Shown: piece after piece, positions 1-64,000 of the stretch
Numbering within the stretch: the stretch's first letter is position 1
Layout: every line of letters begins with the position of its first letter
DNA from: Aliarcobacter lanthieri
GTDB lineage: Bacteria > Campylobacterota > Campylobacteria > Campylobacterales > Arcobacteraceae
DNA length: 64,000 nt
Direction of reading: 5' to 3'
Assembly (NCBI RefSeq): GCF_013201625.1
Contig: NZ_CP053839.1
Coordinates: 496,001 to 560,000, forward strand
Made by a program: the position numbers and the translations under genes
Notes under the pieces: model-generated
What the model saw: only the letters and a program-made list of their open reading frames with translations
What the model was told of the DNA's origin: nothing
The model's database searches: none

Positions 1-702
1 TGTAATGTTGATAACTCTTCTATGACAAGAGTTGCAGATTTTACTATTTTAACAAGAGCTGGAATTGAAAAAGGGGTTGCTTCTACAAAAGCATTTTCTA
101 CTCAAACTGTTGTTTTATGGATGTTGAGTTTATATTTTGGAAAAATAAGAAATAGTATTTCAAAAGAGAAACTTCAAAGTGAAGTTTCAACTTTAAGAGA
201 AGTTCCAAAATCTTTAAAAATAGAAGATAGTATTCATGAAAAAGCAAAAAGACTATCAAAAAGATACTTACATGGACATGGTTTCTTTTTTATAGGAAGA
301 GATGTTTTCTATCCACTTGCTCTTGAAGGTGCTTTAAAATTAAAAGAGATTTCATATTTACATGCAGAAGGTTATCCAGCTGGAGAGATGAAACATGGTC
401 CTATAGCACTTGCAGATCCAGAACTATTTACAATAGCTCTTATGCCACAAAATATGTTATATGATAAAATTAAATCAAATGTTGAAGAATTAAGTGCTAG
501 AGATAGTACAATTTGTACAATTTCTCCACTAGATTTTGATTTAGCAGATGATTTTATAAAAATAAATGAAACTGAACATTATATGCTTGAATTTTTTGAA
601 ATGTTAGTTGTTTTACAGCTTTTATCTATGGAAATTTCAATAAGACTTGGAAATGATGTAGATATGCCAAGAAACTTAGCAAAATCTGTAACAGTTGAAT
701 AA
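1..702 (+). CDS. glmS: Glutamine--fructose-6-phosphate aminotransferase, C-terminal part
   Basis: The frame is open from base 1, so the 5' part of the gene lies outside the window; 233 residues are visible. GlmS makes glucosamine-6-phosphate from fructose-6-phosphate and glutamine, the first step towards peptidoglycan and LPS amino sugars. The visible part is the isomerase half: a SIS-type sugar phosphate domain with CN-x-x-NSS and [11 protein letters not shown] near the start, a second SIS domain with [20 protein letters not shown], and the closing [13 protein letters not shown] that is almost invariant in GlmS. The glutaminase half is not visible. No clear terminator follows; an 8-bp hairpin at 744-762 lacks a T-run. 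Confidence 0.95.
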
Positions 703-728
703 TTTTAAAAATATAAGTTACATTTAGA

Positions 729-734
729 TAAAAT
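729..734 (+). promoter_or_regulatory. Possible metK -10 element
   Basis: TAAAAT within ATTTAGATAAAAT. The same 13 bases occur again upstream of prmA at 6151-6163, which supports a shared -10 type. No -35 is evident, as is usual for Campylobacterota. It lies about 90 to 150 bases before the candidate metK starts. Confidence 0.3.
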
Positions 735-817
735 TAAGAACTTTTTTCTCAAAATGAGAAAACTGATTCTTTAAATTTTTATTTTAATTTTCTTAAATAT
801 TTTATAAGAGATAAAAA

Positions 818-895
818 ATGGAAAACAAAAGATGGAAAACAAATCAAGCTAAAGCTTGTGGAAAACAAAGGATGGAAAACAAAATGGAAAAAAAA
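818..895 (+). repeat. ATGGAAAACAAA repeat cluster at the metK start
   Basis: Near-identical 12-mers begin at 818, 832, 858 (GTG version), 872 and 884 (degenerate), in more than one reading frame. Between the second and third lies the palindrome CAAGCT-AA-AGCTTG at 845-858. The block offers several start codons to ribosomes. Confidence 0.7.
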
Positions 896-2095
896 TCTCA
901 ATATCTGTTTACAAGTGAAGTTGTAAGCCCTGGACACCCTGATAAATGTGCTGATATAATAGCAGACTCTATAGTTGATAGATTAATAATTGAAGATAGT
1001 AATAGTAGAGTTGCAAGTGAAGTGTTTGTAGCTGGAAAACATATAGTTATTGGTGGTGAAGTAAAATCAAATGCAAAATTATCACAAAGTGATTATGAAA
1101 AAATAGTAAAAGATGCATTAGCAAAAATTGGATATGATGGAAAAAGTTCTTTTACAAAAGAGCAAGCTCTACATCCTGATGAAGTAAAAGTTCAAGTTTT
1201 ATTAAATCAGCAAAGTCCAGATATCTCTCAAGGAGTTGATCAAACAACTGGAGAAATAGGAGCTGGTGATCAAGGTATCATGTTTGGATTTGCTTCAAAT
1301 GAAGCAGAAGAGTATATGCCAGCTGCAATTACTTATGCTAGAAAACTTTGTGATACTGTATACAATTATGCTCTAAAAAACAATGATAAATTTGGTGTTG
1401 ATATTAAAACTCAAGTTACTATTGATTATGGAACAAAAGAAAATTTTGAGAATTGTAAACCAAAAAAAATTCATACAATAGTTGTATCAGCACCTTCTGT
1501 TGAAGGACTAAAAATAGAAGAAGTAAGAGCAACTATCCAAAATTTAATAGATAATTCTGGATTACCTTCTAATTTGTATGATAAAGATAGTACAATTATT
1601 CATATTAATCCAACAGGAAGATATGTAAATCACTCATCACTTCATGATAGTGGATTAACAGGAAGAAAACTTATTGTAGATAGTTTTGGTGGATATGCGC
1701 CTATTGGTGGTGGTGCTCAAAGTAGTAAAGATTATACAAAAGTTGATAGAAGTGGACTTTATGCGGCACGATGGATAGCAAAACATATAGTTGCTTCTGG
1801 TTTAGCTACAAAAGCAATTGTTCAAATATCTTATGCTATTGGTGTAGCAAGACCAACTTCTGTTGCAGTTGATACTATGGGAACTTATACAAAACATAAT
1901 GATGATAAATTATCACAATTTGTTATGGAAAATTTCCCATTAACACCAAGATGGATAACTCAGAAGTTTAATTTAGATAAACCAAGTAGTGATACTTTCC
2001 TTTATGCTGATGTTGCAGCACGTGGGCAAGTAGGACAGGCTGATTATCCTTGGGAGAAACTTGATGAAATTGATAAATTTGAGAATATCAAATAA
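884..2095 (+). CDS. metK: S-adenosylmethionine synthetase
   Basis: Makes S-adenosylmethionine from methionine and ATP; cytosolic tetramer. The protein opens with LFTSEVVSPGHPDKCAD, the family's N-terminal signature with the ATP-binding GHPDK, and contains GAGDQGIMFG and the glycine loop GGGAQSSKD later on. From the ATG at 884 the length is 403 residues, close to the usual 380-400. An in-frame ATG at 818 would add a basic 22-residue extension coded by a repetitive stretch (five near-copies of ATGGAAAACAAA around a CAAGCT/AGCTTG palindrome). I prefer 884, because homology begins right after it and AAAGGA lies 11 bases upstream, but 818 has AAGAGA at good spacing and cannot be excluded. Internal start at 872 is also possible. 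Confidence 0.93.
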   Translation: MEKKSQYLFTSEVVSPGHPDKCADIIADSIVDRLIIEDSNSRVASEVFVAGKHIVIGGEVKSNAKLSQSDYEKIVKDALAKIGYDGKSSFTKEQALHPDEVKVQVLLNQQSPDISQGVDQTTGEIGAGDQGIMFGFASNEAEEYMPAAITYARKLCDTVYNYALKNNDKFGVDIKTQVTIDYGTKENFENCKPKKIHTIVVSAPSVEGLKIEEVRATIQNLIDNSGLPSNLYDKDSTIIHINPTGRYVNHSSLHDSGLTGRKLIVDSFGGYAPIGGGAQSSKDYTKVDRSGLYAARWIAKHIVASGLATKAIVQISYAIGVARPTSVAVDTMGTYTKHNDDKLSQFVMENFPLTPRWITQKFNLDKPSSDTFLYADVAARGQVGQADYPWEKLDEIDKFENIK

Positions 2096-2200
2096 TTTAG
2101 GCTTTTATTATAAAGCCATTTAAATTTACTACCTTTAAAAGTAGATATTAAATAGAATGTTCCCTTTTTTATTTGGGAACTAATTTAAAAGGAGAATATT

Positions 2201-3067
2201 ATGGATTTAAGAAATCTATTTAGCAAAATATCATTTGATAGTACATCAAAAGAACAAGCAACAAAAAAAGATGCACCAAGTCACTGGGTAAAGTGTCCAG
2301 ATTGTCATGCTTTGATGTTTTTCAAAGAGGTAGAAAATCAAGATAATGTCTGTCCTAAATGCTCATTTCATATGAGAATTGGTGCGAAAAGAAGAATAGA
2401 AATTCTTTCAGATGAAAATAGTTTTGTTGAATTTGATTCTAATTTAAAACCAAATGATCCTTTAAAGTTTGTTGATAAATTATCTTATAAGAAAAAAGTA
2501 GAAGAAGGATTTGAAAAAACTGGAAGAACATCATCTGTAATTAGTGGTGAGTGTACTATTAATAAAATTCCAGTTCAACTTGTAGTTTTTGATTTTGCTT
2601 TTATGGGTGGAAGTTTAGGTTCTGTTGAAGGAGAAAAAATAGTAAGATCAGTAAATCGTGCAATAGAAAAAAGAGAAGCTCTTATTATTGTATCTGCTTC
2701 AGGTGGTGCGAGAATGCAAGAATCGACTTTTGCTTTAATGCAAATGGCAAAAACAAGTGCAGCTTTAAAAAAACTTGATAATGAAAAATTACCATATATA
2801 TCTATCTTAACAGATCCAACAATGGGTGGGGTTTCTGCTTCATTCGCATTTTTAGGGGATATTATCATGGCTGAACCAGGAGCTTTAATAGGTTTTGCTG
2901 GGCAAAGAGTTATTAAACAAACTATTGGAGCAGATTTACCAGAAGGCTTCCAAAGAGCAGAATTTTTACTAGAAAAAGGTTCTATTGATATGGTTGTTAA
3001 TAGACAAAAAATGAAACAAACTATAAGTGATTTATTAACAATTTTTAATCAAAAGAAAATTAGCTAA
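2201..3067 (+). CDS. accD: Acetyl-CoA carboxylase carboxyltransferase subunit beta
   Basis: Transfers carboxyl from carboxybiotin to acetyl-CoA together with AccA, giving malonyl-CoA for fatty acid synthesis. The 288-residue protein begins with a zinc ribbon (CPDC and CPKC, roughly residues 32-54) followed by the crotonase-like carboxyltransferase fold with FDFAFMGGSLGSVEGEK and SASGGARMQES, then DPTMGGVSASFAFLGD and GALIGFAGQRVI, all typical of AccD. AAAGGAGA precedes the ATG. Three bases separate it from the ThiE-like gene, so accD, the ThiE-like gene and rlmH probably form one transcript. Confidence 0.96.
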   Translation: MDLRNLFSKISFDSTSKEQATKKDAPSHWVKCPDCHALMFFKEVENQDNVCPKCSFHMRIGAKRRIEILSDENSFVEFDSNLKPNDPLKFVDKLSYKKKVEEGFEKTGRTSSVISGECTINKIPVQLVVFDFAFMGGSLGSVEGEKIVRSVNRAIEKREALIIVSASGGARMQESTFALMQMAKTSAALKKLDNEKLPYISILTDPTMGGVSASFAFLGDIIMAEPGALIGFAGQRVIKQTIGADLPEGFQRAEFLLEKGSIDMVVNRQKMKQTISDLLTIFNQKKIS

Positions 3068-3070
3068 GAA

Positions 3071-3682
3071 ATGAGTTCAAATTTAGAAAAAGCTTTAGGT
3101 TTTAAACTCGAAGCTTTTAACTATTTATATGTTTTATGTGATTATGAAACACTTTTAAAAAAAAATATTTCTTTAGAAAATTTTATAAATCTATGTAAAA
3201 AAAGAGATGTAAAACTTTTACAATATAGAGATAAAATTTCATCTTTAGAAGTTCAGAAAAACAATCTTATATATATAAAATCAAATTTAAATATACCTAT
3301 TATTATAAATGATAAAATTGAACTTATAGATTTTGCAGATGGTATTCATTTAGGACAAGATGATTTTTTAGAAATACATAAAAATAAAGAAATAGCAGTA
3401 AAATTTCTAAGAGCTAAAATTAAAGATAAGCTTTTAGGGCTTTCAACTCATAATGAGATTGAAATACTTGAAGCAAACTCTTTAAATATTGATATGATAG
3501 GTTTAGGTGCTTATAAAAATACATCAACGAAAGATGTAAATAATATTTTAGGGAATAAAATATCATATTTAGCAAAAATATCAAAATATCCAGTTTGTGG
3601 TATAGGTGGCGTAAAAGTTGAAGATATTATAGAAAATATAAGATTTAATGTGGTAGGAAGTGCTTTTTTAGATGAAAATTAA
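3071..3682 (+). CDS. thiE: Thiamine phosphate synthase-like (ThiE/TenI family) protein
   Basis: A 203-residue TIM-barrel protein of the ThiE/TenI family. Recognisable elements are YVLCDY at the start, LLQYRDK (substrate-side strand), IIINDKIEL, ADGIHLGQDD, LGLSTHN and the C-terminal phosphate-binding PVCGIGGV with VGSAF. ThiE joins HMP-pyrophosphate and thiazole phosphate into thiamine phosphate; TenI-like members only catalyse thiazole tautomerisation, and the sequence alone does not fully separate the two. Usual ThiE length is about 210. No thi genes are nearby, so the function rests on the fold. The 3' end overlaps rlmH by 11 bases, indicating translational coupling. Confidence 0.8.
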   Translation: MSSNLEKALGFKLEAFNYLYVLCDYETLLKKNISLENFINLCKKRDVKLLQYRDKISSLEVQKNNLIYIKSNLNIPIIINDKIELIDFADGIHLGQDDFLEIHKNKEIAVKFLRAKIKDKLLGLSTHNEIEILEANSLNIDMIGLGAYKNTSTKDVNNILGNKISYLAKISKYPVCGIGGVKVEDIIENIRFNVVGSAFLDEN

Positions 3683-4127
3683 TATTTATTCAATATTAAA
3701 ACCAACAAATGATGATTTTGATAAGATCATTAAAGAATTTATCAAGATGTCATCAAAATATGCAAAAGTTGAAGTTCATTATATCTTTAATAAAGAGATA
3801 GCAAAAGCACAAACTATTGGTGATAAAGAGGCTCAAGAAATATATACAAAAACTTATTTACCACTTTTAAAAGGATTTAATGTAGCTTTAGATGTTTTAG
3901 GTAAACAAGTTGATACTTATGCTTTTTCAAAATTAATAGAAGATAAAAATGAGATAAATTTTTTTATAGGTGGAGCTTTTGGATTTGAAAGAGAATTTTT
4001 AACTAAATGTGATAATGTAATATCTCTTAGTAATTTAACTTTTGCACATAAAGTAGCTAATGTTGTGTTGTCAGAACAGATATTTAGAAGCTTGTGTATC
4101 CAAAATAACCATCCATATCATAAATAA
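3672..4127 (+). CDS. rlmH: 23S rRNA pseudouridine-1915 N3-methyltransferase
   Basis: SPOUT-class methyltransferase that modifies pseudouridine 1915 in helix 69 of 23S rRNA on the assembled 70S ribosome. The 151 residues match the usual length of about 155. Diagnostic features are the knot-forming FFIGGAFGFERE, the LSNLTFAHKVANVVLSEQIFR segment (split here as SNLTFAHKVANV then LSEQIFR), and the C-terminal HPYHK found in nearly all RlmH. It starts inside the ThiE-like gene. It is the last gene of the accD group; the next gene follows after 56 bases with its own AAAGGA. Confidence 0.93.
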   Translation: MKINIYSILKPTNDDFDKIIKEFIKMSSKYAKVEVHYIFNKEIAKAQTIGDKEAQEIYTKTYLPLLKGFNVALDVLGKQVDTYAFSKLIEDKNEINFFIGGAFGFEREFLTKCDNVISLSNLTFAHKVANVVLSEQIFRSLCIQNNHPYHK

Positions 4128-4183
4128 TTTATATATATTTTTGTATAATAGAAACTTGTAAAATAAAGAAAGGACAGAATAAT

Positions 4184-5197
4184 ATGGGTCTTAAAATTTA
4201 TATCGTAGCTACGATACTATTTCTTATAGTAACGTTTGGGTATACTTATAGTTTAGAGTTAGGAGAATATACAATTTCATTATTTGGAAATAGTTTTACA
4301 TTTCCTGTTGCAGTATGGATAATCTTTCCAACTTTGATTTTGGTATTAGCTACATATTTACACATTATTTTTTATAGTTTAATAAAATATATAAAAGAAA
4401 AATTTGTTGAGGCTGATTTAGATACAGCAATTGATATTTTAAAATCAAAACTTCTTGGGAGAGATAAGAAAGCTGTATTTAAAACAAAAAAATTCAAAGA
4501 TATAGCAGAACTTTTTGATGCTTTTGATTTAAGTGTTACAAATGAGAGTTTTACTTCAACAAATTTGGATTTTAATAAAATTGTTAATGCTATCCAAGAT
4601 ATAAATAGTGGAAAATATGTTAGTGAAAAAGTTGTAAAGCTTGAACCTAATTCAGATATAGCAAAGAAGAATTTGATAAATAAAATAAATGAACAAGTTG
4701 ATTTTGCTATTGATGTATTAAAAAAATCTGATAATTATGATTTTGATATTGTAAAACTAGCATTTAAAAATGTTATAAAAGAAAAAAGTATGACAACTGT
4801 TAAAAAGCTTTATAAGAATATAAAACTTGATAAAGAATTGGCTTTTGAATTATTGAGTAAAGATATTGAGAATAAAGATTTTGGATTTAGTGATGAAGAA
4901 ATTATTGAAATTGTAAAAAATATTGGATTTACAAAAGACGATTATATCAAACTAGCACAACTTTATAAAAAAGAGTTAAATCCTGATAGACTAATAAATA
5001 TTTTTGAAAAATTATCAAATGAATTTGATGAAGCAACAACTGCAAATTTATATATTTTAAGTGAATTAGAGATGATTGATAAATTAAGAGAAACATTAGC
5101 AAACTCTTCTGAACAAGACTTCTTAGCATTCAAAGCACTTTTAGATTTAAAAGATGCTGGGAAATACTATAATCTAGAAACAATATCTTATAAATAA
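4184..5197 (+). CDS. Two-TM membrane protein of unknown function
   Basis: I do not recognise this 337-residue protein. Two hydrophobic helices (about residues 4-22 and 40-63) form an N-terminal hairpin in the inner membrane, followed by about 270 mostly helical, lysine- and glutamate-rich residues predicted to lie in the cytoplasm. The layout (short membrane hairpin plus soluble helical region) resembles LapA-type proteins, but no diagnostic motif is visible. AAAGGA sits before the ATG. Its stop shares one base with the start of the dus gene (TAATG), so the two are co-translated. Confidence 0.75.
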   Translation: MGLKIYIVATILFLIVTFGYTYSLELGEYTISLFGNSFTFPVAVWIIFPTLILVLATYLHIIFYSLIKYIKEKFVEADLDTAIDILKSKLLGRDKKAVFKTKKFKDIAELFDAFDLSVTNESFTSTNLDFNKIVNAIQDINSGKYVSEKVVKLEPNSDIAKKNLINKINEQVDFAIDVLKKSDNYDFDIVKLAFKNVIKEKSMTTVKKLYKNIKLDKELAFELLSKDIENKDFGFSDEEIIEIVKNIGFTKDDYIKLAQLYKKELNPDRLINIFEKLSNEFDEATTANLYILSELEMIDKLRETLANSSEQDFLAFKALLDLKDAGKYYNLETISYK

Positions 5198-6129
5198 TGA
5201 GAAAAAAACTTGACTTTTCAAAGCCTCTAGTGGTTTTAGCCCCACTAGCAGGTTATACAGATTTACCTTTTAGAAGTGTTGTAAAAAAATTTGGTGCAGA
5301 TTTAACTATTTCAGAAATGATAAGTTCAAATGCTTTAGTTTATAAAAGTGCTAGAACTTTAAAAATGGTAGAAAAATCTCCTAGTGAAGATCCATATTTT
5401 GTGCAAATTGCTGGAAATAATGTAGATTTGGTAAAAGAAGCTGTTCTTATTTTAAATGATGTTGAGGGTATAGATGGAATTGATTTAAATTGTGGATGTC
5501 CTGCCCCTAAAGTATTTAATCATGGTTCTGGATCAAACTTACTTGGTGATTTGAAAAAACTTGAAGAGATTTTAAGTACAGTTAAGAAATATTCTAAAAA
5601 ACAATATACTAGTGCAAAAGTTAGAATTGGTGTAAATGAAAAGATACCAGTTGAAATAGGGAAAGCTGTTGAATCTTGTGGAGTTGATTTTGTATCAGTT
5701 CATGGAAGAACAAGAGCTGGAAAATATAAAGCACCAGTTGATTATGATGCTATAAAACAATTAAAAGAAGCTGTGAAAATACCTGTTATAGCAAATGGTG
5801 ATATAAAAGATTATCAAAAAGCAAAAGAAGTTTTAGAATATACAAAAGCTGATGGTGTTATGATAGGACGTGGCGCTATTGGAAAGCCTTGGGTCTTCTA
5901 CCAATTAAAACATGAATTAGAAGATATTGATAATAGTATAAAAAAAGAGATTATTTTAGAACATTATAACAAAATGTTAGAGTTTCATGGAGAGTATGGA
6001 GCAATAATATTTAGGAAACTTTTACATGCTTATTCAAAGGGCTATACAGGTGCAAATGAATTCAGAGATATTGTAAATAAAGTTTCAGATGTAAATATTA
6101 TGAGAGATTTAATTGATAGCTTTTTTTAA
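5197..6129 (+). CDS. dusB: tRNA-dihydrouridine synthase
   Basis: FMN enzyme that reduces specific uridines in tRNA D-loops using NADPH. The 310-residue protein shows APLAGYTDLPFR at the FMN site, QIAGNN, DLNCGCPAPKV with the catalytic cysteine in the NCGCP motif, VHGRTR, and IANGDI followed by GVMIGRGAIGKPW. The pattern is that of the DusB type of Dus enzymes. It overlaps the stop of the upstream membrane protein by one base. Which subclass is not certain from motifs alone; family membership is. Confidence 0.92.
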   Translation: MRKKLDFSKPLVVLAPLAGYTDLPFRSVVKKFGADLTISEMISSNALVYKSARTLKMVEKSPSEDPYFVQIAGNNVDLVKEAVLILNDVEGIDGIDLNCGCPAPKVFNHGSGSNLLGDLKKLEEILSTVKKYSKKQYTSAKVRIGVNEKIPVEIGKAVESCGVDFVSVHGRTRAGKYKAPVDYDAIKQLKEAVKIPVIANGDIKDYQKAKEVLEYTKADGVMIGRGAIGKPWVFYQLKHELEDIDNSIKKEIILEHYNKMLEFHGEYGAIIFRKLLHAYSKGYTGANEFRDIVNKVSDVNIMRDLIDSFF

Positions 6130-6157
6130 ATTTAATATAGATAAAAAGTTATTTAGA

Positions 6158-6163
6158 TAAAAT
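6158..6163 (+). promoter_or_regulatory. Possible prmA/ftsH -10 element
   Basis: TAAAAT in ATTTAGATAAAAT, the same 13-mer as upstream of metK. Transcription would begin near 6170, downstream of the TTG at 6165, which is why the TTG at 6201 is preferred for prmA. Confidence 0.35.
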
Positions 6164-6200
6164 ATTGCACTTTTTAAAAAAATTTAGAAAAGGAAAATTT

Positions 6201-7019
6201 TTGTCTAAACAATATTTTGAATTAGCAATAAAACCACAAAACCATTATGAACTCTTTCTAGACTTAGTTGAATCTCTTACAAGTGATGCAATTGAGGAAA
6301 ATGATGGTTTTATAATAATACGAAGTGAAGATAATCTTGATGATTTTGTAGATGCTATAAATAAATTTAGTGAAGCTTTACAAACACAATGTGATATTTC
6401 TTGTGAAAAGAAAGATAATATAGATTGGATTAAAAAATATCAAGACTCTATAAAATCAGTTGAAGTTGGTAATTTTTATATTCGTCCATCTTGGGAAGAT
6501 AAAAAAGATAGTAAAATTGATATCATAATTGATCCAGCATTAGCTTTTGGTTCAGGACATCATGAAACTACATCTTCTTGTATAGAAGTAATAGATGAAT
6601 TTGTAAAAAATAATGATACATTACTTGATGTTGGAACAGGAAGTGGTATCTTAGCAATAGCAAGTGCTAAAAAAGGTGCTATTGTAGATATTTGTGACAC
6701 TGATGAAATTTGTATAGATAGTACAAAATCTAATTTTGAATTAAATCAAGAAAAATTTAATCAATTTTGGGTAGGTTCAGCCTCAAAAGCAACAAAAAAA
6801 TATGATGTAGTTGTAGCAAATATAATTGCAGATATATTAGTAATGATTGCAAACGATTTAAAAAATTGTTTAAAAGATCAAGGTATCCTAATTCTTTCTG
6901 GTATCTTAGATAAACATAAAGATAAAGTTTTAAAAAAATTTAATGATTTAAAAGATATAAAAATTATCCATAAGAACGAGTGGATAACAATAGTTCTTAA
7001 AAATAGTAAGGAGTCTTAA
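6201..7019 (+). CDS. prmA: Ribosomal protein L11 methyltransferase
   Basis: SAM-dependent enzyme that trimethylates ribosomal protein L11. From TTG 6201 the product has 272 residues; AAAAGGA ends seven bases before it. An in-frame TTG at 6165 adds 12 residues but has no ribosome site and overlaps the likely promoter. Seen motifs: DPALAFGSGHHETT (family hallmark, linker to the catalytic domain), LLDVGTGSGILAIA (SAM motif I), VVANIIADIL (motif IV with N-I-x-A) and LSGIL. The N-terminal substrate domain (about residues 1-90) is present. ftsH begins three bases after the stop. Confidence 0.93.
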   Translation: MSKQYFELAIKPQNHYELFLDLVESLTSDAIEENDGFIIIRSEDNLDDFVDAINKFSEALQTQCDISCEKKDNIDWIKKYQDSIKSVEVGNFYIRPSWEDKKDSKIDIIIDPALAFGSGHHETTSSCIEVIDEFVKNNDTLLDVGTGSGILAIASAKKGAIVDICDTDEICIDSTKSNFELNQEKFNQFWVGSASKATKKYDVVVANIIADILVMIANDLKNCLKDQGILILSGILDKHKDKVLKKFNDLKDIKIIHKNEWITIVLKNSKES

Positions 7020-7022
7020 AAT

Positions 7023-9089
7023 ATGAATAATAAGCAACAAAATAATAATCCTAATAATAACAACGAGAGTAATAATAATTTTTTTAATAATAATCCAATA
7101 TTAATATTTGTAATTTTTGCAATAGTTACAATTTTTGCTTTTAAAACAATTATGCCTGAAAATGAGATGGGGGTAACTAATCAAAATCAAGCATTTAGTG
7201 GAAGTAGTGCAAATAAAACTATTGCTTACTCAGAATTGAAAAGATTAATTAGTGCAGGGAAGATAGAATATGTTGGAATTGGTAATACACAAATTAGAGC
7301 AATTAGTAAAAATGATGGATTACAAAGAATTACTTATACAGCTAGACGTGTAGTTCCTGATGAAACTCTAATTCCAGAATTAGAAAAAAATGCTATTGGA
7401 TATGGTGGAATAAATGAAGAGAATGTATTATCAGATATTTTATTTGGTTGGGTAATTCCTATTTTCTTATTTTTCGCTATTTGGATGTTCTTAGTTAAAA
7501 GAATGCAAAAGTCTATGGGTGGCGGAAGTGGTGGAATTTTAGGTATTGGTTCATCTAAAAAAATGATTAATTCGGAAAAACCAAATGTAAAATTTGATGA
7601 TATGGCAGGAAATAAAGAGGCTAAAGAAGAAGTTCAAGAAGTTGTAGATTTCTTAAAAGCTCCAGATAGATATGTAAGATTAGGTGCTCAAATTCCAAAA
7701 GGTGTTTTATTAGTAGGACCTCCAGGTACTGGAAAAACTTTACTTGCAAAAGCAGTTGCTGGTGAGGCTGATGTACAATTTTTATCTGTTTCAGGATCAG
7801 CATTTATAGAGATGTTTGTTGGAGTTGGAGCAAGTAGAGTAAGAGACTTATTTGAACAAGCTAAAAAAGTTGCTCCTGCAATTATTTTTATTGATGAGAT
7901 TGATGCTATTGGAAAAAGTAGAGCTAGTGGTGGACCAATGGGTGGAAATGATGAAAGAGAACAAACTCTAAATCAGCTTTTAGCAGAAATGGATGGATTT
8001 TCTAGTGAATCAGCACCAGTTATTGTTTTAGCTGCTACAAATAGACCAGAAGTTTTAGACCCAGCACTTTTAAGACCAGGTAGATTTGATAGACAAGTTT
8101 TAGTTGATAAACCTGATTATGAAGGAAGAATAGAAATATTAAATGTACATATTAAAGATGTAAAATTAGCTAAAGATGTAGATTTAAAAGAAGTTGCTAA
8201 AATGACAGCGGGGCTTGCTGGTGCTGATTTAGCAAATATTATAAATGAAGCTGCTCTTTTAGCAGGTCGTGCTTCAAAAAATCAAGTTGAAGCTAGTGAT
8301 TTTAAAGAAGCAGTTGAAAGACAAATTGCTGGACTTGAGAAAAAATCAAGAAGAATATCTCCAAAAGAGAGAAAAATAGTAGCATATCATGAAAGTGGGC
8401 ATGCTTTAATAGCTGAAATTACAAAAGGTGCAAAAAAAGTAAATAAAGTATCAATTGTTCCAAGAGGACTTGCTGCATTAGGATATACTTTGAATACTCC
8501 AGAAGAAAATAAGTATTTAATGCAAAAACATGAATTAATAGCTGAAGTAGATGTTCTTTTAGGTGGGCGTGCAGCAGAAGAAGTATTTATTGGTGAAATT
8601 TCAACTGGTGCTGGAAATGATTTAGAAAGAGCTACAAATATTATAAAATCTATGGCAACAATTTATGGAATGAGTGATATAGCTGGATTAATGGTATTGG
8701 AAAGAAGAACAAATCAATTTTTAGGTGGGCAAACTCAAAAAGATTTTTCTGATGCAATGGCAAAAGAACTTGATGATCATGTTAAAAAAGTTTTAAATGA
8801 AAGATATGAAATTGTAAAACAGTCATTGAAAGATAATAGTGAAGCAATAGAACAAATGACAACAGAGCTTCTTGATATAGAGGTAATTACTGGTGAAAGA
8901 GTTCGAGAAATTATTAAAGAAAATGGTGGAACTGTTTTTGAAGATGAAGATTTACATACTGAAGCTTTAAAAAAAGATGAAGATATAGAAACTTCAAAAA
9001 AAGTAAAAGAATCAAAAATTGATGAAGTTAAAACTGAAAAAAAAGATGAAGTTGTAAAAAACAACGAAGAAGATAAATCAATAAAATAA
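7023..9089 (+). CDS. ftsH: ATP-dependent zinc metalloprotease FtsH
   Basis: Membrane-anchored AAA+ protease that degrades misfolded membrane proteins and regulatory substrates. 688 residues: an unusual Asn-rich head (residues 1-24, over half Asn), TM1 about 25-45, a short periplasmic domain, TM2 about 140-160, the AAA domain with Walker A GPPGTGKT at 232-239, Walker [15 protein letters not shown] with [19 protein letters not shown], and the zinc protease site HESGH at 456-460. The C-terminal 60 residues are a Lys/Glu/Asp-rich tail. It follows prmA by three bases with the AAGGAG inside the prmA end. Confidence 0.97.
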
Positions 9090-9092
9090 AAT

Positions 9093-9117
9093 TATAGAGG
9101 CTAGATTAGCTTCTATA
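9093..9117 (+). terminator. Weak hairpin after ftsH
   Basis: TATAGAGGCTA / TAGCTTCTATA, 11 pairs with one G-U and a 3-base loop, starting four bases after the ftsH stop. There is no T-run behind it, so it is either an imperfect terminator or a 3'-end stabilising hairpin. Confidence 0.4.
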
Positions 9118-9154
9118 GTTATTAACTAAAAAATCTAAATAATAAAAATTATCC

Positions 9155-9183
9155 TTGACAAATATAAAAAAAATAAATATACT
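9155..9183 (+). promoter_or_regulatory. Consensus sigma-70 promoter of the leu leader
   Basis: TTGACA (9155-9160), 17 bases, TATACT (9178-9183). This is a full -35/-10 pair at ideal spacing, uncommon in this genome. The start of transcription would be near 9190, some 20 bases before a 25-codon reading frame and about 200 bases before leuA. Confidence 0.75.
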
Positions 9184-9211
9184 TCTAGTCTAATAAAAAA
9201 AGGAGAGTAAT

Positions 9212-9289
9212 ATGAAAATATTTGATATTTTTAAAAGCAATTTCATTAAAAGTGTAAACTCTCTACTCATTCTTAAATATTCTCTCTAA
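9212..9289 (+). CDS. leuL: Probable leucine leader peptide (25 aa)
   Basis: AAAGGAGAG lies seven bases before an ATG opening a 25-codon frame (MKIFDIFKSNFIKSVNSLL and ILKYSL). Four of the last eight codons are leucine, and they are CTA, CTC, CTT and CTC, while this genome otherwise uses TTA. Rare codons for the amino acid whose synthesis gene follows are the mark of an attenuation leader; leuA starts 98 bases downstream. AT-only hairpins follow (AATTATAA/TTATAATT at about 9288-9305; CTTTTTTT/AAAAAAAG at 9334-9353), but I see no classic terminator, so the exact mechanism is open. The strong promoter just upstream supports it as a real transcript. Confidence 0.6.
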   Translation: MKIFDIFKSNFIKSVNSLLILKYSL

Positions 9290-9354
9290 TTATAAAATTA
9301 TAATTAAATTAAGTTCCCAAAAAATCAGTTTTTCTTTTTTTATTTAAAAAAAGA

Positions 9355-9360
9355 TATAAT
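9355..9360 (+). promoter_or_regulatory. Second -10 element directly upstream of leuA
   Basis: TATAAT, perfect consensus, 27 bases before the leuA ATG, without a recognisable -35. It suggests leuA can also be transcribed without the leader. Confidence 0.45.
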
Positions 9361-9387
9361 CAAATGTTAAATTAAAAGGTAAATATT

Positions 9388-10938
9388 ATGGATAAAAATA
9401 AAATTATTGTATTTGATACTACTTTAAGAGATGGAGAGCAAAGTCCTGGTTGTTCTATGAATACAGAAGAAAAATTAAGAGTTGCATTGCAGTTAGAAAA
9501 ATTAGGAGTTGATGTTATGGAAGCTGGTTTTGCAGCTGCAAGTCCAGGTGATTTCGATGCTGTTAGTCAAATAGCAAAAATTATAAAAAACTCAACTATC
9601 TGTTCATTAAGTAGAGCTATAGAAAATGATATAAAACAGGCTGGATTAGCTGTTTCTCATGCTCCAAAGCATAGAATTCATACTTTTATAGCAACAAGCC
9701 CTATTCATATGCAATATAAATTAAAAATGACTCCAGATGAAGTTATCAAAAGAGCAGTTAGAGCAGTAGAATATGCTAAAACTTTTGTAGATGATGTAGA
9801 ATTTAGCTGTGAAGATGCTGGGAGAAGTGAAATATCTTTCTTAAAAGAGGTTATGGATGCAGTTATAAATGCAGGTGCAAAAACAATAAACTTACCAGAT
9901 ACTGTTGGATATAGATTACCAACAGAATTAGGTGCTATGATTAAAGAATTAAGTGAATATGCGAAAGATAGAGCAATAATTTCTGTACATAATCATAATG
10001 ATTTAGGTTTAGCAACTGCTAACACTTTAGCTTCTGTTTTAAATGGTGCTAGACAAATTGAAGTTACAATAAATGGATTAGGAGAAAGAGCTGGTAACTC
10101 TTCTTTAGAAGAAGCAGTGATGGCTATAAAAGTACGAAAAGATGTATTTGGAGATTTATATACAAATATAAATACACCTGAAATATATGCGACTTCAAGA
10201 TTAGTTGCTACAATTACAGGAGTTGAACCACAACAAAATAAGGCAATTGTTGGAAAAAATGCTTTTGCTCATGAAAGTGGTATTCATCAAGATGGTGTTT
10301 TAAAACATCAAGAAACTTATGAAATTATGAGACCTGAAGATGTTGGAGTTATAAAAGATAGTACTTTAATTTTAGGAAAACATAGTGGAAGAGCAGCATT
10401 TAAGGATAAAATTGCACAATTAGGTTTTGATAGTGTTAGTGATGATGAATTAAATAATGCATTTGAAAGATTTAAAGTTTTAGCTGATAAGAAAAAAGAT
10501 ATAACAGATGATGATGTAAGAATGTTAATTACTGATGAAGCTTTAAATCATGATAAAATATATGAATTAGTTGGATTACAAATAAGTGACTGTTCAAGTG
10601 GTATGCCAACAGCAGCTGTATCTATAAAATTTGAAGATAAAATTATTAAAGATGCAGGTTTGGGAGATGGTACTATGGATGCTATTTTTAAAACTATAGA
10701 TAGAATTACTGGATATAGTGGAGAGTTAAAAGATTATAAAGTAATTTCAGTAAGTGAAGGAAAAGATGCACTAGCAAAAGTTACGACAAGAGTAAGCTTT
10801 GAAAATAGCCAATCTTTTGTAGGACATGGCTTAAGTATTGATACTATGCTTGCAACTGCAAATGCATATATTGGAGCTTTAAACTCATATTTGTCTCAAA
10901 AAAATAGACTTACAAAAAATTGTGGTCATCAGGTATAA
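9388..10938 (+). CDS. leuA: 2-Isopropylmalate synthase
   Basis: Condenses acetyl-CoA with 2-oxoisovalerate, the committed step of leucine synthesis. 516 residues, close to the E. coli enzyme. The catalytic TIM barrel shows [12 protein letters not shown] near residue 9, the metal-binding HNHNDLGLA and GNSSLEE, then the linker with HESGIHQDG and the C-terminal LeuA dimer/regulatory domain with its leucine-binding fold. AAAAGG precedes the ATG. Transcription ends at a strong hairpin-T terminator right after the stop. Upstream leader peptide and two promoters suggest control by leucyl-tRNA supply and perhaps a constitutive start. Confidence 0.97.
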
Positions 10939-10966
10939 AAAGATAGGAACTCCTATCTTTTTTTTT
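10937..10966 (+). terminator. Rho-independent terminator of leuA
   Basis: AAGATAGG-AACT-CCTATCTT hairpin (8 pairs, extended by A/T pairs) followed by a run of T to 10966. It overlaps the leuA stop codon, and the next start codon is only two bases beyond the T-run. Confidence 0.9.
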
Positions 10967-10967
10967 A

Positions 10968-11288
10968 ATGAAAACAATAAATAACTTAGAAAAGATAACT
11001 AAAACTTTAGAAGAAAGTAAGGCAGTTTTGCTATACTTTAGTGGTAAAAGTTGTTCTGTTTGTAATGTTTTAAAGCTAAAAATACAAAATAGTTTAGAAA
11101 AAAAATTTTCTTTAATGAAATCAATTTTAATTGAGGATAATTTGGAAATTAGTACACATTTTACAGTTTTCTCAAATCCTACGATATTAGTTTTTTTTGA
11201 AGGAAAAGAGTTTAAAAGATATGGTAGAAATATTAGTATTTCTTTGTTTGAAAATGATATAGAAAGATTATATAAGATGGTGTTTTGA
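10968..11288 (+). CDS. Thioredoxin-fold protein with CxxC
   Basis: A 106-residue protein with a thioredoxin-like core: predicted strand LLYFSG, active-site-like CSVC at about residues 33-36, and the cis-Pro region SNPTILVFFEGKEF. It is probably a small thiol-disulfide protein without a signal peptide. No ribosome site precedes the ATG, which sits two bases after the T-run of the leuA terminator, so translation may start leaderless from readthrough RNA or at a later codon. It is followed after one base by a heme-binding protein, which suggests a role in cytochrome or thiol maintenance, but that is inference. Confidence 0.7.
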   Translation: MKTINNLEKITKTLEESKAVLLYFSGKSCSVCNVLKLKIQNSLEKKFSLMKSILIEDNLEISTHFTVFSNPTILVFFEGKEFKRYGRNISISLFENDIERLYKMVF

Positions 11289-11289
11289 T

Positions 11290-11709
11290 ATGAAATTAGC
11301 AATAGGAATATTATTTTTAGTTTTTATAGTAATGCAATTTATAAGCCCAAAAAAAGTTGAGTATATAAAAGATTCACCTTTAGAAATACAAGCGCCTGAA
11401 AATATAAAAGCAATACTAAAAAAAGCTTGTTATGATTGTCATTCAAATGAGATAAATTATCCTTGGTATTCAAATCTTGCTCCTTTTTCATGGGTAGTTA
11501 TTAATCATACGAAAGAAGGAACTAGAGCATTAAATTTTTCAAAATGGGAAGATTATAATTATATTGAGAAAAATGAAAAGTTAAAAGCTATTTATAGAAG
11601 CGTTTATTCCGCTATGCCTCTTCCTGCATATACTTTGGTACATATTGATGCTGATATTACAAAGGAAGAAAGAGAAATGATTAGAAATTGGACAGGAGTT
11701 CGAAAATAG
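11290..11709 (+). CDS. Membrane-anchored heme-binding domain protein
   Basis: 139 residues: an uncleaved-signal-like hydrophobic helix (about 3-18), then a periplasmic domain with a c-type heme motif CYDCHSN near residue 49 followed by YPWYSNLAPFSW and later AMPLPAY. This matches the small haem-binding domain family in which CxxCH is followed by N-x-x-YPWY. The role is probably electron transfer or heme sensing in the periplasm. It shares its TAG stop with the GTG start of mutS (TAGTG), so it is coupled to the mismatch-repair-like gene even though the functions look unrelated. Confidence 0.75.
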   Translation: MKLAIGILFLVFIVMQFISPKKVEYIKDSPLEIQAPENIKAILKKACYDCHSNEINYPWYSNLAPFSWVVINHTKEGTRALNFSKWEDYNYIEKNEKLKAIYRSVYSAMPLPAYTLVHIDADITKEEREMIRNWTGVRK

Positions 11710-14666
11710 TGAGAGAAGAGGTTGCTGAACTCTTAGAAAATAGAGGAGAACTTTTAACAATTACCTATTTTAAACTTCAAAGACTATTTGAAAAGAAATA
11801 TGGAGAAAATGCTCTTGTTTTAATGGAAATAGGAACATTTTTTGAAGTTTATGAAGTAAATAATGATGAAGAAAAAATTGGTAAAGCAAAAGAAATAGCT
11901 GAACTTCTTAATATACAGCTAACGAGAAAAAATAAAGCAATCCTTGAAAATTCAAAAGAAAACCCTATAATGGCTGGAGTTCCAGCAATATCATTTGAAA
12001 AACATTTAGCTAGAATTATTGCTGAACAAAAATATACAGTTGCAATAATACGGCAAAAAGGTCTTCCCCCAAGTGTAAGTAGATATTTAGACACTGTAGT
12101 AAGTCCTGGAACAAATTTTGATTTTGTAATAGACCAAGATGAAAATAACATAACTTCACTTTTAATTGATCAAATAAAAGGAATATATCTTGTAGGATAT
12201 AGTGCAATAGATGTTACTACGGGAAAGTGTTACTATAATGAAATCCATGGAACAAGTGAAGATAAGTTTTTTGCACTTGATGAAGTTTTTAACTATATGA
12301 ATATGCATAAGACAAATGAAATTATCATAACATTTGCAGATAAAAATATAAATCAGAAAGAAGTTATTGATTATTTAGAACTTACTCTTAAAACTTTTCA
12401 TATAGGAAATTTTAGACCAAAAATATCTTATCAAAATGAGTTATTTAAAAATGTATTTAATATTGAATCTCTTCTAACATCAATTGAACATCTTGATATG
12501 GAGAGAGTTCCATTAGCCTCAGAATCTTTGGCAGTTTTAATAGACTTTGTAATAGGACATGATTCAAATATTGTGCAAAAGTTATCACATCCACAAAAAT
12601 TGGATATTAGTAAATATATCTATCTTGGAAATAATGCACTAGAACAACTAAATATAATAGAAACAACTCATAATCCTAGTTTAATAAAACTTATAAATAA
12701 TACTTCAACAGCTATGGGTAAAAGACTTTTAAAAGAAAGACTTACACATCCAGTTAAAGATAGTAAAGAATTACTTAGAAGATATGCACTTTCAAAAGAG
12801 TTATATGATTATCATGCTCCAATAGAAAATGAACTTGCAAATATTTATGATATTGAAAGGCTTACAAGACGAATAAAGCTAAATCGACTTCATCCTTTTG
12901 AATTAAATTATTTGTATGATTCTCTTTTGAGTATAAAAGAAGTTGTAACTTTTATGGAAAACTATAAATTTATAACTCCACCTTGTAGCAGCGCTGATTT
13001 GACTCTGTTTATTCAATCTATTGATTCAACTTTTGATTTATCTGTAAGTGGTAAATTTATGTTAAAAGATGTAGATACTAATATGGTTAGTCAAGGAATA
13101 AATACAAAAATTGATGAATTAAATGCACAAAATGAGATTTTGTATTCTAAATTGGAACTTTTAAGAAGTCATATTTTAAGTTTTATGAAAAATGATGATT
13201 CAAATTTTGTAAATATAAATAGACTTGATAAAGAAGGATTTTTTATAACTTTAACAAAAAATAGATTTAATCTAATAAAAAAAGAGTTATTGAATTCTCA
13301 TTTAATTGTTGATGATGAGCTATATTTATTCAAAGATTTTAATATAAGAATACAGACAAATTCAGTAAAAATATTTTGTAAATTAACTGAGAATATTTCA
13401 GATAAATATGTACATAATTTGCGAAAAATTATAGAACTAAATAAACTTGTATTTAAAGATAAAATTGCTGAATTTGAAAAAAGATTTGCAATATTGCTTC
13501 AAGAATTAGTTCAATTTATTGCTGAAGTTGATTTAACAGTATCAAATATAAAAACAGCAAAAAAGTATAATTATACTTGTCCTCAAATTGTAAAGACAAA
13601 AGATAATGAAAACTTTTTAGAACTTATTGATTTAAGGCATCCTATAATTGAAGCAAATGAAGAACAAGGAATATATGTACCAAACGATATTATTTTAGGG
13701 CAATTAAATCTTACTTCAAAAGAGCATAAAGATAATATAATCATAAAAAACTCAAATCCAGTAAATATTACAAATAATCAAATGCATGGAATTTTACTAT
13801 ATGGTATAAATTCTTCTGGAAAATCATCACTAATGAAATCTATTGGAATTGCAGTTGTTCTTGCTCAAGCAGGTTTTTATGTACCTTGTAAAAGTATGAG
13901 ATTTTCTATTTTTGATGCAGTTTATACAAGGATTAGTGGAGCTGATAATATTGCAAAAGGATTGTCAAGTTTTGCTGTTGAGATGTTAGAACTTAAAAAT
14001 ATTTTTAATAGAGCTACAAAAAATTCACTTGTTTTAGGAGATGAAATCTCACATAGTACTGAAACTATGAGTGGGTTAAGTATTGTTGCAAGTGCTATTT
14101 TGAAGTTGGCTAAACTTGAATCATTATTTGTTTTTGCTACACATCTACATCAATTACCACAAATTGAGGAAATACAAAACTTAAGAAATATTATACCCCT
14201 TCATTTAGCAGTTTTTTATAAAGATGATGAAGATAAACTAATCTTTGATAGAAAATTAAGCTTTGGAAGTGGATCATCTATGTATGGTTTAGAATATGCA
14301 AAATCACTTCATATGGATAAAGAGTTTCTAAGTGTTGCAAATGATATAAGAAAAAGATTAAGTGATGATTATAATCCTTTGGAGAGATTAACTCAAAGAA
14401 AAACTTCGAAATATAATAATAGCGTGTTCGCTTCTTCTTGTGTAATTTGTGGTCGTGCTTGTGATGATGTTCATCACATAAAAGAGCAGGCAAGGGCAAA
14501 TAAAGATGGGTTTATAGGACATATAAATGCAAATCATAAATATAATCTTATCCCTCTTTGTAAAGAACACCATAAAATGGTACATGATGGAACTATCAAC
14601 GTAAATGGTTTTGTTGCAACTTCTAAAGGTTTAGAGTTACATTACACTATTGTAGAGGATAAATAA
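11709..14666 (+). CDS. mutS: MutS family ATPase with C-terminal HNH nuclease (MutS7 type)
   Basis: 985 residues from GTG 11709. Domain I carries the mismatch-wedge F-x-E motif (GTFFEVYE). The core and clamp domains follow, then the ATPase with Walker A GINSSGKSS (699-707) and Walker B LVLGDE (D778, E779). The last 80 residues form an HNH nuclease with zinc ligands C911-x-x-C914 and C951, the HHI pair at 922-923 and LCKEHH. MutS fused to HNH is the published MutS7 subfamily, known from Campylobacterota, giant viruses and octocoral mitochondria. It could recognise and cut mismatched DNA by itself, since no MutL is seen here. A longer reading from TTG 11688 is less likely. Confidence 0.92.
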   Translation: MREEVAELLENRGELLTITYFKLQRLFEKKYGENALVLMEIGTFFEVYEVNNDEEKIGKAKEIAELLNIQLTRKNKAILENSKENPIMAGVPAISFEKHLARIIAEQKYTVAIIRQKGLPPSVSRYLDTVVSPGTNFDFVIDQDENNITSLLIDQIKGIYLVGYSAIDVTTGKCYYNEIHGTSEDKFFALDEVFNYMNMHKTNEIIITFADKNINQKEVIDYLELTLKTFHIGNFRPKISYQNELFKNVFNIESLLTSIEHLDMERVPLASESLAVLIDFVIGHDSNIVQKLSHPQKLDISKYIYLGNNALEQLNIIETTHNPSLIKLINNTSTAMGKRLLKERLTHPVKDSKELLRRYALSKELYDYHAPIENELANIYDIERLTRRIKLNRLHPFELNYLYDSLLSIKEVVTFMENYKFITPPCSSADLTLFIQSIDSTFDLSVSGKFMLKDVDTNMVSQGINTKIDELNAQNEILYSKLELLRSHILSFMKNDDSNFVNINRLDKEGFFITLTKNRFNLIKKELLNSHLIVDDELYLFKDFNIRIQTNSVKIFCKLTENISDKYVHNLRKIIELNKLVFKDKIAEFEKRFAILLQELVQFIAEVDLTVSNIKTAKKYNYTCPQIVKTKDNENFLELIDLRHPIIEANEEQGIYVPNDIILGQLNLTSKEHKDNIIIKNSNPVNITNNQMHGILLYGINSSGKSSLMKSIGIAVVLAQAGFYVPCKSMRFSIFDAVYTRISGADNIAKGLSSFAVEMLELKNIFNRATKNSLVLGDEISHSTETMSGLSIVASAILKLAKLESLFVFATHLHQLPQIEEIQNLRNIIPLHLAVFYKDDEDKLIFDRKLSFGSGSSMYGLEYAKSLHMDKEFLSVANDIRKRLSDDYNPLERLTQRKTSKYNNSVFASSCVICGRACDDVHHIKEQARANKDGFIGHINANHKYNLIPLCKEHHKMVHDGTINVNGFVATSKGLELHYTIVEDK

Positions 14667-14671
14667 AAAAA

Positions 14672-15133
14672 CTATTTAGTAAATTTTAGAGTTAAGTCTT
14701 TGTAGTTTTTTAAAGTATTTTCTAAATTATCTAAAAATATCTCTGGTGCATATATTAGTAAATCATTTATTTTATGAAATCTATCTTTTGGTATCTCTCT
14801 TTTTATAGTTTGTTCTGGACATATTTTTGACTTTAAAAGCTCTTTTTCTTCACTAGAGATATCTTTTAAAATATATTTTAAACAGTTTTTTCTAGCTCTA
14901 GCACTATCATCAAAAAGTATTTGCTCTGGTATTTCTAAAACTTCTGCTATATATGGAATTAATTCTATTTTTAAAGCAATATCACCACTTAAATAGCCAT
15001 AAATTGATTTAATAGTAGGAATTTCTCCTGTACTTTTTAATTTTGGTTCAAGAGCAATAAGTTTTAATGCAAAATTCTTTTTATTTAGATTTTTTTCTAT
15101 TAATAATAGATTTATTTTTTCATATAGTTCCAT
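14672..15133 (-). CDS. XRE-like helix-turn-helix DNA-binding protein
   Basis: 153 residues. The first 75 look like an XRE/Cro-type helix-turn-helix: an initial helix with NKKNFALKL, a turn, IKSIYGYLSG as recognition helix region, and LIPYIAEVLEIPEQILF, the typical closing helix of this family. The C-terminal half is helical without a recognisable sensor. It ends five bases from the mutS stop (convergent) and is divergent from the wzz-like operon. A 15-base direct repeat (15173-15187 and 15246-15260) and a CTATA/TATAG inverted repeat in the shared promoter region are candidate operators. Confidence 0.65.
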   Translation of the reverse strand: MELYEKINLLLIEKNLNKKNFALKLIALEPKLKSTGEIPTIKSIYGYLSGDIALKIELIPYIAEVLEIPEQILFDDSARARKNCLKYILKDISSEEKELLKSKICPEQTIKREIPKDRFHKINDLLIYAPEIFLDNLENTLKNYKDLTLKFTK

Positions 15134-15169
15134 TGTTCTACCTTTCTGGAAATTTTATATATAATAAGT

Positions 15170-15260
15170 CTATAAATATAGAAAAAATCTATGTATTATC
15201 TCTGTATAAGAAGAAATATTCTATAATATTGGAAATTTATAAAAATAAATATAGAAAAAA
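15170..15260. promoter_or_regulatory. Shared regulatory region with direct repeats
   Basis: TAAATATAGAAAAAA occurs at 15173-15187 and 15246-15260, flanking a perfect TATAAT (15222-15227) that would serve the plus-strand genes. The first copy overlaps an inverted repeat CTATA-AA-TATAG (15170-15181). Position between an HTH gene and its divergent neighbours suggests autoregulation. Confidence 0.4.
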
Positions 15261-15283
15261 GAGAAAATATATTAAGGAAAAAT

Positions 15284-15373
15284 ATGAAATTGTATTTATA
15301 TGGAATGATTTTTACAGTAGGTTTATTGACTGGAATAGTATATTTTATATTCTCTACAAATTTATTAGGATAA
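15284..15373 (+). CDS. Small single-TM membrane protein (29 aa)
   Basis: AAGGA lies five bases before an ATG opening 29 codons, MKLYLYGMIFTVGLLTGIVY followed by FIFSTNLLG. Almost the whole protein is one hydrophobic helix with a Gly-x-x-x-Gly-like core, suited to pack against another membrane protein. The stop is two bases before the wzz ATG, so the two are co-translated and the peptide may be a partner of the chain-length protein. I know no family for it. Confidence 0.6.
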   Translation: MKLYLYGMIFTVGLLTGIVYFIFSTNLLG

Positions 15374-15375
15374 AA

Positions 15376-16743
15376 ATGAAAGATAAATATTTACAAGAAG
15401 ATGAAATAGATTTAAAAGAATTATTTCAAATAATATGGAAAAGAAAATTCTTTATTTTAGTTTTTACTTTATTTATAACTTTTTTATCTGGAGTTTATGT
15501 TTATAAAAAAATACCAATTTATGAAGTAAAATCTTTTATTGAAATTGGATACATAAATAATGAAATACTTGAAGATATAAATATTTTAGAACAAAAATTA
15601 AAAGTTATATATTCAGTTGATGAACCAAAAAGAGAAAATGATGGTTTTGAAAAAGGGATAGTAACTTCTATAAAACAGATAAAAGGTGTAAAAAATCTTT
15701 TAGAAATAAAAACAGAAAGTTACTCAAATGAAAATGCTTTAGAAAAAAATAAAGAAGTTTTACGTTTTATTCAAAATTTATTTATTGAGAAAATAAAACA
15801 ATATGAAATAGTTTTAAATAATAGTATTTTAGATACAAAAAGAGAGATAGATTTTATAAATAATATTGAAATAAAAAATATAAAATCACAAATAGATATC
15901 TTAAAAGAACAAGAATTAAAAAATATTGATAGACAAATAGAAATATTGAAAAGTCAAAATATACAAAATATTGAAAAAGAGATTGAGATATTAAAAAGTC
16001 AAAAAATTGAGAATATTAATAGAGAAATAAATTTATTAGAAAACCAAGAGATACCAAGATTAAAAACACATATAAATTTTTTAATAAATTCTAAAACTAA
16101 ATCTTTAGAAGATAAAATTGTTTTTTATTCAAAAAGTTTGGATAAATACATTAAAGAACTAGATAATTTAAATAAAAATATAGAAAAGTCTAGTAGTTCA
16201 ACTTCAATGGTTGCTTCCGTTCAAATGTTAAATTATCAAAATCTGATTACAAATGCACAAAATCAAATAAAAGATTTAGAGTTACAAATTGAAATTATAC
16301 AAAATGAGACTATACCAAATCTTAAATATCAACTAGACAATATTACTACTATTCAAATAAAAGATTTAGAGAATAAAAAGAAAAATATTTCATTAGTTAA
16401 TATAAAAGATTTAGAAAATAAAAAAGCAAATATTTTAAATGTAGAGATAAAGGATTTACAAAATCAAAAATTAAATGTATCAAATGAGACTATTAGAAAG
16501 CTTGAAGATAAAATAAATATTGAATTACAAACAAAAATAACACAACTAAATGAAAAAATAGATACTTTAGATTTTAAAAAAAGTGAACAAAATCTTAGTA
16601 ATTCAAAACTTGTAGGAGAATATATAGTAAATGATTATCCTATAAAACCAAAAAAATCTTTAACTATTGTAGTTTCTTTTATAACTGGATTTATACTTTC
16701 AATTTTTATTGTATTGTTCATAAATATTATTAGAAAAAATTAA
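15376..16743 (+). CDS. Wzz/chain-length determinant-like polysaccharide co-polymerase
   Basis: 455 residues from ATG 15376. An N-terminal Wzz domain begins with DEIDLKELFQIIWKRKFF and TM1 (about 20-42); TM2 is at the extreme C-terminus (about 430-450), preceded by the proline motif DYPIKPKKS. Between them is a long periplasmic coiled coil made of two arrays of seven 15-residue repeats, separated by a 27-residue Ser-rich hinge (nucleotides 16186-16266). Wzz proteins set the length of O-antigen or capsule chains with Wzy. No glycosyltransferases are nearby, so the polymer is unknown. An in-frame extension to 15067 overlaps the divergent XRE gene and is rejected. Confidence 0.8.
   Translation: MKDKYLQEDEIDLKELFQIIWKRKFFILVFTLFITFLSGVYVYKKIPIYEVKSFIEIGYINNEILEDINILEQKLKVIYSVDEPKRENDGFEKGIVTSIKQIKGVKNLLEIKTESYSNENALEKNKEVLRFIQNLFIEKIKQYEIVLNNSILDTKREIDFINNIEIKNIKSQIDILKEQELKNIDRQIEILKSQNIQNIEKEIEILKSQKIENINREINLLENQEIPRLKTHINFLINSKTKSLEDKIVFYSKSLDKYIKELDNLNKNIEKSSSSTSMVASVQMLNYQNLITNAQNQIKDLELQIEIIQNETIPNLKYQLDNITTIQIKDLENKKKNISLVNIKDLENKKANILNVEIKDLQNQKLNVSNETIRKLEDKINIELQTKITQLNEKIDTLDFKKSEQNLSNSKLVGEYIVNDYPIKPKKSLTIVVSFITGFILSIFIVLFINIIRKN
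15871..16185 (+). repeat. Seven 45-bp (15-residue) coiled-coil repeats, array 1
   Basis: Seven consecutive units of exactly 15 codons with the pattern I-x-x-I-x-x-x-I-x-x-L, for example LKNIDRQIEILKSQN and IQNIEKEIEILKSQK. Hydrophobic residues at positions 1, 4, 8 and 11. Confidence 0.85.
16267..16581 (+). repeat. Seven 45-bp (15-residue) coiled-coil repeats, array 2
   Basis: Seven further 15-codon units, best preserved in the middle: IKDLENKKKNISLVN, IKDLENKKANILNVE, IKDLQNQKLNVSNET. Same length and unit number as array 1, as expected for the returning helix of a hairpin. Confidence 0.85.
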
Positions 16744-16765
16744 ACACTCTTTTAAAATATAAAAG

Positions 16766-16795
16766 CTAGAATAAGCCAAAATTATCTTATTCTAG
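16766..16795 (+). promoter_or_regulatory. 10-bp inverted repeat touching the marC ribosome site
   Basis: CTAGAATAAG and CTTATTCTAG, perfect arms with a 10-base spacer. The right arm ends in the AGGA that serves marC, so an RNA hairpin would partly hide the ribosome site; as DNA it could be an operator. No T-run follows, so it is a poor terminator for the wzz gene. Confidence 0.45.
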
Positions 16796-16803
16796 GAAAA
16801 ACA

Positions 16804-17403
16804 ATGGATTTTTTTATATCTACTTTATTAAAAATGTTTTTTATTATGACACCATTTTTTGTGCTTAGTGTATTTTTAACTATTACAAACGAAGCAACTC
16901 CAAGTGAAAAAAGAAAACTTGCAGTTAAAGTTACTTTTTCTGTTGTTATTATCTCTTTAGTATTACTATTTTTTGGACAACATATATTTAAAGTTTTTGG
17001 TATAACTTTAGAAGCTTTTAAAATAGGAGCTGGAGCATTATTGTTTTTAACAGCAGTTGGGCTTATATATGGGAATAAAGATGGGCAACAACCAACAGAT
17101 AAAAATTTATCTGATTTAGCAGTTGTACCATTAGCCTTACCAATTACTATTGGACCTGGAACTATAGGAGTTTTACTTGTAATAGGAGCAGAATTTGATA
17201 GTTTTTCAAAATTAATTATGGGAAGTTTAGCTTTAATTTGTGCTATTTTTTTAATAGGAACGATGCTATATTTGTCTAGCTTAATAGAAAAGTTTATAGG
17301 GAAAGAAGGATTATTGATTATTTCAAAAATTACAGGTCTTTTTTTAGCTGCATTATCAGCACAAATAATGTTTGATGGAATAAAAAGTTTTTTAGGAATC
17401 TAG
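16804..17403 (+). CDS. MarC family inner-membrane protein (UPF0056)
   Basis: 199 residues with six predicted membrane helices. The motifs PFFVLSVFLTITNEATPSEK near the start and VPLALPITIGPGTIGVLLV in the middle are the two signature stretches of the MarC/UPF0056 family. The function of MarC proteins is unknown; an early link to multiple antibiotic resistance was later withdrawn. Codons end directly before the TTG start of the next gene with no gap, so the pair is co-translated. Confidence 0.88.
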   Translation: MDFFISTLLKMFFIMTPFFVLSVFLTITNEATPSEKRKLAVKVTFSVVIISLVLLFFGQHIFKVFGITLEAFKIGAGALLFLTAVGLIYGNKDGQQPTDKNLSDLAVVPLALPITIGPGTIGVLLVIGAEFDSFSKLIMGSLALICAIFLIGTMLYLSSLIEKFIGKEGLLIISKITGLFLAALSAQIMFDGIKSFLGI

Positions 17404-18009
17404 TTGCTAATAAACAATAATTTTTTAAAATATATCTCTCTTCTTATTTCATCAATATTTTTTATATATCTTTTATATATGATATATAGTTCTTTTTTCA
17501 TAGTAAAAAATCAATTTATAGATATTGGAAATGCAACTTATGTAAATCAAGTAAGATTAGATGATTACAGTGAAAAGCTAAGTACATTTCTTGTAAAAGA
17601 TTGTAAAAATGAACAAATTTGTGAAGTTCAATCTATGTTAGATTTTGTTACACAAATACCATATAAAATAAATAATGGAGTTGCAAAAAATCCAAAAAGA
17701 GTTGTAGAACAAAATTTTGGAGATTGTGATGATAAATCAAATTTATTAATCTCTCTTTTAAAAGTAAAAGATTATGAAGTATATTTTGTATTAGTTCCTG
17801 AACATATTTTTGTAATAATAAATCTTGAAGATATAAATTTAAATAGACAAGCTTTATACATTAATGGAAAAAGATACTATATTTTAGAAAGTACTGCAAC
17901 AAATTCTAAAATTGGTTTTCCATTAAAATATAAGCTAGAAGAGATTGAAGCAGTTATTGATCCTTTTATAAATAAAAAGTTAGTTGTAGAAAGGTTAGAC
18001 TACAAATAA
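17404..18009 (+). CDS. Transglutaminase-like cysteine peptidase-fold protein
   Basis: 201 residues, TTG start directly after the marC stop. One membrane helix (about 8-30) anchors a periplasmic transglutaminase-like domain: FGDCDDKSNLL carries the candidate nucleophilic Cys (about residue 110), PEHIFVII the His, and ILESTA the acidic third residue. This is the Cys-His-Asp/Glu arrangement of bacterial transglutaminase-like proteins, which often act as peptidases or amidases on cell-envelope substrates. Its target is not evident. The convergent gene begins 28 bases away. Confidence 0.75.
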   Translation: MLINNNFLKYISLLISSIFFIYLLYMIYSSFFIVKNQFIDIGNATYVNQVRLDDYSEKLSTFLVKDCKNEQICEVQSMLDFVTQIPYKINNGVAKNPKRVVEQNFGDCDDKSNLLISLLKVKDYEVYFVLVPEHIFVIINLEDINLNRQALYINGKRYYILESTATNSKIGFPLKYKLEEIEAVIDPFINKKLVVERLDYK

Positions 18010-18037
18010 CTTTTGTATTAGAGTATTCTTTAAAATA

Positions 18038-19894
18038 TTAATAATCTACTTTTTCACCATTTCTCAAGATATTTTTAGAAAATCTTATAACTTTATTTCT
18101 TCCAGAATCTTTTGCTTCATATAAAGACATATCTGCATATTTAATACATTTCCAGAATTGGTCAGTATCTGTAGGGAAGAAAGAGTAACCAATACTTACT
18201 GTTTTAGAAAAAGAGTCTCCATTATAATTGAATACAATTTTAGCAAACTCATTATTTATTTTCACAGCTAACTCTTTTGCAGTTTCTTCAGTTGGATTTT
18301 TCATTAATATTAAAAACTCTTCTCCTCCATATCTAATAATACGCTCCTCTTTACCTATAGATTTTTTCATAGTATTAGCTAGCTTTCTTAAAATATCATC
18401 TCCAACATCATGTCCATATGTATCATTTACCATCTTAAAATAATCTATATCTAAGAACATAATCGCATATATTGAGCCATCTTTTATCTCATCTGGAAGC
18501 TCTTTATCTACAAATTCATCTAAATATTTTCTATTATAAAGTCCAGTTAAAGCATCAGTTAAATTTTTTTGTCTTAATACATCCATTAAAATTTTACTCT
18601 CTAAAATAGGTTTTGTTTCTTCAAGATATTTTTTTATAATACCTATTTTATATCTTAAATCTTTCATTTCATCTTGATTTTTAACAACTACATGAATTAC
18701 TAAATTTCTTTGGTTATTTACTGAAAAAGGGATACAAATATGATGCTCTTTATCTTGAAATGAAGCAATCCTACAAATTTTAGGGAAGTTTTCTGAGGAT
18801 ACGATACTATTCAATCTTTCTGCTCTACAAGACTCTTTTATATTTTTACTAAGGTTACAACAAGGCTTAATGTCTTTTGATGAATAGATAACTTTTCTTT
18901 CATCTTTTATTAAATCTGTTTCAAATATAAAAAAGTTTTTTATTAAAAGTCTATCTCTTAAAACTACTATTAATCTATAATATATATCATCAATAGTTAA
19001 GTCATTTTCAATAGTTTTTTTATAGTGATATATCTCACTAATATCTTCAATTATATCTTTTGCAGTAATTAATTTATCATGATTTACATTACTTGCACGA
19101 TTATGAACAAAAGATGTAAGATTTTTTTCAATTCCAGTTAGTACAGTTTCAAGTTTATCTATTAGCTCATTTAACCAAATTGAAGCTTCTTTATCTTCTT
19201 TTAAAACTCCAGCTTTTGCACGAACTGAATAATCTCCTTCATGAACCTTTTTTAAAACTTCTGTAATTTGATCAAAAGAGCTAGTATATGGTGCAATCTT
19301 TTTTCTAAGAAACACTAGAATAATCACAAAGAAAATTGATATCGTAGCTATTACATATAAGAGTACTATAATATTTGAACTTCTATCTTCATTTATATCA
19401 AATACTAAAGAGATTGCTCCTAGAACTTCACCTTCTTGTGAATTGTGACAGGCTAAACAATTAGGTTTATCAAATGATGATGCTGTATAAGGGATAGTAA
19501 TTCTTAAATTTGCATTGAATAATGATTCATCTATTACAATTTTTTCTTTACCATTGTTTAAAACTTCTATATCAATGTCATCTTTTGGATTTTCATTTGC
19601 TAAAGGAGATTCTCCAAATTGTTCTCTGATACTTTTTGAACGAACTAACCATAAATCTTTTACATCATCAAGTTCACTAATACTATTTAAAAAAATATCT
19701 CTTTGATCCATATTTCCATTTACCATATGTGAAGTAAGAGATTTTTTAACGATATCGGCTGTTAAGTGAGCCTTTTTCTTAACATTTTCGTATCCAGTTT
19801 CTCTTGAACCAATAGCAACTAAAACAACTATAATAGTTGTTAAAAGTGCTATAAGAGAGAAGATAATTAAAGTTATTTTTTGATTAGAACTCAT
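18038..19894 (-). CDS. Diguanylate cyclase with periplasmic c-type heme sensor domain
   Basis: 618 residues. TM1 (about 7-29), a periplasmic domain containing a CLACHNSQEG heme motif (C146, C149, H150), TM2 (about 174-196), a HAMP-like linker, a cytoplasmic region of about 200 residues with several Cys (GAF-like position), and a GGDEF domain with LTDALTGLYNRKYLD and RYGGEEF (G523-F527). GGEEF is the active form, so it should make cyclic di-GMP. The inhibitory RxxD site upstream is absent (KEER), so product feedback is unlikely. The heme suggests sensing of redox state, oxygen or NO. Single gene, followed by the his pair. Confidence 0.88.
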   Translation of the reverse strand: MSSNQKITLIIFSLIALLTTIIVVLVAIGSRETGYENVKKKAHLTADIVKKSLTSHMVNGNMDQRDIFLNSISELDDVKDLWLVRSKSIREQFGESPLANENPKDDIDIEVLNNGKEKIVIDESLFNANLRITIPYTASSFDKPNCLACHNSQEGEVLGAISLVFDINEDRSSNIIVLLYVIATISIFFVIILVFLRKKIAPYTSSFDQITEVLKKVHEGDYSVRAKAGVLKEDKEASIWLNELIDKLETVLTGIEKNLTSFVHNRASNVNHDKLITAKDIIEDISEIYHYKKTIENDLTIDDIYYRLIVVLRDRLLIKNFFIFETDLIKDERKVIYSSKDIKPCCNLSKNIKESCRAERLNSIVSSENFPKICRIASFQDKEHHICIPFSVNNQRNLVIHVVVKNQDEMKDLRYKIGIIKKYLEETKPILESKILMDVLRQKNLTDALTGLYNRKYLDEFVDKELPDEIKDGSIYAIMFLDIDYFKMVNDTYGHDVGDDILRKLANTMKKSIGKEERIIRYGGEEFLILMKNPTEETAKELAVKINNEFAKIVFNYNGDSFSKTVSIGYSFFPTDTDQFWKCIKYADMSLYEAKDSGRNKVIRFSKNILRNGEKVDY

Positions 19895-19939
19895 ATTAAA
19901 CCCTTGTGTAGATATAAGTATGTATATTCTACCAAAAAT

Positions 19940-20647
19940 TTATAGAATTTTAAATGCCTCTTCTAAATTTATTTTTCCTTCATAGAAAGCTTTACCTACA
20001 ATAACTCCACTAATATTACCATTAGCTTTACAATTTTTTATATCTTCTATATCTTTTACTCCACCACTTGCTATTGTGTCAATATTTGAAGCAAGTGCAA
20101 TACTTTGCGTAAATTCTACATTTACTCCACAAAGCATTCCATCTTTACTTATATCTGTACAGATTATTGCTTGAACACCTGCATTTGCAAACTCTTTTGC
20201 TAAATCTGTAGCTTTCATAGTAGAAACTTCTGCCCAACCTTCAACTGCAACCATCCCATCAATAGCATCTATTCCAACAGCTATTGGATATTTTTTAGCC
20301 ATATCTTTTACAAATTGTGGATTTTTAACTGCAATTGAACCTAAAATTAATCTATCAACACCAAGCTCAAGATACATTTGAATAGTTTTTTCATCTCTTA
20401 TTCCCCCACCTAGTTCTATTTTCAAATTACAGTTTTCTCTTATTTTTCTAATTTGCTCCAAATTAGCTGGTTTACCTTCAAATGCTCCATTTAAATCAAC
20501 AATATGAACCCAACGGCTACCAAGTTCTTCAAATCTTTTTGCTACTTGCCAAGGTTCATCAGAATAGATTTTTGCACTATCCATAAGTCCTTTACTAAGT
20601 CTTACAGCTTTTCCATCTTTTAAATCAATTGCTGGTAATATATCCAT
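19940..20647 (-). CDS. hisA: ProFAR isomerase (histidine biosynthesis)
   Basis: Phosphoribosylformimino-5-aminoimidazole carboxamide ribotide isomerase, a TIM barrel catalysing the Amadori step before HisH/HisF. 235 residues; begins [19 protein letters not shown] with the catalytic Asp, then [18 protein letters not shown] (phosphate loop), [11 protein letters not shown] with the second catalytic Asp, and ASGGVKD. It lies 15 bases after hisH in the same transcript. The usual downstream hisF is not here. Confidence 0.95.
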
Positions 20648-20662
20648 ATTTTTTCCCTTTAA

Positions 20663-21268
20663 TTATATATTTATAAAATTTTCTAAAATTTTAAGCCCAT
20701 TATTATGAGATTTTTCTGGATGAGGTTGAAATCCAAAAATATTATCTTTATTTACTGCACTTGTAAAATCATACCCATAATTAGTTGTTCCAATTATATT
20801 TTCTTCACTTGTTACAACATGGTAAGAGTGTACAAAATATAGGTAAGGATTTGTTAAATCTTTAAAAAGTGGGTTTTTTTTATTTATTATCTTATTCCAA
20901 CCCATATGAGGTATTTTTAAATCTTCATCCATTTTTGATTTATCAAATTTTATAACTTTTCCATTTATTAGTCCTAAGCCTTGTGTCAATCCAAATTCTT
21001 CTGAACTTTCAAATAGAAGTTGCATTCCAAGACAAATTCCTAAAAGTGGTTTTCCACTTTTTGCAAATTCTAAAATAGCATTTTTTAAATCATTACTATT
21101 TAAGTGTTCCATTGCATCTTTATAAGCTCCAACACCTGGAAGGATAACTCTTGATAAATCTTTTATATCATCTGCATTTTTTACTATTTTTACATTTTTC
21201 GTAAATTTAGAACAAGCATTATAAACACTTGCTAAATTTCCCATATTATAATCAATAATTCCTAGCAT
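20663..21268 (-). CDS. hisH: Imidazole glycerol phosphate synthase, glutaminase subunit
   Basis: Class I glutamine amidotransferase that supplies ammonia to HisF. 201 residues; IIDYNMGNLASV start, VILPGVGAYKDAM oxyanion strand, LLGICLGMQLLFE with the nucleophilic Cys, and the C-terminal FQPHPEKS with catalytic His and Glu. First gene of the hisH-hisA pair, divergent from the phosphate transporter gene. hisF must be elsewhere. Confidence 0.95.
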   Translation of the reverse strand: MLGIIDYNMGNLASVYNACSKFTKNVKIVKNADDIKDLSRVILPGVGAYKDAMEHLNSNDLKNAILEFAKSGKPLLGICLGMQLLFESSEEFGLTQGLGLINGKVIKFDKSKMDEDLKIPHMGWNKIINKKNPLFKDLTNPYLYFVHSYHVVTSEENIIGTTNYGYDFTSAVNKDNIFGFQPHPEKSHNNGLKILENFINI

Positions 21269-21312
21269 TAATTTTCCTTAATAAAGCAAAAATTATATCT
21301 TTTTTGAATTTT

Positions 21313-21360
21313 GTTTCTCCTAAAATTTATATGTAATTTAGGAGAAACAATTTTTTTTTT
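21313..21360 (+). terminator. Terminator-like hairpin with T10 before the Na/Pi gene
   Basis: GTTTCTCCTAAAATT and AATTTAGGAGAAAC pair with one bulged A over a 7-base loop, followed by ten T (21351-21360). It reads as a rho-independent terminator for plus-strand RNA, yet both flanking genes diverge from this spot and no plus-strand gene lies just upstream. A -10-like GATAAAAT follows immediately at 21361. Confidence 0.65.
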
Positions 21361-21396
21361 GATAAAATGAATAAAAACAAAGATAGGGATGATAAT

Positions 21397-23145
21397 ATGA
21401 TTAAAAAAGTTTTATTTCCATTATTATTTTTAGTTTTAGCCTATTTTGTTCTGAGTTATGAAAGTGCAAAAGAGATAATAGCTGGAATTGCTATATTTCT
21501 TGTTGGTATGTATTTTATGGAAGATGGTTTTAAACTATTTTCAGGAGGGGTTTTAGAAAAAATTTTAGAAAGATTTACAAATACTTTACCAAAAGGAATT
21601 TTAAATGGTTTTCTAATTACATCAGTTGTTCAAAGTTCATCTCTTACAAGTGTAATATTAATATCTTTTTTAGGGGCATCTTTAATAGCACTAGAAAGTG
21701 CAATTTATGTACTTTTAGGTTCTAGTTTAGGTTCATCTACAACAGCATGGATTATTGCTCTATTTGGATTAAAAATAAAAATTTCACACTATGCTATGCC
21801 TATAATTGCTTTTGGAATATTTTTTAGATTTTCAAAAAATCAAAAACAAAAAGGTTTTGGAAATATACTTTTAGGTCTTGGTTTTATATTTCTAGGGATT
21901 TCATATATGGTTGTTGGTTTTGAAGAGTTAAAAGAGAGTGTTGATTTATCTGTTTATTCTTTAGATGGATTTTTAGGATTATTTATATTCTTTATAATTG
22001 GTGCATTTATGACATTTATTGTACAGTCAAGTTCAGCAAGTACGGCGATTATCTTAGTAGCATTATCTAGTGGGCAACTTCTATATTTTAATGCTATTGC
22101 AGCTGTTATTGGTGGCAAAATTGGTAGTACAACAACAACTATTTTAGGTAGTTTAAATTCAAATTCAAATGGTAAAAGGCTTGCTTTTTCACAATTCATT
22201 TTGAATTTAATTGCTACTCTTTTTGGGATAATATTTTTTTATCCTATTATTTATTTTATAGATTTTATATCAAATTATTTCAGCATAGAAAGTGATGTAA
22301 TAAAACTTACAATATTTGTAACTATCTTTAACTTAAGTGCTGTTTTAATTGTAATTCCTCTTCTACCCAAAATAGTGGAAAGATTGAAAAAAATGTTTAT
22401 TCCAAAAGTAAAATCTTGGTCAAAATTAGAGTTTTTGGATAGTGAATCTTTAGAATCTTCAAAATCAATAGTAGTAGGATTAAAGAAAGAAAATATCATT
22501 TTATATAATAAACTTATAAAAGCTATAAAACACCAACTTCTAATAAATGATGAAGATATATATTGGAATAAAAAACATAAAGATAAAAAAAGTCCACAAA
22601 ACTCTAAGATTGATAAAATTTATAAAGAGAAAATAAAAAAACTTCATGATGAGATTTTGGATTTTATATCATTTGCAAATAAAAATATTAATGAAAATGA
22701 TTTAAAAACTTTTGATAGCCAAAAGTTACTTACTAAAGATATGTATAAAATTCTAAAAAAAATTAAAACTTTTCATAAAAATATAAATGTAGGAGTTGAT
22801 AGTAGAAATCCTAATATTAGTAAAGAGTATATATTTATAAAAGAGCTTTTTATGATATGTATAAAAGAACTTGAGAATATATCACAAAATATGACTATTG
22901 ATGATATTGATAAAATATATAAAACAAAAACTTTACAACAAAAATTAAATTCTTTAGATAGTCTAAGTACAAAAAGAGTTGATGAACTTTTTGCTCAGAA
23001 AAGATTAGATTCAATAGAAACAACGAAGATTATAAGGGATGTATCTTTTGCTATACTTTTGTGTCAAAGTTTAATAAATATTACTACAACTATTTTTATC
23101 GAAGATAGTTTACTTTTAGATGAGGATGAAGAAGATGAAAATTAA
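21397..23145 (+). CDS. Na+/phosphate symporter with PhoU-like tail
   Basis: 582 residues from ATG 21397, preceded by AGGGA; an ATG at 21367 overlaps the probable -10 and lacks a ribosome site. Two inverted Na/Pi-cotransporter repeats carry the family motif QSSS: VVQSSSLTSVILIS and VQSSSASTAIILVALSSG. About nine membrane helices fill residues 1-330, and a helical cytoplasmic PhoU-like region follows to the end. Members import phosphate (or other anions) with sodium. The last 11 bases overlap the next small gene. Confidence 0.88.
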   Translation: MIKKVLFPLLFLVLAYFVLSYESAKEIIAGIAIFLVGMYFMEDGFKLFSGGVLEKILERFTNTLPKGILNGFLITSVVQSSSLTSVILISFLGASLIALESAIYVLLGSSLGSSTTAWIIALFGLKIKISHYAMPIIAFGIFFRFSKNQKQKGFGNILLGLGFIFLGISYMVVGFEELKESVDLSVYSLDGFLGLFIFFIIGAFMTFIVQSSSASTAIILVALSSGQLLYFNAIAAVIGGKIGSTTTTILGSLNSNSNGKRLAFSQFILNLIATLFGIIFFYPIIYFIDFISNYFSIESDVIKLTIFVTIFNLSAVLIVIPLLPKIVERLKKMFIPKVKSWSKLEFLDSESLESSKSIVVGLKKENIILYNKLIKAIKHQLLINDEDIYWNKKHKDKKSPQNSKIDKIYKEKIKKLHDEILDFISFANKNINENDLKTFDSQKLLTKDMYKILKKIKTFHKNINVGVDSRNPNISKEYIFIKELFMICIKELENISQNMTIDDIDKIYKTKTLQQKLNSLDSLSTKRVDELFAQKRLDSIETTKIIRDVSFAILLCQSLINITTTIFIEDSLLLDEDEEDEN

Positions 23146-23398
23146 AAAGTTTTTAAATAGTATAGAAGAGTTCTTTATGGAGAATAAAAAAGAGATTAGT
23201 AGTTTAGAAGATGCATTAGAAAAACTTGTAGAAAAAAGGTTAAAGCTTTTAAAAAAACTTAATGATGAAGATTTTAAAGATGATGATAAAGAAAATTTAA
23301 AAAATAAATTAAATATGGTTAAAGAGTTAGAAAAAAAGATTAGAAAAAAACTTGAAAAAGAGATAAATAAACTTAATGCAAAAAAGAACATAGAGTAA
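23135..23398 (+). CDS. Small charged coiled-coil protein of unknown function
   Basis: 87 residues from ATG 23135, which overlaps the end of the Na/Pi symporter gene; in-frame ATGs at 23120 and 23126 are alternatives. More than a third of the residues are Lys or Glu with Leu/Ile heptads throughout, predicted as one or two long helices. The 3' end overlaps comF tail to tail by 26 bases. The opposite-strand frame here is Phe/Ser-rich and looks like a shadow. It is probably cytoplasmic and may work with the symporter tail, but nothing identifies a function. Confidence 0.6.
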   Translation: MKIKKFLNSIEEFFMENKKEISSLEDALEKLVEKRLKLLKKLNDEDFKDDDKENLKNKLNMVKELEKKIRKKLEKEINKLNAKKNIE

Positions 23399-23945
23399 GA
23401 GCAAAAAGTACATTTACTTTATATTTTTTTAAAGTTTTTCTAGCTTCTAAAATAGTTGTGCCTGTTGTAAGAACATCATCAACTAAAATAACATCACAAT
23501 TTTTTACTCCACTATATATAAATTTTCGTGGATTTTTTTGTCTCAATTCTAAGTTTTTACCTGCATATTTGACAATATTTGAAGCTTTTAAGGTATTAAA
23601 AACTGGTTTTATAAATTGGCTTTTTAAGTGTTTTGTTAAAATTGCAGTTTGAGAAAAATCGTGTCTTGTGTGGTCATCTATTGGCAAGGCTAAAATATGG
23701 TGGGTAAAAGTAAAATTTGAAGCAAATTTTTTAAAACTTAGTTTTGCTAAAGTATTAAAAACTCTATCTCCATAAAAATAATACTTGCTTTGGATTAAAT
23801 CTTCTAAATCTTTGTAGTCATAAAAAGAGTAAACAAAAAAATCTTTGTCTAACTCTTTTTTATAAAAATTTGGCTCAAGAAGTGTGGCTTGACAAGTTTT
23901 ACATAGAATATAAAAAGATAACTTATCACAACTTGTGCATTTCAT
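23373..23945 (-). CDS. ComF family phosphoribosyltransferase-like protein
   Basis: 190 residues. An N-terminal zinc-ribbon-like pair CTSC and CKTC, then a PRTase-fold domain with the PRPP-loop motif VILVDDVLTTGTT. This is the ComF/GntX arrangement. ComF is needed for DNA uptake during transformation in some bacteria, where it acts in the cytoplasm with helicase partners; whether this organism is competent cannot be told here. It starts three bases after the peptidase gene and probably shares its transcript. Confidence 0.85.
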   Translation of the reverse strand: MKCTSCDKLSFYILCKTCQATLLEPNFYKKELDKDFFVYSFYDYKDLEDLIQSKYYFYGDRVFNTLAKLSFKKFASNFTFTHHILALPIDDHTRHDFSQTAILTKHLKSQFIKPVFNTLKASNIVKYAGKNLELRQKNPRKFIYSGVKNCDVILVDDVLTTGTTILEARKTLKKYKVNVLFALTLCSFLH

Positions 23946-23948
23946 ATT

Positions 23949-24563
23949 CTATACTTTTTTTAAACTTATTTTATCACTATTAACTAATATCGCTTCATTA
24001 TTACTAATTGGTTTTAAAGAGAGTTTTGAAGAGTAAATTTCTATAATTTTTTCTACACTTTTCTCAAAAGGAAAATTTTTATAGTGTGGAACTATATAAA
24101 AATCGACTAAATTTAAAGCCTCAAAATTTTTTAGATTAATAGCTTCTTCTACACTATCCATCTCTTTTGCATACTCTATATTTTTAGATGTAATTATAGC
24201 ACCAGCTGATTCACCTATATAAAGTTTACCTTTATTTACCTCTTCAATAATTATTTTATCTGCACCAGTTCTTTTTAACTCTTGTAGTAGAAAAAAAGTA
24301 TTTCCACCAGATATATAGATAAAATCATTTTTTCTTAATTTTCTCTCTATTTCATCATTTGTAGCAGTTGAAATCTCTAACTCATTTACAACTAAGCCTA
24401 ATTTCTGGAAATCTTTTTTTGCTAAATCTACATAAAAATCAACTTCTTCAATGATAGAAGCTGTTGGTATAAAAGTTACACTTTTACCTTTTAAATCTTT
24501 TTGAAAATCTATAAAAATATCTATAACATCACTAAAAGATGAAGATAAAAAGAGTTTTTTCAT
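23949..24563 (-). CDS. Peptidase S51 (dipeptidase E-like)
   Basis: 204 residues. The nucleophile elbow GESAGA puts the catalytic Ser at 119; YISGGNTFFLL is the second family signature. PepE cleaves Asp-X dipeptides; cyanophycinase belongs to the same family, but the short length and absence of cyanophycin genes favour a PepE-type enzyme. It lies 12 bases downstream of lepA in the lepA-pepE-comF series. Confidence 0.8.
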   Translation of the reverse strand: MKKLFLSSSFSDVIDIFIDFQKDLKGKSVTFIPTASIIEEVDFYVDLAKKDFQKLGLVVNELEISTATNDEIERKLRKNDFIYISGGNTFFLLQELKRTGADKIIIEEVNKGKLYIGESAGAIITSKNIEYAKEMDSVEEAINLKNFEALNLVDFYIVPHYKNFPFEKSVEKIIEIYSSKLSLKPISNNEAILVNSDKISLKKV

Positions 24564-24575
24564 ACTTATTTTTCC

Positions 24576-26363
24576 TTAGATTTTCAATACTGCCATAAAA
24601 GCCTCTTGTGGAACATTTACTTTTCCAATAGCTTTCATTCTTTTTTTACCAGCTTTTTGTTTTTCAAGTAGTTTTCTCTTTCTTGTAATATCTCCACCAT
24701 AACATTTTGCAGTTACATTTTTCCCCATAGATTTTACAGTCTCTCTAGCAATTATTGTGCTTCCAATACTAGCTTGTACTGCAACTTCAAAAAGTTGTCT
24801 TGGTATTAGTTCTTTTAAGGCTTTTACAAACTCTCTTCCTCTTGAAACAGATCTATCTTCTGGAACTATGATAGAAAGTGCATCTACAATATCTCCTGCA
24901 ACTCTAACATCAAGTTTTTTTAGATTTCCAGGTCTAAATCCTACAGGCTCATAATCAAAAGAGGCATAACCTTTTGTAGTTGATTTTAATTTATCATAAA
25001 AATCCATAACAATTTCATTCATAGGAATATCATATTCTAAAAGAACTCTAGCCCCTATATAGTCCATTTTTAACTGAATTCCTCTTTTATCATTGAGAAG
25101 TTTTATAACATTTCCTAAAAACTCATCTGGTACCAAAATAGTAGCTTTTACATAAGGTTCAAAAATAGTTTCTATATAGTTTGGTTCAGGTAGTTCTGAT
25201 GGATTTTGAATAATAACTTTCTCTCCATCTTTTTTTAAGACTTCATAAACAACAGTTGGAGCAGTTGCTATTAGGTCTAAATCAAACTCTCTTTCAAGTC
25301 TTTCTTTTATAACTTCCATATGAAGCATACCTAAAAAACCAGTTCTAAAACCACTTCCTAAAGCTAGTGAGCTTTCTGGCTCAAAAGATATTGATGAGTC
25401 ATTTAATTTTAGTTTATTTAATGCTTCTCTTAAATCTTCAAATTTATCTGTTTCTATTGGATAAAGTCCTGCAAAAACAAATGGTTTAGCTGGTTCAAAT
25501 CCATCAATTACATCTTTTGTTGGGTTTTTTGCATCTGTCATTGTATCTCCAACAGCTATGCCATCAAGAGTTTTAAGTCCAAGTACAACTATACCTATTT
25601 CGCCTGTTTTTATTTCTGTTGTATCTTGTCTTTTTAATGGATGTGGATACATTAGGCTTATTACTTGATGTTCAACTTTTGTATTCATCATTTTTAATAT
25701 TTGCCCTTTTTTGATACTACCATCATAAACACGTACCAATGCCAAAGCACCTAAATAGTTATCAAACCAACTATCATAAATAAGTGCTTTTGTAGGTGCT
25801 TCTTCATCTCCAATAGGAGCAGGAACTCTTTTGATGATTGATTCAATTAAATCTTTTACTCCTAAACCAGTTTTAGCTGAAATTAGGTTGTGTTCTGTAC
25901 AATCAAGACCAATAGCATCTTCTACTTCTGCTAGAACTCTCATAGGATCTGCACTTGGTAAATCTATTTTATTTACAACAGGGAGTAATTCTAAGTCATT
26001 ATCCATAGCTATGTAAACATTTGCAATAGTTTGTGCTTCGACACCTTGAGTTGAATCAACTATAAGTAGAGCACCTTCTGAAGAAGCTAAAGAACGACTT
26101 ACTTCATAAGAAAAATCTACGTGTCCTGGAGTATCTATTAGATTCAAAATATATTTTTCTCCGTTAAGTGTATAGTTTAGTCTTACACTTTGAGCTTTTA
26201 TAGTAATTCCACGCTCTTTTTCTATATCCATATTATCCATAACTTGAGAAGTCATTTCCCGATCACTAATTGCTCCACACTCTTGAATTATTCTATCTGC
26301 AAGAGTTGATTTTCCATGATCAATATGTGCAATAATACTAAAATTTCTAATATTTTTTTGCAA
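24576..26363 (-). CDS. lepA: Elongation factor 4 (LepA)
   Basis: Ribosome-associated GTPase that back-translocates or remodels stalled ribosomes. 595 residues, the usual length. G1 [14 protein letters not shown], switch [11 protein letters not shown]4 VNKIDLPSA, then domains II, III and V and the LepA-specific C-terminal domain ending [16 protein letters not shown]. The start is at ATG 26363. First gene of the minus-strand group with the S51 peptidase and comF; divergent from the copper operon. Confidence 0.97.
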
Positions 26364-26486
26364 TTTTTTTCCTAATATTTGTTTGTTTTTTGTTAAAAGT
26401 TAGCGATTATATCTAATTTTTAGTAAGTTTTTTGTTAAATATTTTATTATTTATATAGAATTAAAATAAGCTTTGGTAATATTCTA

Positions 26487-26512
26487 ATACCTACCCCTAT
26501 AGGGTAGGGTAT
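26487..26512 (+). promoter_or_regulatory. Putative CsoR operator
   Basis: ATACC-TACCC-CTATA-GGGTA-GGGTAT, an extended inverted repeat of G/C runs. CsoR operators in other bacteria have the same TACCC...GGGTA core. It sits just downstream of a possible -10 (TATTCT 26480-26485) and ends one base before the AAGGA of csoR, where a bound repressor would block initiation. Such a GC-rich island is striking in this genome. Confidence 0.75.
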
Positions 26513-26524
26513 AAGGAGTTGAAA

Positions 26525-26791
26525 GTGAATGAAGAGAAACAAAAAGCTTTACAGGCACTTAAAACAGCCAAAGGACAAATAGAAGCTATTATTAAAATGA
26601 TTGAAGATGGAAGGTACTGTATAGATATATCAAATCAGATTCTTGCTGTATCATCTCTTGTTAAAAAATCAAACATTTTGATATTAAAGCAACATATGAA
26701 TAGTTGTGTTTTAGAAGCTGTGAATAGTGGTAATGCAAATCAAAAGATTGATGAAATTACAAAAATTTTATCAAAAATTATTGATAAATAA
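26525..26791 (+). CDS. csoR: Copper-sensing repressor, CsoR/RcnR family
   Basis: 88 residues from GTG 26525, which lies seven bases after AAGGA; the TTG at 26519 is too close to it. All-helical DUF156 protein. The metal ligands of CsoR are present: C32 (GRYCIDI), H57 and C61 (KQHMNSC), the C-H-C set for Cu(I), and not the H-C-H-H set of Ni/Co-type RcnR. When copper binds, the tetramer leaves the operator. It is followed after 12 bases by copA, fitting copper control. The inverted repeat upstream indicates autoregulation. Confidence 0.9.
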   Translation: MNEEKQKALQALKTAKGQIEAIIKMIEDGRYCIDISNQILAVSSLVKKSNILILKQHMNSCVLEAVNSGNANQKIDEITKILSKIIDK

Positions 26792-26803
26792 AAAAGGTTA
26801 TTT

Positions 26804-29329
26804 ATGAAATTACAAAAATTTGATATTACAGGTATGACTTGTTCTGCTTGTTCAAATGCCGTAGATAGGAGTGTAAAAAAACTTGAAGGTATTACAGAAG
26901 TAAATGTAAATTTATTAAGTAATAGTATGGTTGTAAAATATGATGATAACATACTTGATAATGATAAAATCATAAAAACAGTTGAAGATGCTGGGTATAG
27001 TGCAAGTTTAGTAAATCAGGAAAATAAAAAGCAAAATAATGTACCAAAAAAAGATAATATTGCACAAATTGAAATAGATGAGTTAAAACAAAGACTAATA
27101 GTATCTTTGATTTTTGCTATTCCTCTATTTTATATCTCAATGGGTCATATGTTAAATTGGACTCTGCCATCATTTTTTCATGGAGAAAAGAATGCTATAA
27201 CTTTTGCATTTACACAATTTTTATTAGCTTTACCAATAGTTATTATAAATAGAAAATTTTATAAAGTTGGATTTAAAACTTTATTAAAAGGTTCTCCAAA
27301 TATGGATTCTTTAATAGCTATTGGAACTGGTGCTGCTATGGTTTATGGAGTTTTTTCAATTTATAAAATTGGTTATGGATTAGGAAATAATGATATAAAT
27401 ATAGTAATTCAATACTCTATGGATCTATATTTTGAAAGTGCAGCAATTGTTCTTACTTTAATAACATTTGGGAAATTCCTAGAAGCACGAGCAAAAGGAA
27501 AAACTAGTGAAGCAATAAATAAACTTATTGATTTAGCTCCAAAAAAAGCCTTAATTTTAAAAGATGATAAAGAAGTAGAAATTTCAATTGATGATTTAAA
27601 ATTAAAAGATATTGTTATTGTTAAACCAGGACAGATTATTCCAACTGATGGTGAAATAATTTCTGGAAATACATCTATTGATGAATCTATGATAACTGGT
27701 GAAAGTTTACCCGTTTCAAAAAAAATTGGGGATAAAGTAATAGGTGCTAGTATTAATAAATATGGATATATAAAATTTGAAGTTACAAAAGTAGGAGTTG
27801 ATACAGTTTTATCACAAATTATAAATCTTGTAGAAGAATCTAGCTCTTCAAAAGCTCCTATTTCAAAACTAGCAGATAAAATAAGTGCTATTTTTGTACC
27901 AACTGTTATAGCTATATCTATAATTGCAACTATTACTTGGTTACTTTTGGGATACTCATTTGAATTTGCTTTATCTATTGGTATTGCTATTTTAGTTATA
28001 TCTTGTCCTTGTGCCTTGGGACTTGCTACTCCAACGGCAATTATGGTAGGAACTGGAAAAGGGGCTCAAAATGGTATTCTAATAAAAAATGCAGAGGCTT
28101 TAGAAACAGTACATAAAATAGAAACCATTGTATTAGATAAAACGGGAACTATTACTCAAGGTAAACCTCAGGTTACAGATATTTTAACAAAAAAGAATAT
28201 TAGCGAAGATACTTTGCTTCAAATAGCTTTTTCTTTAGAAAAAAACTCTGAACATCCTTTAGCGATTGCAATAGTTGAAAAAGCAAAAGAAAATAATTTG
28301 GAATCTATAAATATTAGTGATTTTAAAGCAATAAATGGGTTGGGAATTGAAGCAAAATTAGATAATGAAATCATATATATTGGAAACAAAAAGTTCCTTG
28401 ATAGTAAAAATATATCTTTAGAAGATTTTATTGATAAATCTAAAGATTTATCAAGTAATGGAAAAACTCCTATTTTTATAGCTAATGATAAAGAAATTTT
28501 AGGTCTTATTGCCGTTGCTGATATTGTTAAACCAACAAGTAAAAGTGCTATTTTAGAGTTCAAAAAAATGGGACTAGATGTAATAATGTTAACTGGAGAT
28601 AACACAAATACAGCACTTTCAATCGCAAAAGAATTAAATATTTCAAAAGTTATATCAGAAGTTTTACCACAAGATAAAGAAAAAGAGATAAGAAAACTTC
28701 AAGAAGAAGGTAAAAAAGTTGCTATGATTGGTGATGGTATAAATGATGCCCCTGCATTAGTACGTGCAGATGTTGGGATTGCTATAGGAGCTGGAACAGA
28801 TGTTGCAATAGAGTCAGCAAATATTGTTTTAGTTAAAAATGATTTACTTGATGCTGTAAAAGCTATACAATTAAGTGGTGCAACTATTAAAAATATAAAA
28901 CAAAATTTATTTTGGGCATTTATTTATAACATTATTGGTATTCCTTTGGCAGCTGGAGTATTTTATTCAGTTTTAGGATGGAAATTAAATCCAATGTTTG
29001 CTGGTGCAGCTATGAGTTTAAGTAGTGTTTCTGTTGTTTTAAATGCTTTAAGATTAAAGTTATTTAAGACAACAATAGATGAAGAATTTAATATAATAAG
29101 TAATATAAATCAAAAAGGAGTTAATATGACAAAAATTTTAAAAGTAGATGGTATGTCTTGCGGACATTGTAGTGGAAGAGTTGAAAAAGCATTAAATGCA
29201 ATTGATGGTGTTGATAATGTAAAAGTTGAATTATCAACTAAAGATGTAACTATAAATATGTCAAAAGATTTAGATGAACAAGTTTTAGTTAATGCTATAA
29301 GTGAAGCAGGATACGAAGTTATAAAATAA
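26804..29329 (+). CDS. copA: Cu(I)-exporting P1B ATPase with C-terminal CopZ-like domain
   Basis: 841 residues. N-terminal metal-binding HMA domain with GMTCSAC (C13, C16); eight membrane helices; the transport motif CPC (C401-C403); phosphorylation site DKTGT (D445); SEHPLA; hinge GDGINDAP. The ATPase proper ends near LNALRLKLFK. About 20 linker residues follow and then a second HMA domain with GMSCGHC (C786, C789). This last domain is the size of a stand-alone CopZ chaperone and has its own Shine-Dalgarno and ATG within the frame (see 29126). No stop codon separates them. It exports copper from the cytoplasm. Confidence 0.93.
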   Translation: MKLQKFDITGMTCSACSNAVDRSVKKLEGITEVNVNLLSNSMVVKYDDNILDNDKIIKTVEDAGYSASLVNQENKKQNNVPKKDNIAQIEIDELKQRLIVSLIFAIPLFYISMGHMLNWTLPSFFHGEKNAITFAFTQFLLALPIVIINRKFYKVGFKTLLKGSPNMDSLIAIGTGAAMVYGVFSIYKIGYGLGNNDINIVIQYSMDLYFESAAIVLTLITFGKFLEARAKGKTSEAINKLIDLAPKKALILKDDKEVEISIDDLKLKDIVIVKPGQIIPTDGEIISGNTSIDESMITGESLPVSKKIGDKVIGASINKYGYIKFEVTKVGVDTVLSQIINLVEESSSSKAPISKLADKISAIFVPTVIAISIIATITWLLLGYSFEFALSIGIAILVISCPCALGLATPTAIMVGTGKGAQNGILIKNAEALETVHKIETIVLDKTGTITQGKPQVTDILTKKNISEDTLLQIAFSLEKNSEHPLAIAIVEKAKENNLESINISDFKAINGLGIEAKLDNEIIYIGNKKFLDSKNISLEDFIDKSKDLSSNGKTPIFIANDKEILGLIAVADIVKPTSKSAILEFKKMGLDVIMLTGDNTNTALSIAKELNISKVISEVLPQDKEKEIRKLQEEGKKVAMIGDGINDAPALVRADVGIAIGAGTDVAIESANIVLVKNDLLDAVKAIQLSGATIKNIKQNLFWAFIYNIIGIPLAAGVFYSVLGWKLNPMFAGAAMSLSSVSVVLNALRLKLFKTTIDEEFNIISNINQKGVNMTKILKVDGMSCGHCSGRVEKALNAIDGVDNVKVELSTKDVTINMSKDLDEQVLVNAISEAGYEVIK
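29126..29329 (+). CDS. copZ: Probable independently initiated CopZ-like copper chaperone
   Basis: Within and in frame with copA. AAAAAGGAG ends five bases before an ATG (codon 775 of copA), an ideal start that coding sequence would not need. The 67-residue product, with GMSCGHCSGRV near its start, has the exact size and shape of CopZ/CopP, which in relatives is a separate gene right after copA. Both a fused and a free form may be made from one mRNA. The internal start is inferred from sequence. Confidence 0.6.
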   Translation: MTKILKVDGMSCGHCSGRVEKALNAIDGVDNVKVELSTKDVTINMSKDLDEQVLVNAISEAGYEVIK

Positions 29330-29349
29330 AGTTTAAAATTAAACAATAA

Positions 29350-29384
29350 AAAAAGGGTTGGAATAAATTTCCAACCCTTTTTAA
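29350..29384. terminator. Bidirectional terminator between copA and ompA
   Basis: AAAAAGGGTTGGAA and TTCCAACCCTTTTT, 14 perfect pairs with a 5-base loop. A-run on the left and T-run on the right serve the two convergent genes. Confidence 0.9.
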
Positions 29385-29403
29385 ATAGAAGAACTATTTA
29401 GAA

Positions 29404-30420
29404 TTATTTAACCATTACAGCTTGAACTCTTCTATTTTCAGCTCTTCCTTCAGCAGTATCATTAGAAGCAACTGGTCTTGATTCACCATAACCAACAGCT
29501 TTAATTCTATCTTTTTCTACACCAGCTTCAACTAAAGCTTTAACAACAGATGCAGCTCTTCTTTCAGATAATTTTTGATTATAAGCATCTCTTCCAACAG
29601 AATCTGTATGTCCTTCGATGTCAGCTTTCAATTTTTTATCTGTTTTCATAACTTCAGCAAATTCGTGAATTCTTGTATTATATACATCTTTAATATCAGA
29701 TTTATCTGTATCAAAGTTAACATTTAAGTTAATTAATGTAATACAACCAACTGAATCAACTTTTGCACCTTTTGGAGTATTTGGACATTGATCTAATTCA
29801 TCAATTACACCATCACCATCGCTATCTAATGGAGCAGCAACTGGAGTTGGAGCTGGAGTTTCAGCAACTGGAGCAACTTTAGCAGCTTTTTCTCCAAATG
29901 GAACAGCAAGACCTAAAGTATATAATAATGTATTATCTCCTCTGTCAGTTTCAATTAAGTGTCTAACATCAAATTTTAGTGCTAATCTTTCAGCAAGTTG
30001 ATATTTTAAACCAACCCCATAGTTTCCAAACACACCATTTTCATGTCTTCCATATTCATGATCAAAGAATTCAACACCAACTCCGATTAACCCATATAAA
30101 GAAAAATCATCAGTAATTGAGTAATCTTTTACTAAGTTTGTAAATACTCTAGTAATTCCTGTATCTCTGTTTTGGAAACCATTTTTACCATTTAAATCTT
30201 CTAAAGTTCTTAAAAAACCAATTTCAACTTGGTCAATAAAAGAACCCTCTGATTGATTGAAACCAAAAGCTAAACCACCATTAACATAATTTTTTTCATG
30301 ATTAGCATTACCTTCTGTAAGCGCTCCAGAAATTAATGGAGTTATTTCATATTTGTAATCACTATTTGCAGCTAATACTAAAGTTGCACAAGCTAAAGAT
30401 GATAATAAAATTTTTTTCAT
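29404..30420 (-). CDS. OmpA family outer membrane protein
   Basis: 338 residues. A signal peptide ([19 protein letters not shown]), an eight-strand-type beta barrel region (about 20-190) with alternating aromatic pattern, a proline/alanine-rich linker ([14 protein letters not shown]), a calcium-binding thrombospondin type 3 stretch [20 protein letters not shown], and a C-terminal OmpA peptidoglycan-binding domain with [22 protein letters not shown]. It links outer membrane and peptidoglycan. In Campylobacterota the related CadF binds fibronectin, but that needs testing. AAAGGA before the ATG. Confidence 0.92.
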
Positions 30421-30481
30421 TTTGTATCCTTTCTAAAAACATAATTTATCAAATTATATAGAATGTTCTTTTAAACTAAAA

Positions 30482-31414
30482 TTAATTGTTAAAAATAGAG
30501 TTTACTGACTCGTTATTGTGGATTCTTCTTATAGCTTCTCCTATCATAGATGAAGCTGTTAATACTGTAATTTTTTCTGCATTTTCTTTTGTTGGTATCG
30601 TATCTGAAATTACAAGTTCATCCAATACACCATTTGCAATTCTTTCATAAGCTGGTCCACTTAAAACTCCATGTGTACAACAAGCCATAACAGAAGTTGC
30701 ACCTTTTTGTTTTAAAACTTCTGCTGCTTTTACTAAAGTTCCAGCAGTATCAACCATATCATCTACTAATATAACATCTTTCCCTTTTACATCACCAATA
30801 ATATTCATAACTTCTGAAATATTTGCTTTTTCTCTTTTTTTATCGACAATTACTAAATCATAACCTAATTTATCAGCATATTGTCTAGCTCTTGCTACTC
30901 CACCAATATCTGGACTTGCAATAATTGGATTTTTAAGATTTTTACTTTTTATATAGTTAATAAATAAAATTGAACCAAATAAATTATCTGCAGGAAGATT
31001 GAAGAAACCTTGAATTTGTGCGGCATGTAAATCTATAGTTACTATTCTATCAATTCCAGCAGCTTCAAGTAAATCTGCAACTAATCTTGCACTAATTGGA
31101 ACTCTAGGAGCTGCTTTTCTATCTTGTCTTGCATATCCATAATAAGGGATAACAGCATTTATACTTTTTGCACTAGAACGCTTTAAAGCATCTATCATAA
31201 TAAGTAATTCCATTAAATTATCATTTGTAGGAGCACATGTAGGTTGAATTATATATACATCTTGTCCTCTTACACTTTGAGTTATTTGAACAGATATTTC
31301 ACCATCACTAAATTTATTCAAAGTTGCGTCAGATACTTTCATACCTAGATATTCACCAACTTTTTGTGCAAATTTTGGGTTTGCACTACCACTAAATAGT
31401 TTAAATGTTGACAT
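30482..31414 (-). CDS. prs: Ribose-phosphate pyrophosphokinase
   Basis: Makes PRPP from ribose-5-phosphate and ATP for nucleotide, histidine and tryptophan synthesis. 310 residues, standard for class I enzymes. FSDGEISVQI, the ATP-flexible loop YGYARQDRK, TIDLHAAQIQGFF, SPDIGGVARARQYA and the PRPP-binding VILVDDMVDTAGT are all present. Single gene between convergent ompA and divergent porin genes. Confidence 0.97.
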   Translation of the reverse strand: MSTFKLFSGSANPKFAQKVGEYLGMKVSDATLNKFSDGEISVQITQSVRGQDVYIIQPTCAPTNDNLMELLIMIDALKRSSAKSINAVIPYYGYARQDRKAAPRVPISARLVADLLEAAGIDRIVTIDLHAAQIQGFFNLPADNLFGSILFINYIKSKNLKNPIIASPDIGGVARARQYADKLGYDLVIVDKKREKANISEVMNIIGDVKGKDVILVDDMVDTAGTLVKAAEVLKQKGATSVMACCTHGVLSGPAYERIANGVLDELVISDTIPTKENAEKITVLTASSMIGEAIRRIHNNESVNSIFNN

Positions 31415-31525
31415 AAAATTCCTTGAATTTTTATTTTTTTAATCCAAAATTTTATCAAAAAAGCGCTTAATAAAGATTTTGAAATGATTAATGATTAATT
31501 AATAAAAAATTAATAAATAAAAAAA

Positions 31526-31566
31526 TATAATATTCTGCCTAATATATTGATAATGGGTATCGTCAA
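31526..31566 (+). promoter_or_regulatory. Porin promoter with a palindromic element in the leader
   Basis: TATAAT at 31526-31531. Downstream, TTGATAATGGGTATCGTCAA (31547-31566) is an imperfect palindrome in which GATAAT-N-GGTATC resembles a Fur-type half-site pair in four to six positions per half. Regulation by iron is possible but weakly supported. Confidence 0.35.
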
Positions 31567-31582
31567 ATCAAAAGGAGACAAA

Positions 31583-32740
31583 ATGAAAAAAATTAGTTTA
31601 GCCGTTGCAAGTTTAGTGCTTTATACATCAGCTTTTTCAGATTCAATAACTATTGATGATGCATTTAAAAATGGTGAAGTTGAAGGAACAGTTGCACTTT
31701 ATGGTCAAAAAATTAAAAGTAAAGATCATAGTATTGCAAATGACTTAGCTTATGGAAATGGGCATTTAAGACTTGCTTATACTACAGATTCTTTTTATGG
31801 TTTTAATGCAAAAATTGAAGCTAAAGGGAATTTAAAATTAGGGGAAAAACACAAAAGAGATTACAAAGATGGTGCTCCTTTTGAAAATAATGCTTTATTT
31901 ACACAAGCATATTTACAATATGAATTAAATAATTTCATATCTATAAAAGCAGGAAGATATGAAGGGGAATATGAATGGCTTACTGATTATCAACAAGGAG
32001 CAGTTGCGGAAATTTTAGCAATTCCTGATACAGTGGTAGCTTTAGGATATTCAAATAAAAAAGCTGAATCAGGAATAGATTTAAGTGAAGATTTTCATAA
32101 ACCAGAATTAACTGATAAAGGTGTTTATTTTATTGATATTCAAAATAAAAGTATAGATACTATTACTTTTAATCCATATTATTATGAAATGCCAGATTTT
32201 GGACGATTTTATGGTTTAAAGGCTATTTTTGATGCAGATTATTTTGGTATTACAGCACAATATGCAAAAAGTAATGCAGATAATACACAATATACATTTG
32301 AAGACGAAAATGGGAATACTTACTTAGATGATCTTGAAGATGGAAGTATAGCACATATTGAGGGTATTGTTAAAATAGAAGATTTTGAAGTATTCGCTGG
32401 ATATGCAAAAACAGATAAAGATGGTGGTGCAAATATGATAGCATCTTTTGGAGATACTATTTCACCATTTGAAGATGGAGATTATGTTTATGATCCAGAT
32501 GCTAAAACATGGTATATTGGTGCAAATTACTCTATTGCTGGAGTTGAACTAAGTGCATTATATGGTATTACAAAACATGGAATAGGAAGTGATTTAAAAA
32601 CAAAAGAGCTTAATTTAAGTATTGGATATGGTATAACAGATAGTTTAGGTGTTAGCTTTATGTATGTAAATGTTGATAATAAAAACTTTGATGAAGTTGA
32701 TTATAACAAATATATTGCTGCTGTTGAATATAATTTTTAA
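31583..32740 (+). CDS. OprD-like outer membrane porin
   Basis: 385 residues from ATG 31583, preceded by AAAGGAGA; the frame is open back to 31547 but without a ribosome site. Signal peptide MKKISLAVASLVLYTSAFS, then a protein of alternating polar/aromatic strands ending in YIAAVEYNF, the C-terminal Phe typical of outer membrane barrels. NGEVEGTVALYGQ and LAYGNGHLRLAYTTDSFYGF near the N-terminus (shown in parts) match Opr-type porins of Campylobacterota. It should form a channel for small solutes; substrate unknown. Confidence 0.82.
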   Translation: MKKISLAVASLVLYTSAFSDSITIDDAFKNGEVEGTVALYGQKIKSKDHSIANDLAYGNGHLRLAYTTDSFYGFNAKIEAKGNLKLGEKHKRDYKDGAPFENNALFTQAYLQYELNNFISIKAGRYEGEYEWLTDYQQGAVAEILAIPDTVVALGYSNKKAESGIDLSEDFHKPELTDKGVYFIDIQNKSIDTITFNPYYYEMPDFGRFYGLKAIFDADYFGITAQYAKSNADNTQYTFEDENGNTYLDDLEDGSIAHIEGIVKIEDFEVFAGYAKTDKDGGANMIASFGDTISPFEDGDYVYDPDAKTWYIGANYSIAGVELSALYGITKHGIGSDLKTKELNLSIGYGITDSLGVSFMYVNVDNKNFDEVDYNKYIAAVEYNF

Positions 32741-32744
32741 TCTT

Positions 32745-32771
32745 TTAAGAAAGAGATTTTCTCTTTCTTAA
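32745..32771. terminator. Bidirectional hairpin after the porin
   Basis: TTAAGAAAGAGA and TCTCTTTCTTAA around a 3-base loop, between the convergent porin and mnmA genes. The right arm ends at the mnmA stop. Confidence 0.65.
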
Positions 32772-33809
32772 TTATTTGGCACTTTCTATAAATGCACTTC
32801 CTATGACTTTATCATTGTCATAAAAAACTGCAAGTTGTCCACTAGCAACTCCCAAAGCTGGTTCTTCTAAAGATATATAAACTTTATCATCTTCTATTTT
32901 TATTTTACATGGTGTTGTATTACTTCTATATCTTAGTTTTACACCACATGAGAACTCTTTATCCTCAATATACATATTTAAGCTATTTCCAATTACTTCA
33001 TTTACTTCTAAAGATGGTTTTTTACCAACAACAATAGTATTCTCTTTTGGATTTAGTTTTGTAACAAAGTGTGGTTCTTGAGCACCTTTAACTGTAAATC
33101 CTCTTCTTTTTCCTATTGTATAGTGAGCATAACCTTTATGTTTTCCTACAACATTTCCTGCTTCATCTAAAACATCTCCTTCAACATCAATGTTTGCATG
33201 TTTTTTTATAACATCAGTATAAACTGTTTCTACAAAACAGATTTCTTGAGACTCATTTTTCTCTGTAATCTTTTTATATGTAACATCAAGATTAGCTCCA
33301 AGTTTTACAATATCTTCTTTTTTATAGCTATTTAGTGGGAAAATCATATAAGGTAGTGCATTTTTTGGAACTTGAGATAAAAAGTAACTTTGGTCTTTTG
33401 ATAAATCATCTGCCATATAGAAAAAATTTTCATCATTCTTTGCATAATGTCCAGTTGCTAATAAACTTGCACCTTGCTCTTTTGCAAAATCAAGCATAGC
33501 ACCAAATTTTATCTGTTTATTGCATTTAACACATGGATTTGGAGTAGTACCTTCTAAATATGAGTTTACAAAATAGTTATAAACTTCTTGAGAAAATTTA
33601 TCTACTAAATCTAAAATATGATATTTGATTCCTAAGAATTTAGCAACACCATCAATATAACCTAAATTTGATTCATGATAACCATCTGTTCTATTATGAA
33701 GTTTTAAATAAATTCCTTCAACTTGGAATCCCTGTTTCTGTAGCATATAAGCAGTTACTGATGAGTCAATCCCTCCACTCATTCCTACCATTACTTTTTT
33801 TTTACTCAT
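32772..33809 (-). CDS. mnmA: tRNA-specific 2-thiouridylase, NPCxxCN type
   Basis: Adds sulfur to U34 of Lys, Glu and Gln tRNAs. 345 residues: PP-loop SGGIDSSVTA (about 11-20), TTPNPCVKCNKQIKFG with C93 and C96, GHYAK, the second catalytic Cys in QEICFVE, and the C-terminal beta-barrel with YTIGKRRGF. The NPCxxCN form around the catalytic loop is the version I associate with Helicobacter and other Campylobacterota, so this is probably the ancestral copy. It lies 11 bases downstream of a second, different mnmA. Confidence 0.88.
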   Translation of the reverse strand: MSKKKVMVGMSGGIDSSVTAYMLQKQGFQVEGIYLKLHNRTDGYHESNLGYIDGVAKFLGIKYHILDLVDKFSQEVYNYFVNSYLEGTTPNPCVKCNKQIKFGAMLDFAKEQGASLLATGHYAKNDENFFYMADDLSKDQSYFLSQVPKNALPYMIFPLNSYKKEDIVKLGANLDVTYKKITEKNESQEICFVETVYTDVIKKHANIDVEGDVLDEAGNVVGKHKGYAHYTIGKRRGFTVKGAQEPHFVTKLNPKENTIVVGKKPSLEVNEVIGNSLNMYIEDKEFSCGVKLRYRSNTTPCKIKIEDDKVYISLEEPALGVASGQLAVFYDNDKVIGSAFIESAK

Positions 33810-33820
33810 ATTTTGCCTTT

Positions 33821-34924
33821 TTACTTGTAGTAACTTATAAAGCCTCCACCAAGACAGTAATTACCTGAATATAAAACAAGACTTTGTCCTAGTGTTACAG
33901 CTCTTTGAGGATTATCAAATTCAACTACTACTTTTTCATCACTTGATTCAACTACAGTACAAGATTGTTTTTGTTGTCTATATCTAACTTGAGCCATTAA
34001 TTTATCTCCTACTTTAGGTGCAACTTCGAGTACCCAATGCATATGGCTTGCTTCTACATTTTTACTCATAAGTAAAGGATGATTTGTATCTTGAACAATT
34101 GTTAGCGTATTATTTACTACATCTTTAGAAGCTACATACCAAGGTTTGTGTGTATTGTTTTCACTTTCGTTGTCTTTAATACCACCAAGACCAATACCTT
34201 TTCTTTGTCCCAATGTATAACAAACTAGGCCTTTATGTTGTCCTAAGATTTTTCCATTTTCATCTAAAATATCTCCAGGGATAGCTTTTAAATGTTGTGT
34301 AATAAATTCATCAAATTTTTGATTACCAATAAAACAAATTCCTGTACTATCTTTTTTATCACTAACTGGTAAATTATTAGTTCTTGCTATTTCTCTAACC
34401 TCTTTTTTTGTTAAATCTCCAAGTGGAAACATAGCATGAGATAATTGTTCACTTGATAATGCGTGTAAAAAATAACTTTGATCTTTTGTATTATCTTTTG
34501 GAGTATCTAGTACAAAATGATCTTTGTACCTTGCAATTTTTGCATAATGACCAGTTGCAATCATATCTGCACCCATACTTTTTGCTTCATTTAAAAATAC
34601 ATTAAATTTTATCTCTTTGTTACATAAAATATCTGGATTTGGTGTTAGTCCTTGTTCTAAACCTTTTAAAAATACATCAAAAACTCTATCTCTGTACTCT
34701 TTAACAAAGTCTTTTCCTTTTACTTCGATTCCTATTAATTCACCAACTTTTTTTGCATCTTCAAATTCTATACGATTAGGACATTGGCTACCTTTGATTC
34801 CATATTCCCAGTTACGCATAAATAGTCCAACAACGTCATATCCTTGTTGTTTTAACAATAACGCAGTAACAGATGAATCAACTCCACCTGACATTCCAAC
34901 CACAACTTTTTTATTTTTACTCAT
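33821..34924 (-). CDS. mnmA: tRNA-specific 2-thiouridylase, NPDILCN type (second copy)
   Basis: 367 residues with a complete MnmA architecture: SGGVDSSVTA, the NWE insert after VGLFMR, TPNPDILCNKEIKF with D98 and C101, STGICFIG with the second Cys, and TLGQRKGIGLGG. All catalytic positions match the E. coli-type enzyme more closely than the neighbouring copy. Both genes are intact and adjacent with the same orientation. Either one was acquired by transfer, or the two have divided the three tRNA substrates; sequence alone does not decide. Confidence 0.88.
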   Translation of the reverse strand: MSKNKKVVVGMSGGVDSSVTALLLKQQGYDVVGLFMRNWEYGIKGSQCPNRIEFEDAKKVGELIGIEVKGKDFVKEYRDRVFDVFLKGLEQGLTPNPDILCNKEIKFNVFLNEAKSMGADMIATGHYAKIARYKDHFVLDTPKDNTKDQSYFLHALSSEQLSHAMFPLGDLTKKEVREIARTNNLPVSDKKDSTGICFIGNQKFDEFITQHLKAIPGDILDENGKILGQHKGLVCYTLGQRKGIGLGGIKDNESENNTHKPWYVASKDVVNNTLTIVQDTNHPLLMSKNVEASHMHWVLEVAPKVGDKLMAQVRYRQQKQSCTVVESSDEKVVVEFDNPQRAVTLGQSLVLYSGNYCLGGGFISYYK

Positions 34925-34970
34925 TTTTTACCTTTAAAAAGTTCTTTTTTAGAACTGTATTCACAACAAT

Positions 34971-35456
34971 TTAGTTGTTTTGCATATATTTTAAAGGAAT
35001 AATCACTGACTCTCTATTTGCCCAATTTTTGTGAGGGATAATAAGATTTTTAGTATCTATTTTCTTATTATCAAAAAATATAATATCTATATCTAAGGTT
35101 CTAGGCGCATCTTGAAAGGATCGCTTTCTTCCGAATTTCTTTTCATATCTTTGGATAACTTTTAATAATTCATTAGCACAAAGATTAGTTTTCAGTAAAA
35201 TTATACCATTTAAAAAATAACTTTGCTCCAAAAATCCAAATGGTGGATTACGTAATAATGGTGAAGTCATAAGTAAAGTAAATCTACTATCTTTTTTTAA
35301 ACATAAGATTAAATTATCAAATATGTTTTTTGTATTTCCAATATTACCCCCAATTCCTAATGTTACAATAAATTTCTTTTTAGAAATATCATTGAATTTC
35401 TTAGGGAAATTTGGAAAATAAAAAAGTGTTAAATTATCATTTAATTTTTTTTTCAA
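34971..35456 (-). CDS. folK: 2-Amino-4-hydroxy-6-hydroxymethyldihydropteridine pyrophosphokinase
   Basis: Transfers pyrophosphate from ATP to the pterin in folate synthesis. 161 residues, TTG start with GAGAG ahead. GIGGNIGNT at the N-terminus, FLNGIILLKT, and the HPPK signature APRTLDIDIIFFD with the metal-binding aspartates, then IIPHKNWANRESVIIPL. The relative positions folK, M24 peptidase, aroQ resemble the Campylobacter order. Confidence 0.92.
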   Translation of the reverse strand: MKKKLNDNLTLFYFPNFPKKFNDISKKKFIVTLGIGGNIGNTKNIFDNLILCLKKDSRFTLLMTSPLLRNPPFGFLEQSYFLNGIILLKTNLCANELLKVIQRYEKKFGRKRSFQDAPRTLDIDIIFFDNKKIDTKNLIIPHKNWANRESVIIPLKYMQNN

Positions 35457-35536
35457 ATTTCTCTCTTTTCCTCTTTTTTTATTCTAAAAATTAAAACTAA
35501 CTAAATAAGTCAAGTTTATTTTTCTATATTTTAATT

Positions 35537-36562
35537 TTATAAAATTATAGCTCTACCATTTTTCATAACAATAGTATCTTCTATTCTTACACCAAATTCA
35601 TTTGGCAAATAAACCCCAGGTTCAATTGTAAAAACCATATTATCTTCTATTATTAAATCATTTTTAGTATTAATATTTGGGAATTCATGAATATCAAGAC
35701 CAACTCCATGTCCAGTACTATGTACAAAAAAGTTTCCATATCCAGCTTTTGTTATTATATCCCTAGCAATTTTGTCAATTTCTTTAGCTTGCATTCCACT
35801 TCTTGCTTTTTTTATTGCAGTTGTTTGTGCTTTATAAACTATATCATAAATTTTTTGGTGTTTTTTATTTTTGAATTTTTGTTCTCTTTCAAAGTTAAAA
35901 TTATCAAAATTAACATAACTTGTACAAGTTCTATCTGAACAATATCTTTGATATTTTACTCCAGCATCAACTAATAATAAATCACCTTGTCTTAATTTTT
36001 TTAATGTAGGTAAAGCGTGAGGTTTAGCTGCATTTTCATTTATTGCAACTATGGGTTCAAAAGAGATATTTAATTTACCACTTTGACTCATATTTTCAAA
36101 AGCTTTAAAATATAAAAACTCTTCACTTTTTTTAAGACCATATTTTTTAATATATTTAGCAAAGTTTTCAAAGCCTAATCTTCCTAAAATACTAGCTTTT
36201 TTAAGTAATTTTATTTCATCATCACTTTTTATTAATCTTTTTATTTTTGAAAAATTTGGTTCTTCTTTAAAAATAGTTTTTATATCTTTTACTAAATTTG
36301 AATATGTTGCATAACTAAAATCATTTGGGTCAAAAACTAATTCTTTTATATTGTTTTTATTTAAAATTTCTTTTGCTGATGCTACTAAATCTGAACTTTC
36401 TATAACTTCACAATCTTTTATACACTCTTTTGCTTCAAGAGTATATCTAGCATCTGTTATAAAAAATTTTTCACTTCCCAAACTTAAAAATATTACGTTA
36501 TCACAAGAGAAATTTGTTTCATAATATATTGCATTTTCATTTTTTAAGATAAAGTTCTTCAT
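35537..36562 (-). CDS. pepQ: M24 family aminopeptidase (Xaa-Pro type)
   Basis: 341 residues; ATG 36562 has AAAGG nine bases upstream, one codon inside the longer TTG frame. N-terminal creatinase-like domain (about 1-120) and C-terminal pita-bread fold with all five metal ligands visible in LLVDAGVKYQRYCSDRT (two Asp), HSTGHGVGLDIHE (His), FTIEPGVYLP (Glu) and GVRIEDTIV (Glu). It removes N-terminal residues before proline or cleaves X-Pro dipeptides. Divergent from aroQ. Confidence 0.88.
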   Translation of the reverse strand: MKNFILKNENAIYYETNFSCDNVIFLSLGSEKFFITDARYTLEAKECIKDCEVIESSDLVASAKEILNKNNIKELVFDPNDFSYATYSNLVKDIKTIFKEEPNFSKIKRLIKSDDEIKLLKKASILGRLGFENFAKYIKKYGLKKSEEFLYFKAFENMSQSGKLNISFEPIVAINENAAKPHALPTLKKLRQGDLLLVDAGVKYQRYCSDRTCTSYVNFDNFNFEREQKFKNKKHQKIYDIVYKAQTTAIKKARSGMQAKEIDKIARDIITKAGYGNFFVHSTGHGVGLDIHEFPNINTKNDLIIEDNMVFTIEPGVYLPNEFGVRIEDTIVMKNGRAIIL

Positions 36563-36640
36563 CAAAAATTGCCTTTTTATGGTTGATTTAACAAAAATTT
36601 AATTATAATCTTACCTAAATTTTATAAAAGGAAAATAATA

Positions 36641-37138
36641 ATGAAAATAGCGGTAATTCAAGGACCAAATCTAAATATGCTTGGAGTTAGAGAACAACAT
36701 ATTTATGGAAATATTACATTAGAGCAAATTCATACTCAACTTCAAAATGCAGCTGAGCAAAATGGAGTTGAAATTGAGTTTTTTCAATCAAATTTTGAAG
36801 GTGAAATTGTAGATAGAATACAAGAATGTTTAGGAACAGTTGATGGAATTATGATAAATCCAGCTGCATATTCTCATACTTCAATTGCAATTAGAGACGC
36901 TTTAGCTGCTGTTAATATGCCAGTTGTTGAAGTACATATTTCAAATATTTATAAAAGAGAAGAGTTTAGACAAAAATCAATCACTGCTGGATCAAGTACA
37001 GGATTAATTACAGGATTTGGTGGATTTGGTTATCATTTAGGATTAATCTCTTTAATTCAAATGTTAAACGAATTAAAAGCTTTACAAGAAGCTAGAAATG
37101 CACAACTTCAAGCACAATCACAAGAAGAAAATAAATAA
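36641..37138 (+). CDS. aroQ: 3-Dehydroquinate dehydratase, type II
   Basis: Shikimate pathway enzyme. 165 residues with [11 protein letters not shown], the catalytic Tyr/Arg region (QHIYGN), [31 protein letters not shown] and [15 protein letters not shown], all hallmarks of the dodecameric type II enzyme. The C-terminus has a Gln/Ala-rich extension of about 20 residues. Three bases separate it from the futalosine gene, suggesting an aroQ-deaminase-sppA operon. AAAGGA before the ATG. Confidence 0.96.
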
Positions 37139-37141
37139 TTT

Positions 37142-38365
37142 ATGAAAATAATAAGTGCTTCTTACGTATTGACTTTTGATACAGATTTTAGCATCATTAA
37201 AGATGGTGCTATAGTTTTTGATGAAAAGGTTATAGAAGTAGGAAGTTTTGATTATATTTTAGAAAAATATCCAGATTGTGAGCATACAAAATTAAATGAA
37301 AATTCTGTTTTGATGCCTGGATTGATAAACTCTCATATTCATTTGGAGTTTAGTGCAAATAAAACAACTTTAAAATATGCAAACTTTTACTCTTGGTTGA
37401 ATTCTGTTATAAGATATAGAGAAAAACTTATAGAAAAAGCAAAAACTCCTTTAATTGAACTTGAACTAAAAAAACTTTTAAAAACTGGAACTACAACAAT
37501 TGGAGCTATTTCTTCATATTCATTTGATTTAGAAGCTTGTTTAAAATCTCCTATAAACAAAGTATTTTTTTGTGAGGTTATAGGCTCAAAGGCAGATATG
37601 ATAGATACTTTATTTGCTGATTTTAAAGCTAGAATTAAGGATGCACAAAAACATATTAGCAAGAATTTTAAAGTAGGAATTGCTATTCACTCTCCTTATT
37701 CTGTTCATCCATTTTTAGTGAGAGAAGTTTTAAATATAGCAAAAGAACAAGATTTAGCTGTAACTTCTCACTTTTTGGAATCAAAAGAAGAAAAAGAGTG
37801 GCTAAATAAAGATGAAGGAAGCTTTTTAGAGTTTTTCAAAAACTTTTTAAATCAAGAGAAAGCTACAAGTAAACCACTAGAGTTTTTAAATCTTTTTAAA
37901 CAAGTTAAGAATATATCTTTTACACATTGTGTAGAAGCAGATTTTGAAGAGTTAGAAAAGATAAAATCATTAAATGCAACTATAAATCATTGTGTTACTT
38001 CAAATAGATTTTTGAATAATAGTAGATTAAATCTTGAAAGTTTAGATGAAATACCTTTTAGTATTGGAACAGATGGACTTAGTTCAAATAATTCTTTAAG
38101 TATGTTTGATGAGTTAAGGGCTTGTTTGTTTATTCATTATGAAAAAGATATTGTGAAATTTTCTAAAACTTTGTTAAAAAGTGCAACTGTAAATGGTGCA
38201 AAAGCTTTAGGATTAAATAAAGGACGATTAGAAAGTGGTTTTGATGCTGATATTATAGGTATTTATTTACCTGATAATATAGAAGATATAGAAGACATTT
38301 ATATGCATGTAATTTTACATACAAAATATGTAAATAGTGTAATAATAGGAGGAAAATTTGTTTGA
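37142..38365 (+). CDS. Aminodeoxyfutalosine deaminase (amidohydrolase family)
   Basis: 407-residue metal-dependent hydrolase: metal site MPGLINSHIHLEFS, substrate side HSPYSVHPFL, HFLES, THCVE and the catalytic GTDGLSSNNSLSMFDELR. In Campylobacterota, the homologous protein next to aroQ and sppA (such as HP0267 in Helicobacter) deaminates 6-amino-6-deoxyfutalosine in the futalosine route to menaquinone. The gene order here supports that function. Related chlorohydrolases and guanine/adenosine deaminases share the fold, which is the main alternative. It overlaps sppA by eight bases. Confidence 0.82.
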   Translation: MKIISASYVLTFDTDFSIIKDGAIVFDEKVIEVGSFDYILEKYPDCEHTKLNENSVLMPGLINSHIHLEFSANKTTLKYANFYSWLNSVIRYREKLIEKAKTPLIELELKKLLKTGTTTIGAISSYSFDLEACLKSPINKVFFCEVIGSKADMIDTLFADFKARIKDAQKHISKNFKVGIAIHSPYSVHPFLVREVLNIAKEQDLAVTSHFLESKEEKEWLNKDEGSFLEFFKNFLNQEKATSKPLEFLNLFKQVKNISFTHCVEADFEELEKIKSLNATINHCVTSNRFLNNSRLNLESLDEIPFSIGTDGLSSNNSLSMFDELRACLFIHYEKDIVKFSKTLLKSATVNGAKALGLNKGRLESGFDADIIGIYLPDNIEDIEDIYMHVILHTKYVNSVIIGGKFV

Positions 38366-39245
38366 ATTTTTTAAAAAGCTATTTTCACCAATAATAGCAA
38401 TTTTAGATTTTATTACAAAATATTTTAAAACAATAGTTTTTTTGACAATTGTTTATTTTGTATTTTTTAGTGGAACAGATGATGTATCACCTACAAATAG
38501 AAGTGTTGCAAATTTACAAAAGATTGAACTTAATGGGCAAATTTTAGATGTTTCAAAAGTTCTAGAAAATATAGATAAAGCAAAAAAAGATGAAAATATA
38601 AAAGGGGTATTACTTGTAGTTGATAGCCCTGGTGGTGCTGTCGCTCCTTCCGTTGAAATTGCTTATGCTATAAAAGAGTTAAAGGAATTAAAGCCAGTTG
38701 TTGTTTATGCTAGTGGAGTAATAGCTAGTGGAAGTTATTATGCTTCTATTTGGGCAGATAAAATTATTGCAAATCCTGGAAGCATGGTTGGTTCTATAGG
38801 TGTTATTATGCAAGGTTTTGAGTTAAGTGAACTTATGGAAAAAATAGGTGTTTCAACACAAACTATAAAAGCTGGAAAATACAAAGAGAGTGGAACTCCT
38901 ATGCGAAAATGGTTTGATTATGAAGAAGAACAACTTAAAAGTGTTATAAATGCTACTTATAATATGTTTATTTCTGATGTAGCAAGTGCTAGAAATCTTG
39001 ATATAAAAAAACATACAGAGTTTGCTGATGCAAAGATATTTACTTCTTTTCAAGCAAAAAATGTTGGATTAATTGATGAAGTAGCAACTATTAGTTATGC
39101 ACAAAGTGTTTTAGTGGAATTAGCAAAAATTGAAAATCCTATTTGGAAAAAAGAAGATAAATTTGAGAAATTTATGGACAAACTTATGAGTCAAGCTATA
39201 TCAAAAGTAGTTATGAATTTTTCTAGTGGATTAAAGGCTTATTAA
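38358..39245 (+). CDS. sppA: Signal peptide peptidase, SppA type
   Basis: 295 residues; TTG 38358 lies five bases after AGGAGG, inside the end of the preceding gene. One N-terminal membrane helix (about 20-40) and a periplasmic/cytoplasmic-face serine protease domain of crotonase fold: VDSPGGAVAPS, SGVIASGSYYA with the nucleophilic Ser, and IKAGKYKESGTPMR with the Lys region. Short, single-domain form as in most bacteria. It degrades signal peptides left in the membrane. Followed by a bidirectional terminator. Confidence 0.92.
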   Translation: MFEFFKKLFSPIIAILDFITKYFKTIVFLTIVYFVFFSGTDDVSPTNRSVANLQKIELNGQILDVSKVLENIDKAKKDENIKGVLLVVDSPGGAVAPSVEIAYAIKELKELKPVVVYASGVIASGSYYASIWADKIIANPGSMVGSIGVIMQGFELSELMEKIGVSTQTIKAGKYKESGTPMRKWFDYEEEQLKSVINATYNMFISDVASARNLDIKKHTEFADAKIFTSFQAKNVGLIDEVATISYAQSVLVELAKIENPIWKKEDKFEKFMDKLMSQAISKVVMNFSSGLKAY

Positions 39246-39264
39246 AAGGCGAATCTCGCCTTTT
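39244..39264. terminator. Bidirectional terminator between sppA and ackA
   Basis: AAAAGGCGA-ATC-TCGCCTTTT, nine perfect pairs. Convergent genes on both sides. Confidence 0.88.
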
Positions 39265-39268
39265 AAAT

Positions 39269-40468
39269 TTATCTATTGATTGATACTATATTATATGTAT
39301 CATTTGCTATAACATACTCTTCTTGAGTTGGAATAACAAATATTCTAGCAGTAGAAGCATTTGTAGAGATATCTCTAGCAACACTTGATCTTCTATTGTT
39401 TTTAACTGGATCTATTACAAGTCCCATAGAGTCTAATCCTGCACAAACTTTTTCTCTAATTAATGCTGCATTTTCTCCAATTCCACCTGTGAAGCAAAGA
39501 GCATCAATTCCATCAAGTGCAGCAACATATGAACCTACATATTTTTTAATAATGTATGCAACCATATCAACAGCTAATCTACATCTATCATCACCATCTT
39601 GCATACCTTGTAAAACTTCTCTTAAATCTGAAGATTTACCAGATACTCCTAAAATACCAGATTTTTTATTCATAATATCTAAAGCTTGATCAATTGTAAG
39701 ATTTTCTTGAGACATCATATATTGTAAAGCACCTGCTCCAACATCTCCAGATCTTGTTCCCATCATTAAACCTTGGATAGGAGTAAGTCCCATAGATGTA
39801 TCAATACATTTTCCATTTAATACAGCTGAAACAGATGAACCATTTCCTAAGTGACAAACAATAATTCTTGAGTTTTGTTTTTTCTCTAACATTCCTCTTG
39901 CTTCATTTGAAACGAAGTAGTGACTTGTTCCATGAAACCCATATTTTCTTATTCCATGTTTTGTATACATTTCATAAGGTAAAGCATACATATAAGCGTA
40001 ATCAGGCATTGTTTGGTGGAATGCTGTATCAAATACTGCCACATTTGGTTTTCCTGGCATCAATTCTTGGCAAATTTCCATACCTAAAATATTTGCAGGA
40101 TTGTGTAATGGTGCTAAAGGTGATAATCTTTTCATAGTATCAATTACTTCAGTTGTAATTAAAACTGAACTTGCAAATTCTTCTCCCCCGTGAACAGCTC
40201 TGTGTCCAATAGCTTCAATATCATTGATTGAATCAATAACTTTTCCTTCTCCTGAAGTTAGTGTTGATAGTACAGCACTAATAGCTTCTTTGTGTGTTGG
40301 CATTGGAACATTCATAACAAGTTTTTTATCATCATTATATTCGTGTTTCAAAACTCCATCAATTCCTATTCTTTCACAAATTCCAGATGCAAAAACCTTT
40401 TTTATTACTGGGTTCATTAATTGATATTTTAAAGATGAACTCCCTGCATTTAATACAAAAACTAACAT
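39269..40468 (-). CDS. ackA: Acetate kinase (copy in the pta operon)
   Basis: Interconverts acetate + ATP and acetyl phosphate. 399 residues: LNAGSSSLKYQL, AVHGGE, VFDTAFHQTMP, HLGNGSS, MGLTPIQGLMMGTRSGD and FTGGIGEN, all the active-site segments of the ASKHA fold. Located 25 bases downstream of pta, thus the functional partner of Pta. It is one of two intact ackA genes; the other is 1.2 kb away and, by eye, about 60% identical at the N-terminal half. Confidence 0.96.
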   Translation of the reverse strand: MLVFVLNAGSSSLKYQLMNPVIKKVFASGICERIGIDGVLKHEYNDDKKLVMNVPMPTHKEAISAVLSTLTSGEGKVIDSINDIEAIGHRAVHGGEEFASSVLITTEVIDTMKRLSPLAPLHNPANILGMEICQELMPGKPNVAVFDTAFHQTMPDYAYMYALPYEMYTKHGIRKYGFHGTSHYFVSNEARGMLEKKQNSRIIVCHLGNGSSVSAVLNGKCIDTSMGLTPIQGLMMGTRSGDVGAGALQYMMSQENLTIDQALDIMNKKSGILGVSGKSSDLREVLQGMQDGDDRCRLAVDMVAYIIKKYVGSYVAALDGIDALCFTGGIGENAALIREKVCAGLDSMGLVIDPVKNNRRSSVARDISTNASTARIFVIPTQEEYVIANDTYNIVSINR

Positions 40469-40493
40469 TTTTTCTCTCCTTATTTATGTTAAA

Positions 40494-41489
40494 TTATTTA
40501 ATTTGTGTTGCTGTAATAGCTACTAAGTTTGAAATGTCTTCAACTGAACAACCTCTTGAAAGGTCATTTACAGGTTTATTTAAACCTTGAATAATAGGTC
40601 CATGAGCTTCGGCTCCAGCAAATCTTTGAACAAGTTTATATCCTATATTTCCAGCTTGTAAATCAGGAAACACTAAAATATTTGCACGTCCAGCAACTTT
40701 TGAATCAGGAGCTTTTTTTGCACCAATAGATTCAACGATAGCAGCATCAGCTTGTAGCTCTCCATCAAAAGGGAAATTTACATTTCTATCTTTTAATATT
40801 TTACAAGCAGTTGTAACTTTATCAACTAATGGATGAGATGCACTACCTTTTGTAGAAAAAGATAACATAGCAACTCTTGGCTCTAAACCTACAACAGAAC
40901 TAGCAGTAGCAGCAGTAGCACTTGCAATATCAGCTAATTGCTCAGCAGTTGGGTCTGGAATAACCGCACAATCAGAAAATAATATTAATCCATTATCTCC
41001 AAATTTACCATCTTTTGTTTCCATAACAAATGTTGAAGATACTGTATTTATTCCAGGAGCTGTTTTTATAACTTGAATAGCAGCTCTCAAAACATCAGAT
41101 GTTGGAGAATTTGAACCAGCAACTAAACCATCTGCATCGCCTAATCTCACCATCATACAACCAAAAAATCTTGGTTCATTTAACATAATTTGTTTTGCTT
41201 CTTCTTTTGAAAGATTCTTACTTTTTCTAAGTTCAACTAACTCATCAATATATTTTTCAATATTGTCAAAATTTTTAGGATCAACAATAGTTGCTCCTTC
41301 TATATTTGCACCATATTTTGAAGCATCAGCTTTTATAGTCTCAGCATCACCAATAAGAACTACTCTTGCAGTTTTTTCTTGTAAAACTATTTGAGTTGCT
41401 TTTAAAACTCTTTCATCTTCTGCTTCTGGAAGAACAATAGTTCTAAGTTGTTTTTTTGCTTTTTCTTTGATTTTATCAATTAAACCCAT
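40494..41489 (-). CDS. pta: Phosphate acetyltransferase, short type
   Basis: Interconverts acetyl-CoA and acetyl phosphate. 331 residues, the length of the single-domain Pta without the N-terminal regulatory domains of E. coli. LPEAEDERVLKA, EPRFFGCMMVRLGDADGLVAGS, and KGSASHP, then GRANILVFPDLQAGNIGYKL at the active site. First gene of pta-ackA, with AAAGGA and a promoter carrying three TTGCTA-type direct repeats. That promoter element is shared with transporter genes downstream in coordinates. Confidence 0.96.
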   Translation of the reverse strand: MGLIDKIKEKAKKQLRTIVLPEAEDERVLKATQIVLQEKTARVVLIGDAETIKADASKYGANIEGATIVDPKNFDNIEKYIDELVELRKSKNLSKEEAKQIMLNEPRFFGCMMVRLGDADGLVAGSNSPTSDVLRAAIQVIKTAPGINTVSSTFVMETKDGKFGDNGLILFSDCAVIPDPTAEQLADIASATAATASSVVGLEPRVAMLSFSTKGSASHPLVDKVTTACKILKDRNVNFPFDGELQADAAIVESIGAKKAPDSKVAGRANILVFPDLQAGNIGYKLVQRFAGAEAHGPIIQGLNKPVNDLSRGCSVEDISNLVAITATQIK

Positions 41490-41525
41490 ATCGTAATTAA
41501 TCCTTTCTTTTCAAATATGAGAAAA

Positions 41526-41569
41526 ATTATAATGAAAATATATAGCATTAAAGTAGCAATAAATAGCAA
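41526..41569 (-). promoter_or_regulatory. pta promoter with three TAGCA(A/T) direct repeats
   Basis: -10 TATAAT on the minus strand (plus ATTATA 41526-41531). Upstream, plus-strand TAGCAT at 41543-41548, TAGCAA at 41554-41559 and TAGCAA at 41564-41569, spaced 11 and 10 bases, covering the -35 region. The first two begin 17 and 28 bases from the left edge of the -10, exactly as at the DUF4212 promoter. Direct repeats at one helical turn are the binding pattern of OmpR/PhoB-type activators. Confidence 0.65.
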
Positions 41570-41621
41570 ATTTTATGTATTTTTTTAATGGCTAAAAGTA
41601 GTAAAATAATAAGAATATAAT

Positions 41622-41664
41622 AAAGAGAGTTTATTGTGTAGTTTCTACAATAAAAACTCTTTTT
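41622..41664. terminator. Hairpin between ackA copy 2 and pta
   Basis: GAGTTTATTGTGTAG pairs with CTACAATAAAAACTC (one bulge, small loop), with A-rich and T-rich flanks on both sides. It would end the minus-strand transcript of the second ackA before the pta promoter. Confidence 0.6.
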
Positions 41665-41677
41665 ATTAAAATAAAAT

Positions 41678-42868
41678 CTATTTTTTAATTAGATTGTAAG
41701 TATCAGTTGCTATAACTAATTCTTCATTTGTTGGAATTACATATATTTTTGTTTTTGAATTTTTACTATTTATTTCTCTATTCCCTTTAGCTCTTGTAGA
41801 ATTTTTAGTTTTATCCAATTCAATTCCCATAAATTCTAAACCTTCACAAACTTTCTCTCTTATTAAATCAGAATTCTCTCCAATTCCTGCTGTAAAACAA
41901 ATAGCATCAACTCCATGCATTAATCCTGCATAAGAACATAAATATTTTTTAATTCTGTCACATAGCATTGTAATTGCAACTTTTGATCTATTATCTCCAT
42001 CATTTGAAGCTTTTATAACTTCTCTTAAATCAGAGCTAACTCCAGAAACACCTAAAATCCCAGATTTTTTATTTAGGTAATCAAGAATTTGTGTGTGATT
42101 TAAATCTTTTTTCTCCATTAAATATGGAATAACCCCAGCATCAATATCTCCACTTCTAGTACCCATAATTAACCCTTCTAATGGAGTTAATCCCATAGAA
42201 GTACTTATAGATTTTCCATCTTTAACTGCACAAACAGATGAACCATTTCCTAAATGACAAACAATAACTTTACTATCTTTTTTATTTAATAATTTGATAG
42301 CTTCATTTGAAACATAATAATGACTTGTTCCATGAAATCCATATTTTCTCAAATGGTGTTCTGTATAATCAGCATAAGGAACTGCATATAAAAAGTTTTC
42401 TATAGGCATTGTTTGATGAAATGCTGTATCAAATGTAACAACATTTGGAACTTTTGGCATTAATTCTTTACAGATTTTAATACCTAAAAGATTTGCAGGA
42501 TTATGCAATGGAGCAAGAGGAACAAGCTCTTCTATTTTTTTTATAACTTCATTATCAACAATAGCTGAACCTTTAAAGTGCTCTCCACCATGTACAACTC
42601 TATGTCCAACTGCTTCAATTTGTTCTATTGAATCAATAACTTTTGTTTCATCATTTGTAAGAATTCTTAAAACTAATTCTATAGCCTCTTTATGAGTGGG
42701 AATAGATGTTTCAAAAGTTAATTTTTTATCATCACCAATTTCATGCTTCAAAATACCATCAATACCAATTCTTTCAACTAAACCACTAGCTTTTAACTCA
42801 TGAGTTTTTGCATTGATTAATTGATATTTTAAAGATGAACTTCCTGCATTTAGCACAAATACTAACAT
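41678..42868 (-). CDS. ackA: Acetate kinase, second copy
   Basis: 396 residues with every active-site segment intact: LNAGSSSLKYQL, VVHGGEH, TFDTAFHQTMP, HLGNGSS, MGLTPLEGLIMGTRSGD and FTAGIGEN. It has its own leader and terminator and is not in the pta transcript; no TTGCTA repeats are seen in front. It could be a paralogue used under another condition or for propionate. Its AGGAAAA ribosome site is present. Confidence 0.95.
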   Translation of the reverse strand: MLVFVLNAGSSSLKYQLINAKTHELKASGLVERIGIDGILKHEIGDDKKLTFETSIPTHKEAIELVLRILTNDETKVIDSIEQIEAVGHRVVHGGEHFKGSAIVDNEVIKKIEELVPLAPLHNPANLLGIKICKELMPKVPNVVTFDTAFHQTMPIENFLYAVPYADYTEHHLRKYGFHGTSHYYVSNEAIKLLNKKDSKVIVCHLGNGSSVCAVKDGKSISTSMGLTPLEGLIMGTRSGDIDAGVIPYLMEKKDLNHTQILDYLNKKSGILGVSGVSSDLREVIKASNDGDNRSKVAITMLCDRIKKYLCSYAGLMHGVDAICFTAGIGENSDLIREKVCEGLEFMGIELDKTKNSTRAKGNREINSKNSKTKIYVIPTNEELVIATDTYNLIKK

Positions 42869-42970
42869 TTATTTTCCTTATATTGTAAATTTAAGCTTAA
42901 ATAAAATTTAAGAAATAATTCTAATTGTCCACAATAATATCTTATTAAAACTTAAATATTTTATATTAGA

Positions 42971-43918
42971 TTACTCTGCCCATTCAGAATCAGTTGTAAA
43001 TACAATAGTTAGCCAAAGGTCAGGATCATCTTTCCCTAATTCTTTCTCAATTTCATCTCTTAAAAAATCCCATTCCTCAAGTCTTTTTGCTGGCCAACTT
43101 TTTGGAACTATGAAATATAATTCAATTTGTTTTCCCCTCCCAACTCTTGCAACATAAGCTCTAAAATACTCAAACTCATATTTATTTACAATATGTTGAG
43201 CAACTTTATCTACTTGAGATTTTAATTCACTAGGCGTTACTAATAAAATATCTGCAAGTGCCTGTCTTACAGTCTTAAATGGCATAGGTATTATAAATAT
43301 ACAAACAATAATTAAAACTAATGGGTCTATATATGGAGTTATCCATTGTAAATTTGTATTTTGTGCAATATATCCAAAACTAAATGCAATAAGATAACCT
43401 AATGACATTGAAGCTGAAATCAACCAACTTATCGAATCTAAATTTAGAAATTCGGATTTTATCTCTTTATTGGCTTTTTTTATCAATAATCCTAAACTTA
43501 ATTCAATGACAATTGATATTGAAGATATAACTATTGCATATCCAAATAATATCTCTCTTCCTCCAATTAAAAAACTATCAATAGCATTTATAAAAGCATA
43601 TGTTGCAGCACCAATTAATAATATTCCATTTACTCCTAAAACAATTGGTTCTAGATGCCAAAATCCCATTGTAAAATGCTTTTCAAGTTTATTATTGATA
43701 AAATCTTTTGAAGTAGAATTAGTAATTAATTTTGCTACAATTAATGCTAAAGTAGTCATAACAGCATCAATCATTCCATATATGCTATCAAAAATAATTG
43801 TAGAAGATCTTGCTAGTAATCCAAATATTATTCCTACAACTGCAAGTAATATTGTACTAAATATAGAAATACGTAGTAAACTTTGTTCACTTTTTAGATC
43901 AAAGTATTGAAAAATCAT
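42971..43918 (-). CDS. Cation diffusion facilitator family transporter
   Basis: 315 residues: six membrane helices (about residues 15-210) and a cytoplasmic C-terminal domain. Helix 2 contains FDSIYGMIDA, where family members have the metal-binding H/D-x-x-x-D; the pattern D-S-x-x-x-x-x-D fits. Helix 5 carries NLDSISWLISASMS in the position of the second metal pair. CDF proteins export Zn, Fe, Mn or Co in exchange for protons. It starts 10 bases after the exonuclease gene and likely shares its transcript, although a link with acetate uptake is not obvious. Confidence 0.8.
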   Translation of the reverse strand: MIFQYFDLKSEQSLLRISIFSTILLAVVGIIFGLLARSSTIIFDSIYGMIDAVMTTLALIVAKLITNSTSKDFINNKLEKHFTMGFWHLEPIVLGVNGILLIGAATYAFINAIDSFLIGGREILFGYAIVISSISIVIELSLGLLIKKANKEIKSEFLNLDSISWLISASMSLGYLIAFSFGYIAQNTNLQWITPYIDPLVLIIVCIFIIPMPFKTVRQALADILLVTPSELKSQVDKVAQHIVNKYEFEYFRAYVARVGRGKQIELYFIVPKSWPAKRLEEWDFLRDEIEKELGKDDPDLWLTIVFTTDSEWAE

Positions 43919-43928
43919 AAGTATACTC

Positions 43929-44534
43929 TTAAATATTTTTTAGTTTTAAAAAAATCATTGCTGTCATTAAAGCATCATTAAAAGAATCATGAGTTCCAAA
44001 TATTGGAATATTTAGTTCTTGTAAAATAGTCTTAAATCTTAAATCTATAAAACCTTGAGGAATAAGTTCAATTTTATAATCATGATAAATTTCAGAAACT
44101 TCAATAGTTTTATTTGGTAAGGTTATCCCTATTTGCGCTTTTAAATATTTATTTATCATAGAGATATCAAAATTTAAAAAATATCCAACTAAAGTTCTAT
44201 TGCCAATAAACTCTATAAAATCTAAAATAACATCTTCTATTTCACAAGCATTTTCTAAATCACATTCTCTTATATGATGAACTTTAATTGATTCTTCAGT
44301 TAAATTACAATTTTTTGGTTTTACATATCTTACAAACTTTTTACTAGAAACTATAGTATTGTCTTTTATAATAACTGCACCAATAGATACTATGTCATCA
44401 ATAGTAGGATTAAGTCCAGTTGTCTCACAATCAAAACATATAAACTCATTTATAGGAGCTTTATCAAATAAAAAAGAGTATTTTTTATCTTTTAGTTTCT
44501 TTTTGTTTATGCTATTCTTTATACTTCTAAACAT
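43929..44534 (-). CDS. DnaQ-like 3'-5' exonuclease (copy 1)
   Basis: 201 residues, a DEDDh exonuclease: Exo I FDCETTGLNP (D35, E37), Exo II around YFLNFDIS, and Exo III HDSFNDALMTAMIF. The first 25 residues are basic. It overlaps the 3' end of the DUF294 gene by eight bases, so the two are made together; the same pair recurs at 50729-53180. Related to PolC/epsilon exonucleases and RNase T by fold, but with no polymerase nearby its substrate is probably RNA, a nucleotide or a nucleotidylated protein (inference). Confidence 0.87.
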   Translation of the reverse strand: MFRSIKNSINKKKLKDKKYSFLFDKAPINEFICFDCETTGLNPTIDDIVSIGAVIIKDNTIVSSKKFVRYVKPKNCNLTEESIKVHHIRECDLENACEIEDVILDFIEFIGNRTLVGYFLNFDISMINKYLKAQIGITLPNKTIEVSEIYHDYKIELIPQGFIDLRFKTILQELNIPIFGTHDSFNDALMTAMIFLKLKNI

Positions 44535-46368
44535 AGTTTAACTTAAAATGGGATTCTAACTTTTTCTTTAATCTATTAACAATTTTAAAAGAATCTTTCA
44601 ATAAGTCTTTTTCCATAATTGTAAGATTATTTGGGTTTATATAATTATCCATTTTTTCTTTTCTATCGAGTTTCTCAAGATTTGATTTTAGTTTTAAATT
44701 AGTTAGAAAATTAAAAGCCATAATTAACTCTTTAGCACTCTCTTCATCTAGCACTCTTATCTCTTTTAGTGCATTTATTCTTTTTGTTGTATTTGTATTT
44801 AGTATTTTATTTTCTAAACTTAAAGACCTTATCCCTTGTACAAGTATAAAAATACCACCTCTTTTTATATCTAATTCATTTTTATGTTTTTCATCTTTAT
44901 TATTAAATATAAAACCATCAAAAAATCCTAATGGAACATCAAAACTATTTATAACTTTTGCAAAATTTGAATAAAAGCTTTGTGAGTGAGAAGATATTTT
45001 GAATAAATAGTTTTTAAGTTCTTTTATCATTTCTATCTCCCCAGAAACACATAGTGCATCATAAAATATTGCAATATTCATAAAATGATCACCACTAGGC
45101 TCATTAACCCATTTGTAAATTAATTCTTTAAAATCACTCATTCTTCTACACCAATAAGGATTTGAAACCATAATATTTCCTTCACATCTTGGAAATCCAA
45201 AATCGACTAAAGTTTCAGTAAAATTATGAGTAAAGTTTTTTAATTCATTCTCTTCAATATTACAATCATCAGATATTATTAAAGCATTATCTTGATCTGT
45301 TCTTAAAATTTGTTCTGCTCTTCCTTCACTTCCCATTACAACTAAACATGATTTGCCTAAAAGCTCTTTTGGTACTAATAATTTATATAGTTTATCAAGA
45401 AGTTTTTTATTTAGTTGATTGATAAGTTTTGAAATAAACTCTATTTTTACACCTTTTGCATTTAATGATTTAATGATTTTTATAAATGAGTGAGATGCTT
45501 CTTTTAATTCTTCTAAAGTTTCAGCATTTATTATTTGGTTTGATACTGCAAAAGTATTTGTTGCAAAGAAAGAAGATAAAGATATCTGGTCTAAAATTCC
45601 AATTATTTTATCATTATCATTTTTTACAACTACTCTTTTTAATCCATATTTTGCCATTTGAAGTTGAGCATTAAATAAAAAATCATCTTCATTTATGTAA
45701 ATTAAGCCTTTTGATGCAATTTTTACAACTAAATCATCATAACTCATACGATTTAAAATAACTTTTTGTCTAAAATCTGAATCAGTAACAATATACATAT
45801 CATTATGTTCATCTTGTAGAAGAAGAGTAGGTATCTTCTCCTGTTTTATAATTGTTGCTGCTTCAAAAATAGTTTTTTTAGTATCAGTTATAATCGCCTT
45901 ATGAATTTTTGCATCTTTTACTTTTGCAATCATAATATTTGCCATATCTCTATTTTTTTCATGTAAAATATTATTATTTAGTTTATCAGATATAGATTGA
46001 AAAAAATAGTTTTCTAACTGTTGATTTGAATGTAAAATATTCATAAAAGTATCTTTTTTAAGGGTATAGCAAATTGATTCTTCAATAGCTACAAAACTAT
46101 TTTTACTAAAGTTTTTTATAAGCGAAACTGAATCAAATATTTCCCCTTTAGAGTAAACACTTAAAACTTCATCATCATTTTTTTCTTGGATAAGTCCTTT
46201 TAGAACAAAATATAAAAATTCTGGATTACTATCTTGAGCCTGTATTGTAGAATTTGTTTTAAAATAAACAATATCTAGTTCTTCAACTAAATCATCTAAT
46301 TCATAATTTGTTAAATTGTCAAATGGATGTATCGTAGAAATAAATTTCTTTTGTTCTTGCATACTCAT
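44527..46368 (-). CDS. cNMP-binding/CBS/nucleotidyltransferase protein, DUF294 family (copy 1)
   Basis: 613 residues from ATG 46368, which follows AAAGGGGAG; the longer frame to 46401 has no such site. Domains in order: cNMP-binding-like (about 1-115), two CBS motifs (about 145-270), then a DUF294 nucleotidyltransferase domain with GSEGRAEQ (346-353) and the metal pair DQD (358-360), and the helical DUF294_C domain. This GS-x-DxD arrangement is that of GlnD-like transferases. Such genes often lie by acetate-type symporters and are thought to regulate them, but the target is unknown. Confidence 0.85.
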   Translation of the reverse strand: MSMQEQKKFISTIHPFDNLTNYELDDLVEELDIVYFKTNSTIQAQDSNPEFLYFVLKGLIQEKNDDEVLSVYSKGEIFDSVSLIKNFSKNSFVAIEESICYTLKKDTFMNILHSNQQLENYFFQSISDKLNNNILHEKNRDMANIMIAKVKDAKIHKAIITDTKKTIFEAATIIKQEKIPTLLLQDEHNDMYIVTDSDFRQKVILNRMSYDDLVVKIASKGLIYINEDDFLFNAQLQMAKYGLKRVVVKNDNDKIIGILDQISLSSFFATNTFAVSNQIINAETLEELKEASHSFIKIIKSLNAKGVKIEFISKLINQLNKKLLDKLYKLLVPKELLGKSCLVVMGSEGRAEQILRTDQDNALIISDDCNIEENELKNFTHNFTETLVDFGFPRCEGNIMVSNPYWCRRMSDFKELIYKWVNEPSGDHFMNIAIFYDALCVSGEIEMIKELKNYLFKISSHSQSFYSNFAKVINSFDVPLGFFDGFIFNNKDEKHKNELDIKRGGIFILVQGIRSLSLENKILNTNTTKRINALKEIRVLDEESAKELIMAFNFLTNLKLKSNLEKLDRKEKMDNYINPNNLTIMEKDLLKDSFKIVNRLKKKLESHFKLNYV

Positions 46369-46396
46369 AATCTCCCCTTTTAAGTCGTAGTGCAAA

Positions 46397-46423
46397 ATCA
46401 AGAAGAATATTATTCTTCTTGAT
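46397..46423 (-). terminator. Hairpin between actP copy 1 and the DUF294 gene
   Basis: ATCAAGAAGAA and TTCTTCTTGAT, eleven perfect pairs with a 5-base loop, then TTTT on the minus strand. It lies five bases after the actP stop and may reduce, not abolish, transcription into the DUF294-exonuclease pair. Confidence 0.6.
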
Positions 46424-46427
46424 AAGT

Positions 46428-48095
46428 TTAGTGTGAAACAGCTCCAGCAGAGCCAATTCCTGTATTTGCTCTTACATTTTGTGCTCTAAATTTAGCTTTA
46501 TCTTCTTGTGCTCTTTTAGAGTTGTCTGTAATAGAGAATAACCATATTCCTATAAATGCAACTGTAACAGAGAATAGTGCAGGGTGGGCGTAAGGGAATA
46601 TTGCTTTTTCATTTCCTAATATTTGAACCCAAACATTTGGTCCTAAAATTACAAGAGTAACAGCAGTAATTAATCCCATAAATCCACCAATAAATGCACC
46701 TCTAGTTGTTAGGTTACTCCAGTAAATTGATAAAAATAGTATAGGAAAGTTAGCACTTGCTGCTATACCAAACGCAAGCCCCACCATATATGCAATATTT
46801 TGTGATTCAAATGCAATACCAAGTGTAACTCCAACTATTCCTACAATTATAACAGTTATTTTTGAAATTTTAACAACTTTTTCATCACTTGCATTTGGAT
46901 TTATAACATTTGCATAAATATCATGTGAAATTGCACTTGCTCCTGCTAGTGTAAGTCCTGAAACAACAGCTAAAATTGTAGCAAAAGCAACAGCAGAGAT
47001 AAATCCTAAGAAAGCATTTCCACCTAGCATATGTGATAGATGAACTGATGCCATATTACTTCCACCAAATAATACCCCACCTTGTAAATATGCTACTCCA
47101 TTTGTAAAATATTCTGCTCCAGCATCTGTATTTAAAAAAGCTATTGCCCCAAGTCCAACAATAGATATGATAACCCAAAAATATGCTACAAATCCTGTTG
47201 CATAAACAACAGATTTTCTAGCTTCTTTTGCATTTCCAACTGTAAAAAATCTCATTAAAACATGTGGTAGACCAGCAGTTCCAAGCATTAAAGCCATACC
47301 AAGTGAGATAGCAGAAATAGGGTCAGATAAAAAGCCACCAGGTTTCAAAATATCTTCACCTTTTGTATGATGTTCAACTGCTTGAATAGCTAATGCTTCA
47401 AAATTAAAATTAAAATGCCATAAAATCATAATAGCCATAAATGAAACACCTGATAAAAGAAGTACAGCTTTAATAATTTGTACCCAAGTAGTAGCAAGCA
47501 TACCACCAAATGTTACATATATAATCATTAATGCTCCAACCATAAATACAGCATATTCATAATCCATACCGAATAAAATTTGTATAAGTTTTCCTGCTCC
47601 TACCATTTGTGCTATAAGATATAAAACAACAACTGAAAGTGAACCAAAAGCAGCTAAAGTTCTGATCTCTTTTTGTCCAAGTCTATATGCAGCAATATCA
47701 GCAAAAGTAAATTTTCCTAAATTTCTTAGTTTCTCTGCCATAAAGAATAAAATTACAGGCCAACCAACTAAAAATGAAACAGCATAAATTACTCCATCAT
47801 AACCATTCATATAAATAAGTCCTGATACTCCTAAAAAAGCAGCAGCACTCATATAGTCTCCAGCAATTGCAAGACCATTTTGAAAACCAGTTATTCCACC
47901 ACCAGCAGTATAAAAATCATTTGCTGATTTTGTTTTTCTAGCTGCCCAATAAGTTATTCCTAATGTTCCTATAATAAATACTAGAAACATTGCAATAGCT
48001 GCAATATTTAAATCTCTTTTCCCTTCAAAAGTCGCATCCCCAGCTGCAAATAAACTTACAGCAAAAATAATTAATAAAGTGAATATCTTTTGCAT
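46428..48095 (-). CDS. actP: Cation/acetate symporter ActP (copy 1)
   Basis: 555 residues of the solute:sodium symporter family, thirteen predicted helices plus an N-terminal signal-like helix ([20 protein letters not shown]). [11 protein letters not shown]-like [33 protein letters not shown], and [17 protein letters not shown] are the ActP signatures. It imports acetate and similar acids with cations. The ATG overlaps the DUF485 stop by one base (TAATG), the usual actP arrangement. The second copy at 48638 is by eye about 70% identical. Confidence 0.94.
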
Positions 48096-48412
48096 TATAA
48101 TAAATCCCTTACATCTTTTTTTATTTCATTTGTTAAATCATCAAACTCTCCATTTGCTTTTTTAACATAAACTAAAGTTGTTAAGAAACTTATAACCAAT
48201 ATAGCTAAAGCTATTGGAAAAGCTATTGTTGTAACATATCCTTCTGCTACTTTAGTTGCAAATAAATCTTTATTAAAAGCAACAATAGTAATAAAAGAGT
48301 AAAACATTACCAACACAAATATCCCTAATTTTAATGCTAAAGAGTTTCTCTTTCTTAATAACTCTTTATATTTTGGATTGGCTTCTATTCTATCAACCAA
48401 TTTCTCATTCAT
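48095..48412 (-). CDS. DUF485 small membrane subunit (copy 1)
   Basis: 105 residues with two membrane helices (about 26-46 and 64-84). [20 protein letters not shown], split by family consensus as R-x-NPKY-x-EL, is the DUF485 (YjcH) signature. It is always next to actP and probably helps its assembly or activity. GGAG precedes the ATG. It has its own promoter, which differs from that of copy 2. Confidence 0.9.
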
Positions 48413-48462
48413 ACTTATTCTCCAACCTTTTTATTTTTATCTATTTAAAGATAAATTGTTTG

Positions 48463-48519
48463 ATTATACAAATATAAATGATTTTTTGTATTTTAAAATG
48501 TATAAATTATGTATAAATT
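48463..48519 (-). promoter_or_regulatory. Promoter of DUF485-actP copy 1 with tandem 11-bp repeat
   Basis: -10 TATAAT on the minus strand (plus ATTATA 48463-48468). Upstream, ATGTATAAATT occurs twice in tandem (48498-48508 and 48509-48519), a perfect 11-bp direct repeat. It is unlike the TTGCTA repeats of the other transporter promoters and starts 35 bases from the -10. Confidence 0.55.
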
Positions 48520-48603
48520 TGTGTTCTTTATGTAGAATTGTAACAAAAAATAATATTTTAATTATTAAATTTAATTATAATTTTTAAGATAAATTTAAGA
48601 AAA

Positions 48604-48631
48604 TACTAAAGAGATATTACTCTCTTTAGTA
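48604..48631 (-). terminator. Terminator of actP copy 2
   Basis: TACTAAAGAGA and TCTCTTTAGTA, eleven pairs with a 6-base loop, directly after the actP stop in minus-strand direction, followed by TTTTC. Confidence 0.7.
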
Positions 48632-48637
48632 TAAGTT

Positions 48638-50275
48638 TTAGTGAGATACAGCGCCTTCAGCACCAATTCCAGTTTGAGCTCTAATATTTTGTGCTTCAAA
48701 TCCAGCTTTATCTTGTTCTGCTCTAGCTGATTTATCAGTTACTGAGAAGAACCAAATTGCAACAAATGCTGCAGTTACAGAGAATAATGCAGGGTGAACA
48801 TAAGGGAAAATTTCTTTTTCAAATCCAAAGATAGATACCCAAATAGTTTTACTTAATACAACTAGTGTAATAGCAGTAAGTAATCCTACAAAACCACCAA
48901 TAAATGCACCTCTTGTTGTTAATTTTGACCAATAGATTGATAAAATTAATATTGGGAAGTTAGCTGATGCTGCAATAGCAAATGCTAGACCAACCATAAA
49001 TGCAACGTTCATGTTTTCGAATGCAAATCCTAGAAGAACAGCAACAAAACCAATTACAAGAACAGTTCTTTTTGAAACTTTCATCTCTTCTGCATCAGTG
49101 ATATTTCCTTTTCTAATAACAATTGCATATAAATCGTGTGCAATAGAGTTAGATGCAGCAAGAGTAAGTCCTGAAACAACTGCTAGAATTGTAGCAAAAG
49201 AAACAGCTGCAATAAATCCTAAGAATACATCTCCACCAACAGCTTGTGATAAGTGAACGGCAACCATATTTACTCCACCAATAACACTACCTTCAGCAGT
49301 AAGATATACTTCTTTTCCAAGGTCACTATTAATAAATACAATAGCTCCAAGACCAACAATACCAATTAGTAAGTAGAAGTAACCAATAAATCCAGTTGCA
49401 TAAACAACAGATTTTCTAGCTTCTTTTGCATTTCCAACTGTAAAGAATCTCATAAGAATATGTGGTAATCCAGCTGTCCCTAACATTAAAGCTAATCCTA
49501 AAGAGATAGCAGAAACAGGATCAGATACGAATGGACCTGGTTTTAAAATATCAACACCACTTTTATGTAAACTTGTAGCCTCTGTTACTAAAGCAGTAAG
49601 TGAGAATCCAGAATGAGCCATAACCATAAGTGCTATAAATGTAACTCCAGCTAGAATTAAACAAGCTTTAATAATTTGTACCCAAGTAGTAGCAAGCATA
49701 CCACCAAATGTTACATATATAATCATTAATGCTCCAACTAGAGTAACAGCCCAACCATAAGGAATATGGAATAATACTTCAATTAGTTTTCCAGCTCCAA
49801 CCATTTGTGCAATTAGGTAGAAAGTAACAACTGTTAAAGAACCAAATGCTGCAAGAATTCTGATTTTTTGCTCATCAAGTCTATATGCTGCAATATCTGT
49901 AAAGTTAAACTTACCTAAGTTTCTTAATCTTTCAGCCATTAAGAAAAGAATAATTGGCCAACCAACTAAGAATCCAATAGCATAAATAATACCATCATAA
50001 CCTTGAAGATAAATCATTCCTGAAATACCAAGGAAAGAAGCAGCAGAAATATAATCTCCAGCAATTGCTAAACCATTTTGGAATCCTGTGATTCCTCCTC
50101 CAGCAGTATAGAAATCTGAAGCAGATTTTGTTTTACTAGCAGCCCATTTTGTAATTCCCATAGTTCCAGCAATAAATACGAAGAACATAATAACAGCATT
50201 TATATTTACACCGCTTCCATCATCTGCTAATAGTGCTAATGATGATAATCCTAATAAAGATAGTATTTTTAACAT
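48638..50275 (-). CDS. actP: Cation/acetate symporter ActP (copy 2)
   Basis: 545 residues, same family and signatures as copy 1: [50 protein letters not shown]. The C-terminal tail [19 protein letters not shown] is also shared. Stretches around nucleotides 49680-49730 and 47485-47540 of the two genes are almost identical at DNA level, as seen after recent duplication or gene conversion, while other parts have diverged. Overlaps its DUF485 gene by one base. Its promoter carries the TTGCTA-type repeats. Confidence 0.94.
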
Positions 50276-50589
50276 TATAAAATATCCTTTACATCATTTT
50301 TTATAGACATTTCTAAGTCTTCAAACTCACCATTTGCTCTTACAACATAAATAACTGTTGTTATAAATGCTAAGATAATAATAGAAGCACCAATAGGAAT
50401 AGCAATTGTTATAATACTATCTCCAACAGTATTTGCAAAAACTTCTTTATTAAACGCTATAGTTAAAATGAAACCATAATAAACTACAAGCATGAAAACT
50501 GCTAATTTAATAGCAAAAGAACTTCTTTTTGTAACAAGTTCTTTGTATTTAGGATTAGCTTTAATCCTTTCTACTAATTCTTTGTTCAT
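50275..50589 (-). CDS. DUF485 small membrane subunit (copy 2)
   Basis: 104 residues from ATG 50589, with AGGAGAAAA ahead; the frame is open to 50646 but that region is promoter. [18 protein letters not shown] is the family signature and two membrane helices follow. Partner of the downstream actP. A TAACAT -10 and two direct repeats of TTGC(T/A)A type are located upstream. Confidence 0.9.
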
Positions 50590-50617
50590 TTTTTCTCCTA
50601 AAATAAGATTCATTGAA

Positions 50618-50651
50618 ATGTTAAAATATCTTAGTTGCAAAAGCATAGCAT
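50618..50651 (-). promoter_or_regulatory. Promoter of DUF485-actP copy 2 with regulator-type repeats
   Basis: Plus-strand TTGCAA at 50635-50640 and TAGCAT at 50646-50651, 11 bases apart. Seventeen bases from the first repeat lies ATGTTA (minus TAACAT, 4 of 6 to consensus) as -10, the same geometry as at the pta and DUF4212 promoters. Slightly degenerate, so ranked below those two. Confidence 0.5.
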
Positions 50652-50689
50652 TTAAAGAAATTTATAAAAAATATTAAAAAAAAAGGTAT

Positions 50690-50730
50690 GAGAAGCTACA
50701 AAACACTATTTTATAGTGTTTGTATAGCTT
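50690..50730 (-). terminator. Terminator of the DUF4212-symporter-DUF294-exonuclease operon
   Basis: AAGCTACAAAACACTA and the near-complement TAGTGTTTGTATAGCTT form a long stem with small mismatches at the end of the exonuclease gene; a T9 run follows about 10 bases later on the minus strand. Confidence 0.7.
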
Positions 50731-51358
50731 ATTTTTTTTGTAGATTTTCTTGTTTTTGAAGTTCTTTTAGTTTTAAAAATATCATAGAAGTCATAATTGC
50801 ATCATTTAAAGCATCATGTTTTCCTAAAACAGGTATATTAAGAAATTTCATAATTGTGTCAAATTTTAAATCTATAAACCCGTAGTTTGCAGTTGATTTT
50901 CTAAGATCATAATATATTCCAGATACTTCAACTGGTTCGTTAGGGAGTTTTATACCTATTAGCTGCTTTGTGTATTTAGATATTATTGCCATATCAAACT
51001 CGATATAATATCCAACTATTGGTCTAGAACCTATAAATTCTAGAAGTTGATATATAGCATATTCTGGTTCAATAGCATTTTGAAGGTCAATCTCTCTTAA
51101 TAAATGAACTTTTATAGACTCTGGATTTATGTGTTTTGATGGTTTTAAAAAAATATTAAATGTTTTTCTCATCAATATTTTATTATCTTTTATTAAAACT
51201 GCTCCAATAGACAATATTTCATCCTTTTTAGGATTTAAACCAGTTGTCTCACAATCTAAACTTATATATTCCCCTTGTGGCGCTTGATCAAATAAAAAAT
51301 CATATTTTTTATCAAGAAGCTTTTTTCTTTGCCACTTTTTAATTAAACTTTTTAACAT
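50729..51358 (-). CDS. DnaQ-like 3'-5' exonuclease (copy 2)
   Basis: 209 residues; LDCETTGLNP (Exo I), YYIEFDMAIIS (Exo II region) and KHDALNDAIMTSMIFLKL (Exo III). Same basic head as copy 1 (KKWQRKKLLDKKYDFLFDQAP against KDKKYSFLFDKAP). It starts one base after the DUF294 stop. By eye about half of the residues are shared with copy 1, so the pair has been duplicated as a unit or kept in parallel for long. Confidence 0.87.
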   Translation of the reverse strand: MLKSLIKKWQRKKLLDKKYDFLFDQAPQGEYISLDCETTGLNPKKDEILSIGAVLIKDNKILMRKTFNIFLKPSKHINPESIKVHLLREIDLQNAIEPEYAIYQLLEFIGSRPIVGYYIEFDMAIISKYTKQLIGIKLPNEPVEVSGIYYDLRKSTANYGFIDLKFDTIMKFLNIPVLGKHDALNDAIMTSMIFLKLKELQKQENLQKK

Positions 51359-51359
51359 C

Positions 51360-53180
51360 TTAGAAAATCTTATTTAAATTAAATCTATAAGATATAAAAC
51401 TTTTAAATTCATTTACAATTTTAAAAGATTCTTTTAGTAAATCTCTTTCAATTTTTCCTAATTCTTCTATGTCTATTTCATTTGAAATAGGTTTATTTTG
51501 TTGTAGAAGTTCAATATGATTTTTTAATCTTAGAGTATTTACTATTTCAAAAGCTTCTATAAGTTCAGCAGCCTTATCTTTTTCAATAATTTTCTTTTGT
51601 TCAAGAATTTTTATTCTTTTTATTGTTGTTGTTTCTTTGATTTTTTCTCTTAAACTCAAGCTTCTTATCCCTTGAACAATTGGGAAAACAGCAGCTTTTT
51701 TAATATTTATAAGATTATTCTTACCCATAAAATTTGATATTGTTGTAGGTGTTTCAAAGGCTGTTGTTGATTTTGCAAAATATGCCATAAAAATATCATT
51801 TTGTATTTTTGAAGATAAGAATTCTTTTAATTCAATTAATAGATTTTTATCTCCAGCAACTGCAAATGAGTCTACAAATATAGCTAAATCAAGAAAATTC
51901 TTCATATCTTGAGTATTATTTAGCCATTTTACAATACCAGATTTAAATTCACTAAAAGATTTACACCAATATGGATTTGAAACCATTACATTTCCATCAC
52001 ATGGTGGATAACCTAGAAATATTAAACTATCAGTGATTTTTTGCATAAATGGACGATATTGTTCTACATCAACTCCATCTCTTACAACTAAAGCATTGTC
52101 TTGATCAGTTTTTACAATTTGTTCATTTCTACCTTCACTTCCCATTACAAATAAACATGAATCTTTTTGTAGATTTTCAGGTAAAATCAATGAAAATATT
52201 TTTTGATAAACTTTTGTATTTAATTGACCTATAAGATTTGAAATATGATGTATTTTTACACCTTTTGCTTGTAAACTTACTATAATATCAAGGAAATCTT
52301 TACTCGCATCTTTTAGATCTTCAATATTTTTTGCATTTTTTATTTTTGATTCAATTACATAAGTATGATTTGCAAAGTGAGATAATATATCTATTTGTTC
52401 TAAAATACCTATCATTTCTCCATTATGATTTGTTACCCCAACTCTTTTTATATTTTTTTTAACCAAAATAGTTAAAGCTTCAAATAAATAATCGTCATTT
52501 CGAATAGTTAGAAGTGGGAAAATAGCTATATCTTTTACAGGAATTGATAAATCTCTCCCTTTTAGTAGAACTTTTACCTTTAAAAGTGAGTCTGTGATGA
52601 TACCATACTCTCCATCTTTTTTTTGAACTATGATAGTTGAAGTTTTAAATTGCATTGATTTATCAATTGCATCTATTAGTTTTGTATCTTCATCAACAAT
52701 ACAAGCTTCATGTATTAAAGTATCTTCAACTTTTGCAATCATAAAAGAGGATAGTTGAGAAGTGTACTCTTTATCTTTTAAAGTTTGAATCTTATTTACT
52801 AAATCTTTTAAGAAAAAATCTTTAAATTCTTGATTTTGTTCTATTAATTTTAAAAATGCTTTTTTATCAATTTCATAACAAATCAATTCTTCATTTACTT
52901 TAAAACTATTTTCACACTTACCATAAATAAGTGAATTTGAATCAAAAGTATCTTCACTTTGATAATCCATAACTATTACTTTATCATTATTATATTCAAA
53001 TACTGACCCTTTGATTATTATAAAAAAATGTTCTGGAATTTTTTCTGGACTAATTAGAATTGTATCTTTTGGATAATAAGCAATATCCATGTGTTGTACA
53101 CACATTGCCATTTGGCTTGGTGTTAAAACTTCAAATGGATGTATTTTTGATAAAAAACTCTCTTGATCTTGAATACTCAT
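51360..53180 (-). CDS. cNMP-binding/CBS/nucleotidyltransferase protein, DUF294 family (copy 2)
   Basis: 606 residues, AAGGAG seven bases ahead of the ATG. cNMP-binding-like domain (about 1-115), CBS pair (about 150-275), DUF294 nucleotidyltransferase with GSEGRNEQ starting at G347 and DQD at 359-361, then DUF294_C. Opening SIQDQESFLSKIHPFEVL parallels copy 1. It stands between a symporter and an exonuclease gene in one operon. By analogy to GlnD it may attach a nucleotide to a protein when energy or cNMP signals change; this is inference. Confidence 0.85.
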   Translation of the reverse strand: MSIQDQESFLSKIHPFEVLTPSQMAMCVQHMDIAYYPKDTILISPEKIPEHFFIIIKGSVFEYNNDKVIVMDYQSEDTFDSNSLIYGKCENSFKVNEELICYEIDKKAFLKLIEQNQEFKDFFLKDLVNKIQTLKDKEYTSQLSSFMIAKVEDTLIHEACIVDEDTKLIDAIDKSMQFKTSTIIVQKKDGEYGIITDSLLKVKVLLKGRDLSIPVKDIAIFPLLTIRNDDYLFEALTILVKKNIKRVGVTNHNGEMIGILEQIDILSHFANHTYVIESKIKNAKNIEDLKDASKDFLDIIVSLQAKGVKIHHISNLIGQLNTKVYQKIFSLILPENLQKDSCLFVMGSEGRNEQIVKTDQDNALVVRDGVDVEQYRPFMQKITDSLIFLGYPPCDGNVMVSNPYWCKSFSEFKSGIVKWLNNTQDMKNFLDLAIFVDSFAVAGDKNLLIELKEFLSSKIQNDIFMAYFAKSTTAFETPTTISNFMGKNNLINIKKAAVFPIVQGIRSLSLREKIKETTTIKRIKILEQKKIIEKDKAAELIEAFEIVNTLRLKNHIELLQQNKPISNEIDIEELGKIERDLLKESFKIVNEFKSFISYRFNLNKIF

Positions 53181-53226
53181 ATTTACTCCTTGTGTATTGT
53201 TTCTTCAAGTCTAATAAACGAACAAA

Positions 53227-54879
53227 CTAATCAACATCTTTGTGTATTTTTGAAGTTAGATTTGATATAGTTATTGTAACAATAAAATTTAAAATAGCAC
53301 CTATAACTCCTATTCCTTCAACTCTTAAATTTATATGTTGTGAATTATTGAAATATAAAAAATAAATAGCATAAATTAATGTAAATATTAATGCAGTTAA
53401 TATCCCAATAATGGCACCTTGAGTATTTGTTTTTTCATAAAATATTGCTAAAACTAAAGTAGGAAATAAAGTAGCTGTACATAATGTGAATGCTATAGCC
53501 ACAGTTTGCAAAATTGTAAAATTTGGAATATGAAATAAAGTTGCTAAAACGATGATTACAACTATAAATAGTTTAGATAATAATACTTTATTTATACTAT
53601 TTTTTTTAAAGCTTTGCTCAAATAACTCATAAGAAAGAGTTGTTTTTATAATTAAAATAAGTCCAGTTATAGTCGATAGTGTTGCTGCTAAAGCACCTGC
53701 TAAAAATAAAGCTATAACCCAATTTGGAAGGTTTGCTATTTCAGGATTTAAAAGAGCTAATGCATCTGGATTTATATTTAATTCTCCAAAATTATTTTCA
53801 CCATTTTGTAAATCAATATTTCCATTTTTATTTGAATCATTAAATTTTACTAAACCAATATTTTCCCATATTTTCAACCATTTCCCACTATTTAGTGTAT
53901 CATGAGTTGTTTTTACTTCATCATTTATGAATGCTTCGTATTCTATATTAGTTGTATTTTTTACAATATTCAAAGTCGAAATAGCAAAAATAGAAAATAT
54001 TGAAGTATAAATAATAGATATAAATACTAATGCCCATAATGCTGATTTTCTAGCATCTTTTACTGAAGGATTTGAAAAAAACTTTATAACAATATGTGGT
54101 AAACAAGCAACTCCAAACATTAAAGATATAGCTATTAATATTGTATTTATTAAATCCAAATCTGATGATGGTTTAAATCCTAAATCATTTAATGTCCTAT
54201 CAAAAGCTTGCATTAAATATAACTCTTCTCCGAAAGAAGTTTTTGAAAAAATTGCTAATTGAGGTAAAAATGTAGTTGTAAACTCTATAGTTAAAAATAT
54301 AGCTGGTGTCATAAATGCGAATAGTATAATTATATATTGTGCAATTTGAGCATAAGCCATATTCCTCATACCACCAATAAAAGCATAAATTAAAGTTATT
54401 CCCATACCTATTAGTAAACCAGTTGTTAAGTCAAGTTGGAAAATTCTTGAGAATATTATTCCAACACCTTTTAATTGTGCTGAAATATATATAAATGATA
54501 CTAAAACAACTATAAAAATAGATATTAGCTTAATATATTTTGAATAAAACCTTTTTTCTAAAAAATTTGGAATAGATAGGTTTTGTGTTTTTTGTAAATA
54601 AGGAATAATAATTATTGAAAGTATAACAATCCCACCAACTAAACCTATAATAAAGGCTATACTCCCATATCCATATGTTAAAAAAGCTCCGCTTAAAGAT
54701 ATAAAAGTAACAGCACTGATAAAATCTACTGCAATAGAAGCTCCACCAAAAATAGGGTTAAAAGAGTTTTTTACAATATAAAAATCTTTTGTAGAACTAG
54801 CCTTTGTCCATAAAGCTAAACCAAAATATATTGTAAATGATACTCCTACAAATAAGTAGATTAAAGATTGTAATTCCAT
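53227..54879 (-). CDS. Sodium:solute symporter, DUF4212-associated type
   Basis: 550 residues, SSS family but distinct from ActP copies: KASSTKDFYIVKN, GGASIAVDFISAVTFISLSG and ACLPHIVIKFFSNPS. A periplasmic loop carries DSNKNGNIDLQNGE, an EF-hand-like calcium loop. The large subunit of the two-component symporter type that occurs with DUF4212 (VC_2705 subfamily); substrates are probably short monocarboxylates. Its ATG immediately follows the stop of the small subunit. Confidence 0.87.
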   Translation of the reverse strand: MELQSLIYLFVGVSFTIYFGLALWTKASSTKDFYIVKNSFNPIFGGASIAVDFISAVTFISLSGAFLTYGYGSIAFIIGLVGGIVILSIIIIPYLQKTQNLSIPNFLEKRFYSKYIKLISIFIVVLVSFIYISAQLKGVGIIFSRIFQLDLTTGLLIGMGITLIYAFIGGMRNMAYAQIAQYIIILFAFMTPAIFLTIEFTTTFLPQLAIFSKTSFGEELYLMQAFDRTLNDLGFKPSSDLDLINTILIAISLMFGVACLPHIVIKFFSNPSVKDARKSALWALVFISIIYTSIFSIFAISTLNIVKNTTNIEYEAFINDEVKTTHDTLNSGKWLKIWENIGLVKFNDSNKNGNIDLQNGENNFGELNINPDALALLNPEIANLPNWVIALFLAGALAATLSTITGLILIIKTTLSYELFEQSFKKNSINKVLLSKLFIVVIIVLATLFHIPNFTILQTVAIAFTLCTATLFPTLVLAIFYEKTNTQGAIIGILTALIFTLIYAIYFLYFNNSQHINLRVEGIGVIGAILNFIVTITISNLTSKIHKDVD

Positions 54880-55137
54880 TTATTGAATAATCTCATATTT
54901 CGTCTCAATCTGAGATATTTTTTTGTTATATATAAAAACTGTAAGAATTGATATGTAAATAGTTAATTGACTAGATATAAAATATCCTAGTTTTGTACCA
55001 AAGATTTCTAATTGATTGAAAAAATCAATAAAAATTATTCCAAAACCTAAAGAGAATATAAAAAATGGAATAATAAATTTTAAAATAAGTATAATATTAT
55101 TTTTAAATAGATCTTGTCTTATTTCTTGATTATACAT
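54880..55137 (-). CDS. DUF4212 small symporter subunit
   Basis: 85 residues with two membrane helices (about 15-38 and 48-70). The stretch FSLGFGIIFIDFFNQLEIFG followed by LGYFISSQLTIYI fits the DUF4212 pattern in which a glycine-rich first helix is followed by G-x-x-LG-x-x-x-x-Q. AAGGAGAG ahead of the ATG. First gene of the operon with the symporter, DUF294 and exonuclease genes. Promoter with two perfect TTGCTA repeats upstream. Confidence 0.82.
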   Translation of the reverse strand: MYNQEIRQDLFKNNIILILKFIIPFFIFSLGFGIIFIDFFNQLEIFGTKLGYFISSQLTIYISILTVFIYNKKISQIETKYEIIQ

Positions 55138-55160
55138 AACTCTCCTTATAAAATTAGGGA

Positions 55161-55194
55161 ATTATAGTTGTGAATAGTAGCAAAAACATAGCAA
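55161..55194 (-). promoter_or_regulatory. DUF4212 operon promoter with two TTGCTA repeats
   Basis: -10 TATAAT on the minus strand (plus ATTATA 55161-55166). Plus-strand TAGCAA at 55178-55183 and 55189-55194, 11 bases apart, begin 17 and 28 bases from the -10, as in the pta promoter. The flanking bases also match (AGTAGCAA in both). The regulator gene ends 17 bases away. Confidence 0.7.
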
Positions 55195-55210
55195 AAAGCT
55201 AAGTTTTATA

Positions 55211-55873
55211 TTATACTGAGTAGTATCTATCTATTTTATATCCAAGACCACGAATATTTTTTATAAAATCTTCTTTTAACGCTTTTTTAAGCCTTGAAAT
55301 TTCAGCTCTAATTGTTGGATTATCAATATTTTCAGCATCCCAAACGTCAACTCTAAATCGTTCAAAATCTACAATCATATTTATATTTAAAGCTAAAATA
55401 TGAATAATCTCTAATTGTTTTTTTGTAAGGTTTTGAGGTTCTCCATTAAAGTATAAAGTTTGTTTATCTTTTGAGTAAGAGTAATTTTCAGAAAATCTAA
55501 TATGAGAAGTGTTATTTTGCTCTTTTTTTAATATTTGGTTTATTTTAATACCAAGTTCACCTAGATGAAAAGGTTTTTTTAAATATTCTCTAGCCCCTAA
55601 TTCATATGCTTTTGTAATATCTTCAATATCTACTTGTGCAGATATAAATATTGTTGGAATATGTATTTTTCTTATATTTAATTCATTTAAAAGCTCAAAT
55701 CCATCTAAAGTTGGAACATTAACATCTAAAATAAGTAAATCATAACCATTTGATATATTGTCCAAAGCAATTTGTCCATCTACAAAACTTTCTACCATAT
55801 GACCTATATTTTTTAAATATTCATAAATAGTATTGTTTAACATTAATTCATCTTCAAGAAGCAGTATTTTCAT
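55211..55873 (-). CDS. OmpR/PhoB-type response regulator
   Basis: 220 residues. Receiver domain (1-118) with acidic pocket EDE at 7-9, phosphoacceptor D50 in LLILDVNVPTLDGFELL, and KKPF with the conserved Lys; C-terminal winged-helix domain with LTKKQLEIIHIL and VDVWDAENIDNPTIRAEIS and GLGYKI. Such regulators bind direct repeats about one helical turn apart. It overlaps the kinase gene by 20 bases. The TTGCTA repeats at three promoters of this locus are the likely targets (inference). Confidence 0.92.
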   Translation of the reverse strand: MKILLLEDELMLNNTIYEYLKNIGHMVESFVDGQIALDNISNGYDLLILDVNVPTLDGFELLNELNIRKIHIPTIFISAQVDIEDITKAYELGAREYLKKPFHLGELGIKINQILKKEQNNTSHIRFSENYSYSKDKQTLYFNGEPQNLTKKQLEIIHILALNINMIVDFERFRVDVWDAENIDNPTIRAEISRLKKALKEDFIKNIRGLGYKIDRYYSV

Positions 55874-57440
55874 TTATTTTAAACCTATAAGTAAATTTTG
55901 TCTCTTTTTTGTCTGATAAAATAGATATTGTAACAAAATTCTTGTCACAAATCTCTTTTACAATTTTTAAACCTAATCCAAATCCTCCACGTGAAGAGTT
56001 TTCTCTATAAAAGTCTTCAAAAATTTTATCTACATCTTCAATGCTTTTTGAATTAGTTGTTACACTAAACTCTATAACTTCATCATCTATATAGAAAAGT
56101 TTTACAAAAATTGGTGAAGAACTAAAAGAATATTTCACAGCATTAGATAGATTGTTATCTATTACTCTTTGAAGTTCAATAGCATTAAACTTGATATATA
56201 CATCATCTTCAATATTTTTTATAAAATATAATGAGTTTGATTTTACAATTTCATCAAAAAACTCTAATCTTCCTTTTAGAATTTCAGAAAAGTTTAAATA
56301 CTCTTTTTCATATATTACTCTATCTTTTTTTATTAAATATGATAAATCATCATAAATATATTGAATTATTTTTGAACCAGATTCAATATTTGTTATATAG
56401 TTATTTGGAGGAACTTTCATTTTAAGTAAGTCAATGTTTGTTCTTATGATTGTTAAAGGAGTATTTATTTCATGAACAGAATTTTTTATAAATTTTTTTT
56501 GTGAATCTACTAAATTTGAAAGTTCTTTTGTTTTCTCTTTAACTTTAAATTCTAAATTTTTATTTAAATCTTCAAGCATTGTAGTTTTAAGTTTAATATT
56601 TGTCATAGCATCATTTGCATAGTTTGCTATAACTTTAAATTCTCCAAAAATAATCCTATTTTGATTTATTGGATTACTATTTTGCTCAGATTCTTTAAAA
56701 TATTTCCCTATCTCTTTTACATCATTTACAATTAAAATAGTTGCATTTTTATAAATAAATATTGAATATAAAATAAGTAAAATTGTTAATGATGTTATTT
56801 GTAGAGTATAGTTAGAAATTTTTTTATTATATTCTTCTTCTTTTTGTTTTATTAATCTATCAATTTCATCCAGATATACACCTTTCCCTACAATCCAATT
56901 CCATTTAGAATATGATTTTACAAATGAAAGTTTATTTCTTTCTTTATGAATTTCTGGTTTTGACCAAAAATAATCAACAAATCCACCATCAGCATTTTTT
57001 GAGGCTTCTATTAATTCTAAAAGAACTTTTTTACCATTAAAATCTTCAAAATTAGAAAAATTTTTACCTATATTTGATTTATCAGTAGTTGCATTATAGA
57101 TTAAAGTTGCGTTTACATCATAAATAAATATATATTCATTTGGATTATTACTTATAGATATTTTTTCTAGAGCTTTTAAAATATCTTTTTTTATCTCATT
57201 GTCAGATTTTTTATATTTATTTTCTTCATAATAGTAATCCATAAATTCTAAAACATAATTTACATAATTTATTAATAAATCTTTTTGATTGTTTGTATAG
57301 TCCTCTTTTAAAGTATGAACTTTTTCTTGTAACTCATCATGAGCATTATTAATAATGATAAATGTAAAAAATGATATAAGAATAACTATAAAAAATATAC
57401 TATATACAATTAAGTGATAAAGACTCTTTGCTTTTAACAT
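55854..57440 (-). CDS. Sensor histidine kinase with single Cache domain
   Basis: 528 residues from ATG 57440 (AAGG upstream). TM1 (about 12-34), a periplasmic sCache_2 domain with KSNIGKNFSNFEDFNGKK and WNWIVGKGVYLDEI, TM2 (about 210-232), a coiled-coil linker, the H-box NSVHEINTPLT with phospho-His at about 323, and an HATPase domain with N-box NNLSNAVKYS and GGFGLGLKIVKE. sCache domains of this kind bind small carboxylates such as acetate or propionate, which matches the transporter and pta-ackA genes that follow. Confidence 0.92.
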   Translation of the reverse strand: MLKAKSLYHLIVYSIFFIVILISFFTFIIINNAHDELQEKVHTLKEDYTNNQKDLLINYVNYVLEFMDYYYEENKYKKSDNEIKKDILKALEKISISNNPNEYIFIYDVNATLIYNATTDKSNIGKNFSNFEDFNGKKVLLELIEASKNADGGFVDYFWSKPEIHKERNKLSFVKSYSKWNWIVGKGVYLDEIDRLIKQKEEEYNKKISNYTLQITSLTILLILYSIFIYKNATILIVNDVKEIGKYFKESEQNSNPINQNRIIFGEFKVIANYANDAMTNIKLKTTMLEDLNKNLEFKVKEKTKELSNLVDSQKKFIKNSVHEINTPLTIIRTNIDLLKMKVPPNNYITNIESGSKIIQYIYDDLSYLIKKDRVIYEKEYLNFSEILKGRLEFFDEIVKSNSLYFIKNIEDDVYIKFNAIELQRVIDNNLSNAVKYSFSSSPIFVKLFYIDDEVIEFSVTTNSKSIEDVDKIFEDFYRENSSRGGFGLGLKIVKEICDKNFVTISILSDKKETKFTYRFKINENTAS

Positions 57441-57510
57441 TTGCAACCTTATGTAAATAAAGTGTAATGATAACTAGATTTTTATAATAAAGAGTTAAAA
57501 TTTATTTAAG

Positions 57511-57587
57511 TGGCGCGGCCGACGAGACTCGAACTCGCGACCTCCTGCGTGACAGGCAGGCATTCTAACCAACTAAACTACGGCCGC
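57511..57587 (-). tRNA. tRNA-Asp (GTC), downstream copy
   Basis: 77 bases including encoded CCA. GCGGCCG acceptor, CTGTCAC anticodon loop, GTTCGAG T-arm. Flanks TTTATTTA (57501-57508) and TAAATAAA (57591-57598) are complementary and can extend the acceptor helix. Confidence 0.97.
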
Positions 57588-57601
57588 ACCTAAATAAACA
57601 A

Positions 57602-57677
57602 TGGTGGTCGATATAAGACTCGAACTTATGACATCTACCTTGTAAGGGTAGCGCTCTACCAACTGAGCTAATCGACC
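57602..57677 (-). tRNA. tRNA-Val (TAC), downstream copy
   Basis: 76 bases with encoded ACCA. Acceptor GGTCGAT pairs with ATCGACC, anticodon loop CTTACAA. Confidence 0.97.
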
Positions 57678-57711
57678 AAAAGAAGGGGATTTAATGTTGT
57701 ACAATTGACCT

Positions 57712-57786
57712 TGGTGACCCCTAGGGGATTCGAACCCCTGTGGCATGGATGAAAACCATGAATCCTAACCGTTAGATGAAGGGGCC
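57712..57786 (-). tRNA. tRNA-Glu (TTC), downstream copy
   Basis: 75 bases with encoded CCA; acceptor GGCCCCT, anticodon loop TTTTCAT. Flanking segments 57696-57704 and 57790-57798 pair over nine positions (one G-U). Confidence 0.97.
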
Positions 57787-57807
57787 AAGTTATACAACAA
57801 TAAAAAG

Positions 57808-57883
57808 TGGTGACCCGTGATGGATTCGAACCATCGGCCTCCTCATTAAAAGTGAGATGCTCTACCGGCTGAGCTAACGAGTC
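57808..57883 (-). tRNA. tRNA-Lys (TTT), downstream copy
   Basis: 76 bases with encoded CCA; acceptor GACTCGT, anticodon loop CTTTTAA. Confidence 0.97.
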
Positions 57884-57903
57884 AAAAGTAAAAAATATTT
57901 AAG

Positions 57904-57980
57904 TGGCGCGGCCGACGAGACTCGAACTCGCGACCTCCTGCGTGACAGGCAGGCATTCTAACCAACTAAACTACGGCCGC
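57904..57980 (-). tRNA. tRNA-Asp (GTC), upstream copy
   Basis: Identical to the copy 393 bases to the left. Flanks TATTTA and TAAATA (57896-57901, 57984-57989) are again complementary. Confidence 0.97.
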
Positions 57981-57994
57981 ACCTAAATAAACAA

Positions 57995-58070
57995 TGGTGG
58001 TCGATATAAGACTCGAACTTATGACATCTACCTTGTAAGGGTAGCGCTCTACCAACTGAGCTAATCGACC
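57995..58070 (-). tRNA. tRNA-Val (TAC), upstream copy
   Basis: Identical to the downstream tRNA-Val; the 14 bases between it and tRNA-Asp are also identical in the two units. Confidence 0.97.
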
Positions 58071-58093
58071 ATTTAAAGTTACATATTTGACCT

Positions 58094-58168
58094 TGGTGAC
58101 CCCTAGGGGATTCGAACCCCTGTGGCATGGATGAAAACCATGAATCCTAACCGTTAGATGAAGGGGCC
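58094..58168 (-). tRNA. tRNA-Glu (TTC), upstream copy
   Basis: Identical tRNA body to the downstream copy, but the flanks differ: GTTACATA (58078-58085) and TATGTAAC (58172-58179) pair perfectly over eight positions. Confidence 0.97.
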
Positions 58169-58189
58169 AAGTATGTAACAATAAAAAAA

Positions 58190-58265
58190 TGGTGACCCGT
58201 GATGGATTCGAACCATCGGCCTCCTCATTAAAAGTGAGATGCTCTACCGGCTGAGCTAACGAGTC
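58190..58265 (-). tRNA. tRNA-Lys (TTT), upstream copy
   Basis: First gene of the tRNA transcript; body identical to the downstream tRNA-Lys. The leader in front contains TTAAGT-AGAAC-ACTTAA. Confidence 0.97.
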
Positions 58266-58307
58266 ATTATAAATATTTTTTAAGTGTTCTACTTAAAATG
58301 GACTGGA

Positions 58308-58336
58308 ATTATAGTGCAATTTATTTTAATTGTCAA
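58308..58336 (-). promoter_or_regulatory. Consensus promoter of the tRNA cluster
   Basis: On the minus strand TTGACA (58336-58331), 17 bases, TATAAT (58313-58308): a perfect sigma-70 promoter. The -35 lies inside the last codons of the cinA-like gene. Transcription would start about 35 bases before tRNA-Lys. Confidence 0.9.
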
Positions 58337-58829
58337 GAGTTTTTTTGATAAATTTTAAAATTTGTTTTAAAGCTGTTTTCGCAGCTTGCTCTTGTACTTC
58401 TTCTCTTGAACCTTTGAAGTTATAAATTTTTATTTTTTTTAAGCCTTTATTGTTGGAAATCCCAATAACTACCATACCTACAGGTTTATTTTTTGTTCCA
58501 CCTGTTGGACCTGCTACTCCAGATATTGCAATAGCAAATGAGGCATCAAATTTCTTAATTGCACCATAAAGCATCTCTTCAACAACCTCAATACTGACTG
58601 CTCCGAAATTATTTAAAGTTTTAGATTTTACACCTAACTCTTTTTCTTTAATGTAATTTGAGTAGCTAATAATACTTCCATTAAAAATATCAGAAGAACC
58701 AGATATTTTTGTAATTAAACTAGCAACCAATCCTCCAGTACAAGATTCAGCAGCAGTAATTGTATTTTGTGATTTTCTTAAGAGTTGTTGTAGAAAAATC
58801 ATATCTTTTTTTGAGAATATTTTTGCCAT
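58326..58829 (-). CDS. CinA C-terminal domain amidohydrolase (PncC type)
   Basis: 167 residues, stand-alone CinA-C domain. TAAESCTGGLVASLIT with the catalytic Ser and nearby Cys, FNGSIISYSN, GAVSIEVVEEM and AISGVAGPTGGTKNKPVGMV are the family's full signature set. PncC hydrolyses nicotinamide mononucleotide to nicotinate mononucleotide in NAD recycling; the missing N-terminal domain means it is not a full competence-type CinA. It follows mqo after a terminator. Confidence 0.9.
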   Translation of the reverse strand: MAKIFSKKDMIFLQQLLRKSQNTITAAESCTGGLVASLITKISGSSDIFNGSIISYSNYIKEKELGVKSKTLNNFGAVSIEVVEEMLYGAIKKFDASFAIAISGVAGPTGGTKNKPVGMVVIGISNNKGLKKIKIYNFKGSREEVQEQAAKTALKQILKFIKKTLDN

Positions 58830-58841
58830 AAAAAGCCTTTA

Positions 58842-58862
58842 AAAAGGGCTTTAAGCCCTTTT
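58842..58862 (-). terminator. Terminator of mqo with overlapping alternative hairpin
   Basis: AAAAGGGCT-TTA-AGCCCTTTT, nine pairs, T-run on the minus strand. The right part can also pair as AAAGCC/GGCTTT with bases 58832-58838, so two mutually exclusive hairpins are possible between mqo and the cinA-like gene. Confidence 0.8.
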
Positions 58863-58866
58863 AATA

Positions 58867-60222
58867 TTATTGTTCTGTAAAGTCAGATAAGAATTGGTCT
58901 TGGTAAAAAGTTTTTCCTAAGTATTTACAAACTTCTTTTATATCTCTTTCTGCATTTCCTAGACAAGAAGTTGCCCCTGGAGATGGTGTCATATTAAAAA
59001 TAATTCCATTCCCTGGATTTATAGAAGCCTCTCCAAGCATTAATTTTTTCTCCTCTTTATTTAGAACTTGTGGTCTTACTCCACCAAATCCTTTTGCATA
59101 TTCAATATCTTCTACACTTAAAGAAGGAACAATTTTTTGAGCATCTTTTACAAATAATTTTTTATTTATACCAGGTACTTCAAATAAAAAGTTTTTAAAT
59201 ATATAGTTTCTAATATCACTATCTTTTAATAAATCCCAGAAAATTTTTACAATATTTCCATCAAAATTCATAGTTTTTAAACATTGGAAGAAAGATTTTC
59301 CACCTTTATATCTTTCTAATACTAATAGTGCGAGTGCTGTTGGTCCAAATCTTGTTTTACCTTCGCATAAAATATCTGGATCTCCATGAAGTGCAGCAAA
59401 TGGTAGTTTATCATTTTGTACCATATAAACTTTTCCATTTAAATATGTACCATTAGTAATATAAAACGAACCAGCCATAGATAAAGAACCCATATGTTTT
59501 CCATATCCCATTTTATGAGCTAAATATAATGAGTGAGCTCCAGCATTTACAACAACAAAATCTGCTGTATAAACTGTACCATTTGTTGTTGTTACTTTAA
59601 ATTTATCACCAATTTTTTCAACTTCATCAACTTCAGAATTAAAATATACATCAGTTATTTTTTCACTATTTGCATTTTGAGCAGCTTTTACAAGTTCTTT
59701 TGTCATAGCTCCAAAATCAACTGTTGTATATTGGTCACTTGTTCCCATAGCAACTATAGGTTCTGGTCTATCTTTAGTTCTTTCTTTATCTGCATACACT
59801 AAAAGAGGTTCTTTCTCTCTTAAAGCTTCTTTATCCCATAGTTCTAGATAAGGGAAAATTTCTTTAAATTGGTTATATCTATTTGTTATAAATTCTACTT
59901 CTTTTTCACCAACGCCTAACGCCATTTTTTGGTGTTTAAACATAATTTTATCTTGTAAATCATACATAAGATTGAATTTTTCAATCATTTTAGCTGTTCT
60001 TTTAGTTATTTTTGCTTTATCAAAAGTATAGTTTGTCTCAATATCCCCAACGTGAATAGTTTGAGAGTTACTTGTTCCTTTAGAGTTCAAAGTTGCAAGA
60101 TTATCATACTTTTCTAATAAACAGATACTATTTACATCAGAATATTTTGCTAGCTCAAAGAATAAAGCTGCACCAGAAATTCCACCACCAACAACAATTA
60201 CTTCATAGTGTTTTGCACTCAT
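58867..60222 (-). CDS. mqo: Malate:quinone oxidoreductase
   Basis: 451 residues from ATG 60222 (AGGA upstream; the longer frame to 60249 lacks one). FAD-binding VIVVGGGISGAALFFEL at residues 7-23, LLEKYDNLATLNSKGTSNSQ, where SNSQTIH is typical of Mqo, and C-terminal MTPSPGATSCLGNA. It oxidises malate to oxaloacetate and passes electrons to quinone at the membrane, replacing or supplementing NAD-malate dehydrogenase in the TCA cycle. The related L-2-hydroxyglutarate oxidases are the main alternative. Confidence 0.9.
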   Translation of the reverse strand: MSAKHYEVIVVGGGISGAALFFELAKYSDVNSICLLEKYDNLATLNSKGTSNSQTIHVGDIETNYTFDKAKITKRTAKMIEKFNLMYDLQDKIMFKHQKMALGVGEKEVEFITNRYNQFKEIFPYLELWDKEALREKEPLLVYADKERTKDRPEPIVAMGTSDQYTTVDFGAMTKELVKAAQNANSEKITDVYFNSEVDEVEKIGDKFKVTTTNGTVYTADFVVVNAGAHSLYLAHKMGYGKHMGSLSMAGSFYITNGTYLNGKVYMVQNDKLPFAALHGDPDILCEGKTRFGPTALALLVLERYKGGKSFFQCLKTMNFDGNIVKIFWDLLKDSDIRNYIFKNFLFEVPGINKKLFVKDAQKIVPSLSVEDIEYAKGFGGVRPQVLNKEEKKLMLGEASINPGNGIIFNMTPSPGATSCLGNAERDIKEVCKYLGKTFYQDQFLSDFTEQ

Positions 60223-60419
60223 TTTTCCTATCCTATCTTTTTTTGTCAAAATTTTGAGATGATTCTATCATATAATATTTTTATTTTAGATAAATATTAT
60301 TCCAAAATTTTTATATATTTGTAAACTAATTGTTAATTATTAAATATTATATTAAATATATTTAGATACAATCTATGATTTAATAAAGAAGAAATTTAGA
60401 ATAAGTAAGGTGTTATATT

Positions 60420-63146
60420 ATGGATTACAAAGATAGTTTATTGCTTCCAAAAACAGATTTTCCAATGAGAGGGAATCTTCCACAAAATGAGCCACTAAGA
60501 TATGTTAAGTGGGATGAAAACAATGTTTATGAAAAAATGAAACATAATAGGGTAGGATGTGAGTCATTCACTCTTCATGATGGTCCTCCTTATGCAAATG
60601 GAAATATTCATATTGGACATGCATTAAATAAAATTTTAAAAGACATTATTAACAAATTTCATTACTTTGAAGGAAAATCTATAAGATATGTTCCAGGTTG
60701 GGACTGTCATGGGCTTCCAATCGAGCAAAAAGTTGAAGAAAAAATTGGAAGTGAAAAGAAAAAAGAGCTTCCAAAATCAAAACTTAGACAGTTATGTCGA
60801 GATCATGCTACAAAATTTGTGGATATACAAAAAGATGAGTTTAAAAAACTTGGAGTTATTGGAGATTGGGAAAATCCATACTTAACAATGGATTTTAAAT
60901 TTGAGGCAAATATTTATAGAGAACTTTGTGCTATTGCAAAACAAGGATTACTAGTTCAAAGAAGCAAACCAGTTTACTGGTCTTGGGCGGCACAGACTGC
61001 TTTAGCTGAAGCAGAAGTTGAGTATGAAGATAAAACTTCACCATCTATTTATGTAGCATTTAAACATCAAAATATTGATGCTAGTTTGATTATTTGGACA
61101 ACAACACCTTGGACACTTCCCGCTAATCAAGCAATTGCAATAAATCCAGAAGAAGAATATGTAAAAACAAGTGATAAATTTATAGTTGCAAAGAAATTAT
61201 ATCATTCTTTAATAGAACAAGAAGTAATTAAAGGTGAAATAGTTGAAACTATAAATATAAAAGAATTAGAAAATACAAAGGCTACAAATCCACTAAATGG
61301 CAGAAATTCTATAATTATTTTTGGAGATCATGTTGAAATGAGTGCAGGAAGTGGTGCAGTTCATACAGCCCCTGGACATGGGGAAGATGACTATAAAGTA
61401 TCACTTAAATATGGTATTGAAGTAATTATGCCTGTTGATGCTTTTGGAAAATATGATGAAACTATTGTAAGAGAAAAATTATTTAAAGATACAGATAAAT
61501 ATTTAGGGCTTCATGTATTTAAAGCAAATGAATTGATTTTAGAAGAACTTGGAAGTGCTTTGTTAAAAAGAACTGATATAAGACACTCATATCCACATTG
61601 CTGGAGAACACATACTCCAATTATATTTAGAGCAACAAAACAATGGTTTATCTCAATAGATGATAAATATGGGAATAAAAACAAAACTTTAAGAGAAAAT
61701 GCACTTGAAGTTATAAACAATATAAAATTTTACCCAGAATGGGGAAAAAATAGGTTAAAAGCAATGCTTGAGGGAAGACCTGACTGGTGTATATCAAGAC
61801 AGAGAGATTGGGGAGTTCCAATAGCATTTTTTAGAAATAAAAAAACAGATGAAATTATATTTGATGAGAAAGTACTAAATTATACAGCTATGATTTTTGA
61901 GCAAAAAGGTTGTGATGCTTGGTATGATTTAGAAATTTCAGAACTTTTATATCCAGGAAGTGGATTAAATCCTGAAGATTTAGAAAAAACTTTGGATATT
62001 TTAGATGTTTGGTTTGATAGTGGAAGTACACAAAATGCAGTTTTAAGAAGTCGAAACTATGATGCTGGAACTTTTCCTGCTGATATGTATCTTGAAGGAA
62101 GTGACCAACATAGAGGTTGGTTTCAATCTTCACTTTTAACAACTTTAGCTTCAAGTGAAGTAGCACCTTATAAATCAATTTTAACTCATGGTTTTACTGT
62201 TGATGAAAAAGGTGAGAAAATGAGTAAATCTAAAGGAAATGTTGTTGCTCCTGATAAAGTTTTAAAAGAATATGGAAGTGAAATTTTAAGACTTTGGGTT
62301 GCAATGAGTGATTATCAAAGTGATTTAAAAATTTCTGATAATATCTTAAAGCAAAATGGTGAACTTTATAGAAAGATAAGAAATACAGCTAGATTTTTAT
62401 TAGCAAATATAGATGGTTTAGAAAAAATTGTTGATATTTCAGAAATGGGAATTTTAGATAAGTGGATTTTAAATAAAGCTAAAAAAGTTTTTGATGAGAT
62501 TGAAGTATCTTTTAATACATATGAGTTCTCAAAAGGTTTAAATAAATTAAATAATTTTTTAGTAGTAGATTTATCTGGAATATATCTTGATGTTTGTAAA
62601 GATAGATTATATTGTGATGATAAGAATGATATCCATAGAACTGCAAGTCAAAGTGCTATGGCGTTAATTGCTAAAAAACTTATCTCAACTATGGCTTGTA
62701 TTTTAACTTACACTATGGATGAACTTTTAGAGTATGCACCAGCAATTATAAAAGAGGATTCTAAAGATATCTTTGATTTTAAAAAGTTTGAATTACCAGA
62801 AGTCGATTCAAATATAAATGAAGAATTCTTTTTAGAAGCAAAAGAGAAATTTTCAGAAATAAAAGATGCTTTAAGTAAAGAAAAAGTTATAAAATCTACT
62901 TTAGAATTAGAGATATCTACAAATTCTAAAGAGTTTATAGCTTTAGATGAAGTTGAAGCAAGTGATTGGTTCTTAGTTAGTAAATTATCTAACAAAGAAG
63001 TAACTGAAATTTTAGGAAGCTTTAAAATAGAAGATAGTGAGTTTAAAATTTTTAAAGCAACAGCGCATAAATGTCCTAGATGTTGGAAATTTACAGCAAG
63101 TGCTGAAGAAACTCTTTGCCAAAGATGTGAAGAAGTATTAAAATAG
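60420..63146 (+). CDS. ileS: Isoleucyl-tRNA synthetase
   Basis: Class I synthetase, 908 residues. HIGH motif in [20 protein letters not shown] (about residues 57-76), CP1 editing domain with [13 protein letters not shown] and [21 protein letters not shown] loop [11 protein letters not shown] near residue 600, anticodon-binding domain, and a C-terminal zinc finger CPRCW plus CQRCEEVL. That is the bacterial type 1 form. The ATG follows AAGG; a 170-base gap separates it from divergent mqo. Next genes follow closely. Confidence 0.97.
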
Positions 63147-63153
63147 GAATAAG

Positions 63154-63267
63154 ATGTTTCAAGAAGAAGTTACAGTAAACTTTATATTTCAAACAATAGC
63201 TGTTATTTTAGTTCTAACAGCTATTGGTATATATTTAGTAAATAAGAAGAAAAAAAAAGGAGATTAA
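63154..63267 (+). CDS. Small single-TM protein (37 aa)
   Basis: AGGAAT lies before ATG 63154. MFQEEVTVNFIFQTIAVILV then LTAIGIYLVN and a KKKKKGD tail: a short acidic head, one membrane helix of about 20 residues and a positively charged end that should stay in the cytoplasm. The polylysine codons and stop carry the AAAGGAGA used by the next gene, whose ATG is one base after the stop. No family recognised; the context is ileS and a NifU-like gene. Confidence 0.65.
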   Translation: MFQEEVTVNFIFQTIAVILVLTAIGIYLVNKKKKKGD

Positions 63268-63268
63268 T

Positions 63269-63544
63269 ATGTTTCCATTTACAGATGAAGATTTAAAAGA
63301 ACCTGTAAAAAATATAGTTGAGAAAAAAATATCTCCAATGTTGGCATCTGATGGTGGAGCAATAGAATTATTAGCTATAAAAAATGCAAAAGTATATATT
63401 CAACTTAAAGGTGCTTGCGTTGGCTGTAATGCAAGTGGAAGTACCTTAAAATATGTTGTTGAAAAAGAGTTAAAAAGTGCAATACATCCAGATTTAAAAA
63501 TAATAAATGTCCCAATAGGACAAGAAAATTATTTAGAGGATTAA
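63269..63544 (+). CDS. NifU C-terminal domain (Nfu-type) Fe-S protein
   Basis: 91 residues: NIVEKKISPMLASDGGAIEL and the cluster-binding CVGCNASGSTLK (Cys pair C-x-x-C). This is the NfuA/NifU-C domain that holds a 4Fe-4S cluster between two subunits and delivers it to apo-proteins. Stand-alone form without NifU-N or ferredoxin domains. Three bases separate its stop from the next start. Confidence 0.92.
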   Translation: MFPFTDEDLKEPVKNIVEKKISPMLASDGGAIELLAIKNAKVYIQLKGACVGCNASGSTLKYVVEKELKSAIHPDLKIINVPIGQENYLED

Positions 63545-63547
63545 AAA

Positions 63548-64000
63548 ATGGTAAATGAGAGTAGATTATTAGATGATGCAAACTCTTTGTTTATTCAAAG
63601 AAGGTTTGACGAAGCTTTATTTTTGTACTCTTTATTAACTTCACATTTCCCAGAAAATAAAGAGTATAAACTTTATCCTATATTTTGTGATATAGCTTTA
63701 GAAGATGAAAATAAAGCTATTGCTTTATTTGATTATTTTTCAATTATGAAAGTCAATAATTTAGATGAAGCAATAAAATATGTAGAAGATATGATAAATG
63801 CTTATGATGGTGATATTGAGAAAATGATGAACTTATTAAAAGATTTTAATAATTCAGCAGTTGATTCACTTGAAGCAATAAAATATGAAGATTTTAAAAA
63901 TTTAGTAGAAGAAAGAGGTTCATTTAAAATTGCTTTTGAAGATATTATGTTTTCAACAAAAGTTGCAATTGAAACAAAAGAAGATTTTTATGATTTTATT
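63548..64000 (+). CDS. Unrecognised protein, N-terminal 151 residues
   Basis: The frame runs off the end of the window. It opens MVNESRLLDDANSLFIQRRF then DEALFLYSLLTSHFPENKEY, a tetratricopeptide-like helical hairpin, followed by an acidic helical region. The start lies three bases after the NifU-like stop, so it belongs to the same operon. Nothing visible allows a function. Confidence 0.7.
   Translation, partial: MVNESRLLDDANSLFIQRRFDEALFLYSLLTSHFPENKEYKLYPIFCDIALEDENKAIALFDYFSIMKVNNLDEAIKYVEDMINAYDGDIEKMMNLLKDFNNSAVDSLEAIKYEDFKNLVEERGSFKIAFEDIMFSTKVAIETKEDFYDFI

Follow-up and report, generated by a model that had tools for sequence, protein, structure and literature searches.

The sequences on either side of tRNA-Glu in Aliarcobacter are complementary to each other and covary. 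This property is specific to Glu within its tRNA array, and it recurs in another family of the same order. That selection acts on an RNA helix around tRNA-Glu is well supported. The flanks of tRNAs are usually treated as disposable; here, clear structural selection acts on those of one tRNA but not on those of the tRNAs beside it, and this holds across species and, in a different form, for a second family. Leader-trailer helices of rRNAs and of eukaryotic pre-tRNAs are already known, as are inhibitory leader structures of E. coli pre-tRNAs. The covarying bipartite helix centred on tRNA-Glu in Campylobacterales appears to be new, as no report of it was found in the open-licence literature searched, and in Rfam only tRNA reaches the cut-off at the locus, with no match to any other curated family.

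Complementary flanks of the two tRNA-Glu copies

The window, a stretch of 64,000 nucleotides from Aliarcobacter lanthieri, carries on its minus strand a tandem tRNA array in which Lys-Glu-Val-Asp is repeated twice (57511..58265; ARAGORN), in an order conserved across the family. The array is probably co-transcribed as one polycistronic unit. A perfect sigma-70 promoter, TTGACA-17-TATAAT (58308..58336, minus strand; 12 of 12 matches in the scan), lies ahead of it and reaches into the 3' end of a cinA-like ORF upstream, as seen from the promoter scan and the ORF list, and a sequence scan found no terminator around the array. Between the promoter and the first tRNA-Lys lies a hairpin, TTTTAAGTAGAACACTTAAAA (58278-58298, minus strand), and many relatives have similar hairpins ahead of the array. 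In the family loci (L062-L128 together with the window), the Lys-Glu-Val-Asp array occurs in one to five tandem repeats, with switches of order to Lys-Val-Glu-Asp and Lys-Glu-Val-Glu-Asp. On the plus strand, opposite the last tRNA-Asp (57413-57549), there is a sub-threshold Rfam match to the antisense RNA HPnc0260 (41.2 bits, cut-off 59).

tRNA-Glu(UUC) copy 1, in the second array, encodes its CCA end (57712..57786, minus strand; ARAGORN; Rfam tRNA 54.7 bits), and copy 2, in the first-transcribed array, has an identical body (58094..58168, minus strand; ARAGORN). In copy 1, the leader arm GTTGTATAA (57790..57798), which also lies in the Lys-Glu spacer, is complementary to the trailer arm TTGTACAAC (57696..57704), which also lies in the Glu-Val spacer, with one U-G pair. 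In copy 2, the leader arm GTTACATA (58172..58179) is complementary to the trailer arm TATGTAAC (58078..58085); the flanks differ from those of copy 1, yet pair. All four arms are on the minus strand. Identical tRNA bodies with differing but pairing flanks had been described in an earlier note on this DNA, and re-reading of the minus strand reproduced its sequences and coordinates exactly.

Directly beside the tRNA ends, a second and shorter complementarity forms a proximal clamp. It consists of the leader CTT adjoining the tRNA (57787..57789 in copy 1 and 58169..58171 in copy 2, minus strand) and the trailer AG adjoining CCA (57710..57711 and 58092..58093, minus strand), which are invariant in the genus: the leader ends in CTT and the trailer starts with AG in all 31 Aliarcobacter flank sets counted. 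The possible clamp pairs are U-1:A76, U-2:A77 and C-3:G78.

The 25-nt leader and 25-nt trailer of all 49 tRNA genes of the genome were hybridised, with each leader against all other tRNAs' trailers, and vice versa, as the null. The two Glu copies formed the strongest duplexes (-12.3 and -11.6 kcal/mol, z -3.9; copy 1 ranked first and copy 2 second), and none of their cross-pairs with other tRNAs' leaders or trailers was equally good, which bears out the claim that the helix exceeds chance. No other tRNA stood out among the 49 genes. The array member nearest to Glu, tRNA-Asp of the second array, reached -7.9, with about 11% of cross-pairs equally good. As the Glu copies alone stand out, a leader/trailer helix as a general property of tRNAs was rejected for this genome. 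The flanks of tRNA-Asp (57511-57587 and 57904-57980) pair too, TTTATTTAGGT with ACTTAAATAAA when A76 is counted. A third tRNA-Glu(UUC) gene (G000:C1:829251-829323, L053) has a very different body (GACCCCGTCGTCTAGTGGCC...GGGGTCGCCA) and the discriminator G, and no leader/trailer pairing was seen around it.

Covariation within the genus and recurrence beyond it

The tRNA-Glu body was matched in 30 of the 31 genomes of the genus, and the exact-match records include A. vandammei, A. vitoriensis and A. cryaerophilus. The body is nearly invariant (100% identical in most Aliarcobacter genomes), and the flanks vary. Since a MAFFT alignment of all 37 distinct flank sets misregistered several rows, the flanks were instead searched for contiguous helices, and registered arms were compared. 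Of the 37 sets, 35 have 7-12 pairs in a helix free of gaps; in the two exceptions, L012 and L014 (one copy each), the pairing is kept but interrupted. The mean contiguous helix over the 37 sets is 8.9 pairs, as compared to 6.0 with shuffled trailers, for which the highest null mean was 6.5. The core arms found in the genus are GTTGCATA/TATGCAAC, GTTATATA/TATATAAC, GTTACATA/TATGTAAC, GTTGTATA/TATACAAC and TTTGTATA/TATACAAA. About 3-11 nt on the leader side and 5-10 nt on the trailer side separate the tRNA from the distal helix, so that in the Aliarcobacter Glu flanks a distal paired region lies beyond a bulge at the mature ends.

The pairing is preserved through changes on both sides. In an alignment of 13 sequences, 98% of the cells are paired and three of the eight pairs show two-sided change; when the partner was slid by 1-3 columns, pairing fell to 18-65% with no two-sided changes. 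When whole 3' arms were re-dealt among the sequences, a test in which some rows sit in a shifted, still paired register, 75% of the cells were paired (maximum 83%), as compared to the 96% observed. Fitch parsimony on a tree of flanking DNA gave 2-4 pair-state changes for most of the variable pairs of each copy (four for pair 4, two to three for pair 5), counts that are approximate because of gene conversion between the copies and that rest on arm states registered by hand, a few of which are non-standard pairs. The flanks thereby show the two marks of leader-trailer helices as a class, namely complementarity beyond chance within the same unit and pairing kept by two-sided changes. No comparable leader/trailer pairing was present for Lys and Val of the same arrays. 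The covariation check on the tRNA-Glu flanks of many related genomes that the earlier note had called for was thus positive over the 37 distinct flank sets, and its proposal of selection on an RNA helix holds, with recurrent two-sided changes in these sets and an analogous helix in another family.

Across the family, a short clamp with covarying sequence is repeatedly found next to the ends of tRNA-Glu. Other members of the family have different sequences in this register, such as CGAT with A-TCG (g18) and AATTGTT with A-ACAATT (L095). We scored the clamp as the contiguous pairs counted outward from U-1:A76 and compared it with re-dealt trailers, using Lys and Val, whose composition is similar to that of the Glu flanks, as internal controls. 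The Glu clamp exceeds the re-dealt trailers with z 8.3 by sequence and z 3.8 with one value per genus over 18 genera. The Asp clamp is weaker (z 6.1 by sequence and 1.9 by genus; the Asp duplex has z 3.3 over genera), and no enrichment was found for the clamps of Lys (z 1.7 by sequence, 0.1 by genus) and Val (z 0.8 and 0.2).

The strong distal duplex is found in the window's family in Aliarcobacter and in genus g35, and most other genera of the family are without a strong distal helix. Across the order, flush pairing of the Glu ends is enriched (z 8.0 at the sequence level). In family f6 of the same order, tRNA-Glu is either monocistronic or the first of two Glu genes, and its 5' arm is located 6-8 nt downstream of TATAAT, where transcription is predicted to start. 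The complementary arms in f6 are ACAAG/CTTGT, TACAAGT/ACTTGTA, ATTAAGTT/AACTTAAT, ACCAAAAC/GTTTTGGT and CCGAAAC/GTTTCGG. The mean f6 helix is 6.05 pairs, as compared to 4.82 with re-dealt trailers (null maximum 5.63), and the duplex energy is -6.9, as compared to -4.5 (lowest null -6.2). The idea that the helix is unique to Aliarcobacter was rejected, given the comparable helices in g35 and f6.

Among the 35 tRNAs of one f6 genome, Glu is third by leader/trailer pairing. An 8-bp leader/trailer helix, TTTCAGGA/TCCTGAAA, was also observed around a tRNA-Pro(UGG) of this family (L197, genome G125). Given this rank and the tRNA-Pro helix, the f6 helix is not confined to Glu, and other tRNAs of f6 may carry similar ones. 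Genome G125 also has a tRNA-Glu that ends in GCCA, close to genes for Lys, Val and Asp, and the order may have two coexisting classes of tRNA-Glu.

Possible roles of the helix in tRNA maturation

As a role for the helix, we tentatively favour a gate that holds back RNase P and 3' trimming on pre-tRNA-Glu, a plausible reading that draws on analogy with E. coli. The flanks of pre-tRNA-Glu would comprise the clamp (leader CUU with A76-A-G), an internal loop and the distal helix of 7-12 bp. We infer that this helix forms in the cell, where it would hold Glu as a closed unit within the Lys-Glu-Val-Asp precursor. Together, helix and clamp would mask both the CCA end and the site of RNase P cleavage, making Glu a slow, late substrate of RNase P. 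Val and Asp would be cut first; 3' trimming would then erode the trailer arm, so that the helix opens; and RNase P would act last, freeing the Glu 5' end and releasing Lys. The RNase P RNA of the window genome is of type A.

In E. coli, the kcat/Km of RNase P is about 13-fold lower when the leader pairs with the 3' RCCA (PMC9433436), and a review describes a stable stem-loop near the start of the valVW leader that slows RNase P about 10-fold and enforces a 3'-to-5' order (PMC10731613). These effects lend support to the gate. They also favour inhibition or ordering of RNase P over the role that the earlier note had proposed, a stem that guides RNase P, RNase III or 3'-end cleavage. As the clamp would pair A76 and the trailer, not the discriminator and CC as in E. 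coli, the size of the effect may differ. That most other genera of the family are devoid of the strong distal helix also weighs against the gate. CUUGG/CCAAG pairing, which engages C74C75 with G1G2 in a register unlike the E. coli RCCA case, is predicted in many sequences, and by this folding model it would hide the CCA end and the cleavage site.

The layout has counterparts elsewhere. Eukaryotic pre-tRNAs commonly have a bulge at the mature ends and, beyond it, a helix; where leader and trailer pair extensively, RNase P is inhibited in its 5' cleavage (PMC9705548). The Glu flanks share the unpaired or bulged nucleotides at the tRNA ends followed by a leader/trailer helix. In contrast to the eukaryotic case, however, the Glu helix is bacterial, has the CCA encoded in the bulge, involves neither a Pol III U-tail nor La protein, and in the window genome belongs to one tRNA species inside a polycistronic array. 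With the RNase P anti-determinants of E. coli, it would share leader pairing near the RNase P site and the CCA end within a polycistronic precursor; in the cases described there, the leader finds its partner in RCCA or in its own sequence (PMC9433436, PMC10731613), whereas the Glu leader would pair with the trailer and A76 and, in addition, has a distinct distal helix that covaries. As in bacterial pre-rRNA helices, complementary flanks would close one RNA unit in a polycistronic transcript, with covariation support, but the pre-rRNA helix has 25-40 bp and contains an RNase III site for 16S rRNA (PMC10250234), while the Glu helix has 7-12 bp, encloses a single tRNA and has no known nuclease.

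Among the other explanations, a possibility beyond those of the earlier note is that the helix insulates Glu from the neighbouring tRNA-Lys in Aliarcobacter: by closing the Glu domain, it would block pairing of the acceptor strands of the two tRNAs, Lys 5' GACCC with Glu 3' GGGGUC and Lys GAGGGGGCC with Glu 5' GGCCCCUUC, which would become a pseudoknot once the helix is closed. With the leader arm forced single-stranded and the sequence unchanged, the predicted native Lys pairing dropped from 0.84 to 0.51 over 41 Aliarcobacter arrays through a Lys-Glu hybrid, and from 0.75 to 0.32 where Lys starts with GACCCG; shuffling either arm gave the same drop, and the excess of leader:trailer pairing is larger in the Lys-Glu-Val than in the Val-Glu-Asp order. 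However, no effect was predicted in the helix-bearing g34 and g35 (0.83 and 0.83), other genera have the same Lys/Glu complementarity without the helix, and equilibrium folding ignores that Lys is transcribed, and possibly folded, first. Moreover, the f6 helices are not explained by insulation, because no tRNA lies upstream of them. We consider insulation doubtful as the main role, and about equally doubtful as an additional one in Aliarcobacter. It is rather improbable that the stem serves, as in rRNA, as a substrate for RNase III or another double-strand endonuclease, which would cut both strands and separate the Lys, Glu and Val precursors. The window genome does have RNase III (a 240-aa frame, 248 bits), with no match to RNase E/G, the arms sit exactly in the two spacers flanking Glu, and RNase III of Staphylococcus aureus affects tRNA precursors in rRNA operons (PMC3386247). 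Nevertheless, at 7-12 contiguous, AU-rich pairs, with an internal loop before the acceptor stem, the stem is short for this enzyme and below the length of rRNA-type helices, as the bacterial 16S leader-trailer helix requires >17 bp and works in the absence of RNase III as well (PMC10250234). This comparison speaks against guidance of RNase III in particular, and no comparable stem was found in the Lys, Val and Asp spacers.

On general reasoning, leader-trailer pairing brings the acceptor strands together, and the joined ends might thereby help the Glu tRNA to fold into its own cloverleaf. The body alone is predicted to fold into the cloverleaf with an acceptor pairing of 0.98, however, and the predicted acceptor pairing is 0.47 with intact flanks as compared to 0.78 with a shuffled leader, a reduction that in many cases comes from the CUUGG/CCAAG pairing. 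As the helix lowers the predicted pairing that it would have to promote, this very improbable role was rejected. We give the least credence to an inverted repeat at the DNA level (a protein site or a relic of a mobile element) or to chance. Two-sided changes preserve inverted repeats in DNA as well, and G-U pairs are few, but within the operon the repeats occur only around Glu, in a fixed relation to the tRNA ends and with invariant CTT and AG; they recur with unrelated sequences at the predicted transcript 5' end in f6, and a U-G pair is present in window copy 1 and in L029. Chance pairing is excluded by the duplex rank among the 49 tRNAs and by the shuffled-trailer, alignment and re-dealt-arm tests. 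Of the three ideas of gating, insulation and RNase III cleavage, the gate alone covers both the arrays and the monocistronic genes without a longer helix than that observed, and is favoured for this reason.

Extended to the order, the gate leads to a broader and, in our view, unlikely scheme, in which Campylobacterales would use a dedicated helix to set the order and rate of tRNA-Glu maturation and, in Aliarcobacter, also to block pairing with Lys. Control over how much Glu-tRNA reaches translation and tetrapyrrole synthesis would then lie in processing, not in transcription. The matched helices of different sequence around an identical tRNA constitute a natural test set for leader/trailer control of RNase P, which bears on polycistronic tRNA processing in bacteria without RNase E.

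Predicted alternative pairings of the tRNA-Glu 5' end

In the fold of lowest predicted energy, both window copies lose part of their acceptor stem. This counts against the gate, although it may reflect an error in the energy model. In both copies (57700-57789 and 58082-58171), the Glu 5' end UUGGCC can pair with the trailer GGUCAA as an alternative to the acceptor stem, continuing the distal helix. That Glu 5' GGCC and trailer GGUC, predicted to pair in these copies, form a conserved alternative was rejected, because the trailers vary after AG.
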